Assembly (NCBI RefSeq): GCF_007489275.1
Contig: NZ_VLNR01000001.1
Span: forward strand, 1,206-65,205
Length of the DNA: 64,000 nt
Source: Aquimarina algiphila
GTDB lineage: Bacteria > Bacteroidota > Bacteroidia > Flavobacteriales > Flavobacteriaceae
Direction of reading: 5' to 3'
Numbering within the stretch: position 1 is the first letter of the stretch; each line of letters begins with the position of its first letter. A program made the translations under genes and the position numbers. This document shows positions 1 to 64,000 of this stretch, piece after piece. A model generated the notes under the pieces. That model was given only the letters and a program-made list of their open reading frames with translations, had not been told where the DNA came from and did no database searches.

Positions 1-430
1 AATTTATGATTCGAAGAAATTATGCGAAATCTTTTGAGTGATTTAAAAATAGAATCTTATCAAAGATCACAGCAATGACCATTATTCAATATATCAATAG
101 GTTTGAATTCAACAGAAATATAAACAACCTAAAAATTAATATTAACTAAATGCACAACGGGTTAATATAAATATAGTATAGGATACTATTCGTTTTGATT
201 GATTCATCTTGTATAAAATTAATATGATTACTTACTTTTATTGCGAATTCGCATTGATTTGACAAAGTGTTGTTAAAAAAGGTTACAAAATTGTTATTTA
301 ACACTTCGATAAATACATTATTTGTATTAATATGTATACCTTAAATATTCTCAACTCTTCAATAATACTAAGGGTTGATATATAAAAGTCATTTGCAAAT
401 GTTACTTTTGAAATATTAAAGAATAGCATT
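1..430. other. Intergenic region without a recognised gene
   Basis: This AT-rich stretch at the window edge shows no convincing reading frame. The only signal I can name is TACTTTTG at 403-410, which fits the Bacteroidetes -7 element (TAnnTTTG) and lies 20 bases before the gene starting at 431. No good TTTG sits 19-21 bases upstream, so the promoter call is weak. Confidence 0.35.
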
Positions 431-706
431 ATGAAAAAGCCAACTCAATCAGAAATTTTTACAGATGTTAAAGACTTTGTTTCTAAATTCTCAAGGTTTC
501 CTGTTCATAAATTGAAGGACAATTTTATATTAAAAAGTCACCCACTTAAAATGAATAATCCACAACTAATTAGTATGGCATTGGCACTAAGAGGGTATGT
601 TAAAAATTTTGAACCTAATGCTACAATTTTAGCAACAGAAATAAAGAAAAGTAATTTAACCGTTGCTCTACTTTGTAATTTGATCAATAACAAAATAAAC
701 CACTAG
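431..706 (+). CDS. Small protein of unknown function
   Basis: This 91-residue protein is not recognised. It has no signal peptide or membrane segment, is rich in Lys and Asn, and looks like a small helical cytoplasmic protein. The middle (around residues 38-60) is a mixed hydrophobic helix. It ends three bases before the next gene, a predicted outer-membrane protein, so the two are probably co-transcribed and translationally coupled. A TAnnTTTG element at 403-410 may drive both. A distant acyl-carrier-like helical fold crossed my mind, but there is no clear phosphopantetheine Ser motif, so no function is assigned. Confidence 0.6.
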   Translation: MKKPTQSEIFTDVKDFVSKFSRFPVHKLKDNFILKSHPLKMNNPQLISMALALRGYVKNFEPNATILATEIKKSNLTVALLCNLINNKINH

Positions 707-709
707 GTT

Positions 710-1585
710 ATGAAAAGTTATTTTATTCCAATTGTAGTAGTATTATGTGTATGTATTATTCCTGCGGACCTCCTTTCTCAAGATGATACTAAAAATTGGT
801 TAGAGCGAAATAATATTAGCATTAGAAAAACTTTTGATGGTTCTGTTAATGAATATAAACCTGCTACGTTTAGTTTCTTTGAGAATCATAAATCAGATAA
901 TGATTTTATAAATGTAGATTTAGCTATTAAATTTGGCGAAATCGAGTTACTGGAACATACAAATTCTGTTTTATTGCTATATCCGGTAATAGAATGGCAT
1001 AAGTCTTCTAATGAGGATAATGAAAATGATAAACTAAGTGCTGGTATTAATGCAGAGTATTATTTTGGTCAAAGTTTTACACTAAAACCTTATCTGTTAT
1101 CCAATTTTGCATTTAAACGTAATCTTTTGGAAGATCATAATGAGCTAAGGTATGTGGGACAATTGTCATTTATTGGTGACCCAGAATATTCATATTTACC
1201 CGGAGTTACATGGCGTTTTAAAAATGATGAAGTAGATTATAAAGGGTTATACTTTCCATATTTTGGTTATGAATACAATGAAGTCCCTGATCTGGTTTCA
1301 CAAGGAAAAACGGAAACATTCTCTGCCTTATTTGCACGATTATTTGTAGAATACTGGGCTTTACCACAATCTATACAGCTTATTTTTGACGGAACTTATA
1401 GAGGAGTTTTGGGCGATAGTTCTACCATAAAAAAAGAGCTTCCTTTAGTAAATCTTTCATTTAATTATTATCCAGGAAAACAGGAACATATCAGTATAGG
1501 TGTTACTTATAGAAATGGATATGCTCCTGATTTAAAATATGCCAAAATAGAAACTACCGCCATTAGTCTTAATGTGAAGTTTTAA
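710..1585 (+). CDS. Secreted or outer-membrane protein, probable beta-barrel, unknown function
   Basis: The 291-residue product starts with a signal peptide (hydrophobic residues 5-22, cut near LLSQ-DD). The rest alternates short polar and aromatic-rich strands such as YFPYFGYEY, and it ends in a strand finishing with Phe (ISLNVKF). That is the usual C-terminal signature of outer-membrane barrels. No family is recognised. It follows the small gene at 431-706 by three bases, so they form a likely two-gene operon. Location in the outer membrane is inferred; the substrate or role is unknown. Confidence 0.65.
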   Translation: MKSYFIPIVVVLCVCIIPADLLSQDDTKNWLERNNISIRKTFDGSVNEYKPATFSFFENHKSDNDFINVDLAIKFGEIELLEHTNSVLLLYPVIEWHKSSNEDNENDKLSAGINAEYYFGQSFTLKPYLLSNFAFKRNLLEDHNELRYVGQLSFIGDPEYSYLPGVTWRFKNDEVDYKGLYFPYFGYEYNEVPDLVSQGKTETFSALFARLFVEYWALPQSIQLIFDGTYRGVLGDSSTIKKELPLVNLSFNYYPGKQEHISIGVTYRNGYAPDLKYAKIETTAISLNVKF

Positions 1586-1600
1586 ATATAAAAATGAGTT

Positions 1601-2707
1601 TTATTTAATTGTAACCCCTTTTGGATTAGAGAATTTACCGGTAACTAACCAACCTCCAAAATCTTCAGATACCGCTAACAGCAGTGTATTTTCTCCTTTT
1701 TTTAGATCCAAATATATTGCATCAAACAATCCAACAGTTCCTAAATATCGATAGTCTCTGGATCTCCATCTATTGGTTCCTTTATAAATAGCATTATTAT
1801 TCAAAATAGCAACCACCCTATCACTATATCCAAATTCAAATAATTTTACCTGGTCCTTATCCGATGTAAAGGTAATTTTTGCAAAAACAGTATTTCTCGG
1901 AGTTCCATCTCTTAAAATTACCTCTCTTGCAATATTAGCAGCGGTACCTTCTTCTACCTGAATCATTTTACCCCACTTTCTGGACTTAACAACCTTTGTT
2001 AAATTCGTAATATCATCTAACTGCTTTTCTTCAAAAATATCAGAAACTTGCCATTCTGGAACTAACCCTTCTATTGGTTTTCTTTTTATTGGTTTAAAAT
2101 CTACAATGTCATATTCATTTTTATTAATTGTAAAATTTGCATAGTGCATAGCCGAAGCTCCTCCCCCCCCTATAGCAATTTCTCCTTCACGGGGTTCACG
2201 AATCAAATCCCAAGATAGATTCGGTTTTTTTGCATAATCCAAATATATCTGAGCTCTACGACCGTTAACTACTAGTTTTACATGTGTCCAACCGTCATAA
2301 TTATAGTCATAGGGAAAAGAATATCTCGGTCCAAAATAGAGTTGCCAAGGCGAAACCCCATTAATAACTGGGGTAGCTTGATTTGCATCGGGTTTTCCTG
2401 GCAAATGAGCTCGTAGATAAAAAGATTCCATATTAGATCTATCTACTGCCCTAAAGCGAACTCCTGGGAACCCCTGACGTTCTGTGAGATACACATCAAA
2501 TTCTATAGTCCCATTTAAAAATTTGGTGTCCTTGAGGTATGCTAAACCACGTTGAATATAAATAGCGTCTTTGCCTTTAAAATTCTCTAAGACATAAGAC
2601 TGAGCATTAATTTCCCAATGTGTTGTATCAATAGGGATAATATTTTGTGATTTTGTAGTGTGAATACAAAGTGTGCTCAATAAAACGAAAGTGAATACCT
2701 TGATCAT
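1601..2707 (-). CDS. Secreted protein with LamG/DUF1080-like and jelly-roll-like domains
   Basis: The frame extends to a TTG at 2734, but the ATG at 2707 begins directly with a classic signal peptide (MIKVFTFVLLSTLCIH), so I start there, giving 368 residues. After the signal, roughly residues 30-190 resemble a concanavalin-type lectin fold as in DUF1080 proteins (GTIEFDVYL, then GVRFRAVD). The last 120 residues look like a beta-galactosidase-style jelly roll, with 'KKGENTLLLAV' followed by a glycine-rich strand. It is probably an exported glycan-binding or glycan-processing protein. It is divergent from a membrane regulator that carries a similar extracellular domain, which suggests joint regulation. 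Confidence 0.65.
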   Translation of the reverse strand: MIKVFTFVLLSTLCIHTTKSQNIIPIDTTHWEINAQSYVLENFKGKDAIYIQRGLAYLKDTKFLNGTIEFDVYLTERQGFPGVRFRAVDRSNMESFYLRAHLPGKPDANQATPVINGVSPWQLYFGPRYSFPYDYNYDGWTHVKLVVNGRRAQIYLDYAKKPNLSWDLIREPREGEIAIGGGGASAMHYANFTINKNEYDIVDFKPIKRKPIEGLVPEWQVSDIFEEKQLDDITNLTKVVKSRKWGKMIQVEEGTAANIAREVILRDGTPRNTVFAKITFTSDKDQVKLFEFGYSDRVVAILNNNAIYKGTNRWRSRDYRYLGTVGLFDAIYLDLKKGENTLLLAVSEDFGGWLVTGKFSNPKGVTIK

Positions 2708-2773
2708 TAGATTTAATTTTTTGATTGAACTCAAAGTTCTAACCTATTACCAAATAAAGCAGAAACAAGTTCA

Positions 2774-2802
2774 TTCAAATCGATTCAATGTTGTTCAAGT
2801 CG
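2774..2802. promoter_or_regulatory. Candidate operator: three TTCAA boxes phased every 10 bp
   Basis: TTCAAATCG (2774-2782), TTCAATG (2784-2790) and TTCAAGTCG (2794-2802) start exactly 10 bases apart, so all three face the same side of the helix. They sit in the short divergent gap between the secreted lectin-like gene and the membrane regulator gene. This is the pattern expected for cooperative binding by a regulator, plausibly the divergently encoded one. Binding is inference. Confidence 0.45.
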
Positions 2803-2830
2803 TATTTTTTGATGATTTTTGTTAGAGATT

Positions 2831-4093
2831 ATGAATACATATCCAGAATATAAATTAGTACAGAAATGTCTCCTCGAAATTGAAGAAAATCTCGAATGGG
2901 GAAGTTCTGATGTTTGGCATAATGATGTATTTATTGAATTAAGCGAAACTATCCAACAACATACTCAAGTTCTTTTAAGTCCTACTACATTAAAACGAAT
3001 TTGGGGTAAAGTGAGCTACAAAAGCGCACCTAGTATTAGTACCTTAAATACCCTTTCACAATTTGCCGGATATCTAAACTGGAGGGATTTTAAACATAAG
3101 AATGAAAGTCAAAAATCCTCATGGTTAGAAAAAAAAGTCTTGCAAAATATGGGGATTATTGCAACATCTGCGGCGGTTTTGACAATTGTATTTATTTCTT
3201 TTTATTCTATGATTGGATCTAATCAGAATACATCGAAAACAATTGACTTCACAAAAGTTGAATTTAGTAGCCGCCCCATAACTGATGGCTTACCTAACTC
3301 TGTAGTTTTTGATTTTAATTTAAATCATATTACATCAGACAGCATCTATATTCAACAGTTTTGGGATGTCACCAAGACTATTAAAATAAATCCAAAACAA
3401 GATCAGGCAACAGGAATCTATTACTACCCTGGTTATTTTGGGGCAAAACTTCTAGTTGATGGTAAAATTATAAAAGAACATGATTTATTTATTACCTCTC
3501 CTGGTTGGATTGGTACAATAGATTACAAGCCTGTTCCTAAATATATACAAAGTGATAATCTGTTTCATAGTAATTTGTCTTTTCCGAAATCTATTATTAA
3601 AGAAATTACAACCAGTACAGAACCTATTGTTTCTTCTTTTCATTTGGTAAAAGATTTTAAAGGTTCTTCTGGAGATAACTTATCTATAAAAACTTCAGTA
3701 CGAAATGTATATAACGAAAAGTGGGCCATTTGTCAATCTTTAAAAATTGTAATTCTTGGAACGAACGGTGCTCTAGTCATCCCTTTTTCAATACCAGGAT
3801 GTGTTTCTGATATCAACCTTATGCTTAATGATTTATACTTAAAAGGTAAGGAAAATGATCTTTCTGCGTTTGGCGTCGATTTATCAGAATTTAGAACAAT
3901 ACATATAGATATAAAAGAAAAACACGTAACTGTGTTAATAGACAATAAAAAAATCTATTCTGGACAGTATAATAAATCTATGGGGAATATTGTTGGTCTT
4001 CGATATCGGTTTTTGGGAGCTGGAGAAGTAGCTCATTTGAATGTAACAGAAAAACTCAATGAAGAAGTAATTCTTGATGAAAATTTTAAATAG
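2831..4093 (+). CDS. Membrane-bound one-component regulator with extracellular LamG-like domain
   Basis: The frame opens at a TTG (2819), but ATG at 2831 (MNTYPEYKLV) is the better start, giving 420 residues. Residues 1-90 resemble the N-terminal DNA-binding region of a Bacteroidetes regulator group ('LSPTTLKRIWG'). A single membrane helix follows near residues 105-127. The periplasmic part has a PKD-like strand region ('PNSVVFDFN') and a C-terminal lectin-like domain ('HVTVLIDNKKIYSG'). The layout couples extracellular ligand sensing to DNA binding in one protein. It is divergent from a secreted protein with a related fold. The domain reading is by eye and the ligand is unknown. Confidence 0.6.
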   Translation: MNTYPEYKLVQKCLLEIEENLEWGSSDVWHNDVFIELSETIQQHTQVLLSPTTLKRIWGKVSYKSAPSISTLNTLSQFAGYLNWRDFKHKNESQKSSWLEKKVLQNMGIIATSAAVLTIVFISFYSMIGSNQNTSKTIDFTKVEFSSRPITDGLPNSVVFDFNLNHITSDSIYIQQFWDVTKTIKINPKQDQATGIYYYPGYFGAKLLVDGKIIKEHDLFITSPGWIGTIDYKPVPKYIQSDNLFHSNLSFPKSIIKEITTSTEPIVSSFHLVKDFKGSSGDNLSIKTSVRNVYNEKWAICQSLKIVILGTNGALVIPFSIPGCVSDINLMLNDLYLKGKENDLSAFGVDLSEFRTIHIDIKEKHVTVLIDNKKIYSGQYNKSMGNIVGLRYRFLGAGEVAHLNVTEKLNEEVILDENFK

Positions 4094-4104
4094 TTAGATT
4101 ACAT

Positions 4105-4674
4105 TTATTTTTCTTTCCAACCCCAAGGTGCCTCGGGATTTTTGACTGGTTTTGTAATATCCATTACTACTCTAAAAACTCTTGGTGTTCCTAATCTTCT
4201 CAAATTATATGTGAATTTTGTATCATCTATAGTTATCCACCAAACATTTGTTGAAGCTTTAGGAATCATTTTTTGCGTGTCTTTATCTGCAGGAAATATC
4301 TGTATATCCTTTTGTCCAGGATTCGTTGTTATACCTCCATACTGAGTGATCTTATCTTCGGTACCATCTTGATGTCTATGATCATGTTTCAGCATAATTC
4401 GATCATTAATATGAGTTAATACCCAAGTTCTGGATTTATCTTCTCCTACAAAAAACGGTATTTTAATTACATCATTACTACATTGACGCACATGCATTAT
4501 TAATTTTTTTCCTCCAAACTGGTCATCCTCTGCTGGTAATTCTAGAATGCCTTCAAATGATTTTCCACATAAATTCTGTAAAGAATTCCAAAATTGTTGA
4601 GAAGGATTATCATCCTGTGCTGTTAATGACATTAAACAACTTAAAAAAAGAAAAACAGAGAATACTTTAGACAT
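4105..4674 (-). CDS. Secreted protein of unknown function
   Basis: The frame reaches a TTG at 4692; ATG at 4674 starts immediately with a signal peptide (MSKVFSVFLFLSCLMSLTAQ) and is preferred, giving 189 residues. The mature part is soluble with few motifs: 'KLIMHVRQC', 'HDHRHQDGTEDKITQYGG' and 'RRLGTPRVFRV'. It resembles conserved periplasmic proteins of marine Flavobacteria of unknown role, but I do not recognise a named family. The stop lies 11 bases from the end of the convergent regulator gene, so the two transcripts face each other with almost no space. Confidence 0.6.
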   Translation of the reverse strand: MSKVFSVFLFLSCLMSLTAQDDNPSQQFWNSLQNLCGKSFEGILELPAEDDQFGGKKLIMHVRQCSNDVIKIPFFVGEDKSRTWVLTHINDRIMLKHDHRHQDGTEDKITQYGGITTNPGQKDIQIFPADKDTQKMIPKASTNVWWITIDDTKFTYNLRRLGTPRVFRVVMDITKPVKNPEAPWGWKEK

Positions 4675-4760
4675 ATCAATACTAATTTGCAATAGTTAAG
4701 AAAGGTATAAACTTCTTTTTGAATTTAATCTAGAATTGTTAATGATAATTTTAGAAATAT

Positions 4761-4791
4761 AAAAAAGGACCGTAATGTACGATCCTTTTTT
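4761..4791 (-). terminator. Rho-independent terminator
   Basis: AAAAAAGGACCG (4761-4772) and CGATCCTTTTTT (4780-4791) form a stem with one mismatch and a seven-base loop, with A and T runs on either side. It lies 36 bases downstream of the minus-strand gene ending at 4827, so it most likely terminates that gene. Confidence 0.8.
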
Positions 4792-4826
4792 ATAAGTATA
4801 GGTAAGTTCAGGGTATTGATTAAATT

Positions 4827-5171
4827 TTATTCTCCTGCTAATATCACATAAGAGTTGGTAACGGGAGATATGCTATATTCTTTAACATTTTTAATATCCT
4901 TCAAATGTTTGTCAGCTTCTTTAAAAGCTGTTTCTAACGCACTTAATTTAGAATTTTTATTAACAACAATGGTCTTAGATAATACATTACCATTAGTATA
5001 CTCTATTGTGATTCTCCATTTCTTTAAAGAATGCGCATTTTTATTTTGAGAAGCATCTTCTTTTTTACGCTCAATTTTATCTTTCTTTTTTAATGAGATA
5101 GGATCTGTTATCGATGGGGTTGCATTTCCTATAGATACACAAAATACTACAGTTGCCAATAAGAGTTTCAT
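4827..5171 (-). CDS. Small exported protein of unknown function
   Basis: The frame opens with a TTG at 5210, but ATG at 5171 begins a clean signal peptide (MKLLLATVVFCVSIGNATP), so the product is 114 residues. After the signal comes a Lys-rich stretch (residues about 27-45), then a compact region with 'WRITIEYTNGNVLSKTIVV' and a helix-like segment. No family is recognised. It is transcribed away from a small HTH gene, and its own promoter is visible (see 5200-5230), so it may be a target of that regulator. Confidence 0.55.
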   Translation of the reverse strand: MKLLLATVVFCVSIGNATPSITDPISLKKKDKIERKKEDASQNKNAHSLKKWRITIEYTNGNVLSKTIVVNKNSKLSALETAFKEADKHLKDIKNVKEYSISPVTNSYVILAGE

Positions 5172-5199
5172 AGTTTGATGATTTTGAATTTGTATTTCA

Positions 5200-5230
5200 C
5201 GAATATACAAACATTATTTTAATAATCAAA
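5200..5230 (-). promoter_or_regulatory. Bacteroidetes-type promoter for the exported-protein gene
   Basis: Read on the minus strand, TTTG (5230-5227), 19 bases, then TATATTCG (5207-5200) match the -33 and -7 elements with one change in the -7. Transcription would start near 5195, giving a leader of about 25 bases before the ATG at 5171. CAAACATTAT (5208-5217), between the two elements, is repeated at 5262-5271 inside the opposite promoter. Confidence 0.65.
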
Positions 5231-5251
5231 TATTTTTTTAATAAAAATTTA

Positions 5252-5282
5252 TTTGATTAATCAAACATTATATGTATGTTTG
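5252..5282 (+). promoter_or_regulatory. Promoter with overlapping palindromes for the small HTH gene
   Basis: TTTG (5252-5255), exactly 19 bases, then TATGTTTG (5275-5282) is a perfect match to the Bacteroidetes consensus. The perfect 14-base palindrome TTTGATTAATCAAA (5252-5265) covers the -33 element. A second inverted repeat, CAAACAT (5262-5268) and ATGTTTG (5276-5282), covers the -7. Both are natural sites for an autoregulator. The -7 ends four bases before ATG 5287, so the transcript is probably leaderless. Confidence 0.7.
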
Positions 5283-5286
5283 TTTT

Positions 5287-5496
5287 ATGGTTAATAGAAA
5301 ATTAAAAAAGCTCCTTAAAAAAAGTAAAGGAGCTAAAACGGTATATGGTATTTCAAAAGTTCTGGGAGTAAGTCCGCAGGCCGGAGATTATGTCGTTAAG
5401 CGAAAAGATCTATTAAAAGACTTTGAACGGTTAAAGAAAATAGCCGATTATATGGGAGTGGAAATAAAAGATATTATAGATTATAAAGAGAAATAA
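5287..5496 (+). CDS. Small HTH DNA-binding protein (Cro/CI-like)
   Basis: An upstream in-frame ATG exists at 5272, but it lies inside the -7 promoter region, so ATG 5287 (MVNRKLKKLL) is the start that a transcript could contain; this gives 69 residues. The protein has a helix-turn-helix-like core ('GISKVLGVSPQAGDYVVKRKDLL') followed by 'IADYMGVEIKDIIDY', typical of small Cro/CI-fold repressors that recognise palindromes. Two palindromes overlap its own promoter, so autoregulation and control of the divergent exported-protein gene are likely. Target and signal are unknown. Confidence 0.65.
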   Translation: MVNRKLKKLLKKSKGAKTVYGISKVLGVSPQAGDYVVKRKDLLKDFERLKKIADYMGVEIKDIIDYKEK

Positions 5497-5562
5497 GTAA
5501 ACTCTCTTACTTTTATAGCTTGATCACTAAAAATAGGCTTGAAGTTTTACTCCAAAAACAAA

Positions 5563-5638
5563 ACCAGATCATTTCTAAGAGTTAATCTTATAGGATATTG
5601 GCTCCTTTAAAATTATCTTTTCTTAGAAATGATCTGGT
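5563..5638. repeat. 18-bp perfect inverted repeat with 40-base loop
   Basis: The arms 5563-5580 (ACCAGATCATTTCTAAGA) and 5621-5638 are exact reverse complements. It sits between the convergent ends of the HTH gene (5496) and the S41 protease gene (5685). There is no T run after either arm, so it is not a standard terminator. I see no flanking target duplication. It could be a bidirectional RNA-end stabiliser or the remains of a small inverted-repeat element. Confidence 0.6.
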
Positions 5639-5684
5639 AGATCATCTTTCAAAAGGTATGCTTTAAATAATTAGTATCTAATTA

Positions 5685-7025
5685 TTAATGTGCTACAACT
5701 TTTGCTGTAATTTTTTTTAGCATTGCTCGAGCATTATCTCCAACACCTCCATCAGGATCCATTTTTATGGCTTTATTATAATACTCGATTGCTTTTTCCT
5801 TATTCTCTAAATTTAAGTAACTTTCTGCAAGACTATCCCAAGCATTTGCAGAATCTGGAAACAGAAGGGTGTTTGATTTAAAAATAACCTGAGCTATTTG
5901 TGTTTTCTTACTTTGCATGTATTCGTATCCAAGTTCATTAATACTTCCTTCTCCAAGTATATTGGCTTTTACCAACAACTCAAGTTGTTTATGTACTTTA
6001 TTTTTATCTGCTTCTTCTCCGTTTTTATCTTTTAAAGCAGTAAGTGCCTTTTCTAATGGTACAAAAAGAGAATTCTTATACTTTGAAGCTTCTTCTATTG
6101 CCAATTCCTTTGCTTTTTCCAGAGCATCATCAGCAACCATTTTAATATCTGGTTGTACACCAACTCCCTCCCAATTTGTTTTTGTAACTGTATTAATAGT
6201 TCTTGCAAAAGGTATCCCTATTCCAAAACCATGATCCAAAGGAAAATATCGTGTAGGGTGAGCCCCTCCTCCTGTGACTTCCCCAATTATAGTAGCTCTA
6301 CTTCTACTTTGCATGGTATATGAAAAATCTTCTGCCCCAGAAAATGTGGATGTACTAGTTAGTATATACACCGGTACTTTAGGTCTTTTTGTTCCATTTA
6401 CATCCACAACCCATAATTCTTCGGTATGATTTTGTGCACGAGAATATATAGAATTAAGTAATACTTTTTCATTAAAAAAGTAACTGGATAGATAGTTAAC
6501 AGTGGTTGGATGTCCTCCTCCGTTTCTTCTCATGTCAATAATAATAGCATCCGCAATTTGCATCTCTTTCATAACAAGGTCTATCTTTGCCAGATGTTCT
6601 TCAGAACCACCAAAAAATGCCAAATCTATATAACCAATATTAGATTTCAAAAGTTGAAATCCTCGTAACATTGGAGATCTATACCTGGCTAGATTTGCTG
6701 TAATTGATCTTTCTTTTTTCTTTTTTACTTGATCTTTTCTAGGGGCCGAAAAACGAAGATGTTTATCTTTTGTAATCTTTTGCAATTCTAAGGTAAGTGC
6801 TTTTGCTAAATCAGCGGGAGATTTTTCATCAAAGAAACCTTTTTTCATTAATACATCAAGGTGCGCATTTGTTTCTTTTGCTTTATCCAAAAAGATATAA
6901 TTCTTTTCTAATAATTCTTGTGCCTGTTTTATAATATCATTATTATGATACTGAGAAAAGGAAGGCGTTAAAATGAAAAGAAATGCGATTACTATTATAC
7001 TTTTCATAAAGACTGCTTGTTTCAT
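5685..7025 (-). CDS. S41-family (IRBP-like) serine peptidase with C-terminal TPR
   Basis: The 446-residue protein has a signal peptide (about residues 7-25, so ATG 7007 is an alternative start). An N-terminal helical S41 domain comes first, then the peptidase core with 'IIIDMRRNGGGHP' near 161-173 and the nucleophile Ser229 in 'TFSGAEDF', followed by 'GEVTGGGAHP'. Residues about 390-435 form a tetratricopeptide repeat ('NAWDSLAESYLNLENKEKA'). S41 enzymes of this type cut C-terminal tails in the periplasm; the TPR probably binds a partner or substrate. The gene stands alone, and the substrate is unknown. Confidence 0.85.
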   Translation of the reverse strand: MKQAVFMKSIIVIAFLFILTPSFSQYHNNDIIKQAQELLEKNYIFLDKAKETNAHLDVLMKKGFFDEKSPADLAKALTLELQKITKDKHLRFSAPRKDQVKKKKERSITANLARYRSPMLRGFQLLKSNIGYIDLAFFGGSEEHLAKIDLVMKEMQIADAIIIDMRRNGGGHPTTVNYLSSYFFNEKVLLNSIYSRAQNHTEELWVVDVNGTKRPKVPVYILTSTSTFSGAEDFSYTMQSRSRATIIGEVTGGGAHPTRYFPLDHGFGIGIPFARTINTVTKTNWEGVGVQPDIKMVADDALEKAKELAIEEASKYKNSLFVPLEKALTALKDKNGEEADKNKVHKQLELLVKANILGEGSINELGYEYMQSKKTQIAQVIFKSNTLLFPDSANAWDSLAESYLNLENKEKAIEYYNKAIKMDPDGGVGDNARAMLKKITAKVVAH

Positions 7026-7141
7026 GATTATTGAATGACTTAATTAATTATATGAATAATGTAATACACTACTAGTTATGTAAATTAATGAAGAAAAAAG
7101 CTTAAAAAATAGGATGAAATTAACCTAGAAGAAATAATCTA

Positions 7142-7930
7142 TTATATTTTTCTAAATTCATAAGGTCTAAAACCTGTGTTGAGCTTAAATATCTTCGAAA
7201 AATGGCTCTGATCAGAAAAACCGCATAAAAAAGTAATTTCTGTGAGAGACTTATTACTATGCTTTAAAAATAAAATGGCTTTTTCTATTTTGATTCTGCG
7301 CATATACTCTCCAAGCGTACAATTAAAGTATTTGGAAAAATATCTTGAAATCGTAACAGGATGTATATGAAGCTCCTGAGATAATTCTTCGAGTGTTATA
7401 AACTCATTCCAACGATCACATAATAACTCTCTAATAACATCTACCCAGGGAGGTTTGCAGTCAGTTGCTTTATTATAACCCGAAAACAAGGTAAGTAATG
7501 ACGAATGAACAGATACTGAAGAAGAGATATCATTAACTCGTAGTTCTTTATATATCTTTAATAATTCAAACTGAACCTCTGTATTTTTAAGTATTGATGT
7601 TTTAAAATCAGAAGTTGAAAGTTCATTTTGCATAAAGAATAGATCATCTATTTCTATATTAAGATTCTCAGAAGGAAATGCGGTATGCCGATTACGATGT
7701 ATTTCTTCTTTATCATATAATATGATACTTCCTGGCAGTACCTGAATATCTTTTCCTTTTCTAGATTCTAAGTTACCCCCTTGTAAAACTAAGGAAAGAT
7801 GATACTTTTCATGAGAATGCCAATCTTCTGATACTGGTTGATGATATTTAACCATAGAAATATCATAATTATCAAAAGAAAACTGTTCTGTTGTTTTACC
7901 TAAAAACTCTTTAGTTTTTAATGAGATCAT
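7142..7930 (-). CDS. AraC-family transcriptional regulator
   Basis: This 262-residue protein has an N-terminal cupin-type sensing half (residues about 20-90, with 'DWHSHEKYHLSLVLQGG' and 'GSIILYDKEEIHRN'). The C-terminal two-helix-turn-helix AraC domain covers about 165-262 ('LEELSQELHIHPVTISRYFSKYF' with gaps and the hallmark 'CGFSDQSHFSKIFK'). The His-rich cupin half suggests that it senses a small ligand. It is divergent from a two-gene operon of secreted proteins starting at 8114 and may control it. The promoter at 7990-8019 is recognisable. Confidence 0.85.
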   Translation of the reverse strand: MISLKTKEFLGKTTEQFSFDNYDISMVKYHQPVSEDWHSHEKYHLSLVLQGGNLESRKGKDIQVLPGSIILYDKEEIHRNRHTAFPSENLNIEIDDLFFMQNELSTSDFKTSILKNTEVQFELLKIYKELRVNDISSSVSVHSSLLTLFSGYNKATDCKPPWVDVIRELLCDRWNEFITLEELSQELHIHPVTISRYFSKYFNCTLGEYMRRIKIEKAILFLKHSNKSLTEITFLCGFSDQSHFSKIFKLNTGFRPYEFRKI

Positions 7931-7989
7931 GACATGTTATCAAATTAGAAATCCAGCAAATACTCTTAAATATAAAGATAATTTTTGCG

Positions 7990-8019
7990 CAAATATAATG
8001 CCACTAAAAAATGCTCAAA
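7990..8019 (-). promoter_or_regulatory. Promoter of the AraC-family gene
   Basis: On the minus strand, TTTG (8019-8016), 18 bases, then TATATTTG (7997-7990) match the Bacteroidetes -33 and -7 elements. Transcription would begin near 7985 and leave a leader of about 55 bases before ATG 7930. The same intergenic region serves the divergent gene at 8114. Confidence 0.6.
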
Positions 8020-8113
8020 AAATACTCTTAATCATATTAGCAATTCTTTAACTGTAGACATACTACTTTTTCTTTACTTTTAAAAACATCGATCATTCTA
8101 TAAATCGCACACC

Positions 8114-9226
8114 ATGAAAACATTAGTAACATTCATCATCACTTTGATTCTATTTTTTTTGACCATCACCGGTAACGCAAATTCTTCTTTAAAAGCTAAT
8201 TTTACTACCGGTAATCCTGAGATTAAATCAATTAATTCTATGACCTTCGGACCCAAAGGCATATTATTTATTGGGGATAGTAAATCTGCACAAATAGTTG
8301 CAATTGACGTAAGTTCACATCCAAAAGTTGATAATAGTAAGGTAAAAATAGACCTTTTGGATCAACTTATTGCTGATATGTTAGGTACTACAACAGACCA
8401 AATACAAATTACTGATATGGCTGTTAATCCTGAGAATAATAATATTTATTTATCTGTACATCATGGTTCTGGAACTGCTATATTATTTAAGGTAGATAAT
8501 AATAAATTAAAACCAGTATCTCTAGATAATATTTCTCATAGCAAAACTTCTTTACTTGATCCAATCGCAATGGATGCAAAAGACAAACGAGGTCGAGAAC
8601 TTCGTAAGTGGGCGGTAGCAGATATGCAATATACTTCTGGAAAAATTATGTTATCTGGTTTAAGTAATAAAGAATTTGGATCCACTTTTCGGTCAATCGA
8701 TTTTCCGTTTACTAAAGAACAGAATTACAGCTCTCTAGAAATTTATCATGCTGCACATGGTAAATATGAAACACATGCTCCTATAAAAGCATTTGTTCCT
8801 ACTAAGATAAAAGGGAGTTCTCATATTATTGCTGGATATACATGTACCCCATTGGTCATATTTCCTACAGATCAAATCAAACCAGGTGTTCATAACAAAG
8901 GAAGAACTGTCGCAGAACTCGGCAGTGGAAACAGTCCTGTAGATATGATTGAAGTGGAAAATGAAGGGAAACGATATTTACTTATTGCCAATAGTAATAG
9001 ACCTCTAATGAAAATGGAATTTTCTGATTTAGAAGCTTATGAAGGTTCTCTCACTACTCCTGTTATCAAAAAAGGAGCTGCTGTAGGTGTTGATTATGTA
9101 AATTTACCTTTTGTAAATGTCCAACAATTAGATAACTACGGACCATCTGGTTTCTTAATCGTACAACGAGAATCGAATGGAAATTTAGCTTTAAAACAAG
9201 GACGTACCTGGTGGATCGAGAAATAA
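8114..9226 (+). CDS. Secreted beta-propeller-like protein of unknown function
   Basis: The 370-residue product has a signal peptide (residues 1-24). The mature part has repeated blade-like segments such as 'MTFGPKGILFIGDS', 'MAVNPENNNIYLSVHHG' and 'PVDMIEVENEGKRYLLIANSN', which suggests a beta-propeller. No catalytic motif or named family is recognised. It is followed after 12 bases by another secreted protein, so they form an operon, and it is divergent from the AraC regulator. Role in the cell envelope or periplasm is inferred only from the signal. Confidence 0.6.
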   Translation: MKTLVTFIITLILFFLTITGNANSSLKANFTTGNPEIKSINSMTFGPKGILFIGDSKSAQIVAIDVSSHPKVDNSKVKIDLLDQLIADMLGTTTDQIQITDMAVNPENNNIYLSVHHGSGTAILFKVDNNKLKPVSLDNISHSKTSLLDPIAMDAKDKRGRELRKWAVADMQYTSGKIMLSGLSNKEFGSTFRSIDFPFTKEQNYSSLEIYHAAHGKYETHAPIKAFVPTKIKGSSHIIAGYTCTPLVIFPTDQIKPGVHNKGRTVAELGSGNSPVDMIEVENEGKRYLLIANSNRPLMKMEFSDLEAYEGSLTTPVIKKGAAVGVDYVNLPFVNVQQLDNYGPSGFLIVQRESNGNLALKQGRTWWIEK

Positions 9227-9238
9227 TACTAACAAGCC

Positions 9239-10303
9239 ATGCATAACAAGTTTAAAAGCATTGTTAGTGTCATATTTATATCGTTTTATTTTGTTTTGGG
9301 GATGTTCTCGCAGACATCTCCAAGGTTTAGCTTTGGCAAAACCCGTCTTACTATAACAGATGAGTTTAACCTTTCTAATAATCTTAAGGTGTATAGAGGC
9401 CAAATTTCTGAAGAAGAACTTGATCGTACACATCCCATACTGGGTACAATACAGATAGATGAGCTAGAACTTCATTTTACACCATTGGTGCCTTTTGGAT
9501 GGAATCAGGAGTATACCTTTATATATAACAATACCATAGAATATTTTACTTTAGAGATACCTGAAGCGTATAATTATCTTGCGGTAGAAGCGATTTATCC
9601 TTCTGCAAAATCACTCCCTTCGAACCTGTTAAAGTGGTATGTACAATTTTCTCATCCCGTTAATGAAGTTCATGTGTACGATTATATTCGTTTTATAAAT
9701 AATCAGGGAGATACATTATCCAGGACTACTTTATCTCTTGAAAATGCTCTTATTAGTGAAGACGGAAAACTGTTAACTGTCTGGATAGAGCCCGGGCGAC
9801 AAAAACGTGATTTAATTCCTAACAAACAATTAGGGCCAGTATTCGAAAACGATGCTATGTATCAATTAATCGTATTAAAAAACATAAAGGACCGACAAGG
9901 TGTTTCCATGCAAAAAGATTTTACTCATTTGTTTAAAATTACTTATGCAGATCGAATACAGCCCAGTATGGGTTCTTTCAAAATTTTACCTCCAGAAAAC
10001 AATGATGATTTGGTTATTTTTCTTGGTGAATCCATGGACTATGGTAGTACCCTAAATAGCATGAAAATTATTAATGCTGAAAAACAAGAAATCTATGGAG
10101 AATGGCAACTAACAAACAATGAATCAACATTAATTTTTACTCCAAAACATCCATGGAAAAAAGGGCAATATCAAGTTTTGATTGATTCTCGCCTAGAAGA
10201 TCTGGCAGGAAACAACCTAAATAGATTATTTGATAGTGGAGTTAGTATTTTAGATAAAAAGCAACTTTGCGATGAATATAAACTAGAATTTAGTATTAAA
10301 TAA
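9239..10303 (+). CDS. Secreted protein with bacterial Ig-like domains, unknown function
   Basis: The 354-residue protein begins with a signal peptide (to about MFSQ, residue 24). The rest is all-beta. Segments such as 'LKWYVQFSHPVNEVHVYDYI' and the last 100 residues ('WKKGQYQVLIDSRLEDLAGNNL') match the pattern of SbsA-type Ig-like domains, which usually sit in surface proteins. No catalytic motif is seen. It forms an operon with the propeller-like gene 12 bases upstream; the two may work as a pair outside the cytoplasm. Confidence 0.6.
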   Translation: MHNKFKSIVSVIFISFYFVLGMFSQTSPRFSFGKTRLTITDEFNLSNNLKVYRGQISEEELDRTHPILGTIQIDELELHFTPLVPFGWNQEYTFIYNNTIEYFTLEIPEAYNYLAVEAIYPSAKSLPSNLLKWYVQFSHPVNEVHVYDYIRFINNQGDTLSRTTLSLENALISEDGKLLTVWIEPGRQKRDLIPNKQLGPVFENDAMYQLIVLKNIKDRQGVSMQKDFTHLFKITYADRIQPSMGSFKILPPENNDDLVIFLGESMDYGSTLNSMKIINAEKQEIYGEWQLTNNESTLIFTPKHPWKKGQYQVLIDSRLEDLAGNNLNRLFDSGVSILDKKQLCDEYKLEFSIK

Positions 10304-10324
10304 AAGGTGGGCTTTGATCTCGAT

Positions 10325-11734
10325 TTAAAAATAAATCTTACAAGATTCTGGCAATAATTGTTTTATTTTCTGTTTCTCTTCTTCTGTAAGCTTATTATGA
10401 GTTATCTCTAGTCTTTTTAAATTCACTAAATGTTTAATCGTCTCTGGTAAATTTCTTAATTTATTTTTGTTAAGAATTAATACCTCTAAATTTTTTAAAT
10501 TACCTATTAAATATGGAATGTTACTTAAGTTATTTTTACTTAGATCTAGTTCTTCTAACATCTCCATATCTTTTATAACTTCTGGAAAAACATCTAATTT
10601 TGTATCTGATAAATATATCTCCTCAAGTTTCGTTAGGTTTGTTAAAGATTGTGGTAAACTTTTTATACTATTTTCATTAAGCATCAAAAACTCCAAATTT
10701 TTTAGCTGACTAACTGCATTAGGAAAACTATCTAATTTTATATCCAATACATATAATTTCTTTAGTTTAGTGAGCTTTGCTAATGATTGTGGTAAAGTTT
10801 TTATCTTATTTTGATTGAGAACCAGAGTTTCTAAATTTTCTAACGTACTCACTACTTCTGGAAATTCTTTTAATTTATTTCTTTCTAAACCTATTGATTT
10901 TAAATTTGTTAGATTTTCAATAAATTCAGGAACAGTCTTTAGCCCTAACCCTCCAATACTAAGTGATTGCAAGGTTTTTAAATCTCCAATTACGGTAGGC
11001 AAAGCATCGAACTTATTATCTATTAAATATAGTCTTTTGAGACTGGTCAGATTTTTAAACGAATCCGGTAAATCGCGAAGCTTATTTTTATAAAGTTCGA
11101 GCATTTCCAGATTTTTTAAATTACCAATAGATTCTGGTAATCTTTTTAATTTATTTTTGTTCACCCTTAACATCTCTAATTCTGTAAGTTTCCCTATAGA
11201 TTCAGGAAGATAAGTCAGTTTATTATTATGAAATTCTAACCAATATAAATGATTCAAACCCCCAATCTCTTTTGGTACATGGGTTATATTGTTATTTGCA
11301 AGATCAAGTGTTCTCAATTCTTTTAATCTCATCAAATATGATATTTCTTTTATTTTACCATGTGTAATTCTTAAATCTTTTAATTTGATGAGTTTAGTAA
11401 ATGACTGCGGTATTTCTTTAAGGTTAGTTTCATAAATAAAGAATATTTCTAAATTGGTTAGCTCCCCTATTGATTCTGGTAATTCGCTAAGTTGGTTTCT
11501 AAATATTTTTAGATCTTTTAAATTGCTAAAAACTCCTATAGAATCTGGTATTACTGAGGGTTCCCATTTATCAAAACTTAAAGATTCAATATTTTCTTTA
11601 TTCTCAAAAGCTCTTATTATATAACTAGGGTAAGTATCTTTTTGAGCATTAATATTAGAATACCCAAATAGTATTATTAAAATAGAAATCAATACCGTTT
11701 TTGTTATTTTTAAAAGATGTAATAATAAGATCAT
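10325..11734 (-). CDS. Leucine-rich repeat protein, exported or membrane-anchored
   Basis: After a signal or anchor segment (residues about 8-30, ending INAQ), almost the whole 469-residue chain is leucine-rich repeats of about 23 residues (for example 'LPESIGNLKNLEMLELYKNK'), around 15 copies. Such repeats form curved binding surfaces and carry no enzyme activity. The start ATG overlaps the stop of the LytTR response-regulator gene by four bases (ATGA), so it belongs to the two-component operon. It is therefore a candidate ligand-binding or sensory accessory for that system; this is inference. Confidence 0.8.
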   Translation of the reverse strand: MILLLHLLKITKTVLISILIILFGYSNINAQKDTYPSYIIRAFENKENIESLSFDKWEPSVIPDSIGVFSNLKDLKIFRNQLSELPESIGELTNLEIFFIYETNLKEIPQSFTKLIKLKDLRITHGKIKEISYLMRLKELRTLDLANNNITHVPKEIGGLNHLYWLEFHNNKLTYLPESIGKLTELEMLRVNKNKLKRLPESIGNLKNLEMLELYKNKLRDLPDSFKNLTSLKRLYLIDNKFDALPTVIGDLKTLQSLSIGGLGLKTVPEFIENLTNLKSIGLERNKLKEFPEVVSTLENLETLVLNQNKIKTLPQSLAKLTKLKKLYVLDIKLDSFPNAVSQLKNLEFLMLNENSIKSLPQSLTNLTKLEEIYLSDTKLDVFPEVIKDMEMLEELDLSKNNLSNIPYLIGNLKNLEVLILNKNKLRNLPETIKHLVNLKRLEITHNKLTEEEKQKIKQLLPESCKIYF

Positions 11735-12444
11735 ATCCCGTCTATTTTATCTAGTACTAGTTTTCTATATGATTTTCCTATAGGTAAAACCTTAGTACTA
11801 TTAAGTATAAGTTGATTCCCTTCTATCAATTTTAATTCGTTGAAATTAATCACAAAAGATTTATGAATTCTAATAAAATTCTCTTTCGGGAGTTTCTCAT
11901 AAAAATCAGATAATGTATTAGGGGTTAACACCATAGTATCAGTAAAAATCTTAATATAATTTCCATAAGCTTCTATATATTGAATGTCCTCAAAACGTAT
12001 TTTTATGAGTCTCTTGTCACTTTTTACAAAAATAGCTTTAGGTAGTTCCTCTTTCTCTGAAATGATTTTTACATCATTTTCTACAGTATTCTTTTTTTGA
12101 GTTTTTAGTACTGCCTGTATAAAACGTTCTAATGAGAAAGGTTTTAACAAATAATCAGTTACCGATAATTCAAATCCCTCTAAAGCAAATTCTGGATACG
12201 CTGTTGTAATAATGACTTCTGGACGGTCTATCATCGTTTTCAATAAACTCAATCCTGATAATTTTGGCATATTAATATCCAAAAATAAAATATCTACCAT
12301 TTGTTTCTGCAATAACTCCATTACCTCAAAAGCATCTTTACAAGATGCTATTAATTCCAAATTTGGGACTTGTCCAATATAATTTTCTAAGATCTGACGA
12401 GCAATAGGCTCATCATCTGCGATAATACATTTTAATAATTTCAT
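11731..12444 (-). CDS. LytTR-family response regulator
   Basis: The 237-residue protein has a receiver domain (1-120) with acidic residues D10 and D11, phospho-acceptor D56 in 'LFLDINMP', T81 and K101. A LytTR DNA-binding domain covers about 140-235 ('FVKSDKRLIKIRFEDIQYIEA'). It starts directly after the stop of the LytS-type kinase gene and overlaps the LRR gene by four bases. It is the cognate regulator of that kinase. The divergent serine hydrolase/ABC operon is a natural candidate target, although no operator was identified. Confidence 0.92.
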   Translation of the reverse strand: MKLLKCIIADDEPIARQILENYIGQVPNLELIASCKDAFEVMELLQKQMVDILFLDINMPKLSGLSLLKTMIDRPEVIITTAYPEFALEGFELSVTDYLLKPFSLERFIQAVLKTQKKNTVENDVKIISEKEELPKAIFVKSDKRLIKIRFEDIQYIEAYGNYIKIFTDTMVLTPNTLSDFYEKLPKENFIRIHKSFVINFNELKLIEGNQLILNSTKVLPIGKSYRKLVLDKIDGI

Positions 12445-13422
12445 TTAAAGTTGTAATGTTAATTGGACATTATATTCTTCCTCTCCTTCATTTATGTCAA
12501 GTATATACCTGTCTTGGTATATTAAATTCAAACGTTTTTTTGCATTTTCCAAACCGATTCCGCTTTTTCCTTGTTCTAAATCAGACTCAAGATTTTCAGA
12601 TGTATCGATAGTATTTTTACAAATAAACATTAATTCCCTTTCATTAAGTTGCAAGTCAATCATTACTCTATTTTCATCTTTTTTAGAAACTCCCAAATGT
12701 TTAAATGCATTCTCTACAAATACTATTAATAGCATTGGGGCTATATATAAAGCTCCCGTATCAGAAGGAACATTTAGAACTATATTTGTTTTGTCTTCTA
12801 AACGTATCCGTTCTAAAGATATATAGTTTTGCAGATATTGAATTTCTTTTTGTAAAGGAACTACTTGTTCTTTAGTATCATATAAACTATACCTGAGTAA
12901 GTCTGATAATTTGAGCATCAAATCAGGTAATTTATTAGAATTTACTACAGATAATCCATACAAATTATTTAAAGTATTAAACAAAAAATGAGGATTTAAT
13001 TGTGCCTTAAGTAATTTTAATTCAGCATCTTTTATCTCTTGTCTACGTATAAAACTGTCTTTAGCAATTTTTATAGCAGTGCTAAAAAGCAATGCCAAAA
13101 TCATAACTGAAAATAGATTGTATAGCATACGCCATTCAAACTTTTCAAAATAATTACTCATAAAATATACAGCAATACTACTAAAAACAAATGCATTTAA
13201 ACAGAACAACAATATTCCCAATAGTTTATTTTTTCTGTTAAACAAAGGAACTATTTTGAGATTGTTTATATATACTGGGAAAATCAAAAACAGTACAGCA
13301 AAAACAGCCGTAAGAAGTCTATTTTCTGCTTGTATAGACATCGCGAGTATTAACATGATAAAAATCCATACGACTATATTTTGTACAAATTTGTTATCTA
13401 TAAATCGATCTAGTTTAGACAT
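12445..13422 (-). CDS. LytS-type sensor histidine kinase (His_kinase family)
   Basis: The 325-residue protein has four predicted membrane helices in residues 10-125 and no separate sensor domain. Then comes the His_kinase core with the phospho-acceptor in 'LNPHFLFNTLNNLYGL' (about residue 192 region) and an ATP-binding domain with 'VENAFKHL' and 'GIGLENAKKRL'. It pairs with the adjacent LytTR regulator. Kinases of this class sense membrane or envelope states. It is the first gene of the kinase-regulator-LRR operon and is divergent from the exporter operon. Confidence 0.92.
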   Translation of the reverse strand: MSKLDRFIDNKFVQNIVVWIFIMLILAMSIQAENRLLTAVFAVLFLIFPVYINNLKIVPLFNRKNKLLGILLFCLNAFVFSSIAVYFMSNYFEKFEWRMLYNLFSVMILALLFSTAIKIAKDSFIRRQEIKDAELKLLKAQLNPHFLFNTLNNLYGLSVVNSNKLPDLMLKLSDLLRYSLYDTKEQVVPLQKEIQYLQNYISLERIRLEDKTNIVLNVPSDTGALYIAPMLLIVFVENAFKHLGVSKKDENRVMIDLQLNERELMFICKNTIDTSENLESDLEQGKSGIGLENAKKRLNLIYQDRYILDINEGEEEYNVQLTLQL

Positions 13423-13649
13423 GTTTTTTATTTAATTGCTCCCAAAAATACTAGAAAATGTTTCGAAAACACTTATATTAATGATGAAAGGAAGTCTTTT
13501 CCTTGTGAACATATCTAATTTGCTGATTAAGGTCACTATCGAGATTTTACTCCTATTAATCATCAAAATCAATCCATTGGTCACTCTTTATTTTTTATGT
13601 ATGGTTTTAACATGACTTTTGAAATGTATTAATTCAAAAATCAATCATT

Positions 13650-14972
13650 ATGAAAACCATCCAAAATTTAATATTATATGTTATCCTTGCTTGTTTAGCC
13701 ATATTCAATGCTATATCCGCTCAAGAACAAACCTTATCATCTATTACAAATAAATATACCACAAAACTTAAACAAGAAAACAAAGGGGTGGGAATTCTGA
13801 TTAAAAAAAATAACAATACAGAAACGACAAGTCTAGGAAATTTTGATCTAAATGGTAATACCGTTTTTAATGTGGGGAGTGCTACAAAAACGTTTACCGC
13901 AATACTAATGCTACAAGAGGAGGAAAAAGGAACATTACAACTTACAGACAGTATTGGTGCTTATCTCTCTCCTATTAAAAATGTTGATGGTTCGCTTACC
14001 ATTGAATCATTATTGAAACACCAAAGTGGTCTTGGTGAAATTGTTGGTAGAGATACTCGAGTGTATTTTTATGCTACCAAGGACTCTGTTTATCGTAAAA
14101 ATGTATTAAATAAATTTCCAAAAAGTGATCCGTCAATGGTTGGTCATTATTCATATTGTAACTCTAACTATATTCTCCTTGGAAAAATTATAGAAAAAGT
14201 AACAGATAAGGACTACTTTGATTTATTAAGGGAGCGAATTTTTATTCCATTACAAATGGATGATTCTTATCCTTATGTCTCTAAAACAATTAAAAATCTA
14301 GCTCGACCATACGATAAAAACAAGGACGTATATGAGCTTTTGGATTATCGTTTTTTTGCTGATTATGCATTCTCTGCCGGAAGTATTGCTTCTACCCTTT
14401 TTGACATGGAAAAATTCTATACTGGTCTATTTGAAACTGAAATCCTTCTAAAAAAAGAAACCGTAAATAAAATGCTTCCTTCTGCAGAAGAAAAATATGG
14501 ACTAGGGCTAATGTCCTATACTCATGATAACACAATACATTATGGTCATGGAGGAAATAACATTGGATACGCTTTTAGAAACACATATGATCCAACAACC
14601 AAAAACTTGGTCCTATTATTTAGTAACAATCGTAGTATTCCCTTCAAAGCATCCATACAAAAGGATATGTTAGATTATTCTAATAGTAAAAAAGTAACTA
14701 CATCATTAAATCAAAATATAGTTGCTGATTTTAAAGATTTTGTGGGAGAATATAATCTGGTTGAAGCCAATGCAAAATTGGAGATCGTTGCAGAAAATAA
14801 TGAAATGTACATGCTCATTCAAGGCCAAAAAGTCCTTCTGGCCTATGAAGATATTAATACACTATATGATGTCAAAGTCGGTGTGAGATTACAAAGAAAA
14901 CCAACAGATAAAAGCATCATCACCTTTAGACAAGATAGTTTTAAAGCAGAATTAAAAAGAGTAACCAAATAG
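13650..14972 (+). CDS. Serine hydrolase of the beta-lactamase (class C-like) family
   Basis: The 440-residue protein has a signal peptide (1-24) and the three active-site motifs of the family: S77-x-x-K80 ('GSATKTF'), Y169-C-N171, and 'YGHGGNN'. Residues about 340-440 form a small extra beta domain seen in many exported esterase or peptidase members. Substrates of such proteins vary (esters, D-amino peptides, beta-lactams), so the activity is not specified. It leads an operon with an ABC transporter (33 and 7 base gaps), divergent from a two-component system, which suggests a response to an envelope-active compound. Confidence 0.85.
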   Translation: MKTIQNLILYVILACLAIFNAISAQEQTLSSITNKYTTKLKQENKGVGILIKKNNNTETTSLGNFDLNGNTVFNVGSATKTFTAILMLQEEEKGTLQLTDSIGAYLSPIKNVDGSLTIESLLKHQSGLGEIVGRDTRVYFYATKDSVYRKNVLNKFPKSDPSMVGHYSYCNSNYILLGKIIEKVTDKDYFDLLRERIFIPLQMDDSYPYVSKTIKNLARPYDKNKDVYELLDYRFFADYAFSAGSIASTLFDMEKFYTGLFETEILLKKETVNKMLPSAEEKYGLGLMSYTHDNTIHYGHGGNNIGYAFRNTYDPTTKNLVLLFSNNRSIPFKASIQKDMLDYSNSKKVTTSLNQNIVADFKDFVGEYNLVEANAKLEIVAENNEMYMLIQGQKVLLAYEDINTLYDVKVGVRLQRKPTDKSIITFRQDSFKAELKRVTK

Positions 14973-15005
14973 TACATCTACACATTAACCTTAAAAATAG
15001 CAAAG

Positions 15006-15866
15006 ATGAAATTAGATATACAAAACGTATCCAAAAAATACAGCGGAAAAAAATACGGATTAAAAGATTACAGCCTTAGTATTGAAAAAGGAATTCTAGG
15101 ACTATTAGGTCCTAATGGAGCAGGAAAATCCACGTTACTAAAAATGATTGCGACCATAAGTAAACCTACTAACGGGGCTATACATTTAAACAAAAACAAT
15201 ATTATTAAAGATCCAAACTATATGCATAAACAATTAGGGTATCTTCCGCAGGATTTTGGAGTATATCCAAACTTGAATGCTTATGAATTTCTTGAGTATA
15301 TGGCCGCATTAAAAGGTATTGGAGGTACACAATTAAAACAAAGGATTGCTCTTTTATTAGAGGGATTAAATTTAACAGAAGTTGCAAAAAAACCTATAGG
15401 AAATTATTCTGGAGGTATGAAACAACGTATCGGAATTGCACAAGCATTGCTCAATCATCCTAAAATAGTATTATTTGATGAGCCTACTGTTGGTTTGGAT
15501 CCAGAAGAACGTGTACGTTTTAGAAATCTAATCTCAGAATTAGCAAATGACTGTATCGTTATTCTGTCCTCTCATATTGTTTCTGATATTGATACCATTG
15601 CAGACGAAGTTGCAATAATGAAAGATGGGCAACTACTTACCAAAGCATCCCAAAATACAATTGTTGATTCGATTAAAGACAAAGTATATGAAACTACTAT
15701 TACCAAAGAAGCAATATCTGGTTTTAGTGCTAACCATGTAATCTTAAATACAATTCGCAAAAAGGAAAATATTATCGTGCGTTATATTTCCGAGGAAAAC
15801 CCAAAAGATAGCAAACTATGTCAAGCAACCCTTGAAGATGCGTATCTATACCTAACTAAAAGATAA
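15006..15866 (+). CDS. ABC transporter ATP-binding protein
   Basis: The 286-residue protein carries Walker A 'GPNGAGKST' near residue 35, Q-loop 'LPQDFG', signature 'YSGGMKQR' and Walker B 'VLFDEPTVGLDP'. It resembles the ATPases of ABC-2 exporters. It is located between the serine hydrolase gene and the permease gene (seven bases from the latter) and must energise that permease. The exported substrate is unknown; peptide or drug export is common for this arrangement. Confidence 0.92.
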   Translation: MKLDIQNVSKKYSGKKYGLKDYSLSIEKGILGLLGPNGAGKSTLLKMIATISKPTNGAIHLNKNNIIKDPNYMHKQLGYLPQDFGVYPNLNAYEFLEYMAALKGIGGTQLKQRIALLLEGLNLTEVAKKPIGNYSGGMKQRIGIAQALLNHPKIVLFDEPTVGLDPEERVRFRNLISELANDCIVILSSHIVSDIDTIADEVAIMKDGQLLTKASQNTIVDSIKDKVYETTITKEAISGFSANHVILNTIRKKENIIVRYISEENPKDSKLCQATLEDAYLYLTKR

Positions 15867-15873
15867 TAAAGAC

Positions 15874-17421
15874 ATGAAAAAGTTTATAATCTTACTAAAA
15901 TCTGACTATCTGCAACGAACGCGTAGTTATCCATTCCTAATTACATTATGTATTAGTTTAGCCATAGCGTATACTTTTATTCCACCTCCTGATGCTACGT
16001 ATTCTACCATACGTATTGGTGATTATCAAGGTTACTATAACTCAGAATGGATCGGCTATGTAACCGCTATAATGACAAGCATCTTTCTTTCTCTAGTAGG
16101 ATTTTATTTGGTTAATAGTGGAATTAAAAAAGATATATCCAGTAAAATAGGACAAATTATAGCAACTACTAAGATTTCTAATTTTCAATACCTATTATCT
16201 AAAGCCATTGGAAACTTTTTAATCCTGTCTACAATCGCGTTCATTATATTTATAATGAGTATTTTACTTTTTTTTATATACAGTACTGGTTACCCTTTTA
16301 AAATACTCCAGTTTATTATTCCTTACGCCGTTATAGTACTACCTTCGTTACTCTTTATTTCTGTACTAGCAGTTTTCTTTGAAGTTTTTTTAGGACGTAT
16401 TCCCGTACTACAAAATATACTATTTTTCTTTCTTTTTTCACTAATACTGGTTAATGACAATTTCGGAACCAAAGAATTTGGATGGGATATCTTTGGCACC
16501 AGAATTATTCTGGACCAAATGGAAGAATCAGTGCGGGAAATTTCAAATATAGAGAATACATCAGGGTTATCTATTGGATATGCTTTGGGAAATATTTCAA
16601 AAACCAAATACTTTCCTTTTGAAGGAATTCATTTTCCCGGATCATTTCTTCTAAGCCGATTGGCATGGATGGGATTAGGTCTGTTTTTATTAGGTTTTGC
16701 TTCTATATTTTTTCATAGATTCAAAATTAAAGAACGTTTTCAACCCAAAAAGATAGAAAATGTATTAAAAACTGTGATTAAAAGTGATATTAATATTTCG
16801 AAACTACCAAAAATTGAAAAGTCTTTCATGGTTTTACCATTAATAAAAACCGAATTTGTATTGCTTGTAAGAAGCGGACATAAATGGTTATGGGTACTTA
16901 ACATCATAGGAGTGTTATCGCTTTGTTTTGCTCCTCTATCTGTCGCACATCAAATCATATTACCTATACTTTGGTTTCTTCAGGTAAGCAGATGGTCTTC
17001 TTTAGTAACCAAAGAAAAAAACTTTAATACACACTTCTTTACTTTTGCTTCGTACCGACCACTTAGAAGACTTCTTCTATCTCAAGTGATATCAGGGATT
17101 TTATTAGCGCTTTTATTAGCCACGCCATTGCTGGTAAGGTATTTGATACTGCTTGATTTTGCTCATATTACAACGATTTTATTAGGAGGTGTATTTATTG
17201 TTTCTCTTGCAGTTGTATTAGGAATTTTAAGTAATGGAAAAAAATTATTCGAAATCATATTTTTTATGCTTACTTATACCAACATTAATGCTATACCATT
17301 TACAGATTACTATGGAGGATTACATCATCACCATGCATATCTTATGGCAATAACCATAGTCTCAGCTTTTCTATTAATCGTGAGTTATACTATTAGAAGT
17401 ATAGAGCTAAAAAAAATATAA
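15874..17421 (+). CDS. ABC-2-type transporter permease
   Basis: The 515-residue protein has about a dozen hydrophobic helices in two halves (residues 20-285 and 335-510), separated by a cytoplasmic segment. The large size suggests two permease halves fused in one chain. It starts seven bases after the ATPase gene. With the ATPase it forms an exporter. The operon ends at the strong terminator 17443-17477. Confidence 0.85.
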   Translation: MKKFIILLKSDYLQRTRSYPFLITLCISLAIAYTFIPPPDATYSTIRIGDYQGYYNSEWIGYVTAIMTSIFLSLVGFYLVNSGIKKDISSKIGQIIATTKISNFQYLLSKAIGNFLILSTIAFIIFIMSILLFFIYSTGYPFKILQFIIPYAVIVLPSLLFISVLAVFFEVFLGRIPVLQNILFFFLFSLILVNDNFGTKEFGWDIFGTRIILDQMEESVREISNIENTSGLSIGYALGNISKTKYFPFEGIHFPGSFLLSRLAWMGLGLFLLGFASIFFHRFKIKERFQPKKIENVLKTVIKSDINISKLPKIEKSFMVLPLIKTEFVLLVRSGHKWLWVLNIIGVLSLCFAPLSVAHQIILPILWFLQVSRWSSLVTKEKNFNTHFFTFASYRPLRRLLLSQVISGILLALLLATPLLVRYLILLDFAHITTILLGGVFIVSLAVVLGILSNGKKLFEIIFFMLTYTNINAIPFTDYYGGLHHHHAYLMAITIVSAFLLIVSYTIRSIELKKI

Positions 17422-17442
17422 ATAGTGATACTAAGAAAATTA

Positions 17443-17477
17443 AAAAGCTTCCGAAACATATGCTTTCGGAAGCTTTT
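17443..17477. terminator. Bidirectional terminator
   Basis: AAAAGCTTCCGAAA (17443-17456) and its exact complement (17464-17477) form a 14-bp stem with a seven-base loop. A and T runs at the ends let it work in both directions. It separates the converging ABC permease and M14 peptidase genes. Confidence 0.9.
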
Positions 17478-17501
17478 GATATTATGTATATATATTTAAA
17501 A

Positions 17502-20500
17502 TTATTTATGAATGATAAATCTTTTTGCAATAGTCTTTTGACCTGTATTTACTTCTAAGATATACATTCCTTCAGGTAAATTTGTCACATTAATACTGTC
17601 TTCTGATAACTTATCCCTCATCACAGTTTGACCAATATAATTTACAATTCTAAACGCTACATCTTTCTGATCTATACCTTTTATAAATAGTACACCTTGC
17701 TCTATCGGATTTGGATACAAAAACATATCATTCATTCCTAATTGAGTAAGGTTATTCTCTTTAGAAAGGGTTGACGTACCAATATTTATTGTATAGTCTT
17801 CTACTTCTCCATAGGTAAATGTATCACAAGCTCCTGAAGCTGTACTATATTTCATAGATACTCTCATTCTGGTATTACCCGAAGAAGCAGTATTAGGAAC
17901 ATCAAAATTAAAGGATTGATTAGCACTACTATTTGATGAATTCGAGACTATCTGTTCTGTAGTATCAAAAACACCATCTTGATTATAGTCTATCCAAACA
18001 CTAAAATGTTCTCGATATGCTGTATTAGCAAATCCTGCACTTAATATAATGGTATTGGCTCCATAACCAATTGATCCTACCAAGCTTGTAAAATCTCCAT
18101 AACCTCCATTGGCCACAGTTGAATTTGCAATACCTCCTATTTCAACATAGTCAATATATTCAAAGCTGACATTAGTTCCTGTAGAAGTACAATACGTAAT
18201 TGTGGTTTCTACTGTGGTCACGTTAATAATATCACTTGATGAAGAAGTATTTCCTGCAGCGTCTCTGGCTTTAACTGAAAAAGTATATGCAGTGTTTGGT
18301 GATAAACCTGATACCACATGACTGGTTCCTGTAACCGTAGTAATGAGTGTTGTTCCTTGATATATTTCATATCCGGAAACTCCAATATTATCTGTAGATG
18401 CATTCCAGGAAAGGCTTACAGTAGTTCCTGTAATTGCTCCTGCAGTAAGTGATGTTGGTGTTGAAGGTGACTCAGTATCTGGTGCAGAAGATCGTATCAC
18501 AAGGTTATCTATAGCCATATCACTTCTGAAACTTGATCCTGTAGTTCCTTTAAATTGTAATTTGATAACCGATCCGGCATAAACAGACAAATCAACTGAT
18601 GCTTGATTCCAGGTATTTCCCGCATCTCCACTTTTTGTCCAGATTGAAGTATAATTAACACCATCATCTGTACTTGCTAAAACCTCCATGCTTCCCATAT
18701 TAGATCCATACATATGATATCCAAATTCTAAAGAAACACCCGAAAGTGAAGTCAAATCAATACAAGGACTTGTAAGAAGTGCTATCTTATTATTAGAATT
18801 ACCAGAAGCCTCTGTATACAGATAAAAAGAACCATCTTGTGCTGCAGAAGGACCTGTTGAAGATGAAGGTGTACCTCCAGAATCACGGGTCCAATCAATA
18901 CCATCTCCAGTTTCATTGATCCATACTCCTATACCAGTTTCAAAACTCTCATTATAAGGAAAATTACTTATTCCTGTACAAGGTTGTGCGTCTGTAGTTG
19001 TAAAATTAATTAATGTTCCGTACGGAGAACTGGCTCCGCCTGCACAGTTACTTCTTACTTGCGCTTCATAAGCAGTAGAAAGTGTTAATCCTGTAATATT
19101 AATTGTATTCGTATCAGATGATAAAGTTGTCCAGTTTGTAGTTCCGGTCTCACGATATCTCACATCAAAAGTAGCTCCAGAATTAGCACTCCAACTTAGC
19201 GTAGCTGTTGTGGTTTGAATATTTGAAGCAACTAATCCAGTAGGTGCCACTCCCCCAATTGGTGTTAATTGAACATCTTTAATGACTGTAGCATAATCTG
19301 CTACGGTAACACCAGTTAATGTAACCGATTCATAGCATTCTGCTTCATATAAAATATCATATGTCCCCGCTTTTATTGGTCTATAATAATCTCCTTCTGG
19401 CAGTTCTGTAGGTACCCATGATTCATAACTCTCACGTCCTATTACAGTTACTTTTGCTTCGATAGGCTGGTTAGTAACGGCATCAGTAACCACGCCGTGT
19501 ATCCCATAATTTACCTGTTTTAAAAATGCAATAAGAGCATCTCGATTATAATTCCAAAAATTTACCAACTGACTAGCAGCCGGGGTTTTATTATCTGATA
19601 ACTCAACGGTTACTTCTCTTCCTTTATGATTATAAATCTGATAATCTTGTCTTCCTCCTTGTACTTCATACCAGGCAAAACCATTGGTAATTCCGTTATT
19701 CAAAGCATCAAAATATCCAGCAGGGCTATTAGCTTGACATAAATCTCTATATTCTTCAGAAACATGAATAAAATAATCCTGATCAGGGTGAGCTCCTGCA
19801 TACGTATCCCAAGGATAATTAATCAATTCTATTCCCCCATGAAAATTAGCAGATAATACAAAATGTTTGGATGCGGCAAAATTCATGAAAGCAAGTGTTT
19901 CTATTTGATGTACATTACCATCCGGATTCACTCCATCATCTGGATCAGGATAATTTCTATTTAGATCCACATTATTTGCATTTCCTCTAGTTGCATTTGC
20001 TACAGATGTGTTATTTGGACTATTTCTATAGGTCCCATCTGGATTTGCTAATGGATTAATCCAAACTTCGTTATTATCAAGAAGATCTTTAATTTCTGCA
20101 TGTTTTGGATGACTTGTATCCTTGTATGCATCAAGTAAATAATCAATTAGATTTAGCATCATTGGATATCCAGCAATTTCATCTCCATGCATAGAGGATG
20201 TATACATTACCCTTGGTTCTTGTTCATTAAGATCAACATTATCAGATAATTTTACAAATAATATGGATTTATCTCCTTCTGTTGTGGCTCCAATATTTTC
20301 TACTTTACACATAGAAGGATTATCGGTTGCAAACTCATTCATCATAGTTACATAATCAGCATATGTTGGATATGCTGTAAGCGGATAACTAGTTGCTTTC
20401 ACTGCAAGATCAGAAGTCATTAATCTTTCTCCAACAATATTATCTTCTGTAGTAAGGGTAAAATTTATTTCTTTCTTTAAAAATGAAGAAAACTGATTTT

Positions 20501-20726
20501 TATTGGCCATTACTTTTACAATATTGTTAGCATCATCATAATGTACAATAGATAGTTCTTTGGTAATTGTGCTTAATTCTGCTTTGTTTTTTACTTCAAA
20601 GCTAAAAATTACTTCCCCCTTAATAGTAAGGTATTCGTTGGCGAGTTCTTTGTTACTTTTTTGTGCAACAAGAGAGATGCTCATGGTGCATGACACCAAA
20701 AGCACTAATAAGAATGTGTTTTTCAT
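17502..20726 (-). CDS. Secreted M14 zinc carboxypeptidase with FnIII, GEVEDY and T9SS sorting domains
   Basis: The 1074-residue multidomain protein has a signal peptide (1-22) and a propeptide. The M14 domain (about 115-400) shows zinc ligands H180 and E183 in 'SMHGDEIAG', the substrate-binding 'DLNRNYPDP', and the catalytic Glu in 'VTVELSDN'. Then follow a carboxypeptidase regulatory-like domain (about 408-490), a FnIII domain (about 498-580), a MAM-like beta domain (about 590-745), a second FnIII (about 755-840), a GEVEDY domain, and a type IX secretion sorting domain (about 1000-1074, 'YPNPIEQGVL'). It is secreted through the outer membrane to digest proteins or peptides outside the cell. 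Confidence 0.92.
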   Translation of the reverse strand: MKNTFLLVLLVSCTMSISLVAQKSNKELANEYLTIKGEVIFSFEVKNKAELSTITKELSIVHYDDANNIVKVMANKNQFSSFLKKEINFTLTTEDNIVGERLMTSDLAVKATSYPLTAYPTYADYVTMMNEFATDNPSMCKVENIGATTEGDKSILFVKLSDNVDLNEQEPRVMYTSSMHGDEIAGYPMMLNLIDYLLDAYKDTSHPKHAEIKDLLDNNEVWINPLANPDGTYRNSPNNTSVANATRGNANNVDLNRNYPDPDDGVNPDGNVHQIETLAFMNFAASKHFVLSANFHGGIELINYPWDTYAGAHPDQDYFIHVSEEYRDLCQANSPAGYFDALNNGITNGFAWYEVQGGRQDYQIYNHKGREVTVELSDNKTPAASQLVNFWNYNRDALIAFLKQVNYGIHGVVTDAVTNQPIEAKVTVIGRESYESWVPTELPEGDYYRPIKAGTYDILYEAECYESVTLTGVTVADYATVIKDVQLTPIGGVAPTGLVASNIQTTTATLSWSANSGATFDVRYRETGTTNWTTLSSDTNTINITGLTLSTAYEAQVRSNCAGGASSPYGTLINFTTTDAQPCTGISNFPYNESFETGIGVWINETGDGIDWTRDSGGTPSSSTGPSAAQDGSFYLYTEASGNSNNKIALLTSPCIDLTSLSGVSLEFGYHMYGSNMGSMEVLASTDDGVNYTSIWTKSGDAGNTWNQASVDLSVYAGSVIKLQFKGTTGSSFRSDMAIDNLVIRSSAPDTESPSTPTSLTAGAITGTTVSLSWNASTDNIGVSGYEIYQGTTLITTVTGTSHVVSGLSPNTAYTFSVKARDAAGNTSSSSDIINVTTVETTITYCTSTGTNVSFEYIDYVEIGGIANSTVANGGYGDFTSLVGSIGYGANTIILSAGFANTAYREHFSVWIDYNQDGVFDTTEQIVSNSSNSSANQSFNFDVPNTASSGNTRMRVSMKYSTASGACDTFTYGEVEDYTINIGTSTLSKENNLTQLGMNDMFLYPNPIEQGVLFIKGIDQKDVAFRIVNYIGQTVMRDKLSEDSINVTNLPEGMYILEVNTGQKTIAKRFIIHK

Positions 20727-20914
20727 CGGTTTTAAGAGTGATTTAAATTGAGTTAATTATTGATTTAATAAAATGCGTAATAAATTGGTAATCTAAAGAT
20801 ACTATAAATTCAATAACAATTCAATAGAAACACCGATATCAAAGGAGTAATCACTCTTAAAACCAGCATTTTAGGATGTATTTATATTCTTTTTCTTTAT
20901 TAAAACAACTGGAC

Positions 20915-21685
20915 CTATCTAATATGGCTTCCTGCATTCATATCAATGGTTGCACCTGTGGCATGATCCATTAACCCCGAACACATCAATCCAATCAATG
21001 GGGTTAGATCTTTTGGTTTTGTAAGTTCATTAAGTGCAATTTCATTCAGAACCTTTTGTTCACCATGATTTGCAATAAAGTTTTCAGCCATTTGTGTACG
21101 TGTAAATCCGGGAGCAATAATAAAGGATTTAATGTTTTGTTTCCCAAAAGATCGAGCAATACTTCTGGCTAAGGAAACCATTCCTCCTTTGGAGGCTGCA
21201 TATGCTAAGTATTCTTCTGTTTCTCCTCTAAATACTGCTCTACTTGCTATATATATAAATCTTCCTTCTCCATTTTTAATGAAGTGATCTATGCCTAATT
21301 TAGTAAGCAGCCCTACAGAGTTTAGATTAACATCCATAGTTTTTTTCCAGACCGAAAACCAATCCTTAGCATTCTTTTGAATAGAATGAGGTAGAAACAC
21401 TGCCGCATTTAGTATAATAACATCAATTTTTCCAAATTCATGGCAAACATCATCAAAAAGTTTATAGATATCTTCTTCTATAGAAATATCAGCTCCAAAA
21501 GTTTTTGATCCTGTATGAGGATATAAGCTAACCAGCGTTTCGGCAGCTTTTTTATTCGTATTGAAATGTACAGCCACTCTTGCTCCCATTTTCATTAAAA
21601 ACTCAGCTCCTTCTTTTCCTATTCCATTAGAAGCTCCGGTAACTAGAATAGTTTTTCCTTTCAAATCAATGTCTATCATTATCAT
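20915..21685 (-). CDS. Short-chain dehydrogenase/reductase
   Basis: The 256-residue Rossmann protein shows the NAD(P) motif 'TGASNGIGKEG', 'NAAV', catalytic Ser in 'YIASRA', and the catalytic pair in 'YAASKGG' (Tyr-x3-Lys). It is thus a complete classical SDR, cytoplasmic. The substrate is unknown. ATG 21679 (M3) is an alternative start. It is divergent from the aldehyde dehydrogenase operon, across a 281-base gap, and may belong to the same alcohol/aldehyde metabolism. Confidence 0.88.
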   Translation of the reverse strand: MIMIDIDLKGKTILVTGASNGIGKEGAEFLMKMGARVAVHFNTNKKAAETLVSLYPHTGSKTFGADISIEEDIYKLFDDVCHEFGKIDVIILNAAVFLPHSIQKNAKDWFSVWKKTMDVNLNSVGLLTKLGIDHFIKNGEGRFIYIASRAVFRGETEEYLAYAASKGGMVSLARSIARSFGKQNIKSFIIAPGFTRTQMAENFIANHGEQKVLNEIALNELTKPKDLTPLIGLMCSGLMDHATGATIDMNAGSHIR

Positions 21686-21966
21686 ATATGCTTTAGCTTG
21701 AATATAAAAATAAGGTAATTGTATAAAATTATTATAAAAGAGTAGTGTAATAATGTATCAACTAAAGGCAATAAAACACCTGTAAGTTTTACGTTCTGTT
21801 ACTTAGTAATTCTTTTAAAAATATACAACAAAATATTAACGACAACTCGTTAAGCAGATTAATAAAAATACCGTATATTTAAGGATAGACCTCTTCTTGT
21901 CAACAAGTTACACCTTTAGACAAAATACACACATTTTTATTACTTAAAAACCTTAATTCTTAAATT

Positions 21967-23490
21967 ATGAGTATCTCACAAGCATCTCCTAAAAGTAAAA
22001 TGGAAAAACCCAACTTTAAAAGTCAATATGAAAATTATATTGGCGGAAAATGGGTAGCACCCGTAAAAGGGCAATATTTTGACAACATCTCTCCCGTTGA
22101 TGGAACTAGTTTTACAAAAATAGCTCGTTCTACCAGTGAAGATATTGAACTGGCAATTGATGCTGCATGGTCTGCAGCTCCAGAATGGAATAACTCTTCA
22201 GTAACCTATCGTAGTAATTGTTTATTAAAAATTGCGTCAATATTAGAAGAAAATCTTGAAGTATTAGCTCGTGCAGAAACCTGGGATAATGGAAAAGCAA
22301 TACGAGAAACATTGGCAGCTGATTTACCTTTGGCAATAGATCATTTTAGGTATTTTGCTGGTGTAATTCGTGCAGAAGAAGGTTCTGTAAGTGAATTAGA
22401 TTCAAGTACAGTAAGTCTAAATGTTCAGGAACCTCTGGGAGTTGTTGGTCAGATAATACCGTGGAATTTTCCAATATTAATGGCAACATGGAAAGTTGCC
22501 CCTGCTTTGGCAGCAGGGAATTGTATTGTTCTTAAACCTGCAGAGCAAACTCCGGTTGGTATTATGCTTTTAATGGAACTAATTGAAGGTGTGTTGCCTG
22601 ATGGCGTACTTAATGTAGTTAATGGATTTGGAGCTGAAGCTGGTAAACCTTTAGCGTCAAGCCCTCGTATAAATAAAGTAGCATTTACGGGTGAAACCAC
22701 AACTGGACAACTAATAATGCAGTATGCTTCTAAAAACATTACTCCTGTTACTTTAGAACTTGGAGGAAAATCACCAAATATCTTTTTTGAAAGTATTATG
22801 GATGCTGATGATGATTTCTTTGATAAGGCGATTGAAGGTGCGGTTATGTTTGCCCTTAATCAAGGAGAGGTATGCACATGTCCATCCAGAATTCTAATAC
22901 AGGAAAATATATATGACAAGTTTATAGAACGAGTAATAGAACGTACAGAAGCTATTAAACTAGGACATCCACTAGATCCTCAAACTATGATGGGGGCACA
23001 AGCGTCTAATGATCAATTTGAAAAAGTCCTTAATTATATAAATATTGGAAAAGACGAAGGTTGTGAAGTATTGACGGGTGGAGAATCTGCTTATATTGAA
23101 GGGCTGGAACATGGATATTATGTAAAACCTACATTACTAAAAGGTAATAATAAAATGCGTGTATTCCAGGAAGAGATTTTTGGTCCTGTAGCATGTGTAA
23201 CTACGTTCAAAAATGAAGCAGAAGCAATTGAAATTGCAAATGATACACTCTATGGATTAGGTGCTGGAGTTTGGACAAGAGATACACATCAGGCTTATCA
23301 AATTTCTAGAGCTGTAAAAGCCGGACGTGTTTGGGTGAATTGCTACCATACATATCCTGCACATGCTCCTTTTGGAGGATATAAGAAATCTGGTATTGGA
23401 CGAGAAAACCATAAAATGATGCTTAATCATTATCGTCAAACCAAAAATATGTTGATCTCTTATGATAAAAAAGCGATGGGCTTTTTCTAA
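21967..23490 (+). CDS. NAD-dependent aldehyde dehydrogenase
   Basis: The 507-residue enzyme has the usual family length. Visible motifs are '[10 protein letters not shown]' (cofactor), 'FTGETTTGQ', catalytic Glu in 'LELGGKSPN', and catalytic Cys in '[11 protein letters not shown]'. It belongs to the ExaC/AldB-like group that oxidises acetaldehyde or similar aldehydes to acids. The next gene, 12 bases downstream, encodes a DUF779 protein, a partner often found beside this enzyme type. The divergent SDR may supply or share the substrate. Confidence 0.93.
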
Positions 23491-23501
23491 AATTAGATAA
23501 T

Positions 23502-23870
23502 ATGATTTTACGTGTTAAGATTACCGATGCAGCAAAAGCTGTAATCGACACCCTTAGTACAGAACATGGAGAGTTAATGTTCCATCAGAGCGGAGGATGC
23601 TGTGATGGATCATCTCCTATGTTTTTCCCTAAGGGCGAATTAATGATTAATGAAACCGATGTATTACTTGGAGTAATTCATGGGTGTGATTTTTATATGT
23701 CTAGCGATCAATTTGAATACTGGAAACATACGCAACTTACAATAGATGTTATACCTGGCAGAGGAGCTAGCTTTTCTCTTGAAATTCCTATGGGAATAAG
23801 ATTCGTAACAAAATCCCGAATCTTCACAGAAACTGAAATAAAAAAATTAGAGCCAGTTTTAACAGGATGA
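23502..23870 (+). CDS. DUF779 family protein
   Basis: The 122-residue protein contains the conserved 'HQSGGCCDGSSPM' Cys pair and 'DFYMSSDQFEYWKHT'; these match DUF779, whose genes usually follow an aldehyde dehydrogenase of this kind. Its function is not known; the Cys pair and His suggest metal binding or redox help. It follows the dehydrogenase gene by 12 bases. Its last 12 bases overlap the end of the convergent FKBP-YceI gene. Confidence 0.88.
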   Translation: MILRVKITDAAKAVIDTLSTEHGELMFHQSGGCCDGSSPMFFPKGELMINETDVLLGVIHGCDFYMSSDQFEYWKHTQLTIDVIPGRGASFSLEIPMGIRFVTKSRIFTETEIKKLEPVLTG

Positions 23871-24857
23871 CTTACCTGTTTCTGAATATAAAACCACATC
23901 GAATTCTATATCATCTGATATCATTTGATCAGTGAGGTGAATATGAAACCTTCCTGATGCATGGTTTATATCCCATCTGGTACGATTTATACTAAATTTA
24001 GATTTCAATATAGTTTGATTATTCTTATTTTCAATTTCTGCAATAAAATTAACTGGTTGCTTAATACCTTTTATGGTTAAGTTCGCTGTAATGTTAACTT
24101 TTGAACTAGTAATATATTCAATACCAATGATTTTTAATTTTGATATTGGATAAACATGTACTTCAAAAAAATCAGAATTTTTTAAGTGATCCACCAACAT
24201 CTCGTTGTACTTACCATCAGTATTCACAATTGAATTCATATCAATGTAAAATTCTCCTCCAATGATTCTGTTATTTTCTGTGTAAAATTCTCCTTCTTTC
24301 AATTTTATTGTACCAAAATGATCTCCTGTTTTCAAAGCATAAAAGCCTCTCCAATTAATTGTACTGGCAACTGTATCAATAAAAACTTTGTTTTCTGCGA
24401 CAAACTTATTTTTTTGTACGATATCTATTAATTCTACCTCATATACTAATGTTGAATCCGGATGAGGAAAAGTTATATTCCCCATTCTCTTACTGAGTTC
24501 TGGTGGAACAATTAATTTTCTAACCTCTCCTACTTTCATCCCCAATACTCCTTCATCAAGCCCCTTAATAACCTGATTACCTCCTACCAAAATTTTAATT
24601 GGGTTTGGCAAATTTCTAGAAGAAAAAACCAAAGAACCATTTATATATTTTGTAGTTTCATGAATATGTATTTCCTGTCCTTTTTGTACGACTCCTCCAC
24701 TACCTTCTTTTAGAATTTTATATTGTAAACCAGAAGATGTTGTAATCATTCTTTTATTATCATCTGTATTATTGCCACATGATGTTACTATGACTAATAA
24801 ACTTATCATAAGTAGTGCTATAAAATTCTTTATGTATTTTTTATGGGTTACTTTCAT
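23859..24857 (-). CDS. Lipoprotein fusing FKBP-type prolyl isomerase and YceI-like domain
   Basis: The 332-residue protein has a lipoprotein signal with lipid-attachment C27 ('VIVTSCGNN'). Residues about 40-150 are an FKBP domain ('QVIKGLDEGVLGMKVGEVRKL' without the last residues, then 'FPHPDSTLVYEVELIDI'). Residues about 155-332 match the YceI lipid-binding fold ('STINWRGFY', 'VNITANLTIKGIKQPVNF', 'RTRWDINHASGRF'). Both halves look intact. It would act at the periplasmic face, combining folding help with binding of a hydrophobic molecule. The combination is unusual to me. It faces a divergent winged-helix membrane regulator at 24972. Confidence 0.85.
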   Translation of the reverse strand: MKVTHKKYIKNFIALLMISLLVIVTSCGNNTDDNKRMITTSSGLQYKILKEGSGGVVQKGQEIHIHETTKYINGSLVFSSRNLPNPIKILVGGNQVIKGLDEGVLGMKVGEVRKLIVPPELSKRMGNITFPHPDSTLVYEVELIDIVQKNKFVAENKVFIDTVASTINWRGFYALKTGDHFGTIKLKEGEFYTENNRIIGGEFYIDMNSIVNTDGKYNEMLVDHLKNSDFFEVHVYPISKLKIIGIEYITSSKVNITANLTIKGIKQPVNFIAEIENKNNQTILKSKFSINRTRWDINHASGRFHIHLTDQMISDDIEFDVVLYSETGKSSC

Positions 24858-24971
24858 TTTTATGTTATTTTGTTTGAAGTTATTAATGAAAGTTAAATAT
24901 AGAATTGGAGCTACCTTAAGCTTTTAAAAGGATTGTAAAAAAGTGTAACTTAAATGTAAAATTGATACTAA

Positions 24972-25856
24972 TTGAAGTTTTTTAGCTATAATATCAAACA
25001 AAATCATAGAAAATTATTTGGGTTATTATTCATAATTTTTGGATCGTTAATTTTATCTGGTTTTTATCAAAAAGAAAACCCTTCTTATTTTTCTGAAAGA
25101 GTCAAAATTGCTTTGCGAGATATTGGTAATACATTATTACTTGCTGAGAATGATTCTACTTCTCTTATATTACCTGTAAAAGAGGTTAAGGATTATGAAT
25201 ATATTGTTTCTTTTCAAAACGAATTATATATCGAACCTGATGTTTTAGTTCATTCTATCAAATCCACTTTTAGTGCTTCTAACTTACCAGAAGATTATAT
25301 AATTGAGGTAATTGATTGTAGTATCAAAGAGGTTGCTTATAGCTATCAAATTATGGGGCCAAAGGAAAATGATATTATTCCATGTTCTGGAAGAACACTA
25401 CCTTCTAGTTGTTATAAAATACGGGTCCTTTTTTTAATAAAAGAATCCGCATCTGGTTCTAAAATATATCCAATTTCTGCTTTAGTACTTCTTTTGGTAT
25501 CACTTTCAACAGGATTTATATTTTTTAGAAAAAAGAAGAATAATTCCATAAATGCTACAACCGGCATAGAATTAGGGAAATTTAAATTCTATTATGAACT
25601 ACAGTTATTAAAAATAGAAAAAAGCCAAATAAACTTAACTTCTAAAGAGTCTGAAATTTTAAAGATCTTTAGCCAAAATCCTAATCAACTTATTAAAAGA
25701 GAACGATTGATTAAAGAAGTCTGGGAAGATCATGGGATAGTTGTTGGCCGTAGTCTGGATATGTTTATTTCTAAACTAAGAAAAAAACTAAATACAGATC
25801 CGTCTGTAAAAATAATCAATGTTCATGGGGTCGGATATAAAATTGAAATCTCATAA
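24972..25856 (+). CDS. Membrane-anchored winged-helix regulator (reverse-ToxR layout)
   Basis: The gene starts with TTG (24972); there is an in-frame stop just before it and no ATG before residue 127, so TTG is forced. The 294-residue protein has a membrane helix (about 14-31), a periplasmic domain (32-155), a second helix (about 162-183) and a C-terminal OmpR-type winged helix (about 200-294, 'LTSKESEILKIFSQNP', 'VGRSLDMFISKLRKKL', 'INVHGVGYKIEI'). ToxR has its DNA-binding domain at the N-terminus; here it is at the C-terminus. It is divergent from the FKBP-YceI gene, a candidate target. Confidence 0.8.
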   Translation: MKFFSYNIKQNHRKLFGLLFIIFGSLILSGFYQKENPSYFSERVKIALRDIGNTLLLAENDSTSLILPVKEVKDYEYIVSFQNELYIEPDVLVHSIKSTFSASNLPEDYIIEVIDCSIKEVAYSYQIMGPKENDIIPCSGRTLPSSCYKIRVLFLIKESASGSKIYPISALVLLLVSLSTGFIFFRKKKNNSINATTGIELGKFKFYYELQLLKIEKSQINLTSKESEILKIFSQNPNQLIKRERLIKEVWEDHGIVVGRSLDMFISKLRKKLNTDPSVKIINVHGVGYKIEIS

Positions 25857-25863
25857 TCTTCAT

Positions 25864-26517
25864 TTAACGCACTATCCCGACTAGTATCCACATTTTTTTA
25901 TTCGATTCATTTTTCCAATTCCCAAAATCTTTAATTTCTTTAGAAATTGAAAAACCAGCCTTTTCTAATTCAGATTTTACAAATCTTAAAGATATTGTAT
26001 GTTCATCCGTTTGTTCTTCTCTGGATTTATTACGAACATGGCTTTTAAATTTTTCCAAAATCATAATACGTCCATCTGGTTTAAGTGATGTTTTAATATG
26101 ATCTAGCACCTTCATATAATCATCGATTTCATGATAGGTATCCATAACAATAACTACATCCAATGATTGTTTAGGTAATTTTGGATTATCATAATCACCC
26201 AATATTGTTTTTACATTAGTAATTTTTCTTTCCTCCAGATGTTTGTCCAATTGTTCTAATCGATCTTTTCTGACATCTACAGCATAAACTTTACCCGCTT
26301 TATTAACTTGTTTAGACAAGTGAATGGTAAGATATCCTTCATGAGAACCAATATCTGCTACGACACTTCCTGTTGTTACTCCTGTTAATTTTAATAATTC
26401 TGGTACGTTCATCCACGTATCTCTCTCTTCCCAATCTTTTTGTTTATACTGAGCAGAACATAGGTCCATTCCCAAAACTAAAATTGAAAATATCAAAAAT
26501 CGCATAGATCGTTTCAT
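25864..26517 (-). CDS. Class I SAM methyltransferase with signal peptide
   Basis: The frame extends to a GTG at 26526, but ATG 26517 begins a plain signal peptide (MKRSMRFLIFSILVLGM, cut near CSAQ), giving 217 residues. The rest is a class I methyltransferase: SAM motif 'VVADIGSHEGYLT', acidic loop 'VYAVDVRKDRLEQ', 'ILGDYDNPKLP' and 'VVIVMDTYHEIDD'. An exported SAM-dependent enzyme is odd because SAM is cytoplasmic. It may have been adapted to another role. It is downstream of the cupin and desaturase genes on the same strand, with a 143-base gap. Confidence 0.75.
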   Translation of the reverse strand: MKRSMRFLIFSILVLGMDLCSAQYKQKDWEERDTWMNVPELLKLTGVTTGSVVADIGSHEGYLTIHLSKQVNKAGKVYAVDVRKDRLEQLDKHLEERKITNVKTILGDYDNPKLPKQSLDVVIVMDTYHEIDDYMKVLDHIKTSLKPDGRIMILEKFKSHVRNKSREEQTDEHTISLRFVKSELEKAGFSISKEIKDFGNWKNESNKKMWILVGIVR

Positions 26518-26660
26518 AATCATCACTTTTACAGTATTTAAGTATTCAAAATACCTCTAAATAACGTTGAAACTATCTATTTTATGAAAAGTTTGTGTTT
26601 TAGAAGAAAAATATGATCAGGAATATTTTACTTAAGGTTATTATGATATGATGTCTCTAT

Positions 26661-27059
26661 TTACTCTATAAAGACCCTGTCTTTTCCCTTGAATTCTGGA
26701 GTTTGAATTGAAATAACTTTCAAAGGGGTTTCAGAAATCACCTTAACCGCATGAATTGTCTTTTCTGGTATAGTTATCCAATCTCCAGCCTGCACAACAA
26801 TTTCTTCCTTATTTAACCAGACATTAGCCTTCCCTTCAAGTATAAAAACTTGTTCGGTATGTTTCAAATGTTGATGTGGTTTTACTTCGTTTTTAATCCA
26901 TATGACAAAGGTAGAAGTATGAGGATCAGTAAATATTTTTTTAACCAATACATTTTCAAACTCTTTGTCTGGTTTAATATCGTATGCCGAAAATTTACCC
27001 TGAGACCAAAGTATGGTGGTTGAAATTAAAAAAAAGAATATCACGCATAACTCTTTCAT
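26661..27059 (-). CDS. Exported cupin-domain protein
   Basis: The TTG at 27080 was passed over for ATG 27059, which begins a signal peptide (MKELCVIFFFLISTTILWSQ); the product is 132 residues. The cupin barrel carries metal-ligand motif 1 'KPHQHLKHTEQVFILEG' and motif 2 'WITIPEKTIHAVK', so the metal site (His, His, Glu, His) looks complete. It follows the sterol-desaturase-like gene by 22 bases and is likely co-transcribed. The substrate is unknown. Confidence 0.8.
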   Translation of the reverse strand: MKELCVIFFFLISTTILWSQGKFSAYDIKPDKEFENVLVKKIFTDPHTSTFVIWIKNEVKPHQHLKHTEQVFILEGKANVWLNKEEIVVQAGDWITIPEKTIHAVKVISETPLKVISIQTPEFKGKDRVFIE

Positions 27060-27081
27060 AAATAGTAAATTGAAAACCAAA

Positions 27082-27945
27082 TTAAGAATTGCTTTTTTTA
27101 ACTTTTTTCACTGTAGGTGGTCTATATCCCAAAAAGGGGAGTTTTAAGAGTTTTCCTATATTTGAATTAGCGTCTACATCAGGATAAGTATCTACTCCAT
27201 AAATCAAATCATCTTTTCTTATTTTGGCAAATGTTCCAAAAATTCTATCCCAAATAGAAAAAATATTCCCATAGTTTGTATCTGTATATGGAAGTACGTA
27301 ATGATGGTGTACTTTATGCATATCAGGAGAAACGATAACCCAGCTTATGATATCATCAACTTTTTTAGGTAACGATATATTGGCATGATTAAATTGAGAT
27401 AATACAACTGATAGAGATTGATATAACATGATTATCCCTACAGGAGCTCCCACTATAAGTACAGCAAGCGTAGTGAATACAAAACGAATAATACTTTCTC
27501 CTGGATGATGTCTATTTGCTGTTGTGGTATCTACATGATGATCTGTATGATGAACCAAATGGAACATCCATAATGGTTTTACCATATGTTCTACATAATG
27601 AGCTAACCATGCACCTATAAGATCCAATAAAGCTACACCCAGTAATACAGAAGCCCAAAGAGGTAAACCTAACCATTGAATCACTCCAAATTTATTTGCA
27701 ACTGTCCAATCACTGGTTTTTAATAGAATAAAAGCTAAAACAAAATTTATAACGATGGTGGTTAACGTAAAGAAAATATTAGGCCAGGCATGCTTAAACT
27801 TCTTATACCTAAATTTAAATAATGGCACGGCATATTCAACTAACCAGAAAAATGTAATTCCTCCTACCAATATTAAACTGCGATGTGACGAAGGTATCGT
27901 TTCGAAATAATTCATTATACTTTCCATAGCTACAAAATATTCCAT
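27082..27945 (-). CDS. Sterol desaturase / fatty acid hydroxylase family membrane protein
   Basis: The 287-residue protein has about five membrane helices and the three histidine boxes of the di-iron hydroxylase family: 'HYVEHM', 'HLVHHTDHH' with 'NRHHP', and 'HKVHHH'. Such enzymes hydroxylate or desaturate lipids or sterols at the membrane with oxygen. It leads a run with the cupin gene (22 bases) and faces the AHSA1-ArsR pair, whose operators lie in the shared intergenic region, so common regulation is possible. Confidence 0.88.
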   Translation of the reverse strand: MEYFVAMESIMNYFETIPSSHRSLILVGGITFFWLVEYAVPLFKFRYKKFKHAWPNIFFTLTTIVINFVLAFILLKTSDWTVANKFGVIQWLGLPLWASVLLGVALLDLIGAWLAHYVEHMVKPLWMFHLVHHTDHHVDTTTANRHHPGESIIRFVFTTLAVLIVGAPVGIIMLYQSLSVVLSQFNHANISLPKKVDDIISWVIVSPDMHKVHHHYVLPYTDTNYGNIFSIWDRIFGTFAKIRKDDLIYGVDTYPDVDANSNIGKLLKLPFLGYRPPTVKKVKKSNS

Positions 27946-28001
27946 TTTTAATAAATTACCAATAGTTTTGAAATAAATATGGAATGAAAACAGACCATTT
28001 G

Positions 28002-28060
28002 CGCAACCAAAAAGTTGCGTATTTAAAAAATATCTTTATATTTGCAACTATATAGTTGCG
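28002..28060 (+). promoter_or_regulatory. Promoter with two GCAAC-N6-GTTGC operators for the AHSA1-ArsR pair
   Basis: Two identical-layout palindromes occur: GCAAC-caaaaa-GTTGC at 28003-28018 and GCAAC-tatata-GTTGC at 28044-28059, centred 41 bases apart (four helical turns). The -7 TATATTTG (28037-28044) and a -33 GTTG (28014-28017), 19 bases apart, lie between and inside them. The second covers the start of transcription, near 28049; the first covers the -33. This is the layout of ArsR-type repression. It also lies upstream of the divergent desaturase gene. Confidence 0.75.
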
Positions 28061-28109
28061 CATTGATATCATTTTGCTATACATTGTTTAATCAATAAAA
28101 ATAATTAAG

Positions 28110-28538
28110 ATGAAAGATGTAATTCGTAAAGAACATATACTTAATCATTCTATAGATAATGTTTGGAATGCTATTACCAAACAAGAACAAATTTCTAACT
28201 GGTTTATTGAAGCCGATTTTAAAGCAGAACCAGGTTATAAATACACTTTTACAGCTCCCGAGGAGCAAAACTGTTCCCAAATTACCGGAGAAGTAAAGAA
28301 AGCTAACCCCTATACTCTTATTTATACCTGGATTGTGGCTGAAACCAATATTGAAACTACTGTAAAATGGGAACTCGAGAAAACCGAAGAAGGTACAAAG
28401 TTATTGCTTGAGCATTCTGGAATTTCAAATTACTTGGGAGAAAATGCCGTTACAATGTTTACTAGTTTTAATGGAGGTTGGGATAACTGTATTTCTGGCC
28501 TATCAAAATATTTAAAACAAGATGTCCATGCAAGATAA
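28110..28538 (+). CDS. AHSA1/SRPBCC-domain protein
   Basis: The 142-residue protein matches the AHSA1 helix-grip fold ('HILNHSIDNVWNAITKQEQ'-type start, 'YTLIYTWIVAETNIETTVKW', 'LLEHSG'). Members bind hydrophobic ligands or act as small stress-related factors. It is cytoplasmic. It overlaps the ArsR gene by 17 bases, the typical AHSA1-ArsR pairing, so they are one operon controlled by the paired operators at 28002-28060. The specific ligand is unknown. Confidence 0.88.
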   Translation: MKDVIRKEHILNHSIDNVWNAITKQEQISNWFIEADFKAEPGYKYTFTAPEEQNCSQITGEVKKANPYTLIYTWIVAETNIETTVKWELEKTEEGTKLLLEHSGISNYLGENAVTMFTSFNGGWDNCISGLSKYLKQDVHAR

Positions 28539-28851
28539 AATCACTAAGATATTAAAAGCTATAGCTGATCCTACCAGACGTGAAATTTTTCATGCTCTGG
28601 TAGTAGCTGCTACTGCCCTGCCTATTACTCAAATATCAGGGCAATTCAATATTAGTCGCCAGGGAGTTACCAAGCATTTAAAAACTTTAGAAGATGCTAA
28701 CTTGATTAGAATAAAAACAAAAGGTAGAGAGCGTTTTTGTTATGCAAATACGAACCCTCTTAAAGAAGTAAATCAATGGTTAAAATTTTACGAGAAATTC
28801 TGGGATGGTGCATTAGATAACTTAAGTAGTTATTTAGATAAAAACGCTTAA
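28522..28851 (+). CDS. ArsR-family transcriptional regulator
   Basis: The 109-residue winged helix begins 'ITKILKAIADPTRREIFHAL', with the recognition region 'QISGQFNISRQGVTKHLKTLEDANLI' (given in part). No metal-binding Cys cluster is visible, so it is probably a non-metal sensor of the AHSA1-linked group. ATG 28528 (MQDKITK) is an equally good start. The two palindromes in front of the operon are very likely its own operators, so repression in the absence of a signal is expected. Confidence 0.88.
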   Translation: MSMQDKITKILKAIADPTRREIFHALVVAATALPITQISGQFNISRQGVTKHLKTLEDANLIRIKTKGRERFCYANTNPLKEVNQWLKFYEKFWDGALDNLSSYLDKNA

Positions 28852-28859
28852 ACAGGTAT

Positions 28860-29273
28860 TTATTTCTCTTGCGTTTCCAGCTCAAGACACTTCTTAACCG
28901 AAGCTACTGCCATTTCAAGTGTTTCAAATATCATTATCTTATCATGATAAAATATTCTTTCTATTTTTACGCTAATTTCTTGTGCAGTAGTATATGCAAC
29001 AACCACAAATACTGCAAGATTTGGAAACACCTCCCTTATTTTCATATAATCCGTAGGTTTTAAAGAGTATGAATTTATTCTATGAGAAATGTAACCAAAA
29101 GGACGGTTACCAAAATGTAAATTTGTTAGCAGAGAGAGTTCGGTTGCTTTTTCGTGATTAAAACATATACCTTCTGCGACTTCAATAATTAGATAATTCT
29201 CAAAAAAAAAGACCTCACCCATATCAAGGCTATATTTCTGAATAAGCCTTTCTTTCATTAATGGTTTCAACAT
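28860..29273 (-). CDS. STAS/SpoIIAA-like small protein of unknown function
   Basis: The open frame reaches ATG 29390 (176 residues), but the first 39 residues look unlike coding sequence, and a start at ATG 29273 (MLKPLMKERL) gives 137 residues similar to a familiar flavobacterial group. Its core is 'IEVAEGICFNHEKATELSLL', then 'FGYISHRINSYSLKP' and a C-terminal helix. The fold seems related to STAS/SpoIIAA domains. Its function is not known. The start is uncertain. It converges with the ArsR gene, nine bases apart. Confidence 0.6.
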   Translation of the reverse strand: MLKPLMKERLIQKYSLDMGEVFFFENYLIIEVAEGICFNHEKATELSLLTNLHFGNRPFGYISHRINSYSLKPTDYMKIREVFPNLAVFVVVAYTTAQEISVKIERIFYHDKIMIFETLEMAVASVKKCLELETQEK

Positions 29274-29505
29274 ATTCATTACTAGGTTTAAGAGCAAAAT
29301 GAGTTCGTTGTTCGAAGGCGCGAATCTAGTTAAAAACTCATTACGATTGTAGATTTTATAATTTTGATAACATTTAATACTAAAACCCATAAACTTCTTG
29401 AACCAAATCTCAAAAAATCAATTATGACCAGTGTTTTCTCAAATTTGTAATTCACACAGTTTCTGATTACATTGTTACAAACAAACAACTTAATATCAAT
29501 GAATT

Positions 29506-29934
29506 ATGAAAACAATAAACAAACCACCCGTATGGTTCTGGATAATTGCTGTTGTGGCTCTTATATGGAATATTATGGGAGTCATGGCCTATATTAGTCA
29601 AGCATATATGACACAAGAAGCGTTAAAGGCATTGCCAGAAGCTGACCAGAATTTTTATAATAATACACCCGCTTGGGTAACAGCAGCATTTGCTATTGCC
29701 GTATTTGCTGGTGCTCTGGGGTGTATAGCACTATTGATTAAGAAAAAATGGGCTTCTACCCTACTTATTTTATCCCTCATTGGCGTCCTTGCTCAAACGA
29801 CTTATAATTTCTTTTTACAAGATTTTATACCATTATCCGGGGCACGAATCATTATGCCTATTATCGTTGTAGTTGTTGCACTCTTTTTAGTGTGGTTTTC
29901 TAAAAATTCTACATCAAAGGGCTGGATTTCCTAA
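29506..29934 (+). CDS. Small membrane protein, four predicted helices
   Basis: The 142-residue protein has four hydrophobic helices (about 10-30, 58-77, 84-103 and 113-131), with a short polar loop 'EALPEADQNFYNN'-like after the first. It resembles small membrane proteins of unknown role, common in Flavobacteria (sugar-transporter-annotated by some pipelines). No motif allows a function. It is a single gene with a clear terminator right behind it. Confidence 0.7.
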   Translation: MKTINKPPVWFWIIAVVALIWNIMGVMAYISQAYMTQEALKALPEADQNFYNNTPAWVTAAFAIAVFAGALGCIALLIKKKWASTLLILSLIGVLAQTTYNFFLQDFIPLSGARIIMPIIVVVVALFLVWFSKNSTSKGWIS

Positions 29935-29963
29935 TTAGTTAAGAATATATTAGTGCCATTCAC

Positions 29964-29996
29964 AACCTGAATCATGATCATAGATTCAGGTTTTTT
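29964..29996 (+). terminator. Rho-independent terminator
   Basis: AACCTGAATC (29964-29973) and GATTCAGGTT (29983-29992) form a 10-bp stem with a nine-base loop, followed by a T run. It ends the membrane-protein gene at 29934. Confidence 0.88.
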
Positions 29997-30127
29997 AATT
30001 TCAATACCTTCATTTTTTAAGAAACTTTAACAATTTTTTTAACATCATCTTAAACACTAATATGAGTTTTTGACTAGTTAACCTACTTGTAAAACTATTA
30101 ATTGTCATAAACTCAAAATCAAACTTA

Positions 30128-31306
30128 ATGAAAACAAAGACAGTATTAAATGGATTAAAAATTGGTGTTCTTGCCATTGCCCTATCATTTATTTCTTGCG
30201 AAAAAAATGAAGAATTTGATCAGTCAACAGACCCCACTAGTCAAGAAGAACAAACTATAGAAAAGTTTTTCTTAGGAGAACGTGTTCGTGTGAAAAAAGA
30301 AAATGATGGCACGTTTAGCCTTCAAGGAACTGATGTTAGATTATTCGAAGATCAATTAAGTGATACAGCTATCCCTGTTTCTAACACAGAAGAACCTACT
30401 GATGAAGTAAATGCAAAGCTTGGACTTGGAGGTGGTGTACGTAAATGGACTAATAATACCATTGTTTATGTTATCCAAAATGGATTAAACCAATTTGTTA
30501 GAGACGAGCTTCAAAAATCTATGGATGAATGGACTAGTAAAACAAATGTTCGTTTTAAAGAACGTACCAATGAGTCTAATTATGTAACAATCAGCAGTAA
30601 TGGTAGAGATTGTAATTGTGGGGTTGCTACATTAGGGATGAATGGTTCTAGAGGTTTTATTCGTTTAGGATCGAGAACTAGTGCCGTCGTAACTATCCAT
30701 GAAATCGGACATACCTTAGGGTATATCCATGAGCAAAATCGTTCTGATAGAGATAATCATATTATTATCAACTTCAATAATATTCAGGATGGTGCAGAAG
30801 ATCAGTTTTTCAAAAGTAATTCTGCAACTCTAATTACCAGAGATTTTGACATTAATTCTACTATGATGTACGGAAGCTATACATTTAGTAAAAATGGTCA
30901 ACCTACAATAACAGATCTAAATGGTAACGTTTTACCTAGAAGAAGAGCTGCAATTTCTCCTTTGGATATCCAAGGAACCAATAATGCATATCCAGGTGAT
31001 GGAGGTGGTGGAGGAAATCCATCTGTAAATCCTTGCGAAGGCATTGCCGCATGGGTAAGAGGTCAGAGCTATTCTGTTGGCGATAAAGTTACCTACAGAG
31101 GTTTCTTATACGAAAGAGATTTTACAAGATGGAATAGAATTGCAGAATGTACTGACACACCGGTAAGTGCAGATATTTGTGAAGGTGTTTCAGAATACAA
31201 TAGAAATAATAATTATTCTGCAGGAGATAAAGTAACTTATAACGGATTCTTATATACTCTTGGATCTAACGGAAGATGGTCTAACAACGGACGTTGCGGA
31301 GCGTAA
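30128..31306 (+). CDS. Astacin-like (M12A) zinc metallopeptidase lipoprotein with two Cys-bounded C-terminal modules
   Basis: The 392-residue protein has a lipoprotein signal with C24 ('LSFISCEKNEE'). The astacin domain (about 105-290) has the zinc motif with H191, E192, H195 and H201 in 'HEIGHTLGYIHEQNRSDRD' and the Met-turn 'STMMYGSYTFS'. Two 40-residue repeats follow (about 303-345 and 350-392), each starting with 'CEG' and holding 'GDKVTYNGFLYTL' or a variant; these resemble chitin-binding type-3 (CBM5/12) modules. It is likely surface-bound and cuts proteins associated with polysaccharides. It stands alone with a terminator behind it. Confidence 0.9.
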   Translation: MKTKTVLNGLKIGVLAIALSFISCEKNEEFDQSTDPTSQEEQTIEKFFLGERVRVKKENDGTFSLQGTDVRLFEDQLSDTAIPVSNTEEPTDEVNAKLGLGGGVRKWTNNTIVYVIQNGLNQFVRDELQKSMDEWTSKTNVRFKERTNESNYVTISSNGRDCNCGVATLGMNGSRGFIRLGSRTSAVVTIHEIGHTLGYIHEQNRSDRDNHIIINFNNIQDGAEDQFFKSNSATLITRDFDINSTMMYGSYTFSKNGQPTITDLNGNVLPRRRAAISPLDIQGTNNAYPGDGGGGGNPSVNPCEGIAAWVRGQSYSVGDKVTYRGFLYERDFTRWNRIAECTDTPVSADICEGVSEYNRNNNYSAGDKVTYNGFLYTLGSNGRWSNNGRCGA

Positions 31307-31337
31307 ACATCTGTTTGTTTTAATATTTTTAAAATTT

Positions 31338-31367
31338 AAAAGGGCTGTAAAAACGGCCCTTTTTATT
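31338..31367. terminator. Terminator between converging genes
   Basis: AAAAGGGC (31338-31345) and GCCCTTTT (31356-31363) make an 8-bp stem with a ten-base loop and flanking A/T runs. It ends the astacin gene and could also serve the opposite transcript. Confidence 0.85.
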
Positions 31368-31377
31368 TTACAATAAT

Positions 31378-31995
31378 TTATTCTTTTTCTTCAAGTTCTT
31401 TAATTAGTACCTCTGCAGAATTCATACTTCCAGTATAAGACTTATATACCCATTTTGTAAAAACAAAAAAGAATATAATTGCCAGTGGAATGGCTATTAC
31501 TATTGGCCAAATAGATTTTGTCTCTGTAAACAAATCTTTACCTTTAATAATTTTTGAAGAAACAGGCATAATAACAAACATGAGTACAAATCCTAAATAG
31601 TATCCAAGTTTCATACTTTTTTTAAATCGTTGTTTCCCTTTAGTATATTCAATCAATGTTTCTTTATAGCTATTTCCAGAAATATTAATATTTCGCATTT
31701 TACTTATCCATTTTAGAGATAAAACAGGTAATACTAAAAGTGTAACTACTGATATTAATCCAGATACTAATGAATACCAATTATCTAGTTTTTCGAGATT
31801 AAATAAGATCAATATTGCAACACTATAGCAAATGACTGCTCCTATTATTTCAGGGTATGCTATTTTATTCAATTTCTTTCTGTACTGCTCTTGTGTCATC
31901 ATAATAATCATTTTATCCGTTAATTTTTTTTGTTTTTCTATCTGATCACTCATTTGGGACCAAACTGCTTGCATTTCTTCTAATTCCATACCCAT
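31378..31995 (-). CDS. Membrane protein paired with ECF sigma factor
   Basis: The 205-residue protein has four membrane helices in pairs (about 52-72, 78-98, 131-148 and 158-180) after a 45-residue cytoplasmic start ('LEEMQAVWSQMSDQIEKQKKL'). It overlaps the sigma factor gene by one base (TAATG), so the two are translationally coupled. By position it is the likely membrane partner or anti-sigma factor, but no known zinc anti-sigma motif (HxxxCxxC) is visible, so a function is inferred from context only. Confidence 0.7.
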   Translation of the reverse strand: MGMELEEMQAVWSQMSDQIEKQKKLTDKMIIMMTQEQYRKKLNKIAYPEIIGAVICYSVAILILFNLEKLDNWYSLVSGLISVVTLLVLPVLSLKWISKMRNINISGNSYKETLIEYTKGKQRFKKSMKLGYYLGFVLMFVIMPVSSKIIKGKDLFTETKSIWPIVIAIPLAIIFFFVFTKWVYKSYTGSMNSAEVLIKELEEKE

Positions 31996-32483
31996 TATTT
32001 TTTTACAATTTGTGTCTTCAATTTTTGTTTGATTCTCGAAATTCTGGTACCAACATTGCTAGGAGACAAACCTGTTATACTTGCTATTTCCTCGTATTTT
32101 TTTCCTTCTAAAAGCAATAACATTAATCCTTTTTCCAATTCATTAAGACCATGTATATGTGCATAAAGAATCTTTAATCGTTCCTCAAATTCTGTATCGT
32201 ATTGATCTGTTTGTTTCATGATCACCTGATCAATTCCAATCTGATTTCCTTTTCTCTTCTCCTTTTTTAATCTGGTAATTGCAGTATTAAGCCCTACACG
32301 ATACATCCATGTACTAATTTTTGAATCTCCTCTAAAATTGTCAAATGATTTCCACAACTGATAGACAATCTCCTGATAGAGATCTTTCTGATCTTCATGA
32401 TTATTAGTATAGATGGTGGTTATTTTAAAAATAACACCTTCATGATCTTTAATAATTTGAGTAAACTCATACTCTTTGGCCAT
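31995..32483 (-). CDS. ECF-type RNA polymerase sigma factor
   Basis: The 162-residue protein shows region 2 ('DHEGVIFKITTIYTNNHED' and 'DLYQEIVYQLWKSFDNFRG', including the -10-binding 'WMYRVGLNTAITRLKK') and region 4 with HTH 'KYEEIASITGLSPSNVGTR'. This is the length and order of an extracytoplasmic-function sigma factor. Its target genes are not visible here. The coupled membrane protein downstream probably controls its activity. Confidence 0.92.
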   Translation of the reverse strand: MAKEYEFTQIIKDHEGVIFKITTIYTNNHEDQKDLYQEIVYQLWKSFDNFRGDSKISTWMYRVGLNTAITRLKKEKRKGNQIGIDQVIMKQTDQYDTEFEERLKILYAHIHGLNELEKGLMLLLLEGKKYEEIASITGLSPSNVGTRISRIKQKLKTQIVKK

Positions 32484-32590
32484 ATAAGCTTATGTTTTTC
32501 TTATTAGTAACTATTACATAGAAAAAATCACAGCATATTTATAAAAAATTATAAAATAACTACACTTAACATAAAAATACATTGAAAAAC

Positions 32591-32617
32591 AAGTTGCTAA
32601 AGAAGAGCATGCAACTT
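32591..32617 (-). terminator. Probable terminator behind the secreted-protein gene
   Basis: AAGTTGC (32591-32597) and GCAACTT (32611-32617) form a 7-bp stem with a 13-base loop. On the minus strand the second arm is followed by GTTTTT. It lies 15 bases past the stop of the gene at 32632-33279. Confidence 0.55.
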
Positions 32618-32631
32618 TTAAAAAAACCTGA

Positions 32632-33279
32632 TTATTCTTTTACGACAATTAGAGAAGCCTTAACTCCTTTTGTTAAATTCCATTCATTACTGGTAAGTAA
32701 ATTTCCTTGATCATCATATAAATGAAATTCTGCAGTATTAGGTCCAGATTCACCCTGATTAAGAGCCTGAATATCGATTTTATTGAACCCTTTGATTAGA
32801 TCGATTGAAATTCCTTGAAATTTTCCTGAAAGATATGCACTTTGTACGATTACATCATCATTAATAAAAATTCTCACTATATCACCATCAACAAATTGAT
32901 GATCTCTATACAACAATCTGACAAATTTACCATCACTTTTGAAATCACCAAGATACTGATCACTTTTATATTCTTCCTTTATTTCTTTATCTTTTTTAAA
33001 CCACTTTGGAGTGCCTTTAATTTCTGGTTTAAAAAAGCCATCATTACCAGTCATATCAAATGTTTGTTTGCGACGGCCATATTCACTCAACTCTTTTGGT
33101 GCAGTATACAACGGGATATTACTATTGAAATCTGATTTTGGAAGCCCTGTAGACAAACTGTACTTATCAGTTTTTAAATCACTTTTTGCGTCAATACGTA
33201 AAGAGGTAGAACTTTCTACCTGAGCCTGTATCACTCCTGCCATACACAACAAAAAAACTATAATTAGTTTAGCTTTCAT
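32632..33279 (-). CDS. Conserved secreted protein of unknown function
   Basis: A GTG at 33294 opens the frame; ATG 33279 begins the signal peptide (MKAKLIIVFLLCMAGVIQAQ) and is preferred, giving 215 residues. The C-terminal 90 residues form a compact beta domain with 'YRDHQFVDGDIVRIFINDD', 'GFNKIDIQALNQGESGPNTA' and 'FHLYDDQGN'. I know this shape from flavobacterial secreted proteins without assigned function. The N-terminal half is Lys/Asp-rich and probably flexible. It is a single gene. Confidence 0.65.
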   Translation of the reverse strand: MKAKLIIVFLLCMAGVIQAQVESSTSLRIDAKSDLKTDKYSLSTGLPKSDFNSNIPLYTAPKELSEYGRRKQTFDMTGNDGFFKPEIKGTPKWFKKDKEIKEEYKSDQYLGDFKSDGKFVRLLYRDHQFVDGDIVRIFINDDVIVQSAYLSGKFQGISIDLIKGFNKIDIQALNQGESGPNTAEFHLYDDQGNLLTSNEWNLTKGVKASLIVVKE

Positions 33280-33851
33280 ATCTTTTCGTACCACGCTTGT
33301 TTAATGTAAATATAAAGATTATAGAGGGTTAATAATGTTAATTACTTGCAAAAGTACCCATTATATCCTATAACCAATATATAATAGGACGTTATAAATT
33401 TATAATAATTACATTAATCTTCTCTGTAGTTGGCCAAATCAATAACAAATCGTCAATTGTACATGAACAACAATTAATTTATTGTTAATTCAAACACATG
33501 ATTTATAGTTATTTAAATATATTTTATAACTTAAACTTATAATATTTTGTTTATTATTTACAATCGAAAATTACTCTGAAAGCCAATAACTTACAAGAAG
33601 CATTTTAATTAAAAACTGTCAAACTTTGTACCATTTTTTATATTGTTCCAAAAGTTAGATTTTTCGTTACGATTTTAGGAATTGCATATTATAAGATAAC
33701 TTATTATTTTAATTCAAAAGTGTGTAATTAAACTTCCAATTTTAACGTATGTCATATTATACCCATCTTATTGTAAAAGTTAATTAAAAAAACTGTACTT
33801 AAATTTGTAAGATAATCCTTATATCTTTTAATTTGTTTTTAAATATAAAGT
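33280..33851. other. Long AT-rich intergenic region
   Basis: No gene is supported here. TAAATTTG at 33800-33807 matches the -7 element and lies 44 bases before the hybrid-kinase gene; no TTTG sits at the right distance upstream. The rest is AT-rich with no repeat that I could pair. Confidence 0.4.
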
Positions 33852-35108
33852 ATGATATATTATATAATTATCGGTATCCTATTCGCTGTAATTCTTTTTT
33901 TATGGTTAAAATACCAAGGAGTCAAAAAAAGGCTGGATGAGAAAAGTAATGAATTGCAATCTTTACTCAATACATCTGAAAAACAAGTTCAATTTCAGCA
34001 AGATTTTATTTCTATTCTCAGTCAAGAATTGAGAACTCCTTTGTATGGAATAATGGGGTTGACAAATCTTTTAGCAGAAGAACACCCAGAACTTAAAGAC
34101 GATAAAAAAATAAAATCGCTGAAGTTTTCCGGAAATTACCTACTTACCTTAATTAATAATATTCTTCAAGTAAGTTTTCTTGATAATGAAGAAGTCACTG
34201 TACAAAATACTATATTTAATTTAAAAGACGTTACTCAAAATCTTGTTCAGTCTTTTAGTTATGCGACAGAAAACAGTGATAACATTTTGCACTTTGATTT
34301 TGATGCTGAAATAAGCCAAACTGTTAAAGGAGATCCTGCAATTTTGTCCCAGATACTTATGAATCTTGTGAGTAATGCTCTACGATTCACAAAGAATGGA
34401 AATGTTTATTTCTCAGTAAGTTTGATTAAGAAAAAAGGGGATGTTTCTACAATTTCTTTTAAAATTACTCATGATGGATATGAGGTATCAAAAGAGGATC
34501 AAAAATCAATCTATCAAGAGTTTATTAATGTAGAAAATGAAAAAAAATGGTATTTGGGTACAGGTATAAACTCAAGAATAGTAAACCGACTGGCAGAAGC
34601 TGTAAATGCAGAAATAATTATTCAGAATAATTCTCATGTCGGATCAGAATATGTATTTGTGATTGATTTTAAAACACAACAAGTCAAGGAAGAACAGGCC
34701 CATCAAAATTCTGTTTTTGAGGTCAATTCTGGCACAAAATTCAAAGCTCTAATTGTAGATGACAATAAATTAAACCTATTAGTAGCAGATAAAATGTTAT
34801 CAAAAGAGCAATTTGATTGTACAACTATTGATAATGGCTTTGATGCTATTAAATTGGCAAAAGAAAATGTGTATGATGTCATTTTAATGGACATTAACAT
34901 GCCCAAGCTTAATGGTATTGGAACAACAAAAAGAATAAGAGAATTTGATTTAAAAACACCTATTATTGCTCTAACAGCAGTAGACGTAACCCAATTAAAT
35001 AGACAAATCATTCAAGCAGGACTAAATGATTACATTTTAAAACCTTATAACAAAAATCATTTATTAGAAATGATTCATAAACATATTGAGAATTCAGTAC
35101 TTAGTTGA
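33852..35108 (+). CDS. Degenerate hybrid histidine kinase with intact receiver domain
   Basis: The 418-residue protein has one membrane helix (2-20), a short coiled coil and a kinase module. In the H-box the phospho-acceptor His is replaced by Gln58 ('ILSQELRTPLYGI'; codon CAA). The ATP-binding part keeps Asn175 in the N-box, but the G1 box reads 'THDGYEV' instead of DxGxG and the G2 box is 'GTGINSRI'. The C-terminal receiver (about 298-415) is complete: D303, D304, phospho-acceptor D347, T375 and K397. It probably cannot autophosphorylate; it may bind another kinase and accept its phosphate. It lacks a separate sensor domain and a DNA-binding output. Confidence 0.85.
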   Translation: MIYYIIIGILFAVILFLWLKYQGVKKRLDEKSNELQSLLNTSEKQVQFQQDFISILSQELRTPLYGIMGLTNLLAEEHPELKDDKKIKSLKFSGNYLLTLINNILQVSFLDNEEVTVQNTIFNLKDVTQNLVQSFSYATENSDNILHFDFDAEISQTVKGDPAILSQILMNLVSNALRFTKNGNVYFSVSLIKKKGDVSTISFKITHDGYEVSKEDQKSIYQEFINVENEKKWYLGTGINSRIVNRLAEAVNAEIIIQNNSHVGSEYVFVIDFKTQQVKEEQAHQNSVFEVNSGTKFKALIVDDNKLNLLVADKMLSKEQFDCTTIDNGFDAIKLAKENVYDVILMDINMPKLNGIGTTKRIREFDLKTPIIALTAVDVTQLNRQIIQAGLNDYILKPYNKNHLLEMIHKHIENSVLS

Positions 35109-36066
35109 TAATTATCTGTTGTCCGATTTTTAGTACTGTATTATATTTTATAGAATTAGTTTTACAGATTTCGGAAACAGCTAATCCATGTCTATTGGCA
35201 ATTCTATGAAGGGTATCCCCTTTTTTTACCGTATAAATCTTTTTTTGTTGCTCTTCGAATACTGTAATATCATCAATGGATTTATGAATTACTATTTTAC
35301 TCTTCCTTGTTGATCTATGAAATCTTGGTGTTGCCCATTTTCTAGTTACAAAAAGTACATCTGATCTTATTTTAGTATCAGTTGTAAACTCAAATAAATA
35401 TTCTGGATTAATACTTTTCCCATGATATCTTACTTCTAAATGTAAATGACTACCTCTTGCGTTTCCTGTCACTCCTCCTTTTCCTATAGCATTACCTTTT
35501 TTTATTTCGTCATTCTCCTTGACTAATGTTTTTGATAAATGTGCATATACCGATTCTAAGCCATTGTAATGTCTAACTATAACCGTATTTCCATGCCCTC
35601 CATGATATCCTACATACCTAACTTTACCATCTAGTATAGATCTTACACTGTCTCCAGTTTGAAGATCAATATCTATACCTTGATGAGGCCTTCCTCTTCT
35701 CCACCCATAACGAGAAGTAACCACCATCTTACGGGTAACCGGTGATGAAAAATTAGTATCATGAAAAGTCAATTGAAAAGGAAAAGACAATGATTCATCC
35801 CAGTATGGGTTAAATCGTTGATTATCCCATTTAGCATTAAATTCTTCTTTATTTTTTACTCCTAAATCTCTTGAAAGTAATTCATTATTAGAAGAAACTA
35901 TATTATTGGGATATATAGGTAGGTAGATTATATCTCCTTGAAAAATTAGTTTTTTATGATCTACTGGTACTTTTTCTTTTGTTTCAATAATTTCCTGAGC
36001 AGATATCATAGAAAAAGATAATAGAATCAGGAAACCAAATACAAGCCTCTTTTTAATTAAAAACAT
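35101..36066 (-). CDS. M23 (LytM) peptidase with C-terminal LysM domain
   Basis: ATG 36066 is preferred to the TTG at 36069, giving 321 residues. A signal peptide is present. The LytM metallopeptidase core covers about 120-235, with zinc ligands in 'HQGIDID' (H-x3-D) and 'GSHLHLEVR' (H-x-H). A LysM domain (about 276-320, 'YTVKKGDTLHRIANRHGL') binds peptidoglycan. It cuts peptidoglycan crosslinks or stem peptides in the periplasm during wall growth or division. The last eight bases overlap the converging hybrid-kinase gene. Confidence 0.92.
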   Translation of the reverse strand: MFLIKKRLVFGFLILLSFSMISAQEIIETKEKVPVDHKKLIFQGDIIYLPIYPNNIVSSNNELLSRDLGVKNKEEFNAKWDNQRFNPYWDESLSFPFQLTFHDTNFSSPVTRKMVVTSRYGWRRGRPHQGIDIDLQTGDSVRSILDGKVRYVGYHGGHGNTVIVRHYNGLESVYAHLSKTLVKENDEIKKGNAIGKGGVTGNARGSHLHLEVRYHGKSINPEYLFEFTTDTKIRSDVLFVTRKWATPRFHRSTRKSKIVIHKSIDDITVFEEQQKKIYTVKKGDTLHRIANRHGLAVSEICKTNSIKYNTVLKIGQQIIIN

Positions 36067-36396
36067 CAATTACAATACATTTTACAAATTAAAATAGATT
36101 TCAGGCTTTAAATTCTTCTACAATATAACTGTAAAAATAATACGTTATTACAACAAATCAATATTTTATTTAATAGAAAATTTGATTTACAATATGATAT
36201 CATAGATACAAATTTGAAAATCAAACACTTAAAAAATATCTAGATATAGAACTTCCGTAAGAGTGTTACGGGATAATATTGTTTGTCAAAATTATTAACA
36301 TATTTTAAGAAATTCATATGAAAACATTAATATCTGCAAAAGCAATAAATGCAGTTAGCGGTAGTTAATTAAACACTAATTATTAATTAAATAACC
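36067..36396. other. Intergenic region with a short hairpin
   Basis: The region between the divergent M23 and OmpA genes holds a hairpin CCGTAA-gagtg-TTACGG (36255-36271). It also holds a 16-codon ORF at 36318-36368 (MKTLISAKAINAVSGS), which is not supported by other evidence. Otherwise it is AT-rich without a recognised promoter. Confidence 0.35.
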
Positions 36397-37230
36397 ATGA
36401 AAAGATCATTCACATTAATTGCGTTATCTGGAGTTTTAGTTATGACATCCTGTGTATCTAAAAAGAAGTATGTTGCTCTTGAACAAGAATTACAAGACAC
36501 ACGTAGTACTTTACAGAAAACTGCAGTAGAAAAGGAAGAATTAGAAGAAAAATTTGCAAAGATTGAGTCCAGAGTGGCTGATTATAATGCTAAAATTAAT
36601 TCTTTGAAAGAATCAAATGATGAGAAAATGGTGATGGTAGATGGGATTGCGGCTATTTCTAATAAAACAAAGGAAAGTATGAAAGCAACTTTAGCCAATG
36701 TTGATCAACAAAAACTACAAGGAGCTACATCTTTAAAAGATTCAATGAATCTAGCAGTTTCTTACAATTTAAAAAGTAATCTATCTGATAACTTGAAAGA
36801 AGATGACGATATTTCTATAAACGTAGACAATACTGTTGTTATGATATCTATTTCAGATAAAATGCTTTTTAACAGTGGTAGCTACCGCATAAGCAATAAA
36901 GCTGATGAAGTATTACAAAAATTAGCAGATGTTATTAACTCTGAGCCAAGTTTAGAAGTTATGGTTGAAGGACACACTGATCCTAGAACCATAAGTAATG
37001 CTGTAATACAAGATAATTGGGATTTAAGTGTAAAAAGAGCTACATCAATTATCAGAAAACTACAAACATCTTATAATGTTGATCCTTCAAAATTAATTGC
37101 ATCAGGAAGAAGCAGTTATAAACCTTTAGTAGAAAACGATTCTAAAGAAAATATGGCTATCAACAGACGTACTAGGATAGTTTTATTACCAAATATGGAT
37201 AAGTTTTTTGCAATGCTATCCTCTAACTAA
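36397..37230 (+). CDS. OmpA-family lipoprotein
   Basis: The 277-residue lipoprotein has a lipobox at C19 ('LVMTSCVSKKKY'). A coiled-coil segment follows (about 25-85). The C-terminal OmpA domain (about 150-270) has 'MLFNSGSYRISNKADEVL', 'VEGHTDPRTI' and 'NRRTRIVLLP'. It is anchored in the outer membrane and binds peptidoglycan non-covalently, tying the membrane to the wall. It is a single gene with a strong terminator. Confidence 0.92.
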   Translation: MKRSFTLIALSGVLVMTSCVSKKKYVALEQELQDTRSTLQKTAVEKEELEEKFAKIESRVADYNAKINSLKESNDEKMVMVDGIAAISNKTKESMKATLANVDQQKLQGATSLKDSMNLAVSYNLKSNLSDNLKEDDDISINVDNTVVMISISDKMLFNSGSYRISNKADEVLQKLADVINSEPSLEVMVEGHTDPRTISNAVIQDNWDLSVKRATSIIRKLQTSYNVDPSKLIASGRSSYKPLVENDSKENMAINRRTRIVLLPNMDKFFAMLSSN

Positions 37231-37257
37231 CTATTATCGATATTAACCACTCTTATT

Positions 37258-37294
37258 GAAAGCGGGATGAATTATAATAATTCATCCCGCTTTC
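37258..37294. terminator. Strong hairpin terminator
   Basis: GAAAGCGGGATGAATTAT (37258-37275) is followed almost at once by its reverse complement (to 37294), a GC-cored stem of about 17 bp with a very short loop. It ends the OmpA gene. A T-rich stretch follows. Confidence 0.85.
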
Positions 37295-37379
37295 ATTTTG
37301 AAATACTTTTTATTCTTTATGAAATTAAACCTTTTTGTAATTAAAGTGTTTTAATTACAAATCAAAACATTCATAAACT

Positions 37380-37790
37380 ATGAAACATACAGCCACACAA
37401 AAAATTCACCATTCTTTATTATTATTATTTATCTTACTGATAACCAGTAGTTTTTCTTCAAATATTGCTAACTGGGAATATTTAGGCTCCAAAATAGTTA
37501 ATTACAAATTAGATAAAGATATTATAAAAGTAACGGCCAAAGAAGGAGCGTTTAAAAAACTTAAAATAAAAATCACAGGAGGCTCTATTAATATGCACAG
37601 AATGGTTGTTCAATATGGTAATGGAGAAAAAGATGTGATCCAATTAAGATATAACTTTTCTCGTAGAAGTGCAACAAGAGTCATCGATTTAAAAGGAAAC
37701 AAAAGAATTATAAGAGATATTACATTTTTCTATGACACCAAAAATTCATCAAGAAAAAAAGCAAAAATCCATGTGTTCGGAAGGCATTAA
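37380..37790 (+). CDS. DUF2541-like exported protein
   Basis: The 136-residue protein has a signal peptide (about 9-28) and a beta-rich mature part with 'WEYLGSKIVNYKLDKDII', 'FKKLKIKITGGSINMHRMVV', 'YGNGEKDVIQLR' and 'RVIDLKGNKRIIRDITFFYD'. This pattern matches the DUF2541 family of periplasmic proteins, whose function is unknown. It stands alone after the OmpA gene's terminator and converges with the rRNA methyltransferase gene. Confidence 0.7.
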   Translation: MKHTATQKIHHSLLLLFILLITSSFSSNIANWEYLGSKIVNYKLDKDIIKVTAKEGAFKKLKIKITGGSINMHRMVVQYGNGEKDVIQLRYNFSRRSATRVIDLKGNKRIIRDITFFYDTKNSSRKKAKIHVFGRH

Positions 37791-37850
37791 AAATAATCAA
37801 AGTAGTACCTTCCCTTCTACATTGTTAGGAGAGAAAGGTTACCATTGTAG

Positions 37851-39065
37851 TTAATGTACTCTATAATATCCACATTTAAGATATGCACCTTCTGCAAAAA
37901 TTATAGGATGATCAATATCATGAGTTGTTTTTTCTAAAACTTCAAAAGTTCTGCCAGTACTTAAAATGTTATCCTCAGAGATTTTAAAAAAATCTTCTTT
38001 TATAACTCTCGAAGAACAAGAAGCTAATACTAACAATCCATTTTTAACTACTAATTGAGCTCCTAACCTAGCAAGTCGAGCATAGCTAGTTTTTGCTTTA
38101 TCAATTTCATTTTCTCGTTTTGCAAACGAAGGTGGATCAATGACCACAATGTCAAACTTTTTATTTGTATTTATCAGATTTTGTAGTCCTTCAAAAGCAT
38201 CGGCTACAATAATATTATGTTTTCCACTACATGTATTAAGGTTGACATTTTCTTTGGCCATATTTAAGGCATGCTTGCTAATATCAAGACTCACAACTTC
38301 ATTAGCTCCACCGGCTAATGCATGCACAGAAAAGCCACCTGCATAAGAAAACACATCTAACACTGTTTTTTCTTTGGCTAACTCCCCTACTCTTTTTCGA
38401 TTATGGCGATGATCCAGAAAATATCCAGTTTTGTGTCCTTTAATTACATTTGCTGAGAACAACACTCCATGTTCTCTAAAAACAACAACATCCTCTTCTA
38501 AAACCCCATAGATTACCCGACCATCTTTTAGATCATATAATTCGCCTTTAGATTGTAACAATCTGCTTAAACGTAGCACAACAGTAATACAACAGCTTAT
38601 TGCAACCAAATGTTCCACAATGTAATTCAAATACGGAAACCAAATTTGTGAATATAACTTAATTACCAATACCCCATCATACACATCTGCAATACATCCC
38701 GGAAGATGATCATTTTCTCCAAATAACAGTCTATAACTATTTGTATCGGTTTCAAGTAAAGGTTTTCTTAATTCATATGCTTTTAAAATAATTGCTTCAA
38801 ACCATTCTTTATTAATTTTGACTGGTTTCCCATAGTGTAAAAGCTTAACTCGTATTGGAGAATATGGATCGTACAACCCACAAGCCAAAAAAGTATTCTT
38901 TTTATTATCATAAACAACCACCAAATCTCCTGGATTACCCTCTTTATTTTGTTTAATAATACTATCTTCAAAAATCCAAGGATGCCTTCTTTTGACCATT
39001 TTCTCTGCAGAAGGCCTTAGTTTTATAGCAATTGTTTTTACGGGTATATTTGGAATAATATTCAT
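37851..39065 (-). CDS. RlmI-like 23S rRNA (cytosine-C5) methyltransferase
   Basis: The TTG at 39074 is ignored in favour of ATG 39065, giving 404 residues, close to E. coli RlmI. An N-terminal PUA domain (about 10-80) binds RNA. The methyltransferase half has 'HKTGYFLDHRHNR', SAM motif 'VLDVFSYAGGFSVHAL', 'DPPSFAK' and the catalytic Cys in 'ASCSSRV'. It probably methylates a cytosine in 23S rRNA in the cytoplasm. It is a single gene without operon partners. Confidence 0.88.
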   Translation of the reverse strand: MNIIPNIPVKTIAIKLRPSAEKMVKRRHPWIFEDSIIKQNKEGNPGDLVVVYDNKKNTFLACGLYDPYSPIRVKLLHYGKPVKINKEWFEAIILKAYELRKPLLETDTNSYRLLFGENDHLPGCIADVYDGVLVIKLYSQIWFPYLNYIVEHLVAISCCITVVLRLSRLLQSKGELYDLKDGRVIYGVLEEDVVVFREHGVLFSANVIKGHKTGYFLDHRHNRKRVGELAKEKTVLDVFSYAGGFSVHALAGGANEVVSLDISKHALNMAKENVNLNTCSGKHNIIVADAFEGLQNLINTNKKFDIVVIDPPSFAKRENEIDKAKTSYARLARLGAQLVVKNGLLVLASCSSRVIKEDFFKISEDNILSTGRTFEVLEKTTHDIDHPIIFAEGAYLKCGYYRVH

Positions 39066-39372
39066 CTTTTGCAAGATTAGTAATTATTTTTCTCTAATGA
39101 TGTAATCTACCTCTTTATTTAATCAAAAAGTGGTTTAAGACCTGTGTGTATGCTTTATCAAATACAGTATGTCGATAGCAACAAAAAATCATTCATGTCT
39201 ACAGATATCTCCTTGGGTAAAATATCTTAAAGAAACACAATTAGTATGGAGCTCTGTATACACAACCAACTTACTATTATTCTTAGTAATAATTTATGGC
39301 TAACAAATCATCAAATAAAAAAAGAGACTGTTAATTAACAGTCTCTTTTTCAAATCTTTTTTTGAGCAATGG
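39066..39372. other. Intergenic region
   Basis: There is no supported gene. It holds the terminator at 39319-39350; the rest, between the divergent side of the rRNA methyltransferase gene and the peptide gene, shows no clear promoter or repeat. Confidence 0.4.
39319..39350 (-). terminator. Perfect 32-bp palindromic terminator
   Basis: A perfect palindrome centred at 39334/39335 has the arm AAAAAGAGACTGTTAA. The A and T runs at the ends allow use on either strand. It lies 23 bases beyond the stop of the Cys-rich peptide gene and most likely ends its transcript. Confidence 0.85.
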
Positions 39373-39564
39373 TTAATACCACAGACAACCACCTGACCCT
39401 CCAATACCTATACACCTACCTGCATCGCAAATAGCCGCACCTGGTGCAAGTTCACAACAAAATATACCCCTCTGTTCACAAGCATAACGTGCTGCTCCAG
39501 AAATCTTACTTTGTTCTTCTTTACTTAGAGTTTTGATACCGTCTAAATTCAAAAGAATTTTCAT
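39373..39564 (-). CDS. Bacteriocin-like Cys-rich peptide precursor
   Basis: The 63-residue precursor has a leader of the Bacteroidetes bacteriocin-like type ('LNLDGIKTLSKEEQSKISGA'), where a double Gly (here Gly-Ala, residues 23-24) normally marks the cleavage site of a C39 peptidase/ABC exporter. The remaining 39 residues hold six Cys (29, 36, 37, 46, 51 and 60) and many Gly, and end in 'CLWY'. Six Cys allow three disulfides or thioether modification. No modifying enzyme, exporter or immunity gene lies beside it, so it must use machinery encoded elsewhere. Its own terminator lies just downstream. Confidence 0.7.
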   Translation of the reverse strand: MKILLNLDGIKTLSKEEQSKISGAARYACEQRGIFCCELAPGAAICDAGRCIGIGGSGGCLWY

Positions 39565-39789
39565 TTGTGTAAATATATATGGTTAATTAAGGTCTATCGA
39601 ATATTGATAATAGAAACTAGACAAATCTGTAAGTTTAATTTTAACATTAAAATATACTTACTTTCTTCTGTTACAAAGTCATTAAAATTATCAATTTATA
39701 TTTATGATAAAAATAAGACAATTACTAGATATTCAAATACAGGAAAAACTCAAAATATATACTGTTTTAATACTAAAAACCGTAAAAAC

Positions 39790-39948
39790 AAAAAGCACTC
39801 ATCCCAAGAAATATCAGGATAAGCGCTCTCATCTATGTCGTTCGAACTTTTATTTTGTGTCAATAAAGAACAATGTATTTTTTTGAAACCTAGTAATTTT
39901 TTTTTGAAAAGCACCTATCCCAAGAAGTATTAAGATAAGCGCCTAACA
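39790..39948 (-). repeat. Two imperfect direct repeats, each a terminator-like hairpin
   Basis: Units at 39791-39831 and 39907-39948 share about 32 of 38 positions (both contain ATCCCAAGAA and GATAAGCGC). Each folds into a hairpin (AGCACTCATCC with GGATAAGCGCT, allowing G-T pairs). Read on the minus strand, each is followed by TTTT, like a terminator, but no minus-strand gene ends in front of them. They may mark genes that have been lost, possibly tandem copies of the neighbouring peptide gene. Confidence 0.55.
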
Positions 39949-40136
39949 GCTATTGTTAAAACTAATTTACTTTTATTCAATAAATTACAATTTCTTTATT
40001 ACTTATATTTACTAGACGAGCATTATGAAATTTTGTTACAGATAAAATTATTTTTTTTTATAAAACACTAAAAAATAGAATTTTAAAATACATAAAAGTA
40101 CCCTGTAATAGCAGCGATAATTGTTTCCAATCACTT

Positions 40137-40168
40137 AACATATTTATAAAATTAAATATGTATATTTG
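40137..40168 (+). promoter_or_regulatory. Operator and -7 element of the ArsR operon
   Basis: The inverted repeat ACATATTT (40138-40145) and AAATATGT (40154-40161) overlaps the -7 element TATATTTG (40161-40168). Four bases later comes ATG 40173. Position of the -7 implies a leaderless transcript. A clear -33 is missing, as expected of a promoter covered by a regulator or dependent on it. Nearly the same 26-base site recurs at 40496-40521. Confidence 0.65.
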
Positions 40169-40172
40169 TAAA

Positions 40173-40484
40173 ATGAATAATCAAATGATTCTTGAGATAA
40201 ATAAAGCCTTAGCAAATTCGACTCGGTTGGATATACTTAAATGGTTGAAAGATCCTGAAGCAAATTTTCCACCCCATATAGAACTAGGACATTTTAACGA
40301 TGGTGTCTGTGGACAAAATATTAAAGATAAGTCGGGATTATCACAACCAACAATATCTCACTACCTTACAGGGATGAGAAAGGCCGGATTACTTATAGCA
40401 ACAAGGCATGGAAAATGGACGTACTTTAAAAGGAACGAAAAAGTAATAAAAGAGTTCTTAGAAATTATGAATAAAGAATTGTAA
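40173..40484 (+). CDS. ArsR-type winged-helix regulator
   Basis: The ATG at 40158 lies upstream of the -7 element, so ATG 40173 (MNNQMILEINKAL) is chosen, giving 103 residues. The protein has the ArsR start 'ALANSTRLDILKWLKDP', a recognition segment 'KSGLSQPTISHYLTGMRKAGLL' (shown in part) and a wing 'TRHGKWTYFKRN'. A single Cys (in 'DGVCGQNI') near the recognition helix could sense redox or an electrophile; this is a guess. It is the first gene of an ArsR-SDR-PhzF operon and likely represses it through the duplicated operator. Confidence 0.85.
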   Translation: MNNQMILEINKALANSTRLDILKWLKDPEANFPPHIELGHFNDGVCGQNIKDKSGLSQPTISHYLTGMRKAGLLIATRHGKWTYFKRNEKVIKEFLEIMNKEL

Positions 40485-40495
40485 AAATTTAGTAT

Positions 40496-40521
40496 AACAT
40501 ATTTACAAAATTAAATATATA
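40496..40521 (+). promoter_or_regulatory. Second copy of the ArsR operator
   Basis: This 26-base site differs at two positions from 40137-40162 (ACATATTT, eight bases, AAATATAT). It lies in the gap between the ArsR and SDR genes, 32 bases before ATG 40553. It could be a second binding site that limits read-through or controls an internal promoter. Confidence 0.6.
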
Positions 40522-40552
40522 ATTATAAAAATATATAAATTAAAAATCAAAT

Positions 40553-41152
40553 ATGAAAGTTTTAGTAATCGGTTCAAGTGGCACTATAGGTTCAGCTATA
40601 TATAAAAGACTGGTAAGTCAGAGTCATGAAGTATATGGAGCCAATAGAGGTAGTACTGACTACCCTATCGATATTACAGATGTGAATTCTATTAAACATC
40701 TATTCAAAAAACTCCCAAAATTAGATGCTGTAATTAATGCCGCAGGGACGGCATCATGGAAACATTTTTCTGATCTTAAAGAAGAAGATTATTATGTAGG
40801 AATAAAAAGTAAACTAATGGGACAGGTAAATTTAGTACACATAGCAAAAAACTATTTAAAAGATAATGCTTCCATTACATTAACAACTGGTATCCTTGCA
40901 GAACATTATGAGCCTAATGCCGTAGGACTTTCTCTTGTAAATGGTGCAATACATAGTTTTGTAAATGCAGCCTCTAATGAACTTGATCGAGGTATCAGGC
41001 TCAATGTCGCAGCTCCTGGTGCAATTGCAGGTGATTTTCCTGAAAACAAAAAATTTGCTGGGTATTTCCCGGTAAATATTGAAGATGTAGTTAATGTATA
41101 TACAGAAATATTAACTAGTGATACTACTGGCATGATTTATAAAAAATATTAA
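40553..41152 (+). CDS. SDR-fold protein with atypical active site
   Basis: The 199-residue Rossmann protein has the nucleotide motif 'IGSSGTIGSAIYKRL', Asp-rich 'DITDVNSIKHLF' and 'VINAAGTASWKHF'. The canonical Tyr-x3-Lys pair is not found where expected; the corresponding helix reads 'LVNGAIHSFVNAA'. It belongs to a short SDR subgroup with this change, so activity is uncertain but the cofactor site is complete. It is the second gene in the ArsR operon, 18 bases before the PhzF gene. Confidence 0.8.
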   Translation: MKVLVIGSSGTIGSAIYKRLVSQSHEVYGANRGSTDYPIDITDVNSIKHLFKKLPKLDAVINAAGTASWKHFSDLKEEDYYVGIKSKLMGQVNLVHIAKNYLKDNASITLTTGILAEHYEPNAVGLSLVNGAIHSFVNAASNELDRGIRLNVAAPGAIAGDFPENKKFAGYFPVNIEDVVNVYTEILTSDTTGMIYKKY

Positions 41153-41170
41153 CTCATTTAAAATAAAACA

Positions 41171-41956
41171 ATGAAAATACCCATATATCAGGTAGATGCT
41201 TTTACCAAAACTTTATTTGGAGGTAACCCAGCTGCTATCTGTCATTTGCCATATTGGCTTGATGATAAAACGTTATTAAATATTGCAATAGAAAACAACT
41301 TGGCAGAAACAGGATATTTTGTAAAAAAAGATGATATTTATGAAATAAGATGGTTTATGCCATATGAAGAAATTGATTTATGTGGACATGCCACATTAGC
41401 ATCTGCTTATATCATTTTTAATTATCTGGATACATCTATAGATGAAGTTACATTTTCTTCAAAAAGTGGAATACTTAAGGCAAAAAAAGAAGATAATGGG
41501 TCAATCACTTTAGATTTTCCTTCTAGGATGCCTGCACCAATTGAAATTCCAAAAGAAGTATATGATGCATTTAAAGTAAAACCTATTGCGACTTATGCAG
41601 CAAGAGATTTAATTATTACACTTTCTTCTGAGAAAGAAATATTAAACGCTTCGCCAAACCTAGAAGCACTTAAAGGACTTCCATATTTATGCACTATAAT
41701 TACTGCTAAAGGTAAAAATGTTGATTTTGTATCTCGCGTTTTTGATGCCAATCCAGAAGCACATCCTGAAGATCCTGTAACAGGCTCAGCCCATGCTTCT
41801 CTTGTTCCTTTTTGGGCAGAAAAATTAAATAAAAAACATCTCTTTGCAGAACAATTATCAGCAAGAAGAGGGCAATTAGAATGTAGAATTGAAGGAGATC
41901 GTGTTTTTCTAAGCGGGTATTCTGTACTTTATTTGGTTGGGGAGATAGAAATATAA
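41171..41956 (+). CDS. PhzF-family isomerase/epimerase-like protein
   Basis: The 261-residue protein has the PhzF two-domain fold with the catalytic Glu in 'NLAETGYFV', 'DLCGHATLASAY' and 'PVTGSAHASLVPFW'. Known members isomerise small acids; PhzF itself works in phenazine synthesis, but no other phenazine gene is here, so the substrate is open. It is the last gene of the ArsR-SDR-PhzF operon; a combined detoxification or small-metabolite role is plausible. Confidence 0.9.
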   Translation: MKIPIYQVDAFTKTLFGGNPAAICHLPYWLDDKTLLNIAIENNLAETGYFVKKDDIYEIRWFMPYEEIDLCGHATLASAYIIFNYLDTSIDEVTFSSKSGILKAKKEDNGSITLDFPSRMPAPIEIPKEVYDAFKVKPIATYAARDLIITLSSEKEILNASPNLEALKGLPYLCTIITAKGKNVDFVSRVFDANPEAHPEDPVTGSAHASLVPFWAEKLNKKHLFAEQLSARRGQLECRIEGDRVFLSGYSVLYLVGEIEI

Positions 41957-41988
41957 ACACATTATCTAACCTAAGATTAATCAATTGT

Positions 41989-43506
41989 TTAATCCATAAA
42001 TAATTGATTAATTTTGGATCTCAGTTTTCGTTTATAATCCTCTTCCAACCAATCCCGATAGTTTTTGGTACTTTTACTAATACAATAAGAATATCGACGT
42101 ACCCTATATTCTATATCCTGATCCAAAAGTTTGCTCAAAATTCGAGCATCAAAAACATCTTCACTATTCTGAACACACATTTTTGCATGTTGCTCTATGG
42201 ATTTTTCAAGAACGGTAAGACTTCTCAATCCAAAACGTTTTGTTTTTGCGTATTCTTCTTCAATATCAAAATCAATATCTTCAGAATTTGAAAATTCTTT
42301 TCTTAAATCTTCAGGAAGTACATATTTAAAATTACGTTCAATCTCTTCATCCCCCACTAGATTATCATAATAAAAATCAGGAGACCTAAATATAGATTGC
42401 CAATCCACATCAGAATTCCATAAACCAAATCTCGCCGTGTTATTGCCCAAATCCAGTATAGAAAATTCTTGTTTGGTTGGCAGAATCCTGGATCCTCTAC
42501 CAATCATTTGGAAATACAATGTAAGTGATTTTGTTGCCCGATTAAGTATAATACATTCTACTGTAGGCTCATCAAAACCCGTAGTAAGAATACTAACCGA
42601 AGTAAGTATAGCATCTTTAGTATTTTTAAACCATGCTAAAATATCTTCTCTTTCTTGTTTACTATTCGTATTATCCAAATGGCGAATAGCATATCCTGCT
42701 TTTTTAAAGGTCTCATACACATAAATGGATGTATTGATCCCATTATTAAAAATCAGTGTCTTTTTACCTTTTGCTCTTTCTTCATATGAATACAACAATT
42801 TATCTTGCATTAACATATTTGTATACAACTCTTCTGATGATTTTACAGTATAATCACCGTTCATTCCTATCTTAAGAGACCCTAAACCTACATCGTAGGT
42901 ATATATAACAGGAGTTGCTAAAAATCCGCTATTTATCAATGAACTAATTGTATCTCCAACAATCAATTCATTATAATTATCTTTCATGGGAAGCTTCATA
43001 TTAGAACTAAGCGGTGTAGCAGTTACTCCCAGGATAAAACAATTTTTAAAAAAACGAAAGAGCTTTCTAAATGAGTTATAATGTGCCTCATCAATAATAA
43101 CCATTCCAATATTATCGAGTTCTAAATGATCTTCATTTAATCTATTATTCAGTGTCTCGACCATAGCAACAAAGCACATATACTCGTTTTGATCATCGAG
43201 TTGCTTTACCGAGCTATTTATAATTTTATTTTTAACTCCAAATTCGGTAAGCATTTTAGAGGTTTGACCACAAAGCTCTATACGGTGTGTAAGAACAACT
43301 ACTTTTTTTCTGGAAGACTCAATATACCTTCTTACTATTTCAGAAAATATAACAGTTTTTCCCCCTCCTGTTGGAAGTTGATATAATAGATTATATTTTT
43401 CTGGAAACTCTTGTAAGCGACTAAATATCTTGTCTATATCCCGTTTCTGGTAATCATATAGTACTTTTTGTTCTTTTTTACCTATCCCTGTGGGTTGTAA
43501 TCCCAT
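41989..43506 (-). CDS. SF2 DEAD/DEAH-box helicase (RadD-like)
   Basis: The 505-residue protein has helicase motifs I ('LPTGGGKTV'), Ia ('VLTHRIEL'), II ('IIDEAHYN'), III ('GVTATP'), V ('ILTTGFDEP') and VI ('QMIGRGSR'). This is the type I-restriction-like or RadD-like SF2 layout without nuclease or methylase domains. The C-terminal 130 residues are less conserved and basic at the end. It may act in DNA repair. No restriction genes are nearby, so it is not part of a visible defence island. Confidence 0.88.
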   Translation of the reverse strand: MGLQPTGIGKKEQKVLYDYQKRDIDKIFSRLQEFPEKYNLLYQLPTGGGKTVIFSEIVRRYIESSRKKVVVLTHRIELCGQTSKMLTEFGVKNKIINSSVKQLDDQNEYMCFVAMVETLNNRLNEDHLELDNIGMVIIDEAHYNSFRKLFRFFKNCFILGVTATPLSSNMKLPMKDNYNELIVGDTISSLINSGFLATPVIYTYDVGLGSLKIGMNGDYTVKSSEELYTNMLMQDKLLYSYEERAKGKKTLIFNNGINTSIYVYETFKKAGYAIRHLDNTNSKQEREDILAWFKNTKDAILTSVSILTTGFDEPTVECIILNRATKSLTLYFQMIGRGSRILPTKQEFSILDLGNNTARFGLWNSDVDWQSIFRSPDFYYDNLVGDEEIERNFKYVLPEDLRKEFSNSEDIDFDIEEEYAKTKRFGLRSLTVLEKSIEQHAKMCVQNSEDVFDARILSKLLDQDIEYRVRRYSYCISKSTKNYRDWLEEDYKRKLRSKINQLFMD

Positions 43507-43682
43507 GTAGCCCTCTATTAAAAAATAAGCTACAAAATTAAATACTTTAAAAGGTTATATAAAGGAATTAGAGAAATATATTTGTTCACTCATTTTTTTT
43601 AGAATGTTAATTAATCATAATTGTTTAACTGAAAGAGGTTTCTTGTTTTAATTTTAACATTTATAAAAGCGAAATAGTTATA

Positions 43683-44552
43683 ATGAATAAAGAGGATAAA
43701 GATTTAATTCCCGTTCAAACCCTTCTAATTCCCAAATCTATTTTATATACAGGGAAAATTCTAAATTGGATCTCCCCCCTTTTAGCCTCGAGATTTGCAG
43801 CTAGAATATTTTTGACACCATTTGGCTATAAAATCCCTGAAAGGGAAAAGAAAATGTATGCTACAAGCAAAAAAGAGCAAATCTTTATTAAAAAAATTAA
43901 TAGAGAGGTTATGGTATATACTTATGGTGATTCAAAAAAGAAAATTCTTCTTGTACATGGTTGGTCAGGAAGTGGTACACAACTTTCGAAAATAGCTGAT
44001 GCCTTAATAGCAAAAGGATATAGCACCATAAGCTTTGATGCTCCGGCTCATGGAGATTCTCCTGGAAAAAGAACAATGTTACCCCATTTTATAGAAACGA
44101 TTTATCAGTTAGAAGAAATGTACGGTCCTTTTGAAGCAGCAATTGGGCATTCTTTAGGAGGAATGTCACTCCTAAGAGCTACAAAATATGGTTTACAAAT
44201 TAAAAAATTGGTAATTATAGGTACTGCAAATAGTATTACTGCTATCACCAAAAACTTTGCTAAAAATCTACAATTAAATAGTAAAGTAGCTCGTTTACTT
44301 AAGGCATATTTTGATAAAAGATATGGGGAGGATCTTGACAATTATTCTGGTGCAGTTTCTGCTTTAGGCGTTAAAATCCCCACATTAGTAATACATGATA
44401 AAAATGATGTAGATATTCATTATAGTGCAGCTTATGAAATCAATGATAACCTGACAAATGGTAAGCTACTGATAACTGAACAATTAGGTCATAGAAAAAT
44501 TTTAGGTACTCTAGAAGTTATCTCCAAAATCGAAAATTTTATTTTGGAATAG
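43683..44552 (+). CDS. Alpha/beta hydrolase
   Basis: The 289-residue protein has the alpha/beta-hydrolase core: oxyanion region 'LLVHGWSGSG', 'FDAPAHGDS', nucleophile Ser in 'IGHSLGG', acid Asp in 'VIHDKNDVDI' and catalytic His in 'QLGHRKIL'. It is cytoplasmic with no signal peptide; the first 60 residues are an extra helical segment. Substrate is unknown (an esterase or lipase-like small-ester enzyme). It precedes the MsrB pair by 74 bases and could be an independent unit. Confidence 0.88.
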   Translation: MNKEDKDLIPVQTLLIPKSILYTGKILNWISPLLASRFAARIFLTPFGYKIPEREKKMYATSKKEQIFIKKINREVMVYTYGDSKKKILLVHGWSGSGTQLSKIADALIAKGYSTISFDAPAHGDSPGKRTMLPHFIETIYQLEEMYGPFEAAIGHSLGGMSLLRATKYGLQIKKLVIIGTANSITAITKNFAKNLQLNSKVARLLKAYFDKRYGEDLDNYSGAVSALGVKIPTLVIHDKNDVDIHYSAAYEINDNLTNGKLLITEQLGHRKILGTLEVISKIENFILE

Positions 44553-44626
44553 TTGTTGATACGTTATTCATAGAGTATTTGTACGACTATTAATTAAAAC
44601 TTTATTTAACTTTATTCAAAAAAAAC

Positions 44627-45118
44627 ATGAAACGTTTAATTTTAATATGTTTAGGAGTTCTAACAATTAGCTGTACAAGTAATGCTCAACAAAAAACAGT
44701 TAAGGAAAAAAAGACATATTCAGTTAGTAAGACTAATGCCGAATGGAAAAAAATCTTAACCTCTGACCAATATTATATTCTCAGACAAGCAGGAACAGAA
44801 AGACCTTTCTCTAGTCCACTAAATAAGTTGTATGCAAAAGGTACATTTCATTGCGCGGCTTGCAACACTCCATTATACGAGAGTGAACATAAATTTGATA
44901 GTGGTACTGGTTGGCCAAGTTTTGATCGTGCTGTAGAAGGTAGTGTCGATAAAGATGTTGATCATAAATTAGGATATGCAAGATCAGAACTGTTATGTGG
45001 AACTTGTGGAGGACACTTAGGCCATGTATTTAATGATGGCCCAAGAGAAACTACAGGAATGAGACATTGTATAAATGGAGATGCTTTAATTTTTACACCA
45101 AAAGAATCGAAGAAATGA
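44627..45118 (+). CDS. msrB: MsrB peptide methionine-(R)-sulfoxide reductase, lipoprotein
   Basis: The 163-residue protein has a lipobox at C16 ('[11 protein letters not shown]'), so it is periplasmic and membrane-anchored. The MsrB domain has zinc Cys pairs C76/C79 and C124/C127 and catalytic C148 in '[10 protein letters not shown]'. In 'DSGTGWPSF' position 94 is Thr, where the recycling Cys is found in many MsrBs, so reduction must use another route. It repairs oxidised Met in envelope proteins. It overlaps the next msrB gene by four bases (ATGA). Confidence 0.92.
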
Positions 45119-45510
45119 GTAAATATCCTATACAGAAATCTGAAGCTGAATGGAAGACAGAACTTACAGAAGAACAATATAGAGTATTAAGACAAAAAGG
45201 AACAGAAAGACCATTTACAGGAGAGTTCAATATGCATTTTGATAAAGGTACATATGAATGTATGGCATGTCATGTTGCTTTATTTGATAGCACTACAAAA
45301 TTTGATTCTGGATGTGGATGGCCCAGTTTTGATGAAGCCATAGAAGGGAGTATCGAATATGTTAGAGATACCTCGCATGGTATGATAAGAACAGAAATAT
45401 TGTGCGCAAACTGCGGTAGTCATCTCGGTCATGTGTTTGACGACGGCCCTACAGCAAGTGGTCAGCGATATTGCGTAAACTCGGTAAGTATAGACTTTGA
45501 TAAAAAATAA
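45115..45510 (+). CDS. msrB: MsrB peptide methionine-(R)-sulfoxide reductase, cytoplasmic
   Basis: The true start is ATG 45115, which overlaps the previous stop by four bases; the frame upstream to 45067 lies inside the first msrB. The 131-residue enzyme has no signal peptide. Zinc pairs are C49/C52 and C97/C100; the catalytic Cys is C120 ('RYCVNS'), and the recycling Cys is present at C67 in 'DSGCGWPSF'. It is therefore the typical thioredoxin-recycled form. Together with the lipoprotein paralogue it covers both cell compartments. Confidence 0.92.
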
Positions 45511-45538
45511 ATTTACAACAAATAAATATTTAGAATTC

Positions 45539-46015
45539 ATGAAGAAAATTTTCACATTACTTTGTATAACTACGTTTATGTTAACATCTTGTTCTAATGA
45601 CGATGATACAGATTTTGATACTATTGGGCAATCATTTGAAGTTGACAATGTAGATTTTATAGGACCAGAATTTGCTGTTAATATCCCATTTCCTGCTGGT
45701 GTCGAAGTATTTGATGCAGATGTAGTATTAGTATATCGTCTAGAAGAAGTTGTTAATGGTAATGATGTTTGGGAGCCTTTACCTACTCCACTAATTATCT
45801 TGGATAGTGGAGGTGAATTGACCTATAGGTTTAATTTCACACTAAATGATGTGGATATTTTATTAGATACTCCAGACATTGGCCTTGTTGGCACAAATTT
45901 TACAGATAATCAAGTATTTAGAATTGTAATAGTTCCATCTAGATTTGCTCAAGATTCAAAAATAGATTTTTCAGACATTAACGCTGTGCAATCTGCACTT
46001 AAACTTGATTTTTAA
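45539..46015 (+). CDS. Lipoprotein of unknown function
   Basis: The frame extends back to 45497, but ATG 45539 begins a lipoprotein signal ('MLTSCSNDDDTDFD', lipid Cys near residue 18), giving 158 residues. The Asp-rich stretch after the Cys is typical of Bacteroidetes lipoproteins. The rest is beta-rich with 'VVLVYRLEEVVNG' and 'LTYRFNFTLNDVDILLD'. No family is recognised. It follows the second msrB by 28 bases, perhaps in the same transcript, and ends at a terminator. Confidence 0.65.
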   Translation: MKKIFTLLCITTFMLTSCSNDDDTDFDTIGQSFEVDNVDFIGPEFAVNIPFPAGVEVFDADVVLVYRLEEVVNGNDVWEPLPTPLIILDSGGELTYRFNFTLNDVDILLDTPDIGLVGTNFTDNQVFRIVIVPSRFAQDSKIDFSDINAVQSALKLDF

Positions 46016-46066
46016 AGAGAGTTTCAATTATAATTAATACTATTATTATAGAAAGTATTAAAAATT

Positions 46067-46096
46067 AACACTATCCTTTGGGTAGTGTTTTTTTTA
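46067..46096 (+). terminator. Rho-independent terminator
   Basis: AACACTATCC (46067-46076) and GGGTAGTGTT (46080-46089), with one G-T pair, form a 10-bp stem with a three-base loop, followed by eight T. It ends the msrB-lipoprotein transcript. Confidence 0.88.
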
Positions 46097-46145
46097 TACT
46101 CCTTAATGATATAATTCATATTCTTATGGAATGCTTAAATCCTTT

Positions 46146-46174
46146 TTTGGTTAGCCGAATTATCCTTAAATTCG
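46146..46174 (+). promoter_or_regulatory. Promoter of the dihydrolipoyl dehydrogenase gene
   Basis: TTTG (46146-46149) is followed after 17 bases by TAAATTCG (46167-46174), a near match to the -7 element. The spacing is shorter than the usual 19. Transcription would start near 46179, some 18 bases before the ATG. Confidence 0.5.
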
Positions 46175-46196
46175 TGACTTCAAAAAATCGACATTT

Positions 46197-47588
46197 ATGA
46201 GCACATATGATATCATCGTTTTAGGGAGTGGTCCCGGCGGGTATGTAACCGCAATTCGAGCTTCACAATTGGGTCTTAAAACCGCAATAATAGAAAAAGA
46301 AAGTTTAGGAGGAGTTTGCTTAAACTGGGGATGTATCCCTACAAAGGCATTACTAAAAAGTGCACAGGTATTCGAATACCTTAAGCACGCTTCAGATTAT
46401 GGACTTACTGTAGATAAGTTTGATAAAGATTTTGATGCTGTTGTAAAGCGTAGCCGTGGAGTTGCTGATGGAATGAGCAAAGGTGTTCAGTTTCTGATGA
46501 AAAAGAATAAAATCGATGTTATTAATGGTTTCGGAAAACTAAAAGCTAGCAATAAAATTGAAGTTACTGATACTGATGGTAAAACTTCAGAATATGAAGC
46601 AAAACATATTGTTATTGCTACCGGTGCCAGATCAAGAGAACTACCAAATTTACCACAAGATGGTAAAAAAGTAATTGGTTATAGAGAAGCAATGACTCTA
46701 GAATCTCAGCCAAAGAAAATGATCGTTGTTGGATCTGGTGCTATCGGAGTAGAGTTTGCACATTTTTATAACGCTATGGGAACTGAAGTTACTATTGTAG
46801 AATTCCTTCCTACTCTTGTCCCTCTAGAAGATGAAGAAGTATCTAAGCAGTTTGAACGAAACTTCAAAAAAGCTGGTATTAAGGTAATGACAAATTCTTC
46901 TGTAGAAAGTGTAGATACTAGTGGTGATGGTGTAAAAGCTACAGTAAAAACTAAAAAAGGAGAAGAAGTTCTTGAAGCAGATATTGTATTATCTGCTGTA
47001 GGAATCAAAACCAATATAGAAAATATAGGATTAGAAGAATTAGGTATTGCAACTGATAGAGATAAAATAGTTGTAAACGATTGGTATCAAACCAATATCC
47101 CGGGAGTTTACGCAATTGGAGATGTTGTACATGGACCAGCATTGGCTCACGTAGCATCTGCCGAAGGGATTACATGTGTAGAAAAAATTGCAGGAATGCA
47201 TGTTGAAGCAATTGATTATGGAAATATCCCTGGATGTACATATGCCTCGCCAGAAATTGCGAGTGTGGGAATGACAGAAAAACAAGCTAAAGAAGCTGGT
47301 TATGAATTAAAAATAGGTAAATTTCCTTTCTCTGCATCTGGAAAAGCAAGTGCTGCCGGAACTAAAGACGGTTTTGTCAAAGTAATATTTGATGCTAAAT
47401 ATGGTGAGTGGCTAGGATGCCACATGATTGGAGCAGGTGTTACTGATATGATCGCTGAAGCCGTTTTAGGTAGAAAATTAGAAACGACAGGACATGAAGT
47501 ACTAAAAGCAATCCACCCTCACCCAACAATGAGTGAAGCTGTAATGGAAGCTGTGGCTGATGCTTATGGTGAAGTAATCCATCTATAA
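46197..47588 (+). CDS. lpdA: Dihydrolipoyl dehydrogenase (E3)
   Basis: The 463-residue flavoprotein has the FAD motif 'VLGSGPGGYVTAIRASQLG', the redox-active disulfide C41-x4-C46 ('GGVCLNWGCIPTK'), an NAD-binding 'VVGSGAIGVEFAHF' and the C-terminal His-Glu pair in 'HPHPTMSEA'. It reoxidises dihydrolipoyl groups of pyruvate, 2-oxoglutarate or branched-chain dehydrogenase complexes or the glycine cleavage system. It stands alone between a promoter-like site and a terminator, as often found for a shared E3. Confidence 0.95.
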   Translation: MSTYDIIVLGSGPGGYVTAIRASQLGLKTAIIEKESLGGVCLNWGCIPTKALLKSAQVFEYLKHASDYGLTVDKFDKDFDAVVKRSRGVADGMSKGVQFLMKKNKIDVINGFGKLKASNKIEVTDTDGKTSEYEAKHIVIATGARSRELPNLPQDGKKVIGYREAMTLESQPKKMIVVGSGAIGVEFAHFYNAMGTEVTIVEFLPTLVPLEDEEVSKQFERNFKKAGIKVMTNSSVESVDTSGDGVKATVKTKKGEEVLEADIVLSAVGIKTNIENIGLEELGIATDRDKIVVNDWYQTNIPGVYAIGDVVHGPALAHVASAEGITCVEKIAGMHVEAIDYGNIPGCTYASPEIASVGMTEKQAKEAGYELKIGKFPFSASGKASAAGTKDGFVKVIFDAKYGEWLGCHMIGAGVTDMIAEAVLGRKLETTGHEVLKAIHPHPTMSEAVMEAVADAYGEVIHL

Positions 47589-47605
47589 AAAGGAAAAATA
47601 AACAT

Positions 47606-47642
47606 AAAAAAAACACCTTACGATCAGTAAGGTGTTTTTTTA
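47606..47642. terminator. Bidirectional terminator
   Basis: CACCTTAC (47614-47621) and GTAAGGTG (47627-47634), extended by A8 and T runs on the two sides, form a stem of up to 16 bp with a five-base loop. It separates the converging lpdA and aroQ genes. Confidence 0.9.
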
Positions 47643-47663
47643 TTCTGTATACAATCTTGTTAA

Positions 47664-48074
47664 TTAAAAACTTTGTAGAGCTAACTCATAGCTTTGCAAG
47701 CCAAAACCTAAAATAACGCCTTTTGCATTTGGAGAAATATAGGACTGATGTCTAAATTCTTCTCTTCCAAATGTATTAGAAATATGAACTTCTACCACAG
47801 GAGTTGATATTGCTTTTATAGCATCTCCAATCCCTATAGAAGTATGGGTATAAGCTCCTGCATTAAGAACAACACCATCAAATAGGTCATCTGCTTCCTG
47901 TATTTTAGTGATTAATTCTCCTTCGATATTAGATTGAAAATAAGTTAATTCTATTGAAGAAAACTGCTCTTGTAATTGAACAAAAAATTGATCAAACGTT
48001 TGACTACCATATATTCCCGGTTCTCTCTTCCCTAGAAGATTTAAATTAGGGCCATTTAATATTAAAATCTTCAT
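47664..48074 (-). CDS. aroQ: 3-dehydroquinate dehydratase, type II
   Basis: The 136-residue enzyme has the type II signature 'LNGPNLNLLGKREPGIYG' with the catalytic Tyr (about residue 23), 'NAGAYTHTSI' and 'VVEVHISN' with the active-site His, and 'REEFRHQSY'. It dehydrates 3-dehydroquinate in the shikimate pathway and works as a dodecamer. It follows the porin-like gene at 48702 by one base, a tight link with no functional reason seen. Confidence 0.95.
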   Translation of the reverse strand: MKILILNGPNLNLLGKREPGIYGSQTFDQFFVQLQEQFSSIELTYFQSNIEGELITKIQEADDLFDGVVLNAGAYTHTSIGIGDAIKAISTPVVEVHISNTFGREEFRHQSYISPNAKGVILGFGLQSYELALQSF

Positions 48075-48075
48075 A

Positions 48076-48702
48076 TTACTGATCGTTCTGTCTTCTGTTA
48101 TTTTTAGTTTTAAATAAATACCCTACCGATATTTGACCTACAGCATTCTTATTATCAATATCTACCCCTTCTATATCAACAATATTTGTTAATCCCAGGT
48201 TATAACGTACTTGAAAAAACAAACCGCTCTCTAGTTTATAACCTGCTCCAAATCCCCAACTAAAATCAAAATTAGAAAAGGAATCAAAGAATTCATCAGG
48301 AGTATCTTCTGCAGATTCACTAGCATTGGCTAATGTGGCCAATTGAGGACCTGTTTCCAAGCTAAATTTATCTGTAAAATAGACCTTGGCAACAACAGGT
48401 AGTGCTAAATAATTTAAACTAATTTTATTCTCCTCCCCTGCTTCATCAAATGTATACCCTTGTGCAGAGTACAAAACTTCTGCCTGTATAAAAAATCGAC
48501 GAGTAATAGGAAACTCTATCACTGCTCCCAAATGAACGCGTATTCTAGCATCAGTATCTTCTGCATCTCCCGTAATGTTTGCATAATTTCCTCCAAACTT
48601 AAATCCGGCACGTGTATACAATGCCTCACCTTCATCCTGGCTATATAATGAAGAGGTAATAACCATTAAGATGGTTGTGATTAAAAAAAAATTATTTCTC
48701 AT
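48076..48702 (-). CDS. Outer-membrane beta-barrel (PorT-like) protein
   Basis: The 208-residue protein has a signal peptide (1-21) and the 'AGFKFGGNYANITG' start of the OMP_b-brl_2 family, followed by strands such as 'FPITRRFFIQAEVLYSAQGYTF' (in part), 'YLALPVVAKVYFTDKFSLETG' (in part), and a final strand 'GQISVGYLF'. It is paralogous to the gene at 48866. It forms an eight- to ten-strand barrel in the outer membrane; its exact role is unknown. Confidence 0.82.
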   Translation of the reverse strand: MRNNFFLITTILMVITSSLYSQDEGEALYTRAGFKFGGNYANITGDAEDTDARIRVHLGAVIEFPITRRFFIQAEVLYSAQGYTFDEAGEENKISLNYLALPVVAKVYFTDKFSLETGPQLATLANASESAEDTPDEFFDSFSNFDFSWGFGAGYKLESGLFFQVRYNLGLTNIVDIEGVDIDNKNAVGQISVGYLFKTKNNRRQNDQ

Positions 48703-48813
48703 TCGTCTTATTTAAATTGTAATATAATAAAATAGGCTTATCTATTCTATATCTAAATACTATTAACTATTCAAAAGTAGTTTTATTTTTTAGAATCCAG
48801 AAACTACAAACAA

Positions 48814-48843
48814 AAAAGCATCCTAAAATATCAGGATGCTTTT
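48814..48843 (-). terminator. Rho-independent terminator
   Basis: AAAAGCATCCT (48814-48824) and AGGATGCTTTT (48833-48843) form an 11-bp stem with an eight-base loop. On the minus strand it is followed by T's and lies 23 bases past the stop of the gene at 48866. Confidence 0.88.
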
Positions 48844-48865
48844 ATTTATTTTTAATTATACTATA

Positions 48866-49459
48866 TTAGAACTTATACCCTACAGAAAGTTGGATTACCG
48901 AGTTTTTTTGTTTTACATCATCAGAACTTTCAGTATCATTAATATTAGATAAACCCAAATTATAACGACCATCAAAAAATAATCCCATATCCAATTGATA
49001 TCCTAGACCAAAATTTAGTCCAAAATCAATTCCTTTAATTGCATCATCAATATCATTGTCTTCATCGACTCCAGGCCCTTCAACTTTGGCCTTGGCAGAA
49101 GTTAGAAATCCAATTTGAGGCCCTGCCTGAAGGCTAAATCCTTGAGCCACATAATACTTTGCCATTAATGGAATATTAATGTAATTTATTTTTGTAGTAG
49201 TTTCTAAATTACCAACATCTAATTTAGCCCCTTGAGAAGAATATAATAATTCAGGTTGAAAGGCAAATTTCTCTGAAATTGGAATTTCAACTAATGCTCC
49301 AATATGGAAACCAGTTCTCCCATCAACACCATCTGTTCCATCTCCAGAAATATTAGCAAAGTTAACACCTGCTTTTGCTCCAAATCTAATTGATTCCTCC
49401 TGTGCAGTAGCCACCAAACTAAGAGAAGCTAAAACTGCAAATAACATAAGTTTTTTCAT
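48866..49459 (-). CDS. Outer-membrane beta-barrel (PorT-like) protein
   Basis: The 197-residue protein has a signal peptide (1-19) and the family start 'FGAKAGVNFANISGDG', then 'PISEKFAFQPELLYSSQG' and a last strand ending in Phe ('SVGYKF'). Its similarity to the neighbouring gene at 48076 is clear over the whole length, so they arose by duplication. The gene has its own terminator, and a hairpin-forming repeat lies in its leader at 49485-49507. Confidence 0.85.
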   Translation of the reverse strand: MKKLMLFAVLASLSLVATAQEESIRFGAKAGVNFANISGDGTDGVDGRTGFHIGALVEIPISEKFAFQPELLYSSQGAKLDVGNLETTTKINYINIPLMAKYYVAQGFSLQAGPQIGFLTSAKAKVEGPGVDEDNDIDDAIKGIDFGLNFGLGYQLDMGLFFDGRYNLGLSNINDTESSDDVKQKNSVIQLSVGYKF

Positions 49460-49792
49460 AATGTAATTGATTTTGTAAATTCAACGGTAAAACTAACCCT
49501 TTTACCGATTTAACAATACAACAAATGGTTTTTAAATTATGTCGTAATAACACTCCTCTTTCCAAGTTATTCAAAATAAAACTATGACATTACAAAAAAA
49601 CGATAATGGTGATTTTTAAATTTACAAACACAAAAAATACTGATGCATATCTTATTATAAAATAATGATATAGAAGGTAACTTTCAATTTAACATTGAAT
49701 ATGCTTTATTTTTATAATAAAATCATCAATTTTTTATACTATTAAACTGTTTCAGGTATTTTGGGATGGTTTTCTTTTTTATATTAGAGGCA
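49460..49792. other. Divergent intergenic region with an inverted repeat
   Basis: The region between the porin gene and xerD holds the inverted repeat CGGTAAAA-ctaaccc-TTTTACCG (49485-49507). On the minus strand TAGTTTTA (49495-49488), a weak -7 element, lies inside it. It may be an operator or a leader hairpin. The rest is AT-rich; ATG 49766 in this region is in frame with xerD but not favoured. Confidence 0.45.
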
Positions 49793-50689
49793 ATGAAATG
49801 GAATCATGCCATAAAAGATTACGAACACTACTTAAAAATAGAAAGAGGACTTTCTGAAAACTCTATTATTAATTATACTCTAGATATACAAAGACTTTTA
49901 AAATATCTTGAAGAGCAAAATATAGAATCTACTCCCCTTTCTATAGAAAAAGAAATACTACAACAATTTGTCTTTGAGACAGCAAAATTGGTAAATGCTC
50001 GTTCACAATCAAGGATTATTTCGGGATTAAAAAGCTTTTTTAATTACTTAGTATTTGAAGATTATAGGGATTCCAATCCTATGGAACTTATAGAGTCTCC
50101 AAAAATAGGCAGAAAGCTACCTGATACATTATCTTTAGAAGAAATAGATCTTATCATTAATCAAATAGATCTAAGCACGCCAGAAGGAGAACGTAACAGG
50201 GCTATTATAGAAACTTTATATGGATGTGGATTAAGAGTAAGTGAACTTACAGAATTAAAATTGTCTAGTTTGTTTTTTGATGAAGGATATATAAGTGTTA
50301 CCGGTAAAGGTAATAAACAAAGGTTTGTACCTATAGGTGAAGTAACTCAAAAATATATTAATCTATACACCACACAAATAAGAAATCATATCGATATCAA
50401 AAAAGGATTTGAAGATACATTATTTTTAAATCGAAGAGGTAGACAACTTACTCGAGCTATGATTTTTACCATTACAAAACGTCTAGTTGAAAAAGCAGGA
50501 ATACATAAACAAGTTAGTCCACATACATTTAGACATTCATTTGCTACTCACTTGTTGGAGAATGGTGCAGATTTAAGAGCAATACAAATGATGTTAGGTC
50601 ACGAAAGTATTACAACTACAGAAATATATATGCATATAGACAGAAGTCATTTAAGCGAAGTAATACATTCATTTCACCCAAGGAGATAA
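49793..50689 (+). CDS. xerD: Tyrosine recombinase XerD
   Basis: ATG 49793 (MKWNHAIKDYEHYLK) gives 298 residues, the standard XerD length; the upstream ATG at 49766 adds nine unlikely residues. The N-terminal SAM-like core-binding domain (about 5-88) is followed by the catalytic domain with Arg in 'GCGLRVSEL', 'HTFRHSFATHLL' (His-x2-Arg) and 'GHESITTTEIYMHI' (His and the nucleophile Tyr). It resolves chromosome dimers at dif with XerC. It shares one base with the next gene (TAATG). Confidence 0.93.
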   Translation: MKWNHAIKDYEHYLKIERGLSENSIINYTLDIQRLLKYLEEQNIESTPLSIEKEILQQFVFETAKLVNARSQSRIISGLKSFFNYLVFEDYRDSNPMELIESPKIGRKLPDTLSLEEIDLIINQIDLSTPEGERNRAIIETLYGCGLRVSELTELKLSSLFFDEGYISVTGKGNKQRFVPIGEVTQKYINLYTTQIRNHIDIKKGFEDTLFLNRRGRQLTRAMIFTITKRLVEKAGIHKQVSPHTFRHSFATHLLENGADLRAIQMMLGHESITTTEIYMHIDRSHLSEVIHSFHPRR

Positions 50690-51645
50690 TGAATACATAT
50701 ATAGCAAGGATATTGATTTTTCTATGTATATTCTTAAACTGTTCGCTCTTATTTTCACAAAGAATAGATGCAGATGGAGGTATTCTTTTGAAAGCCGAAA
50801 TTACCCTGGGAAATCAGAATCAATGGTTGAAAGTGGGTGTTTTTGGATTTGGAACTTTGAATTATGGAGATCTTTCTCTGGAAAGTGGAATATCATTTGC
50901 GTCTTATCAATTTAGGAAACGACATACTATAAAATTGAATGGTCTAGCTTATTCATATGAATTCTTTGCCTTAGGAGGAATTGGCAAAAACAGTAATTTA
51001 TTGGGCTCTTCAATATCAAACATGAATAACGCTATTATATTTAACCCTCTTGGGAAAGGAGGTTTTAATGGGCTAGGGTTTGGGTTTGGTAAAGATCACT
51101 TACCAAAAAAATTAAAAACATATGGACTAAAACGTGGAGCATTATTTATGAGGTTTAGTAATGCTAACCATAACATACATCTTACTTTTTTGAATGATTT
51201 TAGAATTGGTTGGTTTAGTGGAGCTGGAACAGATTATGGAGTTACTGGTTCTCTCGATATTGGTTTTACTAAGATTGAGGATAACAAAACTATTTACCAA
51301 CTTGGTTTTGGAGTTGATCTATTTACATCAAGACCAAATTACAGCAAATCTCCCAGAAACCCTATAAATTCAGATGATGGACGTAAAAACGTATGGTTTA
51401 CCTTAGGTCCTTATGAAGATTTATTTTATGGAAATCTATATGGTTATGGTACTTATCAGAACGATACATATAGTATTCATACAAGATTAGGTATGAATAG
51501 TCAAAAAGCAGGGGCTTATATTCAAAATATACTACATGATGGTATTGGTTTAAATCCTCGTTTTCCATGGAAAGTAGAAACAGCAGATAAGCTATATCTC
51601 GAAGTTACAGGAAATACATTTTATAAATCCACTACAGATGACTAA
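50689..51645 (+). CDS. Secreted protein of unknown function, possible toxin-like domain
   Basis: The 318-residue product has a signal peptide (about 1-24). The mature chain is Gly- and aromatic-rich ('GFGTLNYGDLSLESG', 'GLGFGFGKDHLPKK', 'YEDLFYGNLYGYGTYQND'). It resembles, from memory, Bacteroidetes proteins annotated as polymorphic toxin type 23; I cannot verify this and no catalytic residues are known to me. It overlaps xerD by one base and the LRR lipoprotein gene by eight bases, so all three are translated from one message. Confidence 0.55.
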   Translation: MNTYIARILIFLCIFLNCSLLFSQRIDADGGILLKAEITLGNQNQWLKVGVFGFGTLNYGDLSLESGISFASYQFRKRHTIKLNGLAYSYEFFALGGIGKNSNLLGSSISNMNNAIIFNPLGKGGFNGLGFGFGKDHLPKKLKTYGLKRGALFMRFSNANHNIHLTFLNDFRIGWFSGAGTDYGVTGSLDIGFTKIEDNKTIYQLGFGVDLFTSRPNYSKSPRNPINSDDGRKNVWFTLGPYEDLFYGNLYGYGTYQNDTYSIHTRLGMNSQKAGAYIQNILHDGIGLNPRFPWKVETADKLYLEVTGNTFYKSTTDD

Positions 51646-52582
51646 TAAATGGAACATTATATCAGTACTCCTTATAATATTACTATACAGTAGTTGTAAT
51701 ACTTATACTACTTACTACAGTAAAACTTATACTTCGACTCCAAACCGTAATAAATCAAAAGTTCATAGACTTGATTTTAGTAATAAAAACGTCGAATCTT
51801 TAGCAGAATATATTGTAAAAAACAAGAATCTTAAAATGCTAAATCTTAGTAATACTAAGATTTCAAATTTAGATAATATATTTATACAATTAGGAAAACA
51901 CACTCAAATAGAAATACTAATACTAGATAGTTTAGATATATCAAGACTGCCAAAATCGATCAAAACATTATCCCACTTAAAACAATTATCCTTATCCTAT
52001 AATCCAAAACTAAACCTTGAAGATACGTTTTCTAAAATTTCGGATCTACCTATTGAGTTTCTAAATCTTAAAGGAAATAATATCGCCAAACTTCCTGATA
52101 ATACAACTTCATTACATCATATAAAAGATCTTAATTTATCATACAATATATTATCAGAAAAGCATAATTATACACTTTTGGGTGAATTACCTAATCTTTA
52201 TTCATTATGGATTGATCATAACAATCTCGATCAATTACCAGAAACGATTGGTGCATTAGATCAAGTTCGTTTCTTATATATTGATCACAACAATCTAAAT
52301 GTATTACCTAATAGTATCTCTGCAATGAAAAAAACATGGGTAATACACGCAGGATATAATCAATTCACCGAACTACCTTCTGCCTTTACAAAAATGAAAT
52401 CTCTATTTATGGTTCATATCAACAATAATAATATAAAAAGTATCTCAGAAGCTTATGAAAAAGAAAAATACCCATTAGCTGGTTTGATTCTGGATAATAA
52501 CCCACTTCTTGATTCTGAAAAGGAAAAAGGAAAAAAACTCTTTAAAGGATTCTTTTTACTCTCTTTTGAACAAAACCAATAA
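51638..52582 (+). CDS. Leucine-rich repeat lipoprotein
   Basis: The 314-residue protein has a lipobox at about C20 ('LLYSSCNTYTTYY'), then about nine leucine-rich repeats ('LKMLNLSNTKISNLDNIF', 'LPETIGALDQVRFLYIDHN' and similar) across residues 50-290. It is anchored in the membrane and offers a protein-binding surface. It overlaps the secreted protein gene by eight bases, so it may bind that partner; this is inference. It is distinct from the longer LRR protein at 10325. Confidence 0.8.
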   Translation: MTNKWNIISVLLIILLYSSCNTYTTYYSKTYTSTPNRNKSKVHRLDFSNKNVESLAEYIVKNKNLKMLNLSNTKISNLDNIFIQLGKHTQIEILILDSLDISRLPKSIKTLSHLKQLSLSYNPKLNLEDTFSKISDLPIEFLNLKGNNIAKLPDNTTSLHHIKDLNLSYNILSEKHNYTLLGELPNLYSLWIDHNNLDQLPETIGALDQVRFLYIDHNNLNVLPNSISAMKKTWVIHAGYNQFTELPSAFTKMKSLFMVHINNNNIKSISEAYEKEKYPLAGLILDNNPLLDSEKEKGKKLFKGFFLLSFEQNQ

Positions 52583-52607
52583 AGATTTAAAAAAAATTTA
52601 TACAATA

Positions 52608-52638
52608 AAAAACTCTTACTATATAAGTAAGAGTTTTT
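52608..52638 (+). terminator. Rho-independent terminator
   Basis: AAAAACTCTTACT (52608-52620) and its exact complement (52626-52638) form a 13-bp stem with a five-base loop, ending with T's. It closes the xerD operon and could serve the opposite strand. Confidence 0.9.
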
Positions 52639-52663
52639 ATCATTTTTATAACTATATAATGTC

Positions 52664-53548
52664 TTAATTTGGTCTAGTCACTCTTCCTGAAGGGACTGCT
52701 GTATTTGAAGTCATCGTTACAGGATTTGCAGGACCTGTTGTAATCCCTGCTGTTGCACTAAGAGGTTCTATAAAAAAAGGATTAGAATCATTATCCTGAA
52801 AAGGCTCAACAGTAATAAATACTCTTTTACCAGTAACTGCCGCAGGAAATGTAATTCCTGATAATGAAACCTGACTTGGAATAACTAGAAAATCTTCACC
52901 AGGAAAACTAGGAACATCACCTCCAGAACCTTTAAATAAATTTCCATCATCTGTAGCGTTAACATCAGAAAAAGTTCCTGTAGATACAATTTTATTTCCA
53001 AAATCAACCCAACCTTCATATTTCCATCCACTTGCTAAAGTAGGAAGCGAAAGACCAGCTGCATTTGCACCATTCATAAACCAAACCCCAAACTCATCAT
53101 TACCATTATCTACGCCTCCAGCATTATCTGTAGGAGTCGCTAAAAAAAACTGCCCAGAAGCAGCAGACAGATCAGCCACAACAGTCTGAAAAGTAAGTGG
53201 TGCCGCAGTACCACTAAAATTACCAGTTAATATTTTAGCATCTGAAGGTCCATTATCAATATCTCCGGCAGGTTCTATAGTAATTACAAATTGATTAGCG
53301 GCCGCAGCATCTTCTGCAAATACATCCAGATTAACTATGCCAGAAGGGTCTGTAAATTTTGCTGTGGGTATCGTCTGCCCATTTACAATAAGCCAACCTT
53401 GATAAGAACTTCCTCCTGTAAGAGGTTGTAATCCAATAGTTTCTAATTGCAAAGTAGTTACTGGAGGTCCGTCATCATCACTAGAACACGAAGTGAATAA
53501 TACCCCTAAAATAAGAGTCGCTAAAACTAAAATTTTTCTTGTCATCAT
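52664..53548 (-). CDS. Lipoprotein with two RskA-like domains
   Basis: The 294-residue protein has a lipobox near residue 21 ('GVLFTSCSSDDDG'). The mature part contains two copies of a beta domain similar to the C-terminal domain of the anti-sigma factor RskA: 'SYQGWLIVNGQTIPTAKF' with 'FVITIEPAGDIDNGPS', and 'KYEGWVDFGNKIVSTGTF' with 'VFITVEPFQDND'. No sigma-binding N-terminal domain or membrane helix is present, so it is not an anti-sigma factor by layout. It is a single gene with an unknown role. Confidence 0.7.
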   Translation of the reverse strand: MMTRKILVLATLILGVLFTSCSSDDDGPPVTTLQLETIGLQPLTGGSSYQGWLIVNGQTIPTAKFTDPSGIVNLDVFAEDAAAANQFVITIEPAGDIDNGPSDAKILTGNFSGTAAPLTFQTVVADLSAASGQFFLATPTDNAGGVDNGNDEFGVWFMNGANAAGLSLPTLASGWKYEGWVDFGNKIVSTGTFSDVNATDDGNLFKGSGGDVPSFPGEDFLVIPSQVSLSGITFPAAVTGKRVFITVEPFQDNDSNPFFIEPLSATAGITTGPANPVTMTSNTAVPSGRVTRPN

Positions 53549-53671
53549 TTTGCTTTTATATTATTATTCAAATGTAAATACATTACAATAAAATTAACTC
53601 TAAAACACTCACAAAATTGTATAAAAAACTATATTATTTCAATGTAAAATAATAAACCTTTATACTCCAAA

Positions 53672-55204
53672 TTATTCTACTTGACCTTCTGCTTCTGGTC
53701 TTTTAAACAACTCAAGAAACGCAGCACCAATGTAAGAGGTAATATCACTTGCCAATAAACCTTCGAAACTAGTCTGTTGAATCGCTATATCCGCAGAGCT
53801 TCCATGTAAATATGTTCCAAAAACAGCTGCATGAAGAGGTTCGTATCCTTGGGATAATAAACCCGTAATTATTCCTGTAAGTACATCTCCGCTTCCAGCA
53901 GTTGCCATTCCTGGGTTTCCCGTAGTATTTACATATAGTTGGTTGTCATAAATGGTTATAGAATTAGCACCTTTAATAACAACAATACAATCGTATTCCT
54001 TTGAGAATGCTTTTGTTTTTTCAATCTTATCAAAATCATCTTTCCATTCTCCAATTAATCGTTGTAATTCTTTTGGATGTGGTGTTAAAATGGTTTTCTC
54101 TGGTAGGTTTTCAAAAAATTGAAGATGTTTTGACAAAATATTAATACCATCAGCATCCATCACTAGCCTGGATTGGTTATGTTTTAAGAATTTTTCAAAC
54201 GCTTTTACGGTCTTCTCATTTGTCCCCATCCCAATACCAATACCAATAGCTGTTGGCTTAAAGTCAAGATGAATCTCTGCCAATTCATCATCATCATCTG
54301 TAATGACCATCGCTTCTGGAACTGAAGATTGCATAACTTCATATCCGCACTCTGGTAGATATGCAGAGACCAAACCAGCACCAATTCTTAATGCAGATCT
54401 TGTAGCTAATACTACGCTCCCAATTTTTCCATAACTCCCTCCAATAATTACACAATGTCCAAAGGTTCCTTTATGGCTAAATTTATGCCTTGGTCGATAT
54501 AATGGAAGTACTTCATTTTTGCTAATTAATATGCCAACACCAGGGCTTTGAGTTAAAAAATTACGATCCAGACCTATATCTATTACTTCCAAATCTTGTG
54601 TATACATACCTGTTTGAGGTAAAAAGAAAACTAGTTTTGGTAATTGAAAAGTAACCGTAGTATTTGCATAAATGACCGCCTCAGAATCATCCGGAGCTTT
54701 ATCAACATATAATCCTGATGGAATATCAATAGAAAGTGTAAAACACCTAAAAGTATTGAGATGCTTAATTAATTGAGCTACCCAAGAAACTAAAGGTCTG
54801 TTAAGACCAATACCAAAAATAGCATCAATAATCATATCCTCTCTACTAACTGTAGGAAAATCTTCTTTAGATTTAAGTTGTATAGGCCACGAAGATGTAA
54901 TCTCTTTTAATCGATCATAATTAACCAAAAAATCTTTGGATCTGTTCTCACTGAAATTAACAATATAGGTTTTAATATTATAACCATGTTCTAATAATAA
55001 TCGTGAAACAACCAACCCATCGCCTCCATTATTTCCAATACCGCAAAAAACATGAATTAAAACTGGAGCCCCTTGTAATCGATTATGAATTAAATTAAAA
55101 ACTTGCTGAGCCGCTTGTTCCATTAATTCTAATGATGTAATGTTTTTGGATTGCATAGTAGCTTCATCCGCCATGCGCATTTGTTGCGCAGAAAATATCT
55201 TCAT
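53672..55204 (-). CDS. nnr: Bifunctional NAD(P)HX epimerase / ADP-dependent NAD(P)HX dehydratase
   Basis: The 510-residue enzyme fuses the YjeF N-terminal epimerase (about 1-220, 'NNGGDGLVVSRLL') and the C-terminal ADP-dependent dehydratase (about 235-500, 'AGSGDVLTGIITGLL' and 'TPHPKELQRL'). It repairs hydrated NADH and NADPH, which form by damage. The domain order is the standard fusion. It stands alone next to the threonine operon, on the opposite strand. Confidence 0.93.
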   Translation of the reverse strand: MKIFSAQQMRMADEATMQSKNITSLELMEQAAQQVFNLIHNRLQGAPVLIHVFCGIGNNGGDGLVVSRLLLEHGYNIKTYIVNFSENRSKDFLVNYDRLKEITSSWPIQLKSKEDFPTVSREDMIIDAIFGIGLNRPLVSWVAQLIKHLNTFRCFTLSIDIPSGLYVDKAPDDSEAVIYANTTVTFQLPKLVFFLPQTGMYTQDLEVIDIGLDRNFLTQSPGVGILISKNEVLPLYRPRHKFSHKGTFGHCVIIGGSYGKIGSVVLATRSALRIGAGLVSAYLPECGYEVMQSSVPEAMVITDDDDELAEIHLDFKPTAIGIGIGMGTNEKTVKAFEKFLKHNQSRLVMDADGINILSKHLQFFENLPEKTILTPHPKELQRLIGEWKDDFDKIEKTKAFSKEYDCIVVIKGANSITIYDNQLYVNTTGNPGMATAGSGDVLTGIITGLLSQGYEPLHAAVFGTYLHGSSADIAIQQTSFEGLLASDITSYIGAAFLELFKRPEAEGQVE

Positions 55205-55370
55205 AAAGTTAAATTTTTACAATTGTTTCTATTGTTTACAAATATGATCTTAATTAGATCTATTTCATTTATTTTTTTGGGAATTTTATAATGAAACAAG
55301 TCATTAATTATTGAAATAACAAAAGTTTAAGAATACTGTTAATTTAATTTTCTCTAAAAGTAAAAAATTA

Positions 55371-55378
55371 TACATTTG
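55371..55378 (+). promoter_or_regulatory. -7 promoter element of the threonine operon leader
   Basis: TACATTTG matches the Bacteroidetes -7 element exactly. It lies 23 bases before the leader ATG at 55402, so transcription would start near 55383 and include the whole leader peptide. The -33 is only a T-rich stretch near 55348. Confidence 0.6.
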
Positions 55379-55401
55379 AACTCACAAAGCAAAGCAAATT
55401 A

Positions 55402-55515
55402 ATGTTTAGTACCATTATCATATCGGCTTTATTAATAACCTTAGGAACAACACTAGTATCTAAGGCTTCTTCTATTACACGTACTACTACAATTACTATT
55501 ACCCTTAGGGGTTAA
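55402..55515 (+). CDS. Threonine operon leader peptide (attenuator)
   Basis: This 37-codon ORF upstream of thrA encodes 10 Thr and 7 Ile; residues 25-34 read ITRTTTITIT. That is the composition of the E. coli thrL peptide and marks regulation by ribosome stalling when threonyl- or isoleucyl-tRNA is scarce. The ATG follows a -7 element by 23 bases and stops 95 bases before thrA. The sequence after the stop contains mutually exclusive pairings (55513-55568). It was missed by ordinary length cutoffs. I infer function from composition and position. Confidence 0.8.
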   Translation: MFSTIIISALLITLGTTLVSKASSITRTTTITITLRG

Positions 55516-55568
55516 TTCATTTATATAGTATCGCCAGAACATGTACATAATTCATAAGAATGAATTAT
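55513..55568 (+). promoter_or_regulatory. Alternative hairpins of the threonine attenuator
   Basis: ATAATTCAT (55547-55555) pairs with ATGAATTAT (55560-55568), with a four-base loop. Alternatively TAATTCATT (55513-55521), which begins with the leader's stop codon, pairs with AATGAATTA (55559-55567). Both use the same downstream arm, so only one can form, and a stalled ribosome would shift the balance. The downstream hairpin is AU-rich with no strong T run, so it could act on translation or with a factor. Confidence 0.55.
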
Positions 55569-55610
55569 CAGACATAAGCTTTTATTATTAATTCAACTAA
55601 AAAATATATT

Positions 55611-58055
55611 ATGAACGTTCTAAAATTTGGAGGTTCTTCTGTTGCAAATGCAACTACAATAGAAAGCGTAATAGATATTGTAAGGCAACAGTCAGAAAAG
55701 CAATCTTTATATGTTGTTGTTTCTGCAATGGGCGGAGTTACTGATTTATTGTTACAAGCCGGCGAAGAGGCTTCTAACAATAATGAAGATTACAAAAAGA
55801 CATTAGTAGAAATCGAGAAAAAGCATCTTGAAGCTGTAAAAAGCCTCATTCCTGTAATCTCGCAAAGTGCCATAATTAGTAAAGTCAAATCACAGCTTAA
55901 CACTTTGGAGTCTTTATGTGAAGGAGTGTATTTATTAAGTGAATTATCTCCAAAAACCGCTGCTGTAATTGCCAGTTTTGGAGAAATACTTTCTTCTTAC
56001 ATCATAGTAGAAGCTGCAAAAGTAAAAGGCTTAGATATCATCCTAAAAGATTCACGAGAATTAATTGTTAAAACCATTAATTCAAAAGTTACTATTGACT
56101 ATAAAGAAACTAATGATAATATTAAAGAGTTTGCAGATCATAATACACATAAAGTAAGTCTTTTTCCGGGTTTTGTCGCTAGAACAAAGGATGGGGAACC
56201 TACCACACTAGGTAGAGGAGGTTCTGATTTTACCGCAGCTATTCTCGCAGCTGCTACTAATGCAGATGAGTTACAAATATGGACAGATGTGAGTGGTATG
56301 TATACCGCTAATCCCAAATTGGTAAAACAAGCCAAACCTGTGCATCATATCTCATATCAGGAAGCAATGGAGCTTTCACATTTTGGTGCTAAAGTAATCT
56401 ATCCTCCCACTATACACCCTGTATTAGAAAAAGATATTCCGATACTGATAAAAAATACATTTAAACCCGAAGATCAAGGAACGCTCGTTACTAGAAAAGT
56501 AAATGATCGCAAAAGACCTGTTACAGGGATTAGTCATATTGATAGCATATCCATTATTTCATTAGAAGGAAGTGGTATGGTAGGAATACCAGGGTTTTCA
56601 AAACGTTTATTCGAAACTCTTTTTCTTGAAAATATAAATGTTATTTTGATAACTCAAGCTTCATCCGAGCATTCTATATGTCTTGCAATAGAAGCTACTG
56701 ATGCAAGAAAAGCAAAAGAAGTACTCGATACCACATTCGAATTTGAAATCTCCAAACATAAATTAGATCCAGTGAAGATTGAGGATGATGTAGCGATTAT
56801 AGCTCTGGTAGGTGACAATATGTATCATCATCAAGGACTAAGCGGAAAAATGTTTAGTACTTTAGGAAAAAACAATGTTAATATTAGAGCCATTGCTCAA
56901 GGTGCTTCAGAAAAAAACATCTCTGTGGTTATAGAGAAAAAAGATATTAAGAAGGCATTAAACACATTACATGAACGATTCTTCGAAGTAAAAACCAAAC
57001 AATTAAACCTCTTTATTACCGGTGTCGGAAATGTTGGGAGTAAATTAATAGAACAACTTGAACAACAAAAAAGCTATCTAAAAGACAAATTAAGGTTAAA
57101 GATAAGAGTAGTTGCTATTTCGAATTCCCGGAAAATGATCTTTGATGAACATGGAATTGGTTTAGATTCATGGGTTCAAAAATTGGAAAAAGGAGAAAAA
57201 GCAGATGCAAGAGAATTTTTTGCCAAAGCCAAAGAGATGAATTTAAGAAACTCTATTTTTGTTGATAATACTGCTAATCCAGATATTGCCAAAATATATA
57301 AACATTATCTCGCAGAGAGTATGGCTGTAGTTACCTGTAATAAAATTGCATGTGCAGATGAATATACTAACTATGAGGAATTACAAAATTTATCAAGAAA
57401 ATTTAACGCTTCTTTTTTATACGAAACCAATGTTGGTGCTGGTTTACCAATAATTGGCACACTAAATAATTTAATTGCATCTGGAGATAATATTCATAAA
57501 ATTCAGGCAGTATTATCTGGTAGTCTTAATTTTGTCTTTAATAATTATAAAGAAGGTGTTACTTTTCATGACATTGTAAAACAAGCACAACAGCAAGGAT
57601 ACACAGAACCTGATCCTAAAATAGATTTAAGCGGAATCGATGTTGCCCGTAAAATTCTCATTCTTGCTCGCGAAAGTGGAAAGGTAATGGAATTAGAAAA
57701 TATCGAAAATGAAGCATTTCTTCCAAAGGAAAGTTTAGAGACTATGAGTGTAGACGCCTTTCTGCAATCTGTAGAACAAAATGAAAAGCATTTTAAAGAA
57801 ATTTTGGACAGTGCAAACAAAAAGGGATGTCGTCTAAAATATGTTGCACAATATGAAGAAGGCGAAGCCAAGGTAGGATTACAATTTATACCATCTGATC
57901 ATCCTTTTTATAATCTTGAAGGAAGTGATAACATCGTACTCTTTTACACAGATCGATACCCTAAACAACCATTAATAGTAAAGGGTGCTGGTGCTGGAGC
58001 CGAAGTAACTGCCTCAGGTATATTTGCAGATATTATTAGAATTGGTAAAAAATAA
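55611..58055 (+). CDS. thrA: Bifunctional aspartokinase / homoserine dehydrogenase I
   Basis: The 814-residue enzyme (820 in E. coli) has the aspartokinase start 'VLKFGGSSVANATTIE', 'GRGGSDFTAAILAAATNA' near 205, ACT regulatory domains (about 315-460) and a homoserine dehydrogenase (about 463-814, 'LFITGVGNVGSKLIEQL' and 'LSGSLNFVFNN'). It does the first and third steps from aspartate toward threonine and is usually feedback-inhibited by threonine through the ACT domains. It is the first structural gene of the threonine operon behind the leader peptide. Confidence 0.96.
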   Translation: MNVLKFGGSSVANATTIESVIDIVRQQSEKQSLYVVVSAMGGVTDLLLQAGEEASNNNEDYKKTLVEIEKKHLEAVKSLIPVISQSAIISKVKSQLNTLESLCEGVYLLSELSPKTAAVIASFGEILSSYIIVEAAKVKGLDIILKDSRELIVKTINSKVTIDYKETNDNIKEFADHNTHKVSLFPGFVARTKDGEPTTLGRGGSDFTAAILAAATNADELQIWTDVSGMYTANPKLVKQAKPVHHISYQEAMELSHFGAKVIYPPTIHPVLEKDIPILIKNTFKPEDQGTLVTRKVNDRKRPVTGISHIDSISIISLEGSGMVGIPGFSKRLFETLFLENINVILITQASSEHSICLAIEATDARKAKEVLDTTFEFEISKHKLDPVKIEDDVAIIALVGDNMYHHQGLSGKMFSTLGKNNVNIRAIAQGASEKNISVVIEKKDIKKALNTLHERFFEVKTKQLNLFITGVGNVGSKLIEQLEQQKSYLKDKLRLKIRVVAISNSRKMIFDEHGIGLDSWVQKLEKGEKADAREFFAKAKEMNLRNSIFVDNTANPDIAKIYKHYLAESMAVVTCNKIACADEYTNYEELQNLSRKFNASFLYETNVGAGLPIIGTLNNLIASGDNIHKIQAVLSGSLNFVFNNYKEGVTFHDIVKQAQQQGYTEPDPKIDLSGIDVARKILILARESGKVMELENIENEAFLPKESLETMSVDAFLQSVEQNEKHFKEILDSANKKGCRLKYVAQYEEGEAKVGLQFIPSDHPFYNLEGSDNIVLFYTDRYPKQPLIVKGAGAGAEVTASGIFADIIRIGKK

Positions 58056-58059
58056 TAAT

Positions 58060-58992
58060 ATGAAAAGTATTAGAATATTTACTCCTGCCACCGTCGCAAA
58101 TCTTTCTTGTGGATTCGATGTATTAGGATGTTGTTTAGACACGGTTGGTGATGAAATGTTAATCTCACTTACTTCTGAGCCTGGAATAAGAATTACCAAA
58201 ATTGAAGGTGCAGATCTTCCTATGGAAACAGATAAAAATGTAGCCGGTGTAGCCGTTCAGGCATTACTTCTTGATTACAAAAAAGATTTAGGGGTAACGA
58301 TAGAAATATATAAAAAAATTAAAGCCGGAAGTGGAATTGGTAGTAGTGCTGCAAGTAGTGCTGGTGCAGTTTGGGCAGTAAATCATCTATTAGGAAACCC
58401 TTATACACCTCAGGAATTAGTAAAATTTGCCATGGAAGGAGAAAAACTGGCCAGTGGTAATGCCCATGCTGATAATGTAGCTCCTGCTCTACTTGGAGGG
58501 TTCACCTTGGTACGTAGTTATAATCCACTTGATGTAATAAAGTTACATTCTCCTAAAGATCTTGTGATGACCGTAATTCATCCACAAATAGAAGTAAAAA
58601 CATCAGATTCAAGATCAGTGATTAAGCATAATGTATCTTTGCAACAAGCGATTCATCAATGGGGAAACGTTGGTGGATTGGTAGCTGGTTTATTTACCGA
58701 AGATTATAATCTGATAGGTAGAAGTTTAGAAGATGTAATTATAGAACCTCTGAGATCAATTCTAATCCCTGAATTTAAAAATGTAAAGAATGCAGCAATT
58801 GAAAAAGGAGCTCTAGGATGTGGAATTTCTGGATCCGGCCCTTCTATTTTTGCATTAAGTAAAGGACTAAAGATTGCAACAGATGTAGCTGAAGCAATAA
58901 GAGTAGTTTATGCAAAAACGGGACTTGAATTTGATATTCATATATCACAAATAAATAGTAACGGAGTCAAAATAATCGAAGAAATCCAATGA
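58060..58992 (+). CDS. thrB: Homoserine kinase
   Basis: The start is ATG 58060, four bases after the thrA stop, giving 310 residues as in E. coli. It is a GHMP-family kinase: 'FTPATVANLSCGFDVLG', ATP loop 'KAGSGIGSSAASSAGAVWA' (P-loop-like) and 'GISGSGPSIFAL'. It phosphorylates homoserine, the fourth step of the pathway. Its end overlaps the ridA start by four bases (ATGA), which indicates translational coupling. Confidence 0.95.
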   Translation: MKSIRIFTPATVANLSCGFDVLGCCLDTVGDEMLISLTSEPGIRITKIEGADLPMETDKNVAGVAVQALLLDYKKDLGVTIEIYKKIKAGSGIGSSAASSAGAVWAVNHLLGNPYTPQELVKFAMEGEKLASGNAHADNVAPALLGGFTLVRSYNPLDVIKLHSPKDLVMTVIHPQIEVKTSDSRSVIKHNVSLQQAIHQWGNVGGLVAGLFTEDYNLIGRSLEDVIIEPLRSILIPEFKNVKNAAIEKGALGCGISGSGPSIFALSKGLKIATDVAEAIRVVYAKTGLEFDIHISQINSNGVKIIEEIQ

Positions 58993-59351
58993 AAGAAATC
59001 AAAAAAATATCAACAGGAGCACCTTGGGAGGACATTGTAGGGTACTCTAGAGCCATAAAAATTGGAGATGTAATCGAAATTTCTGGTACTACCGCAAAAG
59101 GTGCAAATGAATACGAACAAACTCTTGCTATTATCAAAATTGCAGAAAAAGCATTAAAAGAGTTTGGTGCAGATTTAAGTAATGTAATAAGAACAAGAAT
59201 GTACTGTACAGATATCTCCCAATGGGAAGAGATTGGTAAAGCACATGGAGAGTTTTTTAGCAAAACAAGACCCGTGACCACAATGGTAGAAGTTTCAAAG
59301 TTAATTTCTCCAGATATCTTAGTAGAAATAGAATTCTCTGCAATTCTCTAA
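58989..59351 (+). CDS. ridA: RidA-family deaminase (2-iminoacid hydrolase)
   Basis: The 120-residue protein has the YjgF/RidA pattern: 'GAPWEDIVGYSRAIKIGD', 'VIEISGTTAKG', the Arg in 'VIRTRMYCTDISQWEE' and 'TTMVEVSKLISPDILVEIEF'. RidA hydrolyses reactive enamine/imine intermediates released by PLP enzymes such as threonine synthase or dehydratase. Its place between thrB and thrC, overlapping thrB, suggests protection of this pathway. The N-terminus is typical of a subgroup fitted to an operon role. Confidence 0.88.
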   Translation: MKEIKKISTGAPWEDIVGYSRAIKIGDVIEISGTTAKGANEYEQTLAIIKIAEKALKEFGADLSNVIRTRMYCTDISQWEEIGKAHGEFFSKTRPVTTMVEVSKLISPDILVEIEFSAIL

Positions 59352-59373
59352 CTTCAGTAAAGAATATAAAATA

Positions 59374-60663
59374 ATGCAATACTATAGTTTACATAAAGAC
59401 TCACCAAAAGTACCATTCTCAGAAGCGGTAATAAAAGGATTAGCTCCTGATCGTGGTTTATATTTTCCAGAATCCATTCAATCTTTATCTACATCTTTTT
59501 TTGAAAATATTGAAGAACTAGATAATGTAGAAATTGCTTTTCAAGCCATCCAACAATTCATTGGTGAAGAAATACCAGAGGTAGAATTAAGAGATATTCT
59601 TACAGATGTTTTAAGTTTTGATTTCCCTGTAGTTGAAATTGAAGATAATCTAGGAACACTAGAATTGTTTCATGGTCCAACAATGGCTTTTAAAGATGTA
59701 GGAGCCCGCTTTATGGCAAGATGTATGGGATATTTTAATCGAGCTAATGAAAATCATGTAACTGTTTTAGTAGCTACATCGGGAGATACAGGTGGTGCTG
59801 TAGCCAATGGTTTTCTAGGGGTAAAAGGTGTAGATGTGGTAATTTTATATCCAAAAGGAAAAGTAAGTGAAATACAAGAAAAGCAATTAACAACTCTGGG
59901 GCAAAATATAACAGCTTTAGAAATCGACGGTGTTTTTGATGATTGTCAGGATATGGTAAAAACCGCGTTCTTAGACACTGACATTACTTCTTATAAACAA
60001 CTGACTTCTGCTAATTCTATTAATGTTGCCAGATGGCTTCCTCAATTATTTTATTTCTTATTTGCATACAAACAGGTAAAAAGTAAAGGAAAAGATATTG
60101 TATTCTCTGTTCCTAGTGGGAACTTTGGAAATATCTGTGCAGGAATTGTTGCTCAAAAACTTGGATTACCTGTAAAACACTTTATAGCATCTACTAATGT
60201 TAATGATACAGTAGTTCGTTATCTAGAAACTTCAGAATATGATCCAAAACCTTCTAAAGCTACAATTTCTAATGCCATGGATGTTGGAAACCCAAGTAAT
60301 TTTATAAGAATACAACAACTTTTTGATAACGATTTCTCTATTCTAAAAAACAATTTTTCTGCATATAGCTTTGATGATCAACAGACCAAAAAAGCAATGG
60401 GAAAAATCTATAAAAAATCAAATTATGTAGCCGACCCTCATGGCGCTGTTGGTTATTTAGGGCTACAAAAACAAGGATTAAAATCTACCGAGTATGGTAT
60501 ATTTCTGGAAACTGCACATCCCGTCAAGTTTCTTGACGTAGTCGAGGACACTCTAAACATTAAGGTAGAAATACCTTCGCAAATTCAAAAAGTAATGAAT
60601 AAGGAAAAGCATAGTATTCCGATAAAGAGCTATGAAGCATTAAAGGAGTTCTTATTACAATAA
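59374..60663 (+). CDS. thrC: Threonine synthase
   Basis: The 429-residue PLP enzyme (428 in E. coli) has the PLP lysine K107 in 'HGPTMAFKDVGARF', phosphate-binding 'ATSGDTGGAVANGF', 'SANSINVARWLPQ' and 'FSVPSGNFGNICAG'. It converts phosphohomoserine to threonine, the last step. It follows ridA by 22 bases. The gene's last 24 coding bases form the left arm of a strong hairpin that ends the operon (60640-60675). Confidence 0.95.
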   Translation: MQYYSLHKDSPKVPFSEAVIKGLAPDRGLYFPESIQSLSTSFFENIEELDNVEIAFQAIQQFIGEEIPEVELRDILTDVLSFDFPVVEIEDNLGTLELFHGPTMAFKDVGARFMARCMGYFNRANENHVTVLVATSGDTGGAVANGFLGVKGVDVVILYPKGKVSEIQEKQLTTLGQNITALEIDGVFDDCQDMVKTAFLDTDITSYKQLTSANSINVARWLPQLFYFLFAYKQVKSKGKDIVFSVPSGNFGNICAGIVAQKLGLPVKHFIASTNVNDTVVRYLETSEYDPKPSKATISNAMDVGNPSNFIRIQQLFDNDFSILKNNFSAYSFDDQQTKKAMGKIYKKSNYVADPHGAVGYLGLQKQGLKSTEYGIFLETAHPVKFLDVVEDTLNIKVEIPSQIQKVMNKEKHSIPIKSYEALKEFLLQ

Positions 60664-60675
60664 GAACTCCTTTAA
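60640..60675 (+). terminator. Terminator overlapping the thrC stop codon
   Basis: TTAAAGGAGTTCTTATT (60640-60656) and its exact complement (60659-60675) form a stem of up to 17 bp. The left arm is thrC coding sequence and the stop codon TAA (60661-60663) lies in the right arm. It probably ends the operon and protects the message end. The right arm is followed by AT-rich sequence with a weak T run. Confidence 0.7.
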
Positions 60676-60704
60676 TTATATTATTAATACAATCCAGATA
60701 TATT

Positions 60705-61589
60705 CTATTCCTCTGCTAAAGATTTCATCACCTTATACACAATGTTTGTTGTAGATGCTAGGTATTTAAAGTTTACCGTTGTGTATTTATCTTCACTTTG
60801 GCGAACAAAAGGTGAGTTATCAGCATTTCTTAATTCTGCTGTAAGTGTAACCGTTTCATATCCAAAATTTGCAAAAAATCTACTCTCTGGAGTAGCTACA
60901 GTTCTTTTATAAATAGGAACGGGAGATTCTAATCTATATCTAGATTCTAAACTCAAACTTGAAGCCAATAGTTCTATAGCTCTATCCTCATCATTATCCC
61001 ATCCCATATAATCAGACCTATGCATAGAGTGAATATTATACCCTTCTTCTTTAAGCTTTTTTGTAAACATTCTGGTTCCAACCATATTACTTTTCCAATG
61101 GTCAAAAAACACAACCATAAAATTTTTGTTACGTTCTTTTAATTCTCCCAATTTTTTTGCGACATAAAAAGCAATAGCTGCACCCGTAGCATTATGAACA
61201 GCTCCAGGGCTATTTTCTACAGTATCAAAGTGAGCTGCTATTACAACAAATTCATTACTGCCATTGGTAGCCGGAATTTCTGCATATATATTTACTCCAT
61301 TAAAAAGATTTCCTTTTTTATCTTTAACATTATAAGGGTGCTTTTGAGGCTTAAGTCCAATATCTTTTAAAGAATTGAATAAAAAATCAGCAGAAGCTTT
61401 CCTTTCAGAAGTACTAAATCTACTTTTTAATTTCTTTTTTCCTTTAATAGGTTCATGTCCCGTAAGTTTTGCAACTATCGTTCTTTCGACATTAATAATC
61501 TCGGCTTCGATTCGGTCTTGTTCAGTTTGAGCTGGGGCTATCTGAATTGCGAAAACGAATACTAGTAAAAATATTCTATATAAATTCAT
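60705..61589 (-). CDS. M28-fold peptidase-like protein, probably catalytically dead
   Basis: The GTG at 61622 is passed over for ATG 61589, which starts a signal peptide (MNLYRIFLLVFVFAIQIAPAQ), giving 294 residues. The M28 fold is clear: 'VVIAAHFDTVENSPGAVHNATG'-type first half (shown in part), 'FFDHWKSNMVGTRMF' and 'HRSDYMGWDND'. However, the bridging Asp of DDNxSG is His ('VHNATG'), the Glu-Glu pair of the GEE motif is absent ('FFDHWKSN'), and the last His ligand appears to be Gln ('VRQSEDKYTT'). It probably binds peptides or glycans without cutting. It is exported and a single gene. Confidence 0.75.
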   Translation of the reverse strand: MNLYRIFLLVFVFAIQIAPAQTEQDRIEAEIINVERTIVAKLTGHEPIKGKKKLKSRFSTSERKASADFLFNSLKDIGLKPQKHPYNVKDKKGNLFNGVNIYAEIPATNGSNEFVVIAAHFDTVENSPGAVHNATGAAIAFYVAKKLGELKERNKNFMVVFFDHWKSNMVGTRMFTKKLKEEGYNIHSMHRSDYMGWDNDEDRAIELLASSLSLESRYRLESPVPIYKRTVATPESRFFANFGYETVTLTAELRNADNSPFVRQSEDKYTTVNFKYLASTTNIVYKVMKSLAEE

Positions 61590-61686
61590 TTTGTAGGGTT
61601 TGTATTCTATTCCAATTAACACAAATTTAAGAAAAATTTGTCATTAAACAATTTCGTACTTTTAGTGCTTAAATTAATACTTTAAT

Positions 61687-62274
61687 ATGTCTTTTGCAAA
61701 AACCATACCTTTTATTATAATAACGTCACTTTTTATACAATGTGGCAATGATACTTCAAAAAAGACTCCTTTACTCTTTCCAGAGCATTGGAGAAGCGAA
61801 GTTATTGAATTTCCTTTAGAATTTGCACCTTCTTTACAATATTCGGGTACAGAGTATATCTGTTTTTCTCCAGGATGGGGAAAACAAGGAGCTCCAGATT
61901 ATTTTTCATGTGCATTTTTGTGGGTTATAGATCAAGATCCCAAATTGTCTCCCAAAAAACTTGAAACTGCAATGGAGACATATTTTGATGGATTAATGAG
62001 TACCGTTTCCAAATCAGATCAAAATTCTACTCAGAAAAATATCACGTCTAAAGCTTTTTTTGAAAATGTCAACGAAGGTGTATATGTTGGAAAAATATTA
62101 ACCTATGATGCCTTTACTACCAAAAAAGAAGTATCTCTTAATATAATTGTAAATAATAGTTTCTGTAATGCACAAAACAAACATCTCATACTATTTACTA
62201 TTTCTCCTCAAGCTCCAGACCATCAAATTTGGAAGAAGATGAAAAAGTTAAGTATTGATATGGAATGTGAATAA
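61687..62274 (+). CDS. Lipoprotein of unknown function
   Basis: The 195-residue protein has a lipobox at about C19 ('TSLFIQCGNDTSKK'). The mature part has 'GTEYICFSPGWGKQGAPDYFSC' (in part), a helix with 'KLETAMETYFDGLMSTV', and a beta strand 'VSLNIIVNNSFCNAQNKH'. This resembles a family of small lipoproteins in Flavobacteria without assigned function. It is 97 bases from the divergent M28-like gene. Confidence 0.65.
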   Translation: MSFAKTIPFIIITSLFIQCGNDTSKKTPLLFPEHWRSEVIEFPLEFAPSLQYSGTEYICFSPGWGKQGAPDYFSCAFLWVIDQDPKLSPKKLETAMETYFDGLMSTVSKSDQNSTQKNITSKAFFENVNEGVYVGKILTYDAFTTKKEVSLNIIVNNSFCNAQNKHLILFTISPQAPDHQIWKKMKKLSIDMECE

Positions 62275-62366
62275 ACAATTGTATTTCAGGAGCCAAATTT
62301 TATTTTAAGTTTTTTATAGATTTTCACATAAAAAACGTAAATTTTGCTTTTCAAAAATCATCAGTA

Positions 62367-63398
62367 ATGAATGTTTGTTTCTTAATGTACCCTTGGGAAG
62401 AAATCGATCCTGAAAAGGATACTTCTCTTACTCTAATTCATGAATGTGTAAAAAGAGGGCATGGAGTAGCTATAGCCACTCCATCTAACCTTACCATTCG
62501 TGATAGTGTTACTTTTTCTTTTTGCAAAGTAATTAATAGGCCAGAAAAAGTATCTTCATCTATGAAATCTTTTTATACAAAAACATCTTTTAGAGATGAA
62601 ATGCTCCCACTAGCTGGGTTTGATGTCCTCATATTACGTAGTAATCCTCCTTTGGACATGATTATGCTTAACTTTTTGGACTCTGTAAAAGATGACGTAT
62701 TTATTATGAATGATATTGATGGGATACGCAGGTCGAATAATAAATTATATACTGCTGCCTTCGATGATATTGAAACACATTTTATACCGAACACTCATGT
62801 AACCAAAAATAAAGATTACCTGATTAAAATGATCAAAGAATCCGAATGTGATAAGATGATCTTAAAGCCTTTAAATGGTTTTGGTGGTTCTGGTGTAATC
62901 TTAATAGAGAAAAGGGCAATGACCAGTATACGGTCCTTATTGGATTTTTATATTGATAACAAGGATGGGTCTACTAATTATGTTATTCTACAGGATTATA
63001 TAGAAGGCGCTGATCAAGGAGATGTTCGTATTTTAATTCTTAATGGAAAACCAATAGGCGCCATGCGCAGAATCCCAGGTATAGATGATCATAGATCAAA
63101 TGTCACCGCTGGAGGGTCTGTAGTAAAGCATTCACTTACCAAACAAGAAAAAGAATTATGTCGTAAAATTGGTCCCAAACTAGTAAAAGATGGACTTTAT
63201 TTTGTTGGAATCGATGTTATAAATGGAATGTTGGTCGAAGTCAATGTAATGAGTCCTGGAGGAATTACATATATTAATAAAAAATATAAAGTAAAATTAC
63301 AGGAAAAAGTAATTGATTTTATAGAAGACAAGGTTATACAACGTGTCAACCGATTTGATAGAAAAGCAAAACTTAGAAAAACAGTAGACGATGCTTAA
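62367..63398 (+). CDS. Glutathione synthetase-like ATP-grasp protein
   Basis: The 343-residue protein has an N-terminal preATP-grasp domain (1-120) and an ATP-grasp domain (about 125-335) with 'KMILKPLNGFGGSGVILIEK', 'DYIEGADQGDVRILILNGK' and the metal site 'LVEVNVMSPGGI'. It resembles GshB, but a complete glutathione pathway is unlikely in Bacteroidetes without GshA. It overlaps the N-formylglutamate amidohydrolase-like gene by eight bases; this pair is seen in other genomes together with a DUF1704 protein. The product is probably a peptide-like compound. Confidence 0.85.
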   Translation: MNVCFLMYPWEEIDPEKDTSLTLIHECVKRGHGVAIATPSNLTIRDSVTFSFCKVINRPEKVSSSMKSFYTKTSFRDEMLPLAGFDVLILRSNPPLDMIMLNFLDSVKDDVFIMNDIDGIRRSNNKLYTAAFDDIETHFIPNTHVTKNKDYLIKMIKESECDKMILKPLNGFGGSGVILIEKRAMTSIRSLLDFYIDNKDGSTNYVILQDYIEGADQGDVRILILNGKPIGAMRRIPGIDDHRSNVTAGGSVVKHSLTKQEKELCRKIGPKLVKDGLYFVGIDVINGMLVEVNVMSPGGITYINKKYKVKLQEKVIDFIEDKVIQRVNRFDRKAKLRKTVDDA

Positions 63399-63999
63399 GC
63401 TTTCTGTAAGAGAAATAATTGCTAAGATCGAAACCGAAGAACCCTTTCATGCTGTAGCCGAAGATTATTCTTTTACTCTAAAAATAGATTCCTATACATA
63501 TTATATCTGTGGTGCCATACATGATGGCCATCAGTTTCGTAAAGCACTATGGAAAAAGTGTTTACATAGCGAATATGACAGATGGTATGAAGAAGATCCT
63601 GCAACCAAACAGATGATACAAGATCATCCAATAGTCATTGCCGGATGTGATTCGCGATTTGAATATGATCTTAATAGAGCCCCAGATCATGCCATATACG
63701 AAGATGCATGGGGCAAAAAACTCTGGAAAACACCTTTATCGTCAGAAGAAAAAAACCATTCATTAGAAAAACATCATAATTTTTATAAAGTAGTCCATGC
63801 TTTAATTTCAAAAGTTGAATCAAAATATGGTGCTGCAATTGTATATGACTTACATTCTTATAATTGGAGGCGTTGGGATCGAGAAGTCCCTGTAGTTAAT
63901 TTAGGCACTACAAATATCAATAATGATCTATATTCTTCCTTTATAGAATCATGGTGCACTACTTTGTCTACCATCGTATTACCTAATTTTATAAAAACC
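63391..63999 (+). CDS. N-formylglutamate amidohydrolase-like protein (partial, runs off window)
   Basis: The visible 203 residues begin MLKLSVREIIAKIETEE and contain 'GAIHDGHQFRKALWKK', 'VIAGCDSRFEYDLNRAPD', 'YDLHSYNWRR' and 'NLGTTN'. Compared with N-formylglutamate amidohydrolases, the metal-ligand-like His and Asp/Arg motifs ('IHDGHQF' and 'DLHSYN') are present. The family's usual length is near 260-300 residues, so perhaps 60-90 residues are missing past the window end. It overlaps the ATP-grasp gene by eight bases and is translated with it. Confidence 0.85.
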   Translation, partial: MLKLSVREIIAKIETEEPFHAVAEDYSFTLKIDSYTYYICGAIHDGHQFRKALWKKCLHSEYDRWYEEDPATKQMIQDHPIVIAGCDSRFEYDLNRAPDHAIYEDAWGKKLWKTPLSSEEKNHSLEKHHNFYKVVHALISKVESKYGAAIVYDLHSYNWRRWDREVPVVNLGTTNINNDLYSSFIESWCTTLSTIVLPNFIKT

Positions 64000-64000
64000 A

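Follow-up and report, generated by a model that had tools for sequence, protein, structure and literature searches.

Enterobacterial thrL is a leader ORF of threonine and isoleucine codons located directly before thrA. An ORF of the same kind precedes thrA in a 64,000-nucleotide stretch of DNA from Aquimarina algiphila (hereafter the window), and the question is how such a leader may control the genes behind it. A preliminary description, made from the sequence of the window, had proposed thrL-like attenuation. The Thr/Ile leader peptide and the AU-rich hairpin of that proposal stand, while its thrL-like logic is not supported: an intrinsic terminator is absent and the alternative pairing that had been proposed does not covary.

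The threonine operon and its leader peptide

The gene order is a promoter-like element, the leader ORF and thrA-thrB-ridA-like-thrC (Table 1). The preliminary description had placed a TAnnTTTG element 23 bases before the leader ORF, and TACATTTG, which we take to be a flavobacterial promoter element of that type, is indeed found there within a block that is nearly invariant among the window and the eight Aquimarina loci compared. The gene directly downstream, described earlier as thrA, is identified as such by NF006959; its closest counterpart in the named collection, from an uncultured Aquimarina, is 94% identical. A Rid-family-like gene, with a match below the cut-off, is placed between thrB and thrC. 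Elsewhere in the genome, a reading frame resembling aspartate kinase lies at G000:C24:33069-34412 (L066); its matching part is interrupted by a single TAA. A search of the whole window against Rfam at gathering scores gave no matches, and a search of 55300-55700 with E values up to 5 gave a single chance match to a snoRNA family on the opposite strand and nothing relevant.

Table 1. Features of the thr leader and operon in the window
Feature	Position	Strand	Evidence
Promoter-like -7 element TACATTTG, TAnnTTTG type	55371-55378	+	sequence; 23 bases 5' of leader ATG
Leader ORF, 37 codons, Thr/Ile-rich, product MFSTIIISALLITLGTTLVSKASSITRTTTITITLRG	55402-55515	+	translation, conservation
P0 5' strand, leader codons 2-4	55407-55412	+	pairs with 55481-55486; arm-swap z -6.2
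H1, hairpin within ORF, arms 55439-55444/55460-55465	55439-55465	+	arm-swap z -3.0
Regulatory codon run ITRTTTITIT	55474-55503	+	translation; predicted site of ribosome stalling
P0 3' strand, start of Thr run	55481-55486	+	pairs with 55407-55412; arm-swap z -6.2
H2, stop-codon hairpin ACCC-UUAG-GGGU	55501-55512	+	123/171 thrA upstream regions; 41/41 aligned congeners
Leader stop codon	55513-55515	+	directly after H2
Post-stop spacer, part of C-rich, G-poor stretch	55516-55546	+	H2-to-thrA composition, 113 leaders
H3, AU-rich hairpin, arms 55547-55555/55560-55568, no U run after	55547-55568	+	covariation
thrA, bifunctional aspartate kinase/homoserine dehydrogenase I	55611-58055	+	NF006959, 1055 bits, cut-off 726
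thrB, homoserine kinase	58060-58992	+	NF002288 397 bits, TIGR00191 229 bits; both above cut-off
Rid-family-like protein, operon member	58989-59351	+	TIGR00004 47 bits, below cut-off 106
thrC, threonine synthase	59374-60663	+	TIGR00260 279 bits, cut-off 167

The leader ORF, with 10 Thr and 7 Ile among its 37 codons and the run ITRTTTITIT, was found in translation just as first described. The conserved Thr/Ile-rich ORF that the preliminary description proposed to look for in relatives is present at two levels. Among 57 upstream regions of the window's genus, 53 of them distinct, the leader occurs in 52 of the distinct ones (the exception is L337), and 49 of these 52 are 34 to 42 codons long. Third codon positions are the most variable in the genus (0.36, against 0.26 for first and 0.29 for second positions), a mild sign of translation. 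In the family, 158 of 199 genomes were matched for genus representatives and 108 upstream regions besides the window were counted; an ORF with a Thr/Ile-rich tail lies 5' of thrA in 75 of the 108 representatives, against 17 of 1080 dinucleotide shuffles made from the same upstream DNA. With a slightly looser leader score, 88 of the 108 contain both the leader and the stop-codon hairpin H2 described below. The start of thrA was not located in L030, L065, L172, L188, L200 and L201, and the distant aspartate kinases L043-L063 were skipped. Three loci (L092, L135 and L162) possess the Thr/Ile leader and lack H2 by the H2 test. Several metagenome-assembled flavobacteria (L018, L019, L032, L040, L042 and L140) possess thrA with no recognisable combination of threonine leader and stop hairpin upstream.

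AT-rich DNA commonly contains short ORFs, but the excess over shuffles, the narrow length range and the third-position variability leave practically no room for the leader being an accidental open frame. That it is a threonine leader peptide read by ribosomes, as had been proposed, is strongly supported by its codons, its conservation across the family and more widely, its position, and the existence of similar his and trp leaders in Flavobacteriaceae. Judged by its codons and its conservation, the leader very probably senses the charging of Thr-tRNA, a ribosome being slowed at 55474-55503 when Thr-tRNA is short; perhaps isoleucine tRNA is sensed also.

The stop-codon hairpin and the covarying helices

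Three structures, H2, P0 and H1, were absent from the preliminary description and were found in this analysis. H2 is a short GC hairpin located at or adjacent to the last Thr codon and overlapping or adjoining the stop codon. It was identified, with a test that requires at least three G-C pairs, in 123 of 171 thrA upstream regions, the remaining 48 lacking the combination of leader and H2; this set excludes L064, L066, L067 and L177 (duplicate, paralogues or near-duplicate). The 5' end of H2 in the window is the last Thr codon and the stop codon follows the hairpin; some H2 hairpins enclose the stop codon. H2 is invariant in all 41 aligned congeners. Its sequence is ACCCUUAGGGGU in Aquimarina, ACCCCUUUGGGGU in Maribacter relatives and CAACCCUUUGGGGUUG in Flavobacterium-type leaders, and in Cyclobacterium and Echinicola the hairpin is made of different bases (ACGGGGUAAUCCCGU). 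The 18-base H2 pattern has one exact match in the genome and still one when up to two mismatches are allowed; the backward-read control of the pattern also has one.

The RNAalifold consensus of the Flavobacterium-type group recovered H2 alone, and for this reason helix scoring and arm-swapping tests were used. A first swap map pooled the groups and was confounded by group composition, so within-group maps and targeted tests were relied on. The targeted test covered 51 of the 53 congeners, leaving out L337 (no leader) and L338 (no anchor). H3 gave z -9.9 and P0 z -6.2, in both cases with none of 200 permutations as good, and H1 gave z -3.0 over the 51 species and -2.4 over 41 closer ones, with 74.4% of cells paired. 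Within the Flavobacterium-type group P0 and H1 reach z -5.0 and -5.1, and H3 covaries in all four groups tested (z -8.9, -4.7, -4.6 and -4.2).

H3 corresponds to the hairpin that the preliminary description had formed from 55547-55555 and an arm at 55559-55568, and it is present and conserved with compensatory changes (the arm being 55560-55568): one pair is G-C in 26 sequences and A-U in 13, another U-A in 19 and C-G in 15. A hairpin of the H3 type is found in 91 of 123 leaders, and native energy lies below that of shuffles in 82 of 123. Its 3' end lies a median of 40 nt 5' of thrA (86 leaders). The whole structure as drawn for the window, which is itself one of the compared sequences, has 59 cells with both partners changed; shuffles give 27.3, and sliding the partners gives no more than 19. 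Counted by pair, such double changes are not outstanding (9 pairs, 7.7 in shuffles, with 111 of 500 shuffles reaching the observed value), nor are further pair types (29, 27.9 in shuffles, with 172 of 500). Kinship among the species inflates these numbers. Like the ORF, the structures P0, H1, H2 and H3 are established by comparison among sequences.

The competing pairing of the H3 3' arm (55559-55568) with 55513-55521, part of the proposed attenuator, is possible on paper in the window, because TAATTCAT after the stop codon is a repeat of the H3 5' arm. Over 51 congeners it is not supported (z +0.4, with 131 of 200 permutations equalling or exceeding it). The 2:3 pairing gave z -0.4, 0.2 and 1.5 in three groups; since H2 is nearly invariant within groups, covariation tests have limited power for antiterminators. 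The 1:3 pairing, of Thr codons with the H3 5' arm, looked good in the pooled map and gave z -4.8 in the Maribacter-type map; it was dropped with z -0.2 over 51 congeneric species. Its energy is below that of codon shuffles in 8 of 10 Aquimarina and 55 of 123 leaders overall, not in the other groups, and it is weak in the window (-4.3 kcal/mol against -4.0 shuffled). In a helix scan of the Flavobacterium-type group, two GGGG alternatives rich in G-U pairs ranked fourth and fifth. Hiding the H2 5' arm in folding changed the probability of H3 little (0.77 to 0.73) and lowered the accessibility of C from 0.65 to 0.56, with a decrease in 94 of 113 leaders; because of this drop, the thr leader may contain a weak RNA switch. 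In the swap maps, the thrA start region had no outstanding partner apart from a weak pairing of 45..55 and 99..109, with a mean of -1.2 kcal/mol.

Maribacter-type leaders (for example L081, L098, L107 and L167) possess an early conserved ACGGAC complementary to a post-stop GUCCGU, replaced in L082 by CGAAC with GUUCG. Statistical support for this pairing among Maribacter-type leaders is weak (z -2.8, matched by 0 of 200 permutations); the two exact motifs occur together in 7 of 41 leaders (co-occurrence p 0.026). In Aquimarina it gave z +2.4.

Terminators and base composition in thr, his and trp leaders

No intrinsic terminator was found between the leader and thrA in the window. The terminator test asks for a hairpin whose energy reaches -8 kcal/mol and a U run behind it. 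It is passed by 4 of 113 thr leaders (those of the 123 in which H2 and thrA are no more than 110 nt apart), three of them via H2 itself, and the window is not among the four. At least five U within 8 nt after H3 occur in 14 of 86 leaders. In Flavobacteriaceae the same test is passed by 29/29 hisG leaders (median energy -16.8 kcal/mol) and 29/29 trpE leaders (median energy -15.8 kcal/mol). With no ordinary terminator, unlike the his and trp leaders, the thr leader probably uses an off switch other than a termination hairpin. These findings agree with the caveat of the preliminary description that the AU-rich hairpin could affect translation or depend on a factor.

Leader peptides for histidine (HHHH...QAR) and tryptophan (WWW), each backed by a strong terminator, are present in 29 of 30 hisG loci (L232-L261) and 29 of 30 trpE loci (L262-L291), L232 and L273 being the exceptions to the pattern; the hisG leader of A. 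algiphila itself is L236. Their regulatory codons stand just before the stop codon, as in the thr leaders. An Ile/Val-rich ORF precedes ilvD in 14 of 30 loci, where terminator-like hairpins were judged by eye. The own-genome locus L209 (contig C24) contains two tandem Ile/Val-rich leader ORFs (-515 to -452 and -371 to -308, counted from the start of ilvD), each with an apparent intrinsic terminator after it; they would form two serial attenuators ahead of the ilv genes. The arrangement in L226 is similar.

Outside Flavobacteriaceae, 86 thrA upstream regions were examined (L188 and L381 are without a thrA start), and 34 possess a Thr/Ile-run leader. The stop hairpin occurs in all 20 terminator-less leaders and in none of the 14 that bear a terminator. 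C/G is 1.57 without and 1.00 with a terminator, and C exceeds G in 17 of 20 leaders without one against 9 of 13 measured with one. As 13 of the 14 terminator-bearing leaders belong to one family, f41, the split represents one or two evolutionary changes and not 34 independent cases, and a Fisher test of it does not count as independent evidence. The f41 leaders (L187, L189, L194, L364-L367, L376-L378, L380, L383 and L384) contain a GC-rich intrinsic terminator and no stop hairpin; compared with those of Flavobacteriaceae, they indicate that the thr gene uses two architectures within the class. Two further loci, L352 with a stop hairpin plus a terminator-like hairpin and L394 with a terminator, fall below the leader score and outside the 34.

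The thr leaders also contain more C than G. Between H2 and thrA this holds for 113/113 of them (C/G 2.28), whereas among 87 control intergenic stretches it holds for 56% (C/G 1.10); the controls were taken from the window and named loci, with no matching by genus. The largest C excess in 78-nt segments has a median of 15.4% in thr leaders (n=84), 10.3% in hisG (n=29) and 7.7% in trpE (n=29); it is at least 8% in 23 of 29 hisG leaders, which do have terminators. The Thr run is the extreme (C 0.27-0.39, G 0.05-0.09); Thr codons are rich in C because of what they encode. The excess in the window is modest, lying mostly over 55384-55561 and chiefly in the ORF, with a peak of 11.5% (55424-55501), -1.3% at 55504-55581 and 3.8% just after. 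Rho-loading sites are described as marked by C-rich, G-poor unstructured RNA or by C>G bubbles (PMC9160355, PMC9426467).

How the leader may act

We tentatively favour the reading that the thr leader is a Thr-tRNA sensor whose stalled ribosome most likely keeps Rho off; Rho enters this reading through base composition and the absence of a terminator. The leader would set the amount of thr operon mRNA according to charged threonine tRNA. With ample threonine, the ribosome would pass the Thr codons, stop beside H2 and depart; the C-rich, G-poor Thr run and post-stop spacer would then be exposed, and Rho would load and halt RNA polymerase before or early in thrA. With scarce threonine, the ribosome would stall on the Thr run with its front edge against H2, covering or blocking the Rho-loading stretch, and transcription would proceed into thrA. 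We infer the stalling, Rho as effector and the roles of the helices, the last being guesses: P0 and H1 in the ORF may pause polymerase until the first ribosome comes, H2 may help to hold the ribosome on the Thr run, and H3 may mark a pause or release zone.

This Rho-based reading draws on the conservation of the leader in the genus and of leader and H2 in the family, and on the excess of the ORF over shuffles; on the near absence of terminators from thr leaders beside their presence in all hisG and trpE leaders tested; on C exceeding G throughout, with the excess ordered thr, hisG, trpE and most extreme in the Thr run; on antiterminator pairings that do not covary where tested; and on CruR as an experimentally tested precedent (PMC9426467). 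Against it, base composition is weak evidence, given the C-rich hisG leaders that have terminators; the excess in the window is modest and turns negative over 55504-55581; and 3 of the 20 terminator-less leaders outside the family are without C>G. A Rho site would usually need more room than the 60-95 nt of the spacer, the conservation of H2 is far above the need of a mere obstacle, and the roles of P0, H1 and H3 are left unaccounted for; the shift in C accessibility and the two GGGG alternatives would be compatible with a weak RNA switch. It is possible, though doubtful, that the Thr codons serve as sensor and at the same time as the principal site of Rho loading. ACN codons contain C and no G, so that the stalled ribosome would itself hide the Rho site and an RNA switch would be unnecessary.

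Control of translation or mRNA stability is unlikely. Ribosome position would here set the fold of H3 and the spacer, and thus thrA translation or mRNA decay, with termination unaffected. A covarying H3 that ends a median of 40 nt before thrA, with no terminator, is consistent with this, as is speF, where ribosome pausing at upstream ORF codons is described as able to act via an RNase G-sensitive structure (PMC6386406). However, H3 does not overlap the thrA start, pairing of the start region is limited to the single weak pair, and the bias of C over G is left unexplained.

Classical attenuation of the thrL type, in which a stall on Thr codons opens H2 and the freed GGGGUU pairs downstream to block H3 or another terminator, we consider improbable. 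The Thr/Ile leader, H2 at the position of a 1:2 hairpin, the intrinsic terminators of the family's his and trp leaders and of the f41 thr leaders, the two weak GGGG alternatives, and the complementarity of the Thr run to H3 in Maribacter-type leaders and most Aquimarina all speak for it. Against these stand a window with no terminator, the rarity of a U-rich tail after H3, the z scores of the 2:3 and 1:3 pairings and the near constancy of H3 with the H2 5' arm hidden.

Recognition of H3 or of a conserved post-stop C/U motif by an RNA-binding factor, to which the leader merely adds, is quite improbable. Conserved post-stop motifs such as UUCCGUCCGU and UUCUUCAGG and the conservation of H3 would agree with such a factor, but a candidate factor is lacking, and neither the window nor 55300-55700 matched a known RNA family in Rfam.

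Like thrL, the Aquimarina leader is a Thr/Ile-codon ORF directly before thrA, with sensing predicted from its codons; unlike thrL, it is without an intrinsic terminator, a supported antiterminator or an Rfam match, and possesses a stop-codon hairpin starting at the last Thr codon. TnaC of E. coli, an arrest peptide sensing free tryptophan, is a Rho-dependent leader-ORF attenuator. For CruR of Bordetella, a C>G bubble is reported that starts where an upstream ORF ends and extends into the spacer, the stalled ribosome keeping Rho off (PMC9426467). As far as these accounts go, the thr leader resembles CruR and TnaC in having C-rich, G-poor RNA behind its ORF and in lacking an intrinsic terminator, with a stalled ribosome predicted to exclude Rho; they are arrest peptides sensing copper or free tryptophan, whereas the thr leader stall is expected from missing charged tRNA, and its use of Rho is a prediction. 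The his and trp leaders of Flavobacteriaceae share the regulatory-codon logic of the thr leader and differ by their terminators (29/29 and 29/29 vs 4/113).

Lopatovskaya and colleagues reportedly surveyed attenuation in 2010 (cited in PMC4833913). The Bacteroid-trp RNA motif is linked to trp genes. It is described as a predicted cis-regulatory RNA of Bacteroidetes (PMC2864571); no Rfam model matches the window at gathering score. In Flavobacterium psychrophilum, strong clues for leader-peptide attenuation before amino-acid operons have been noted (PMC9723704), so that such attenuation is known in kind; the main text of that study mentions neither threonine nor thrA. No description of the threonine leader, the stop-codon hairpin or the lack of a terminator was found in the open-access literature.

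The present comparison documents family-wide amino-acid leader peptides in Bacteroidota, where little in print was found, and singles out the thr leader among those of Flavobacteriaceae for lacking an intrinsic terminator. If the Thr codons were themselves the Rho site, this would explain a terminator-less thr leader beside his and trp leaders that keep theirs, and one piece of RNA would be sensor and effector site at once, which is highly economical. For the question whether two attenuation chemistries coexist in one cell, the family's his and trp leaders are ready internal controls.
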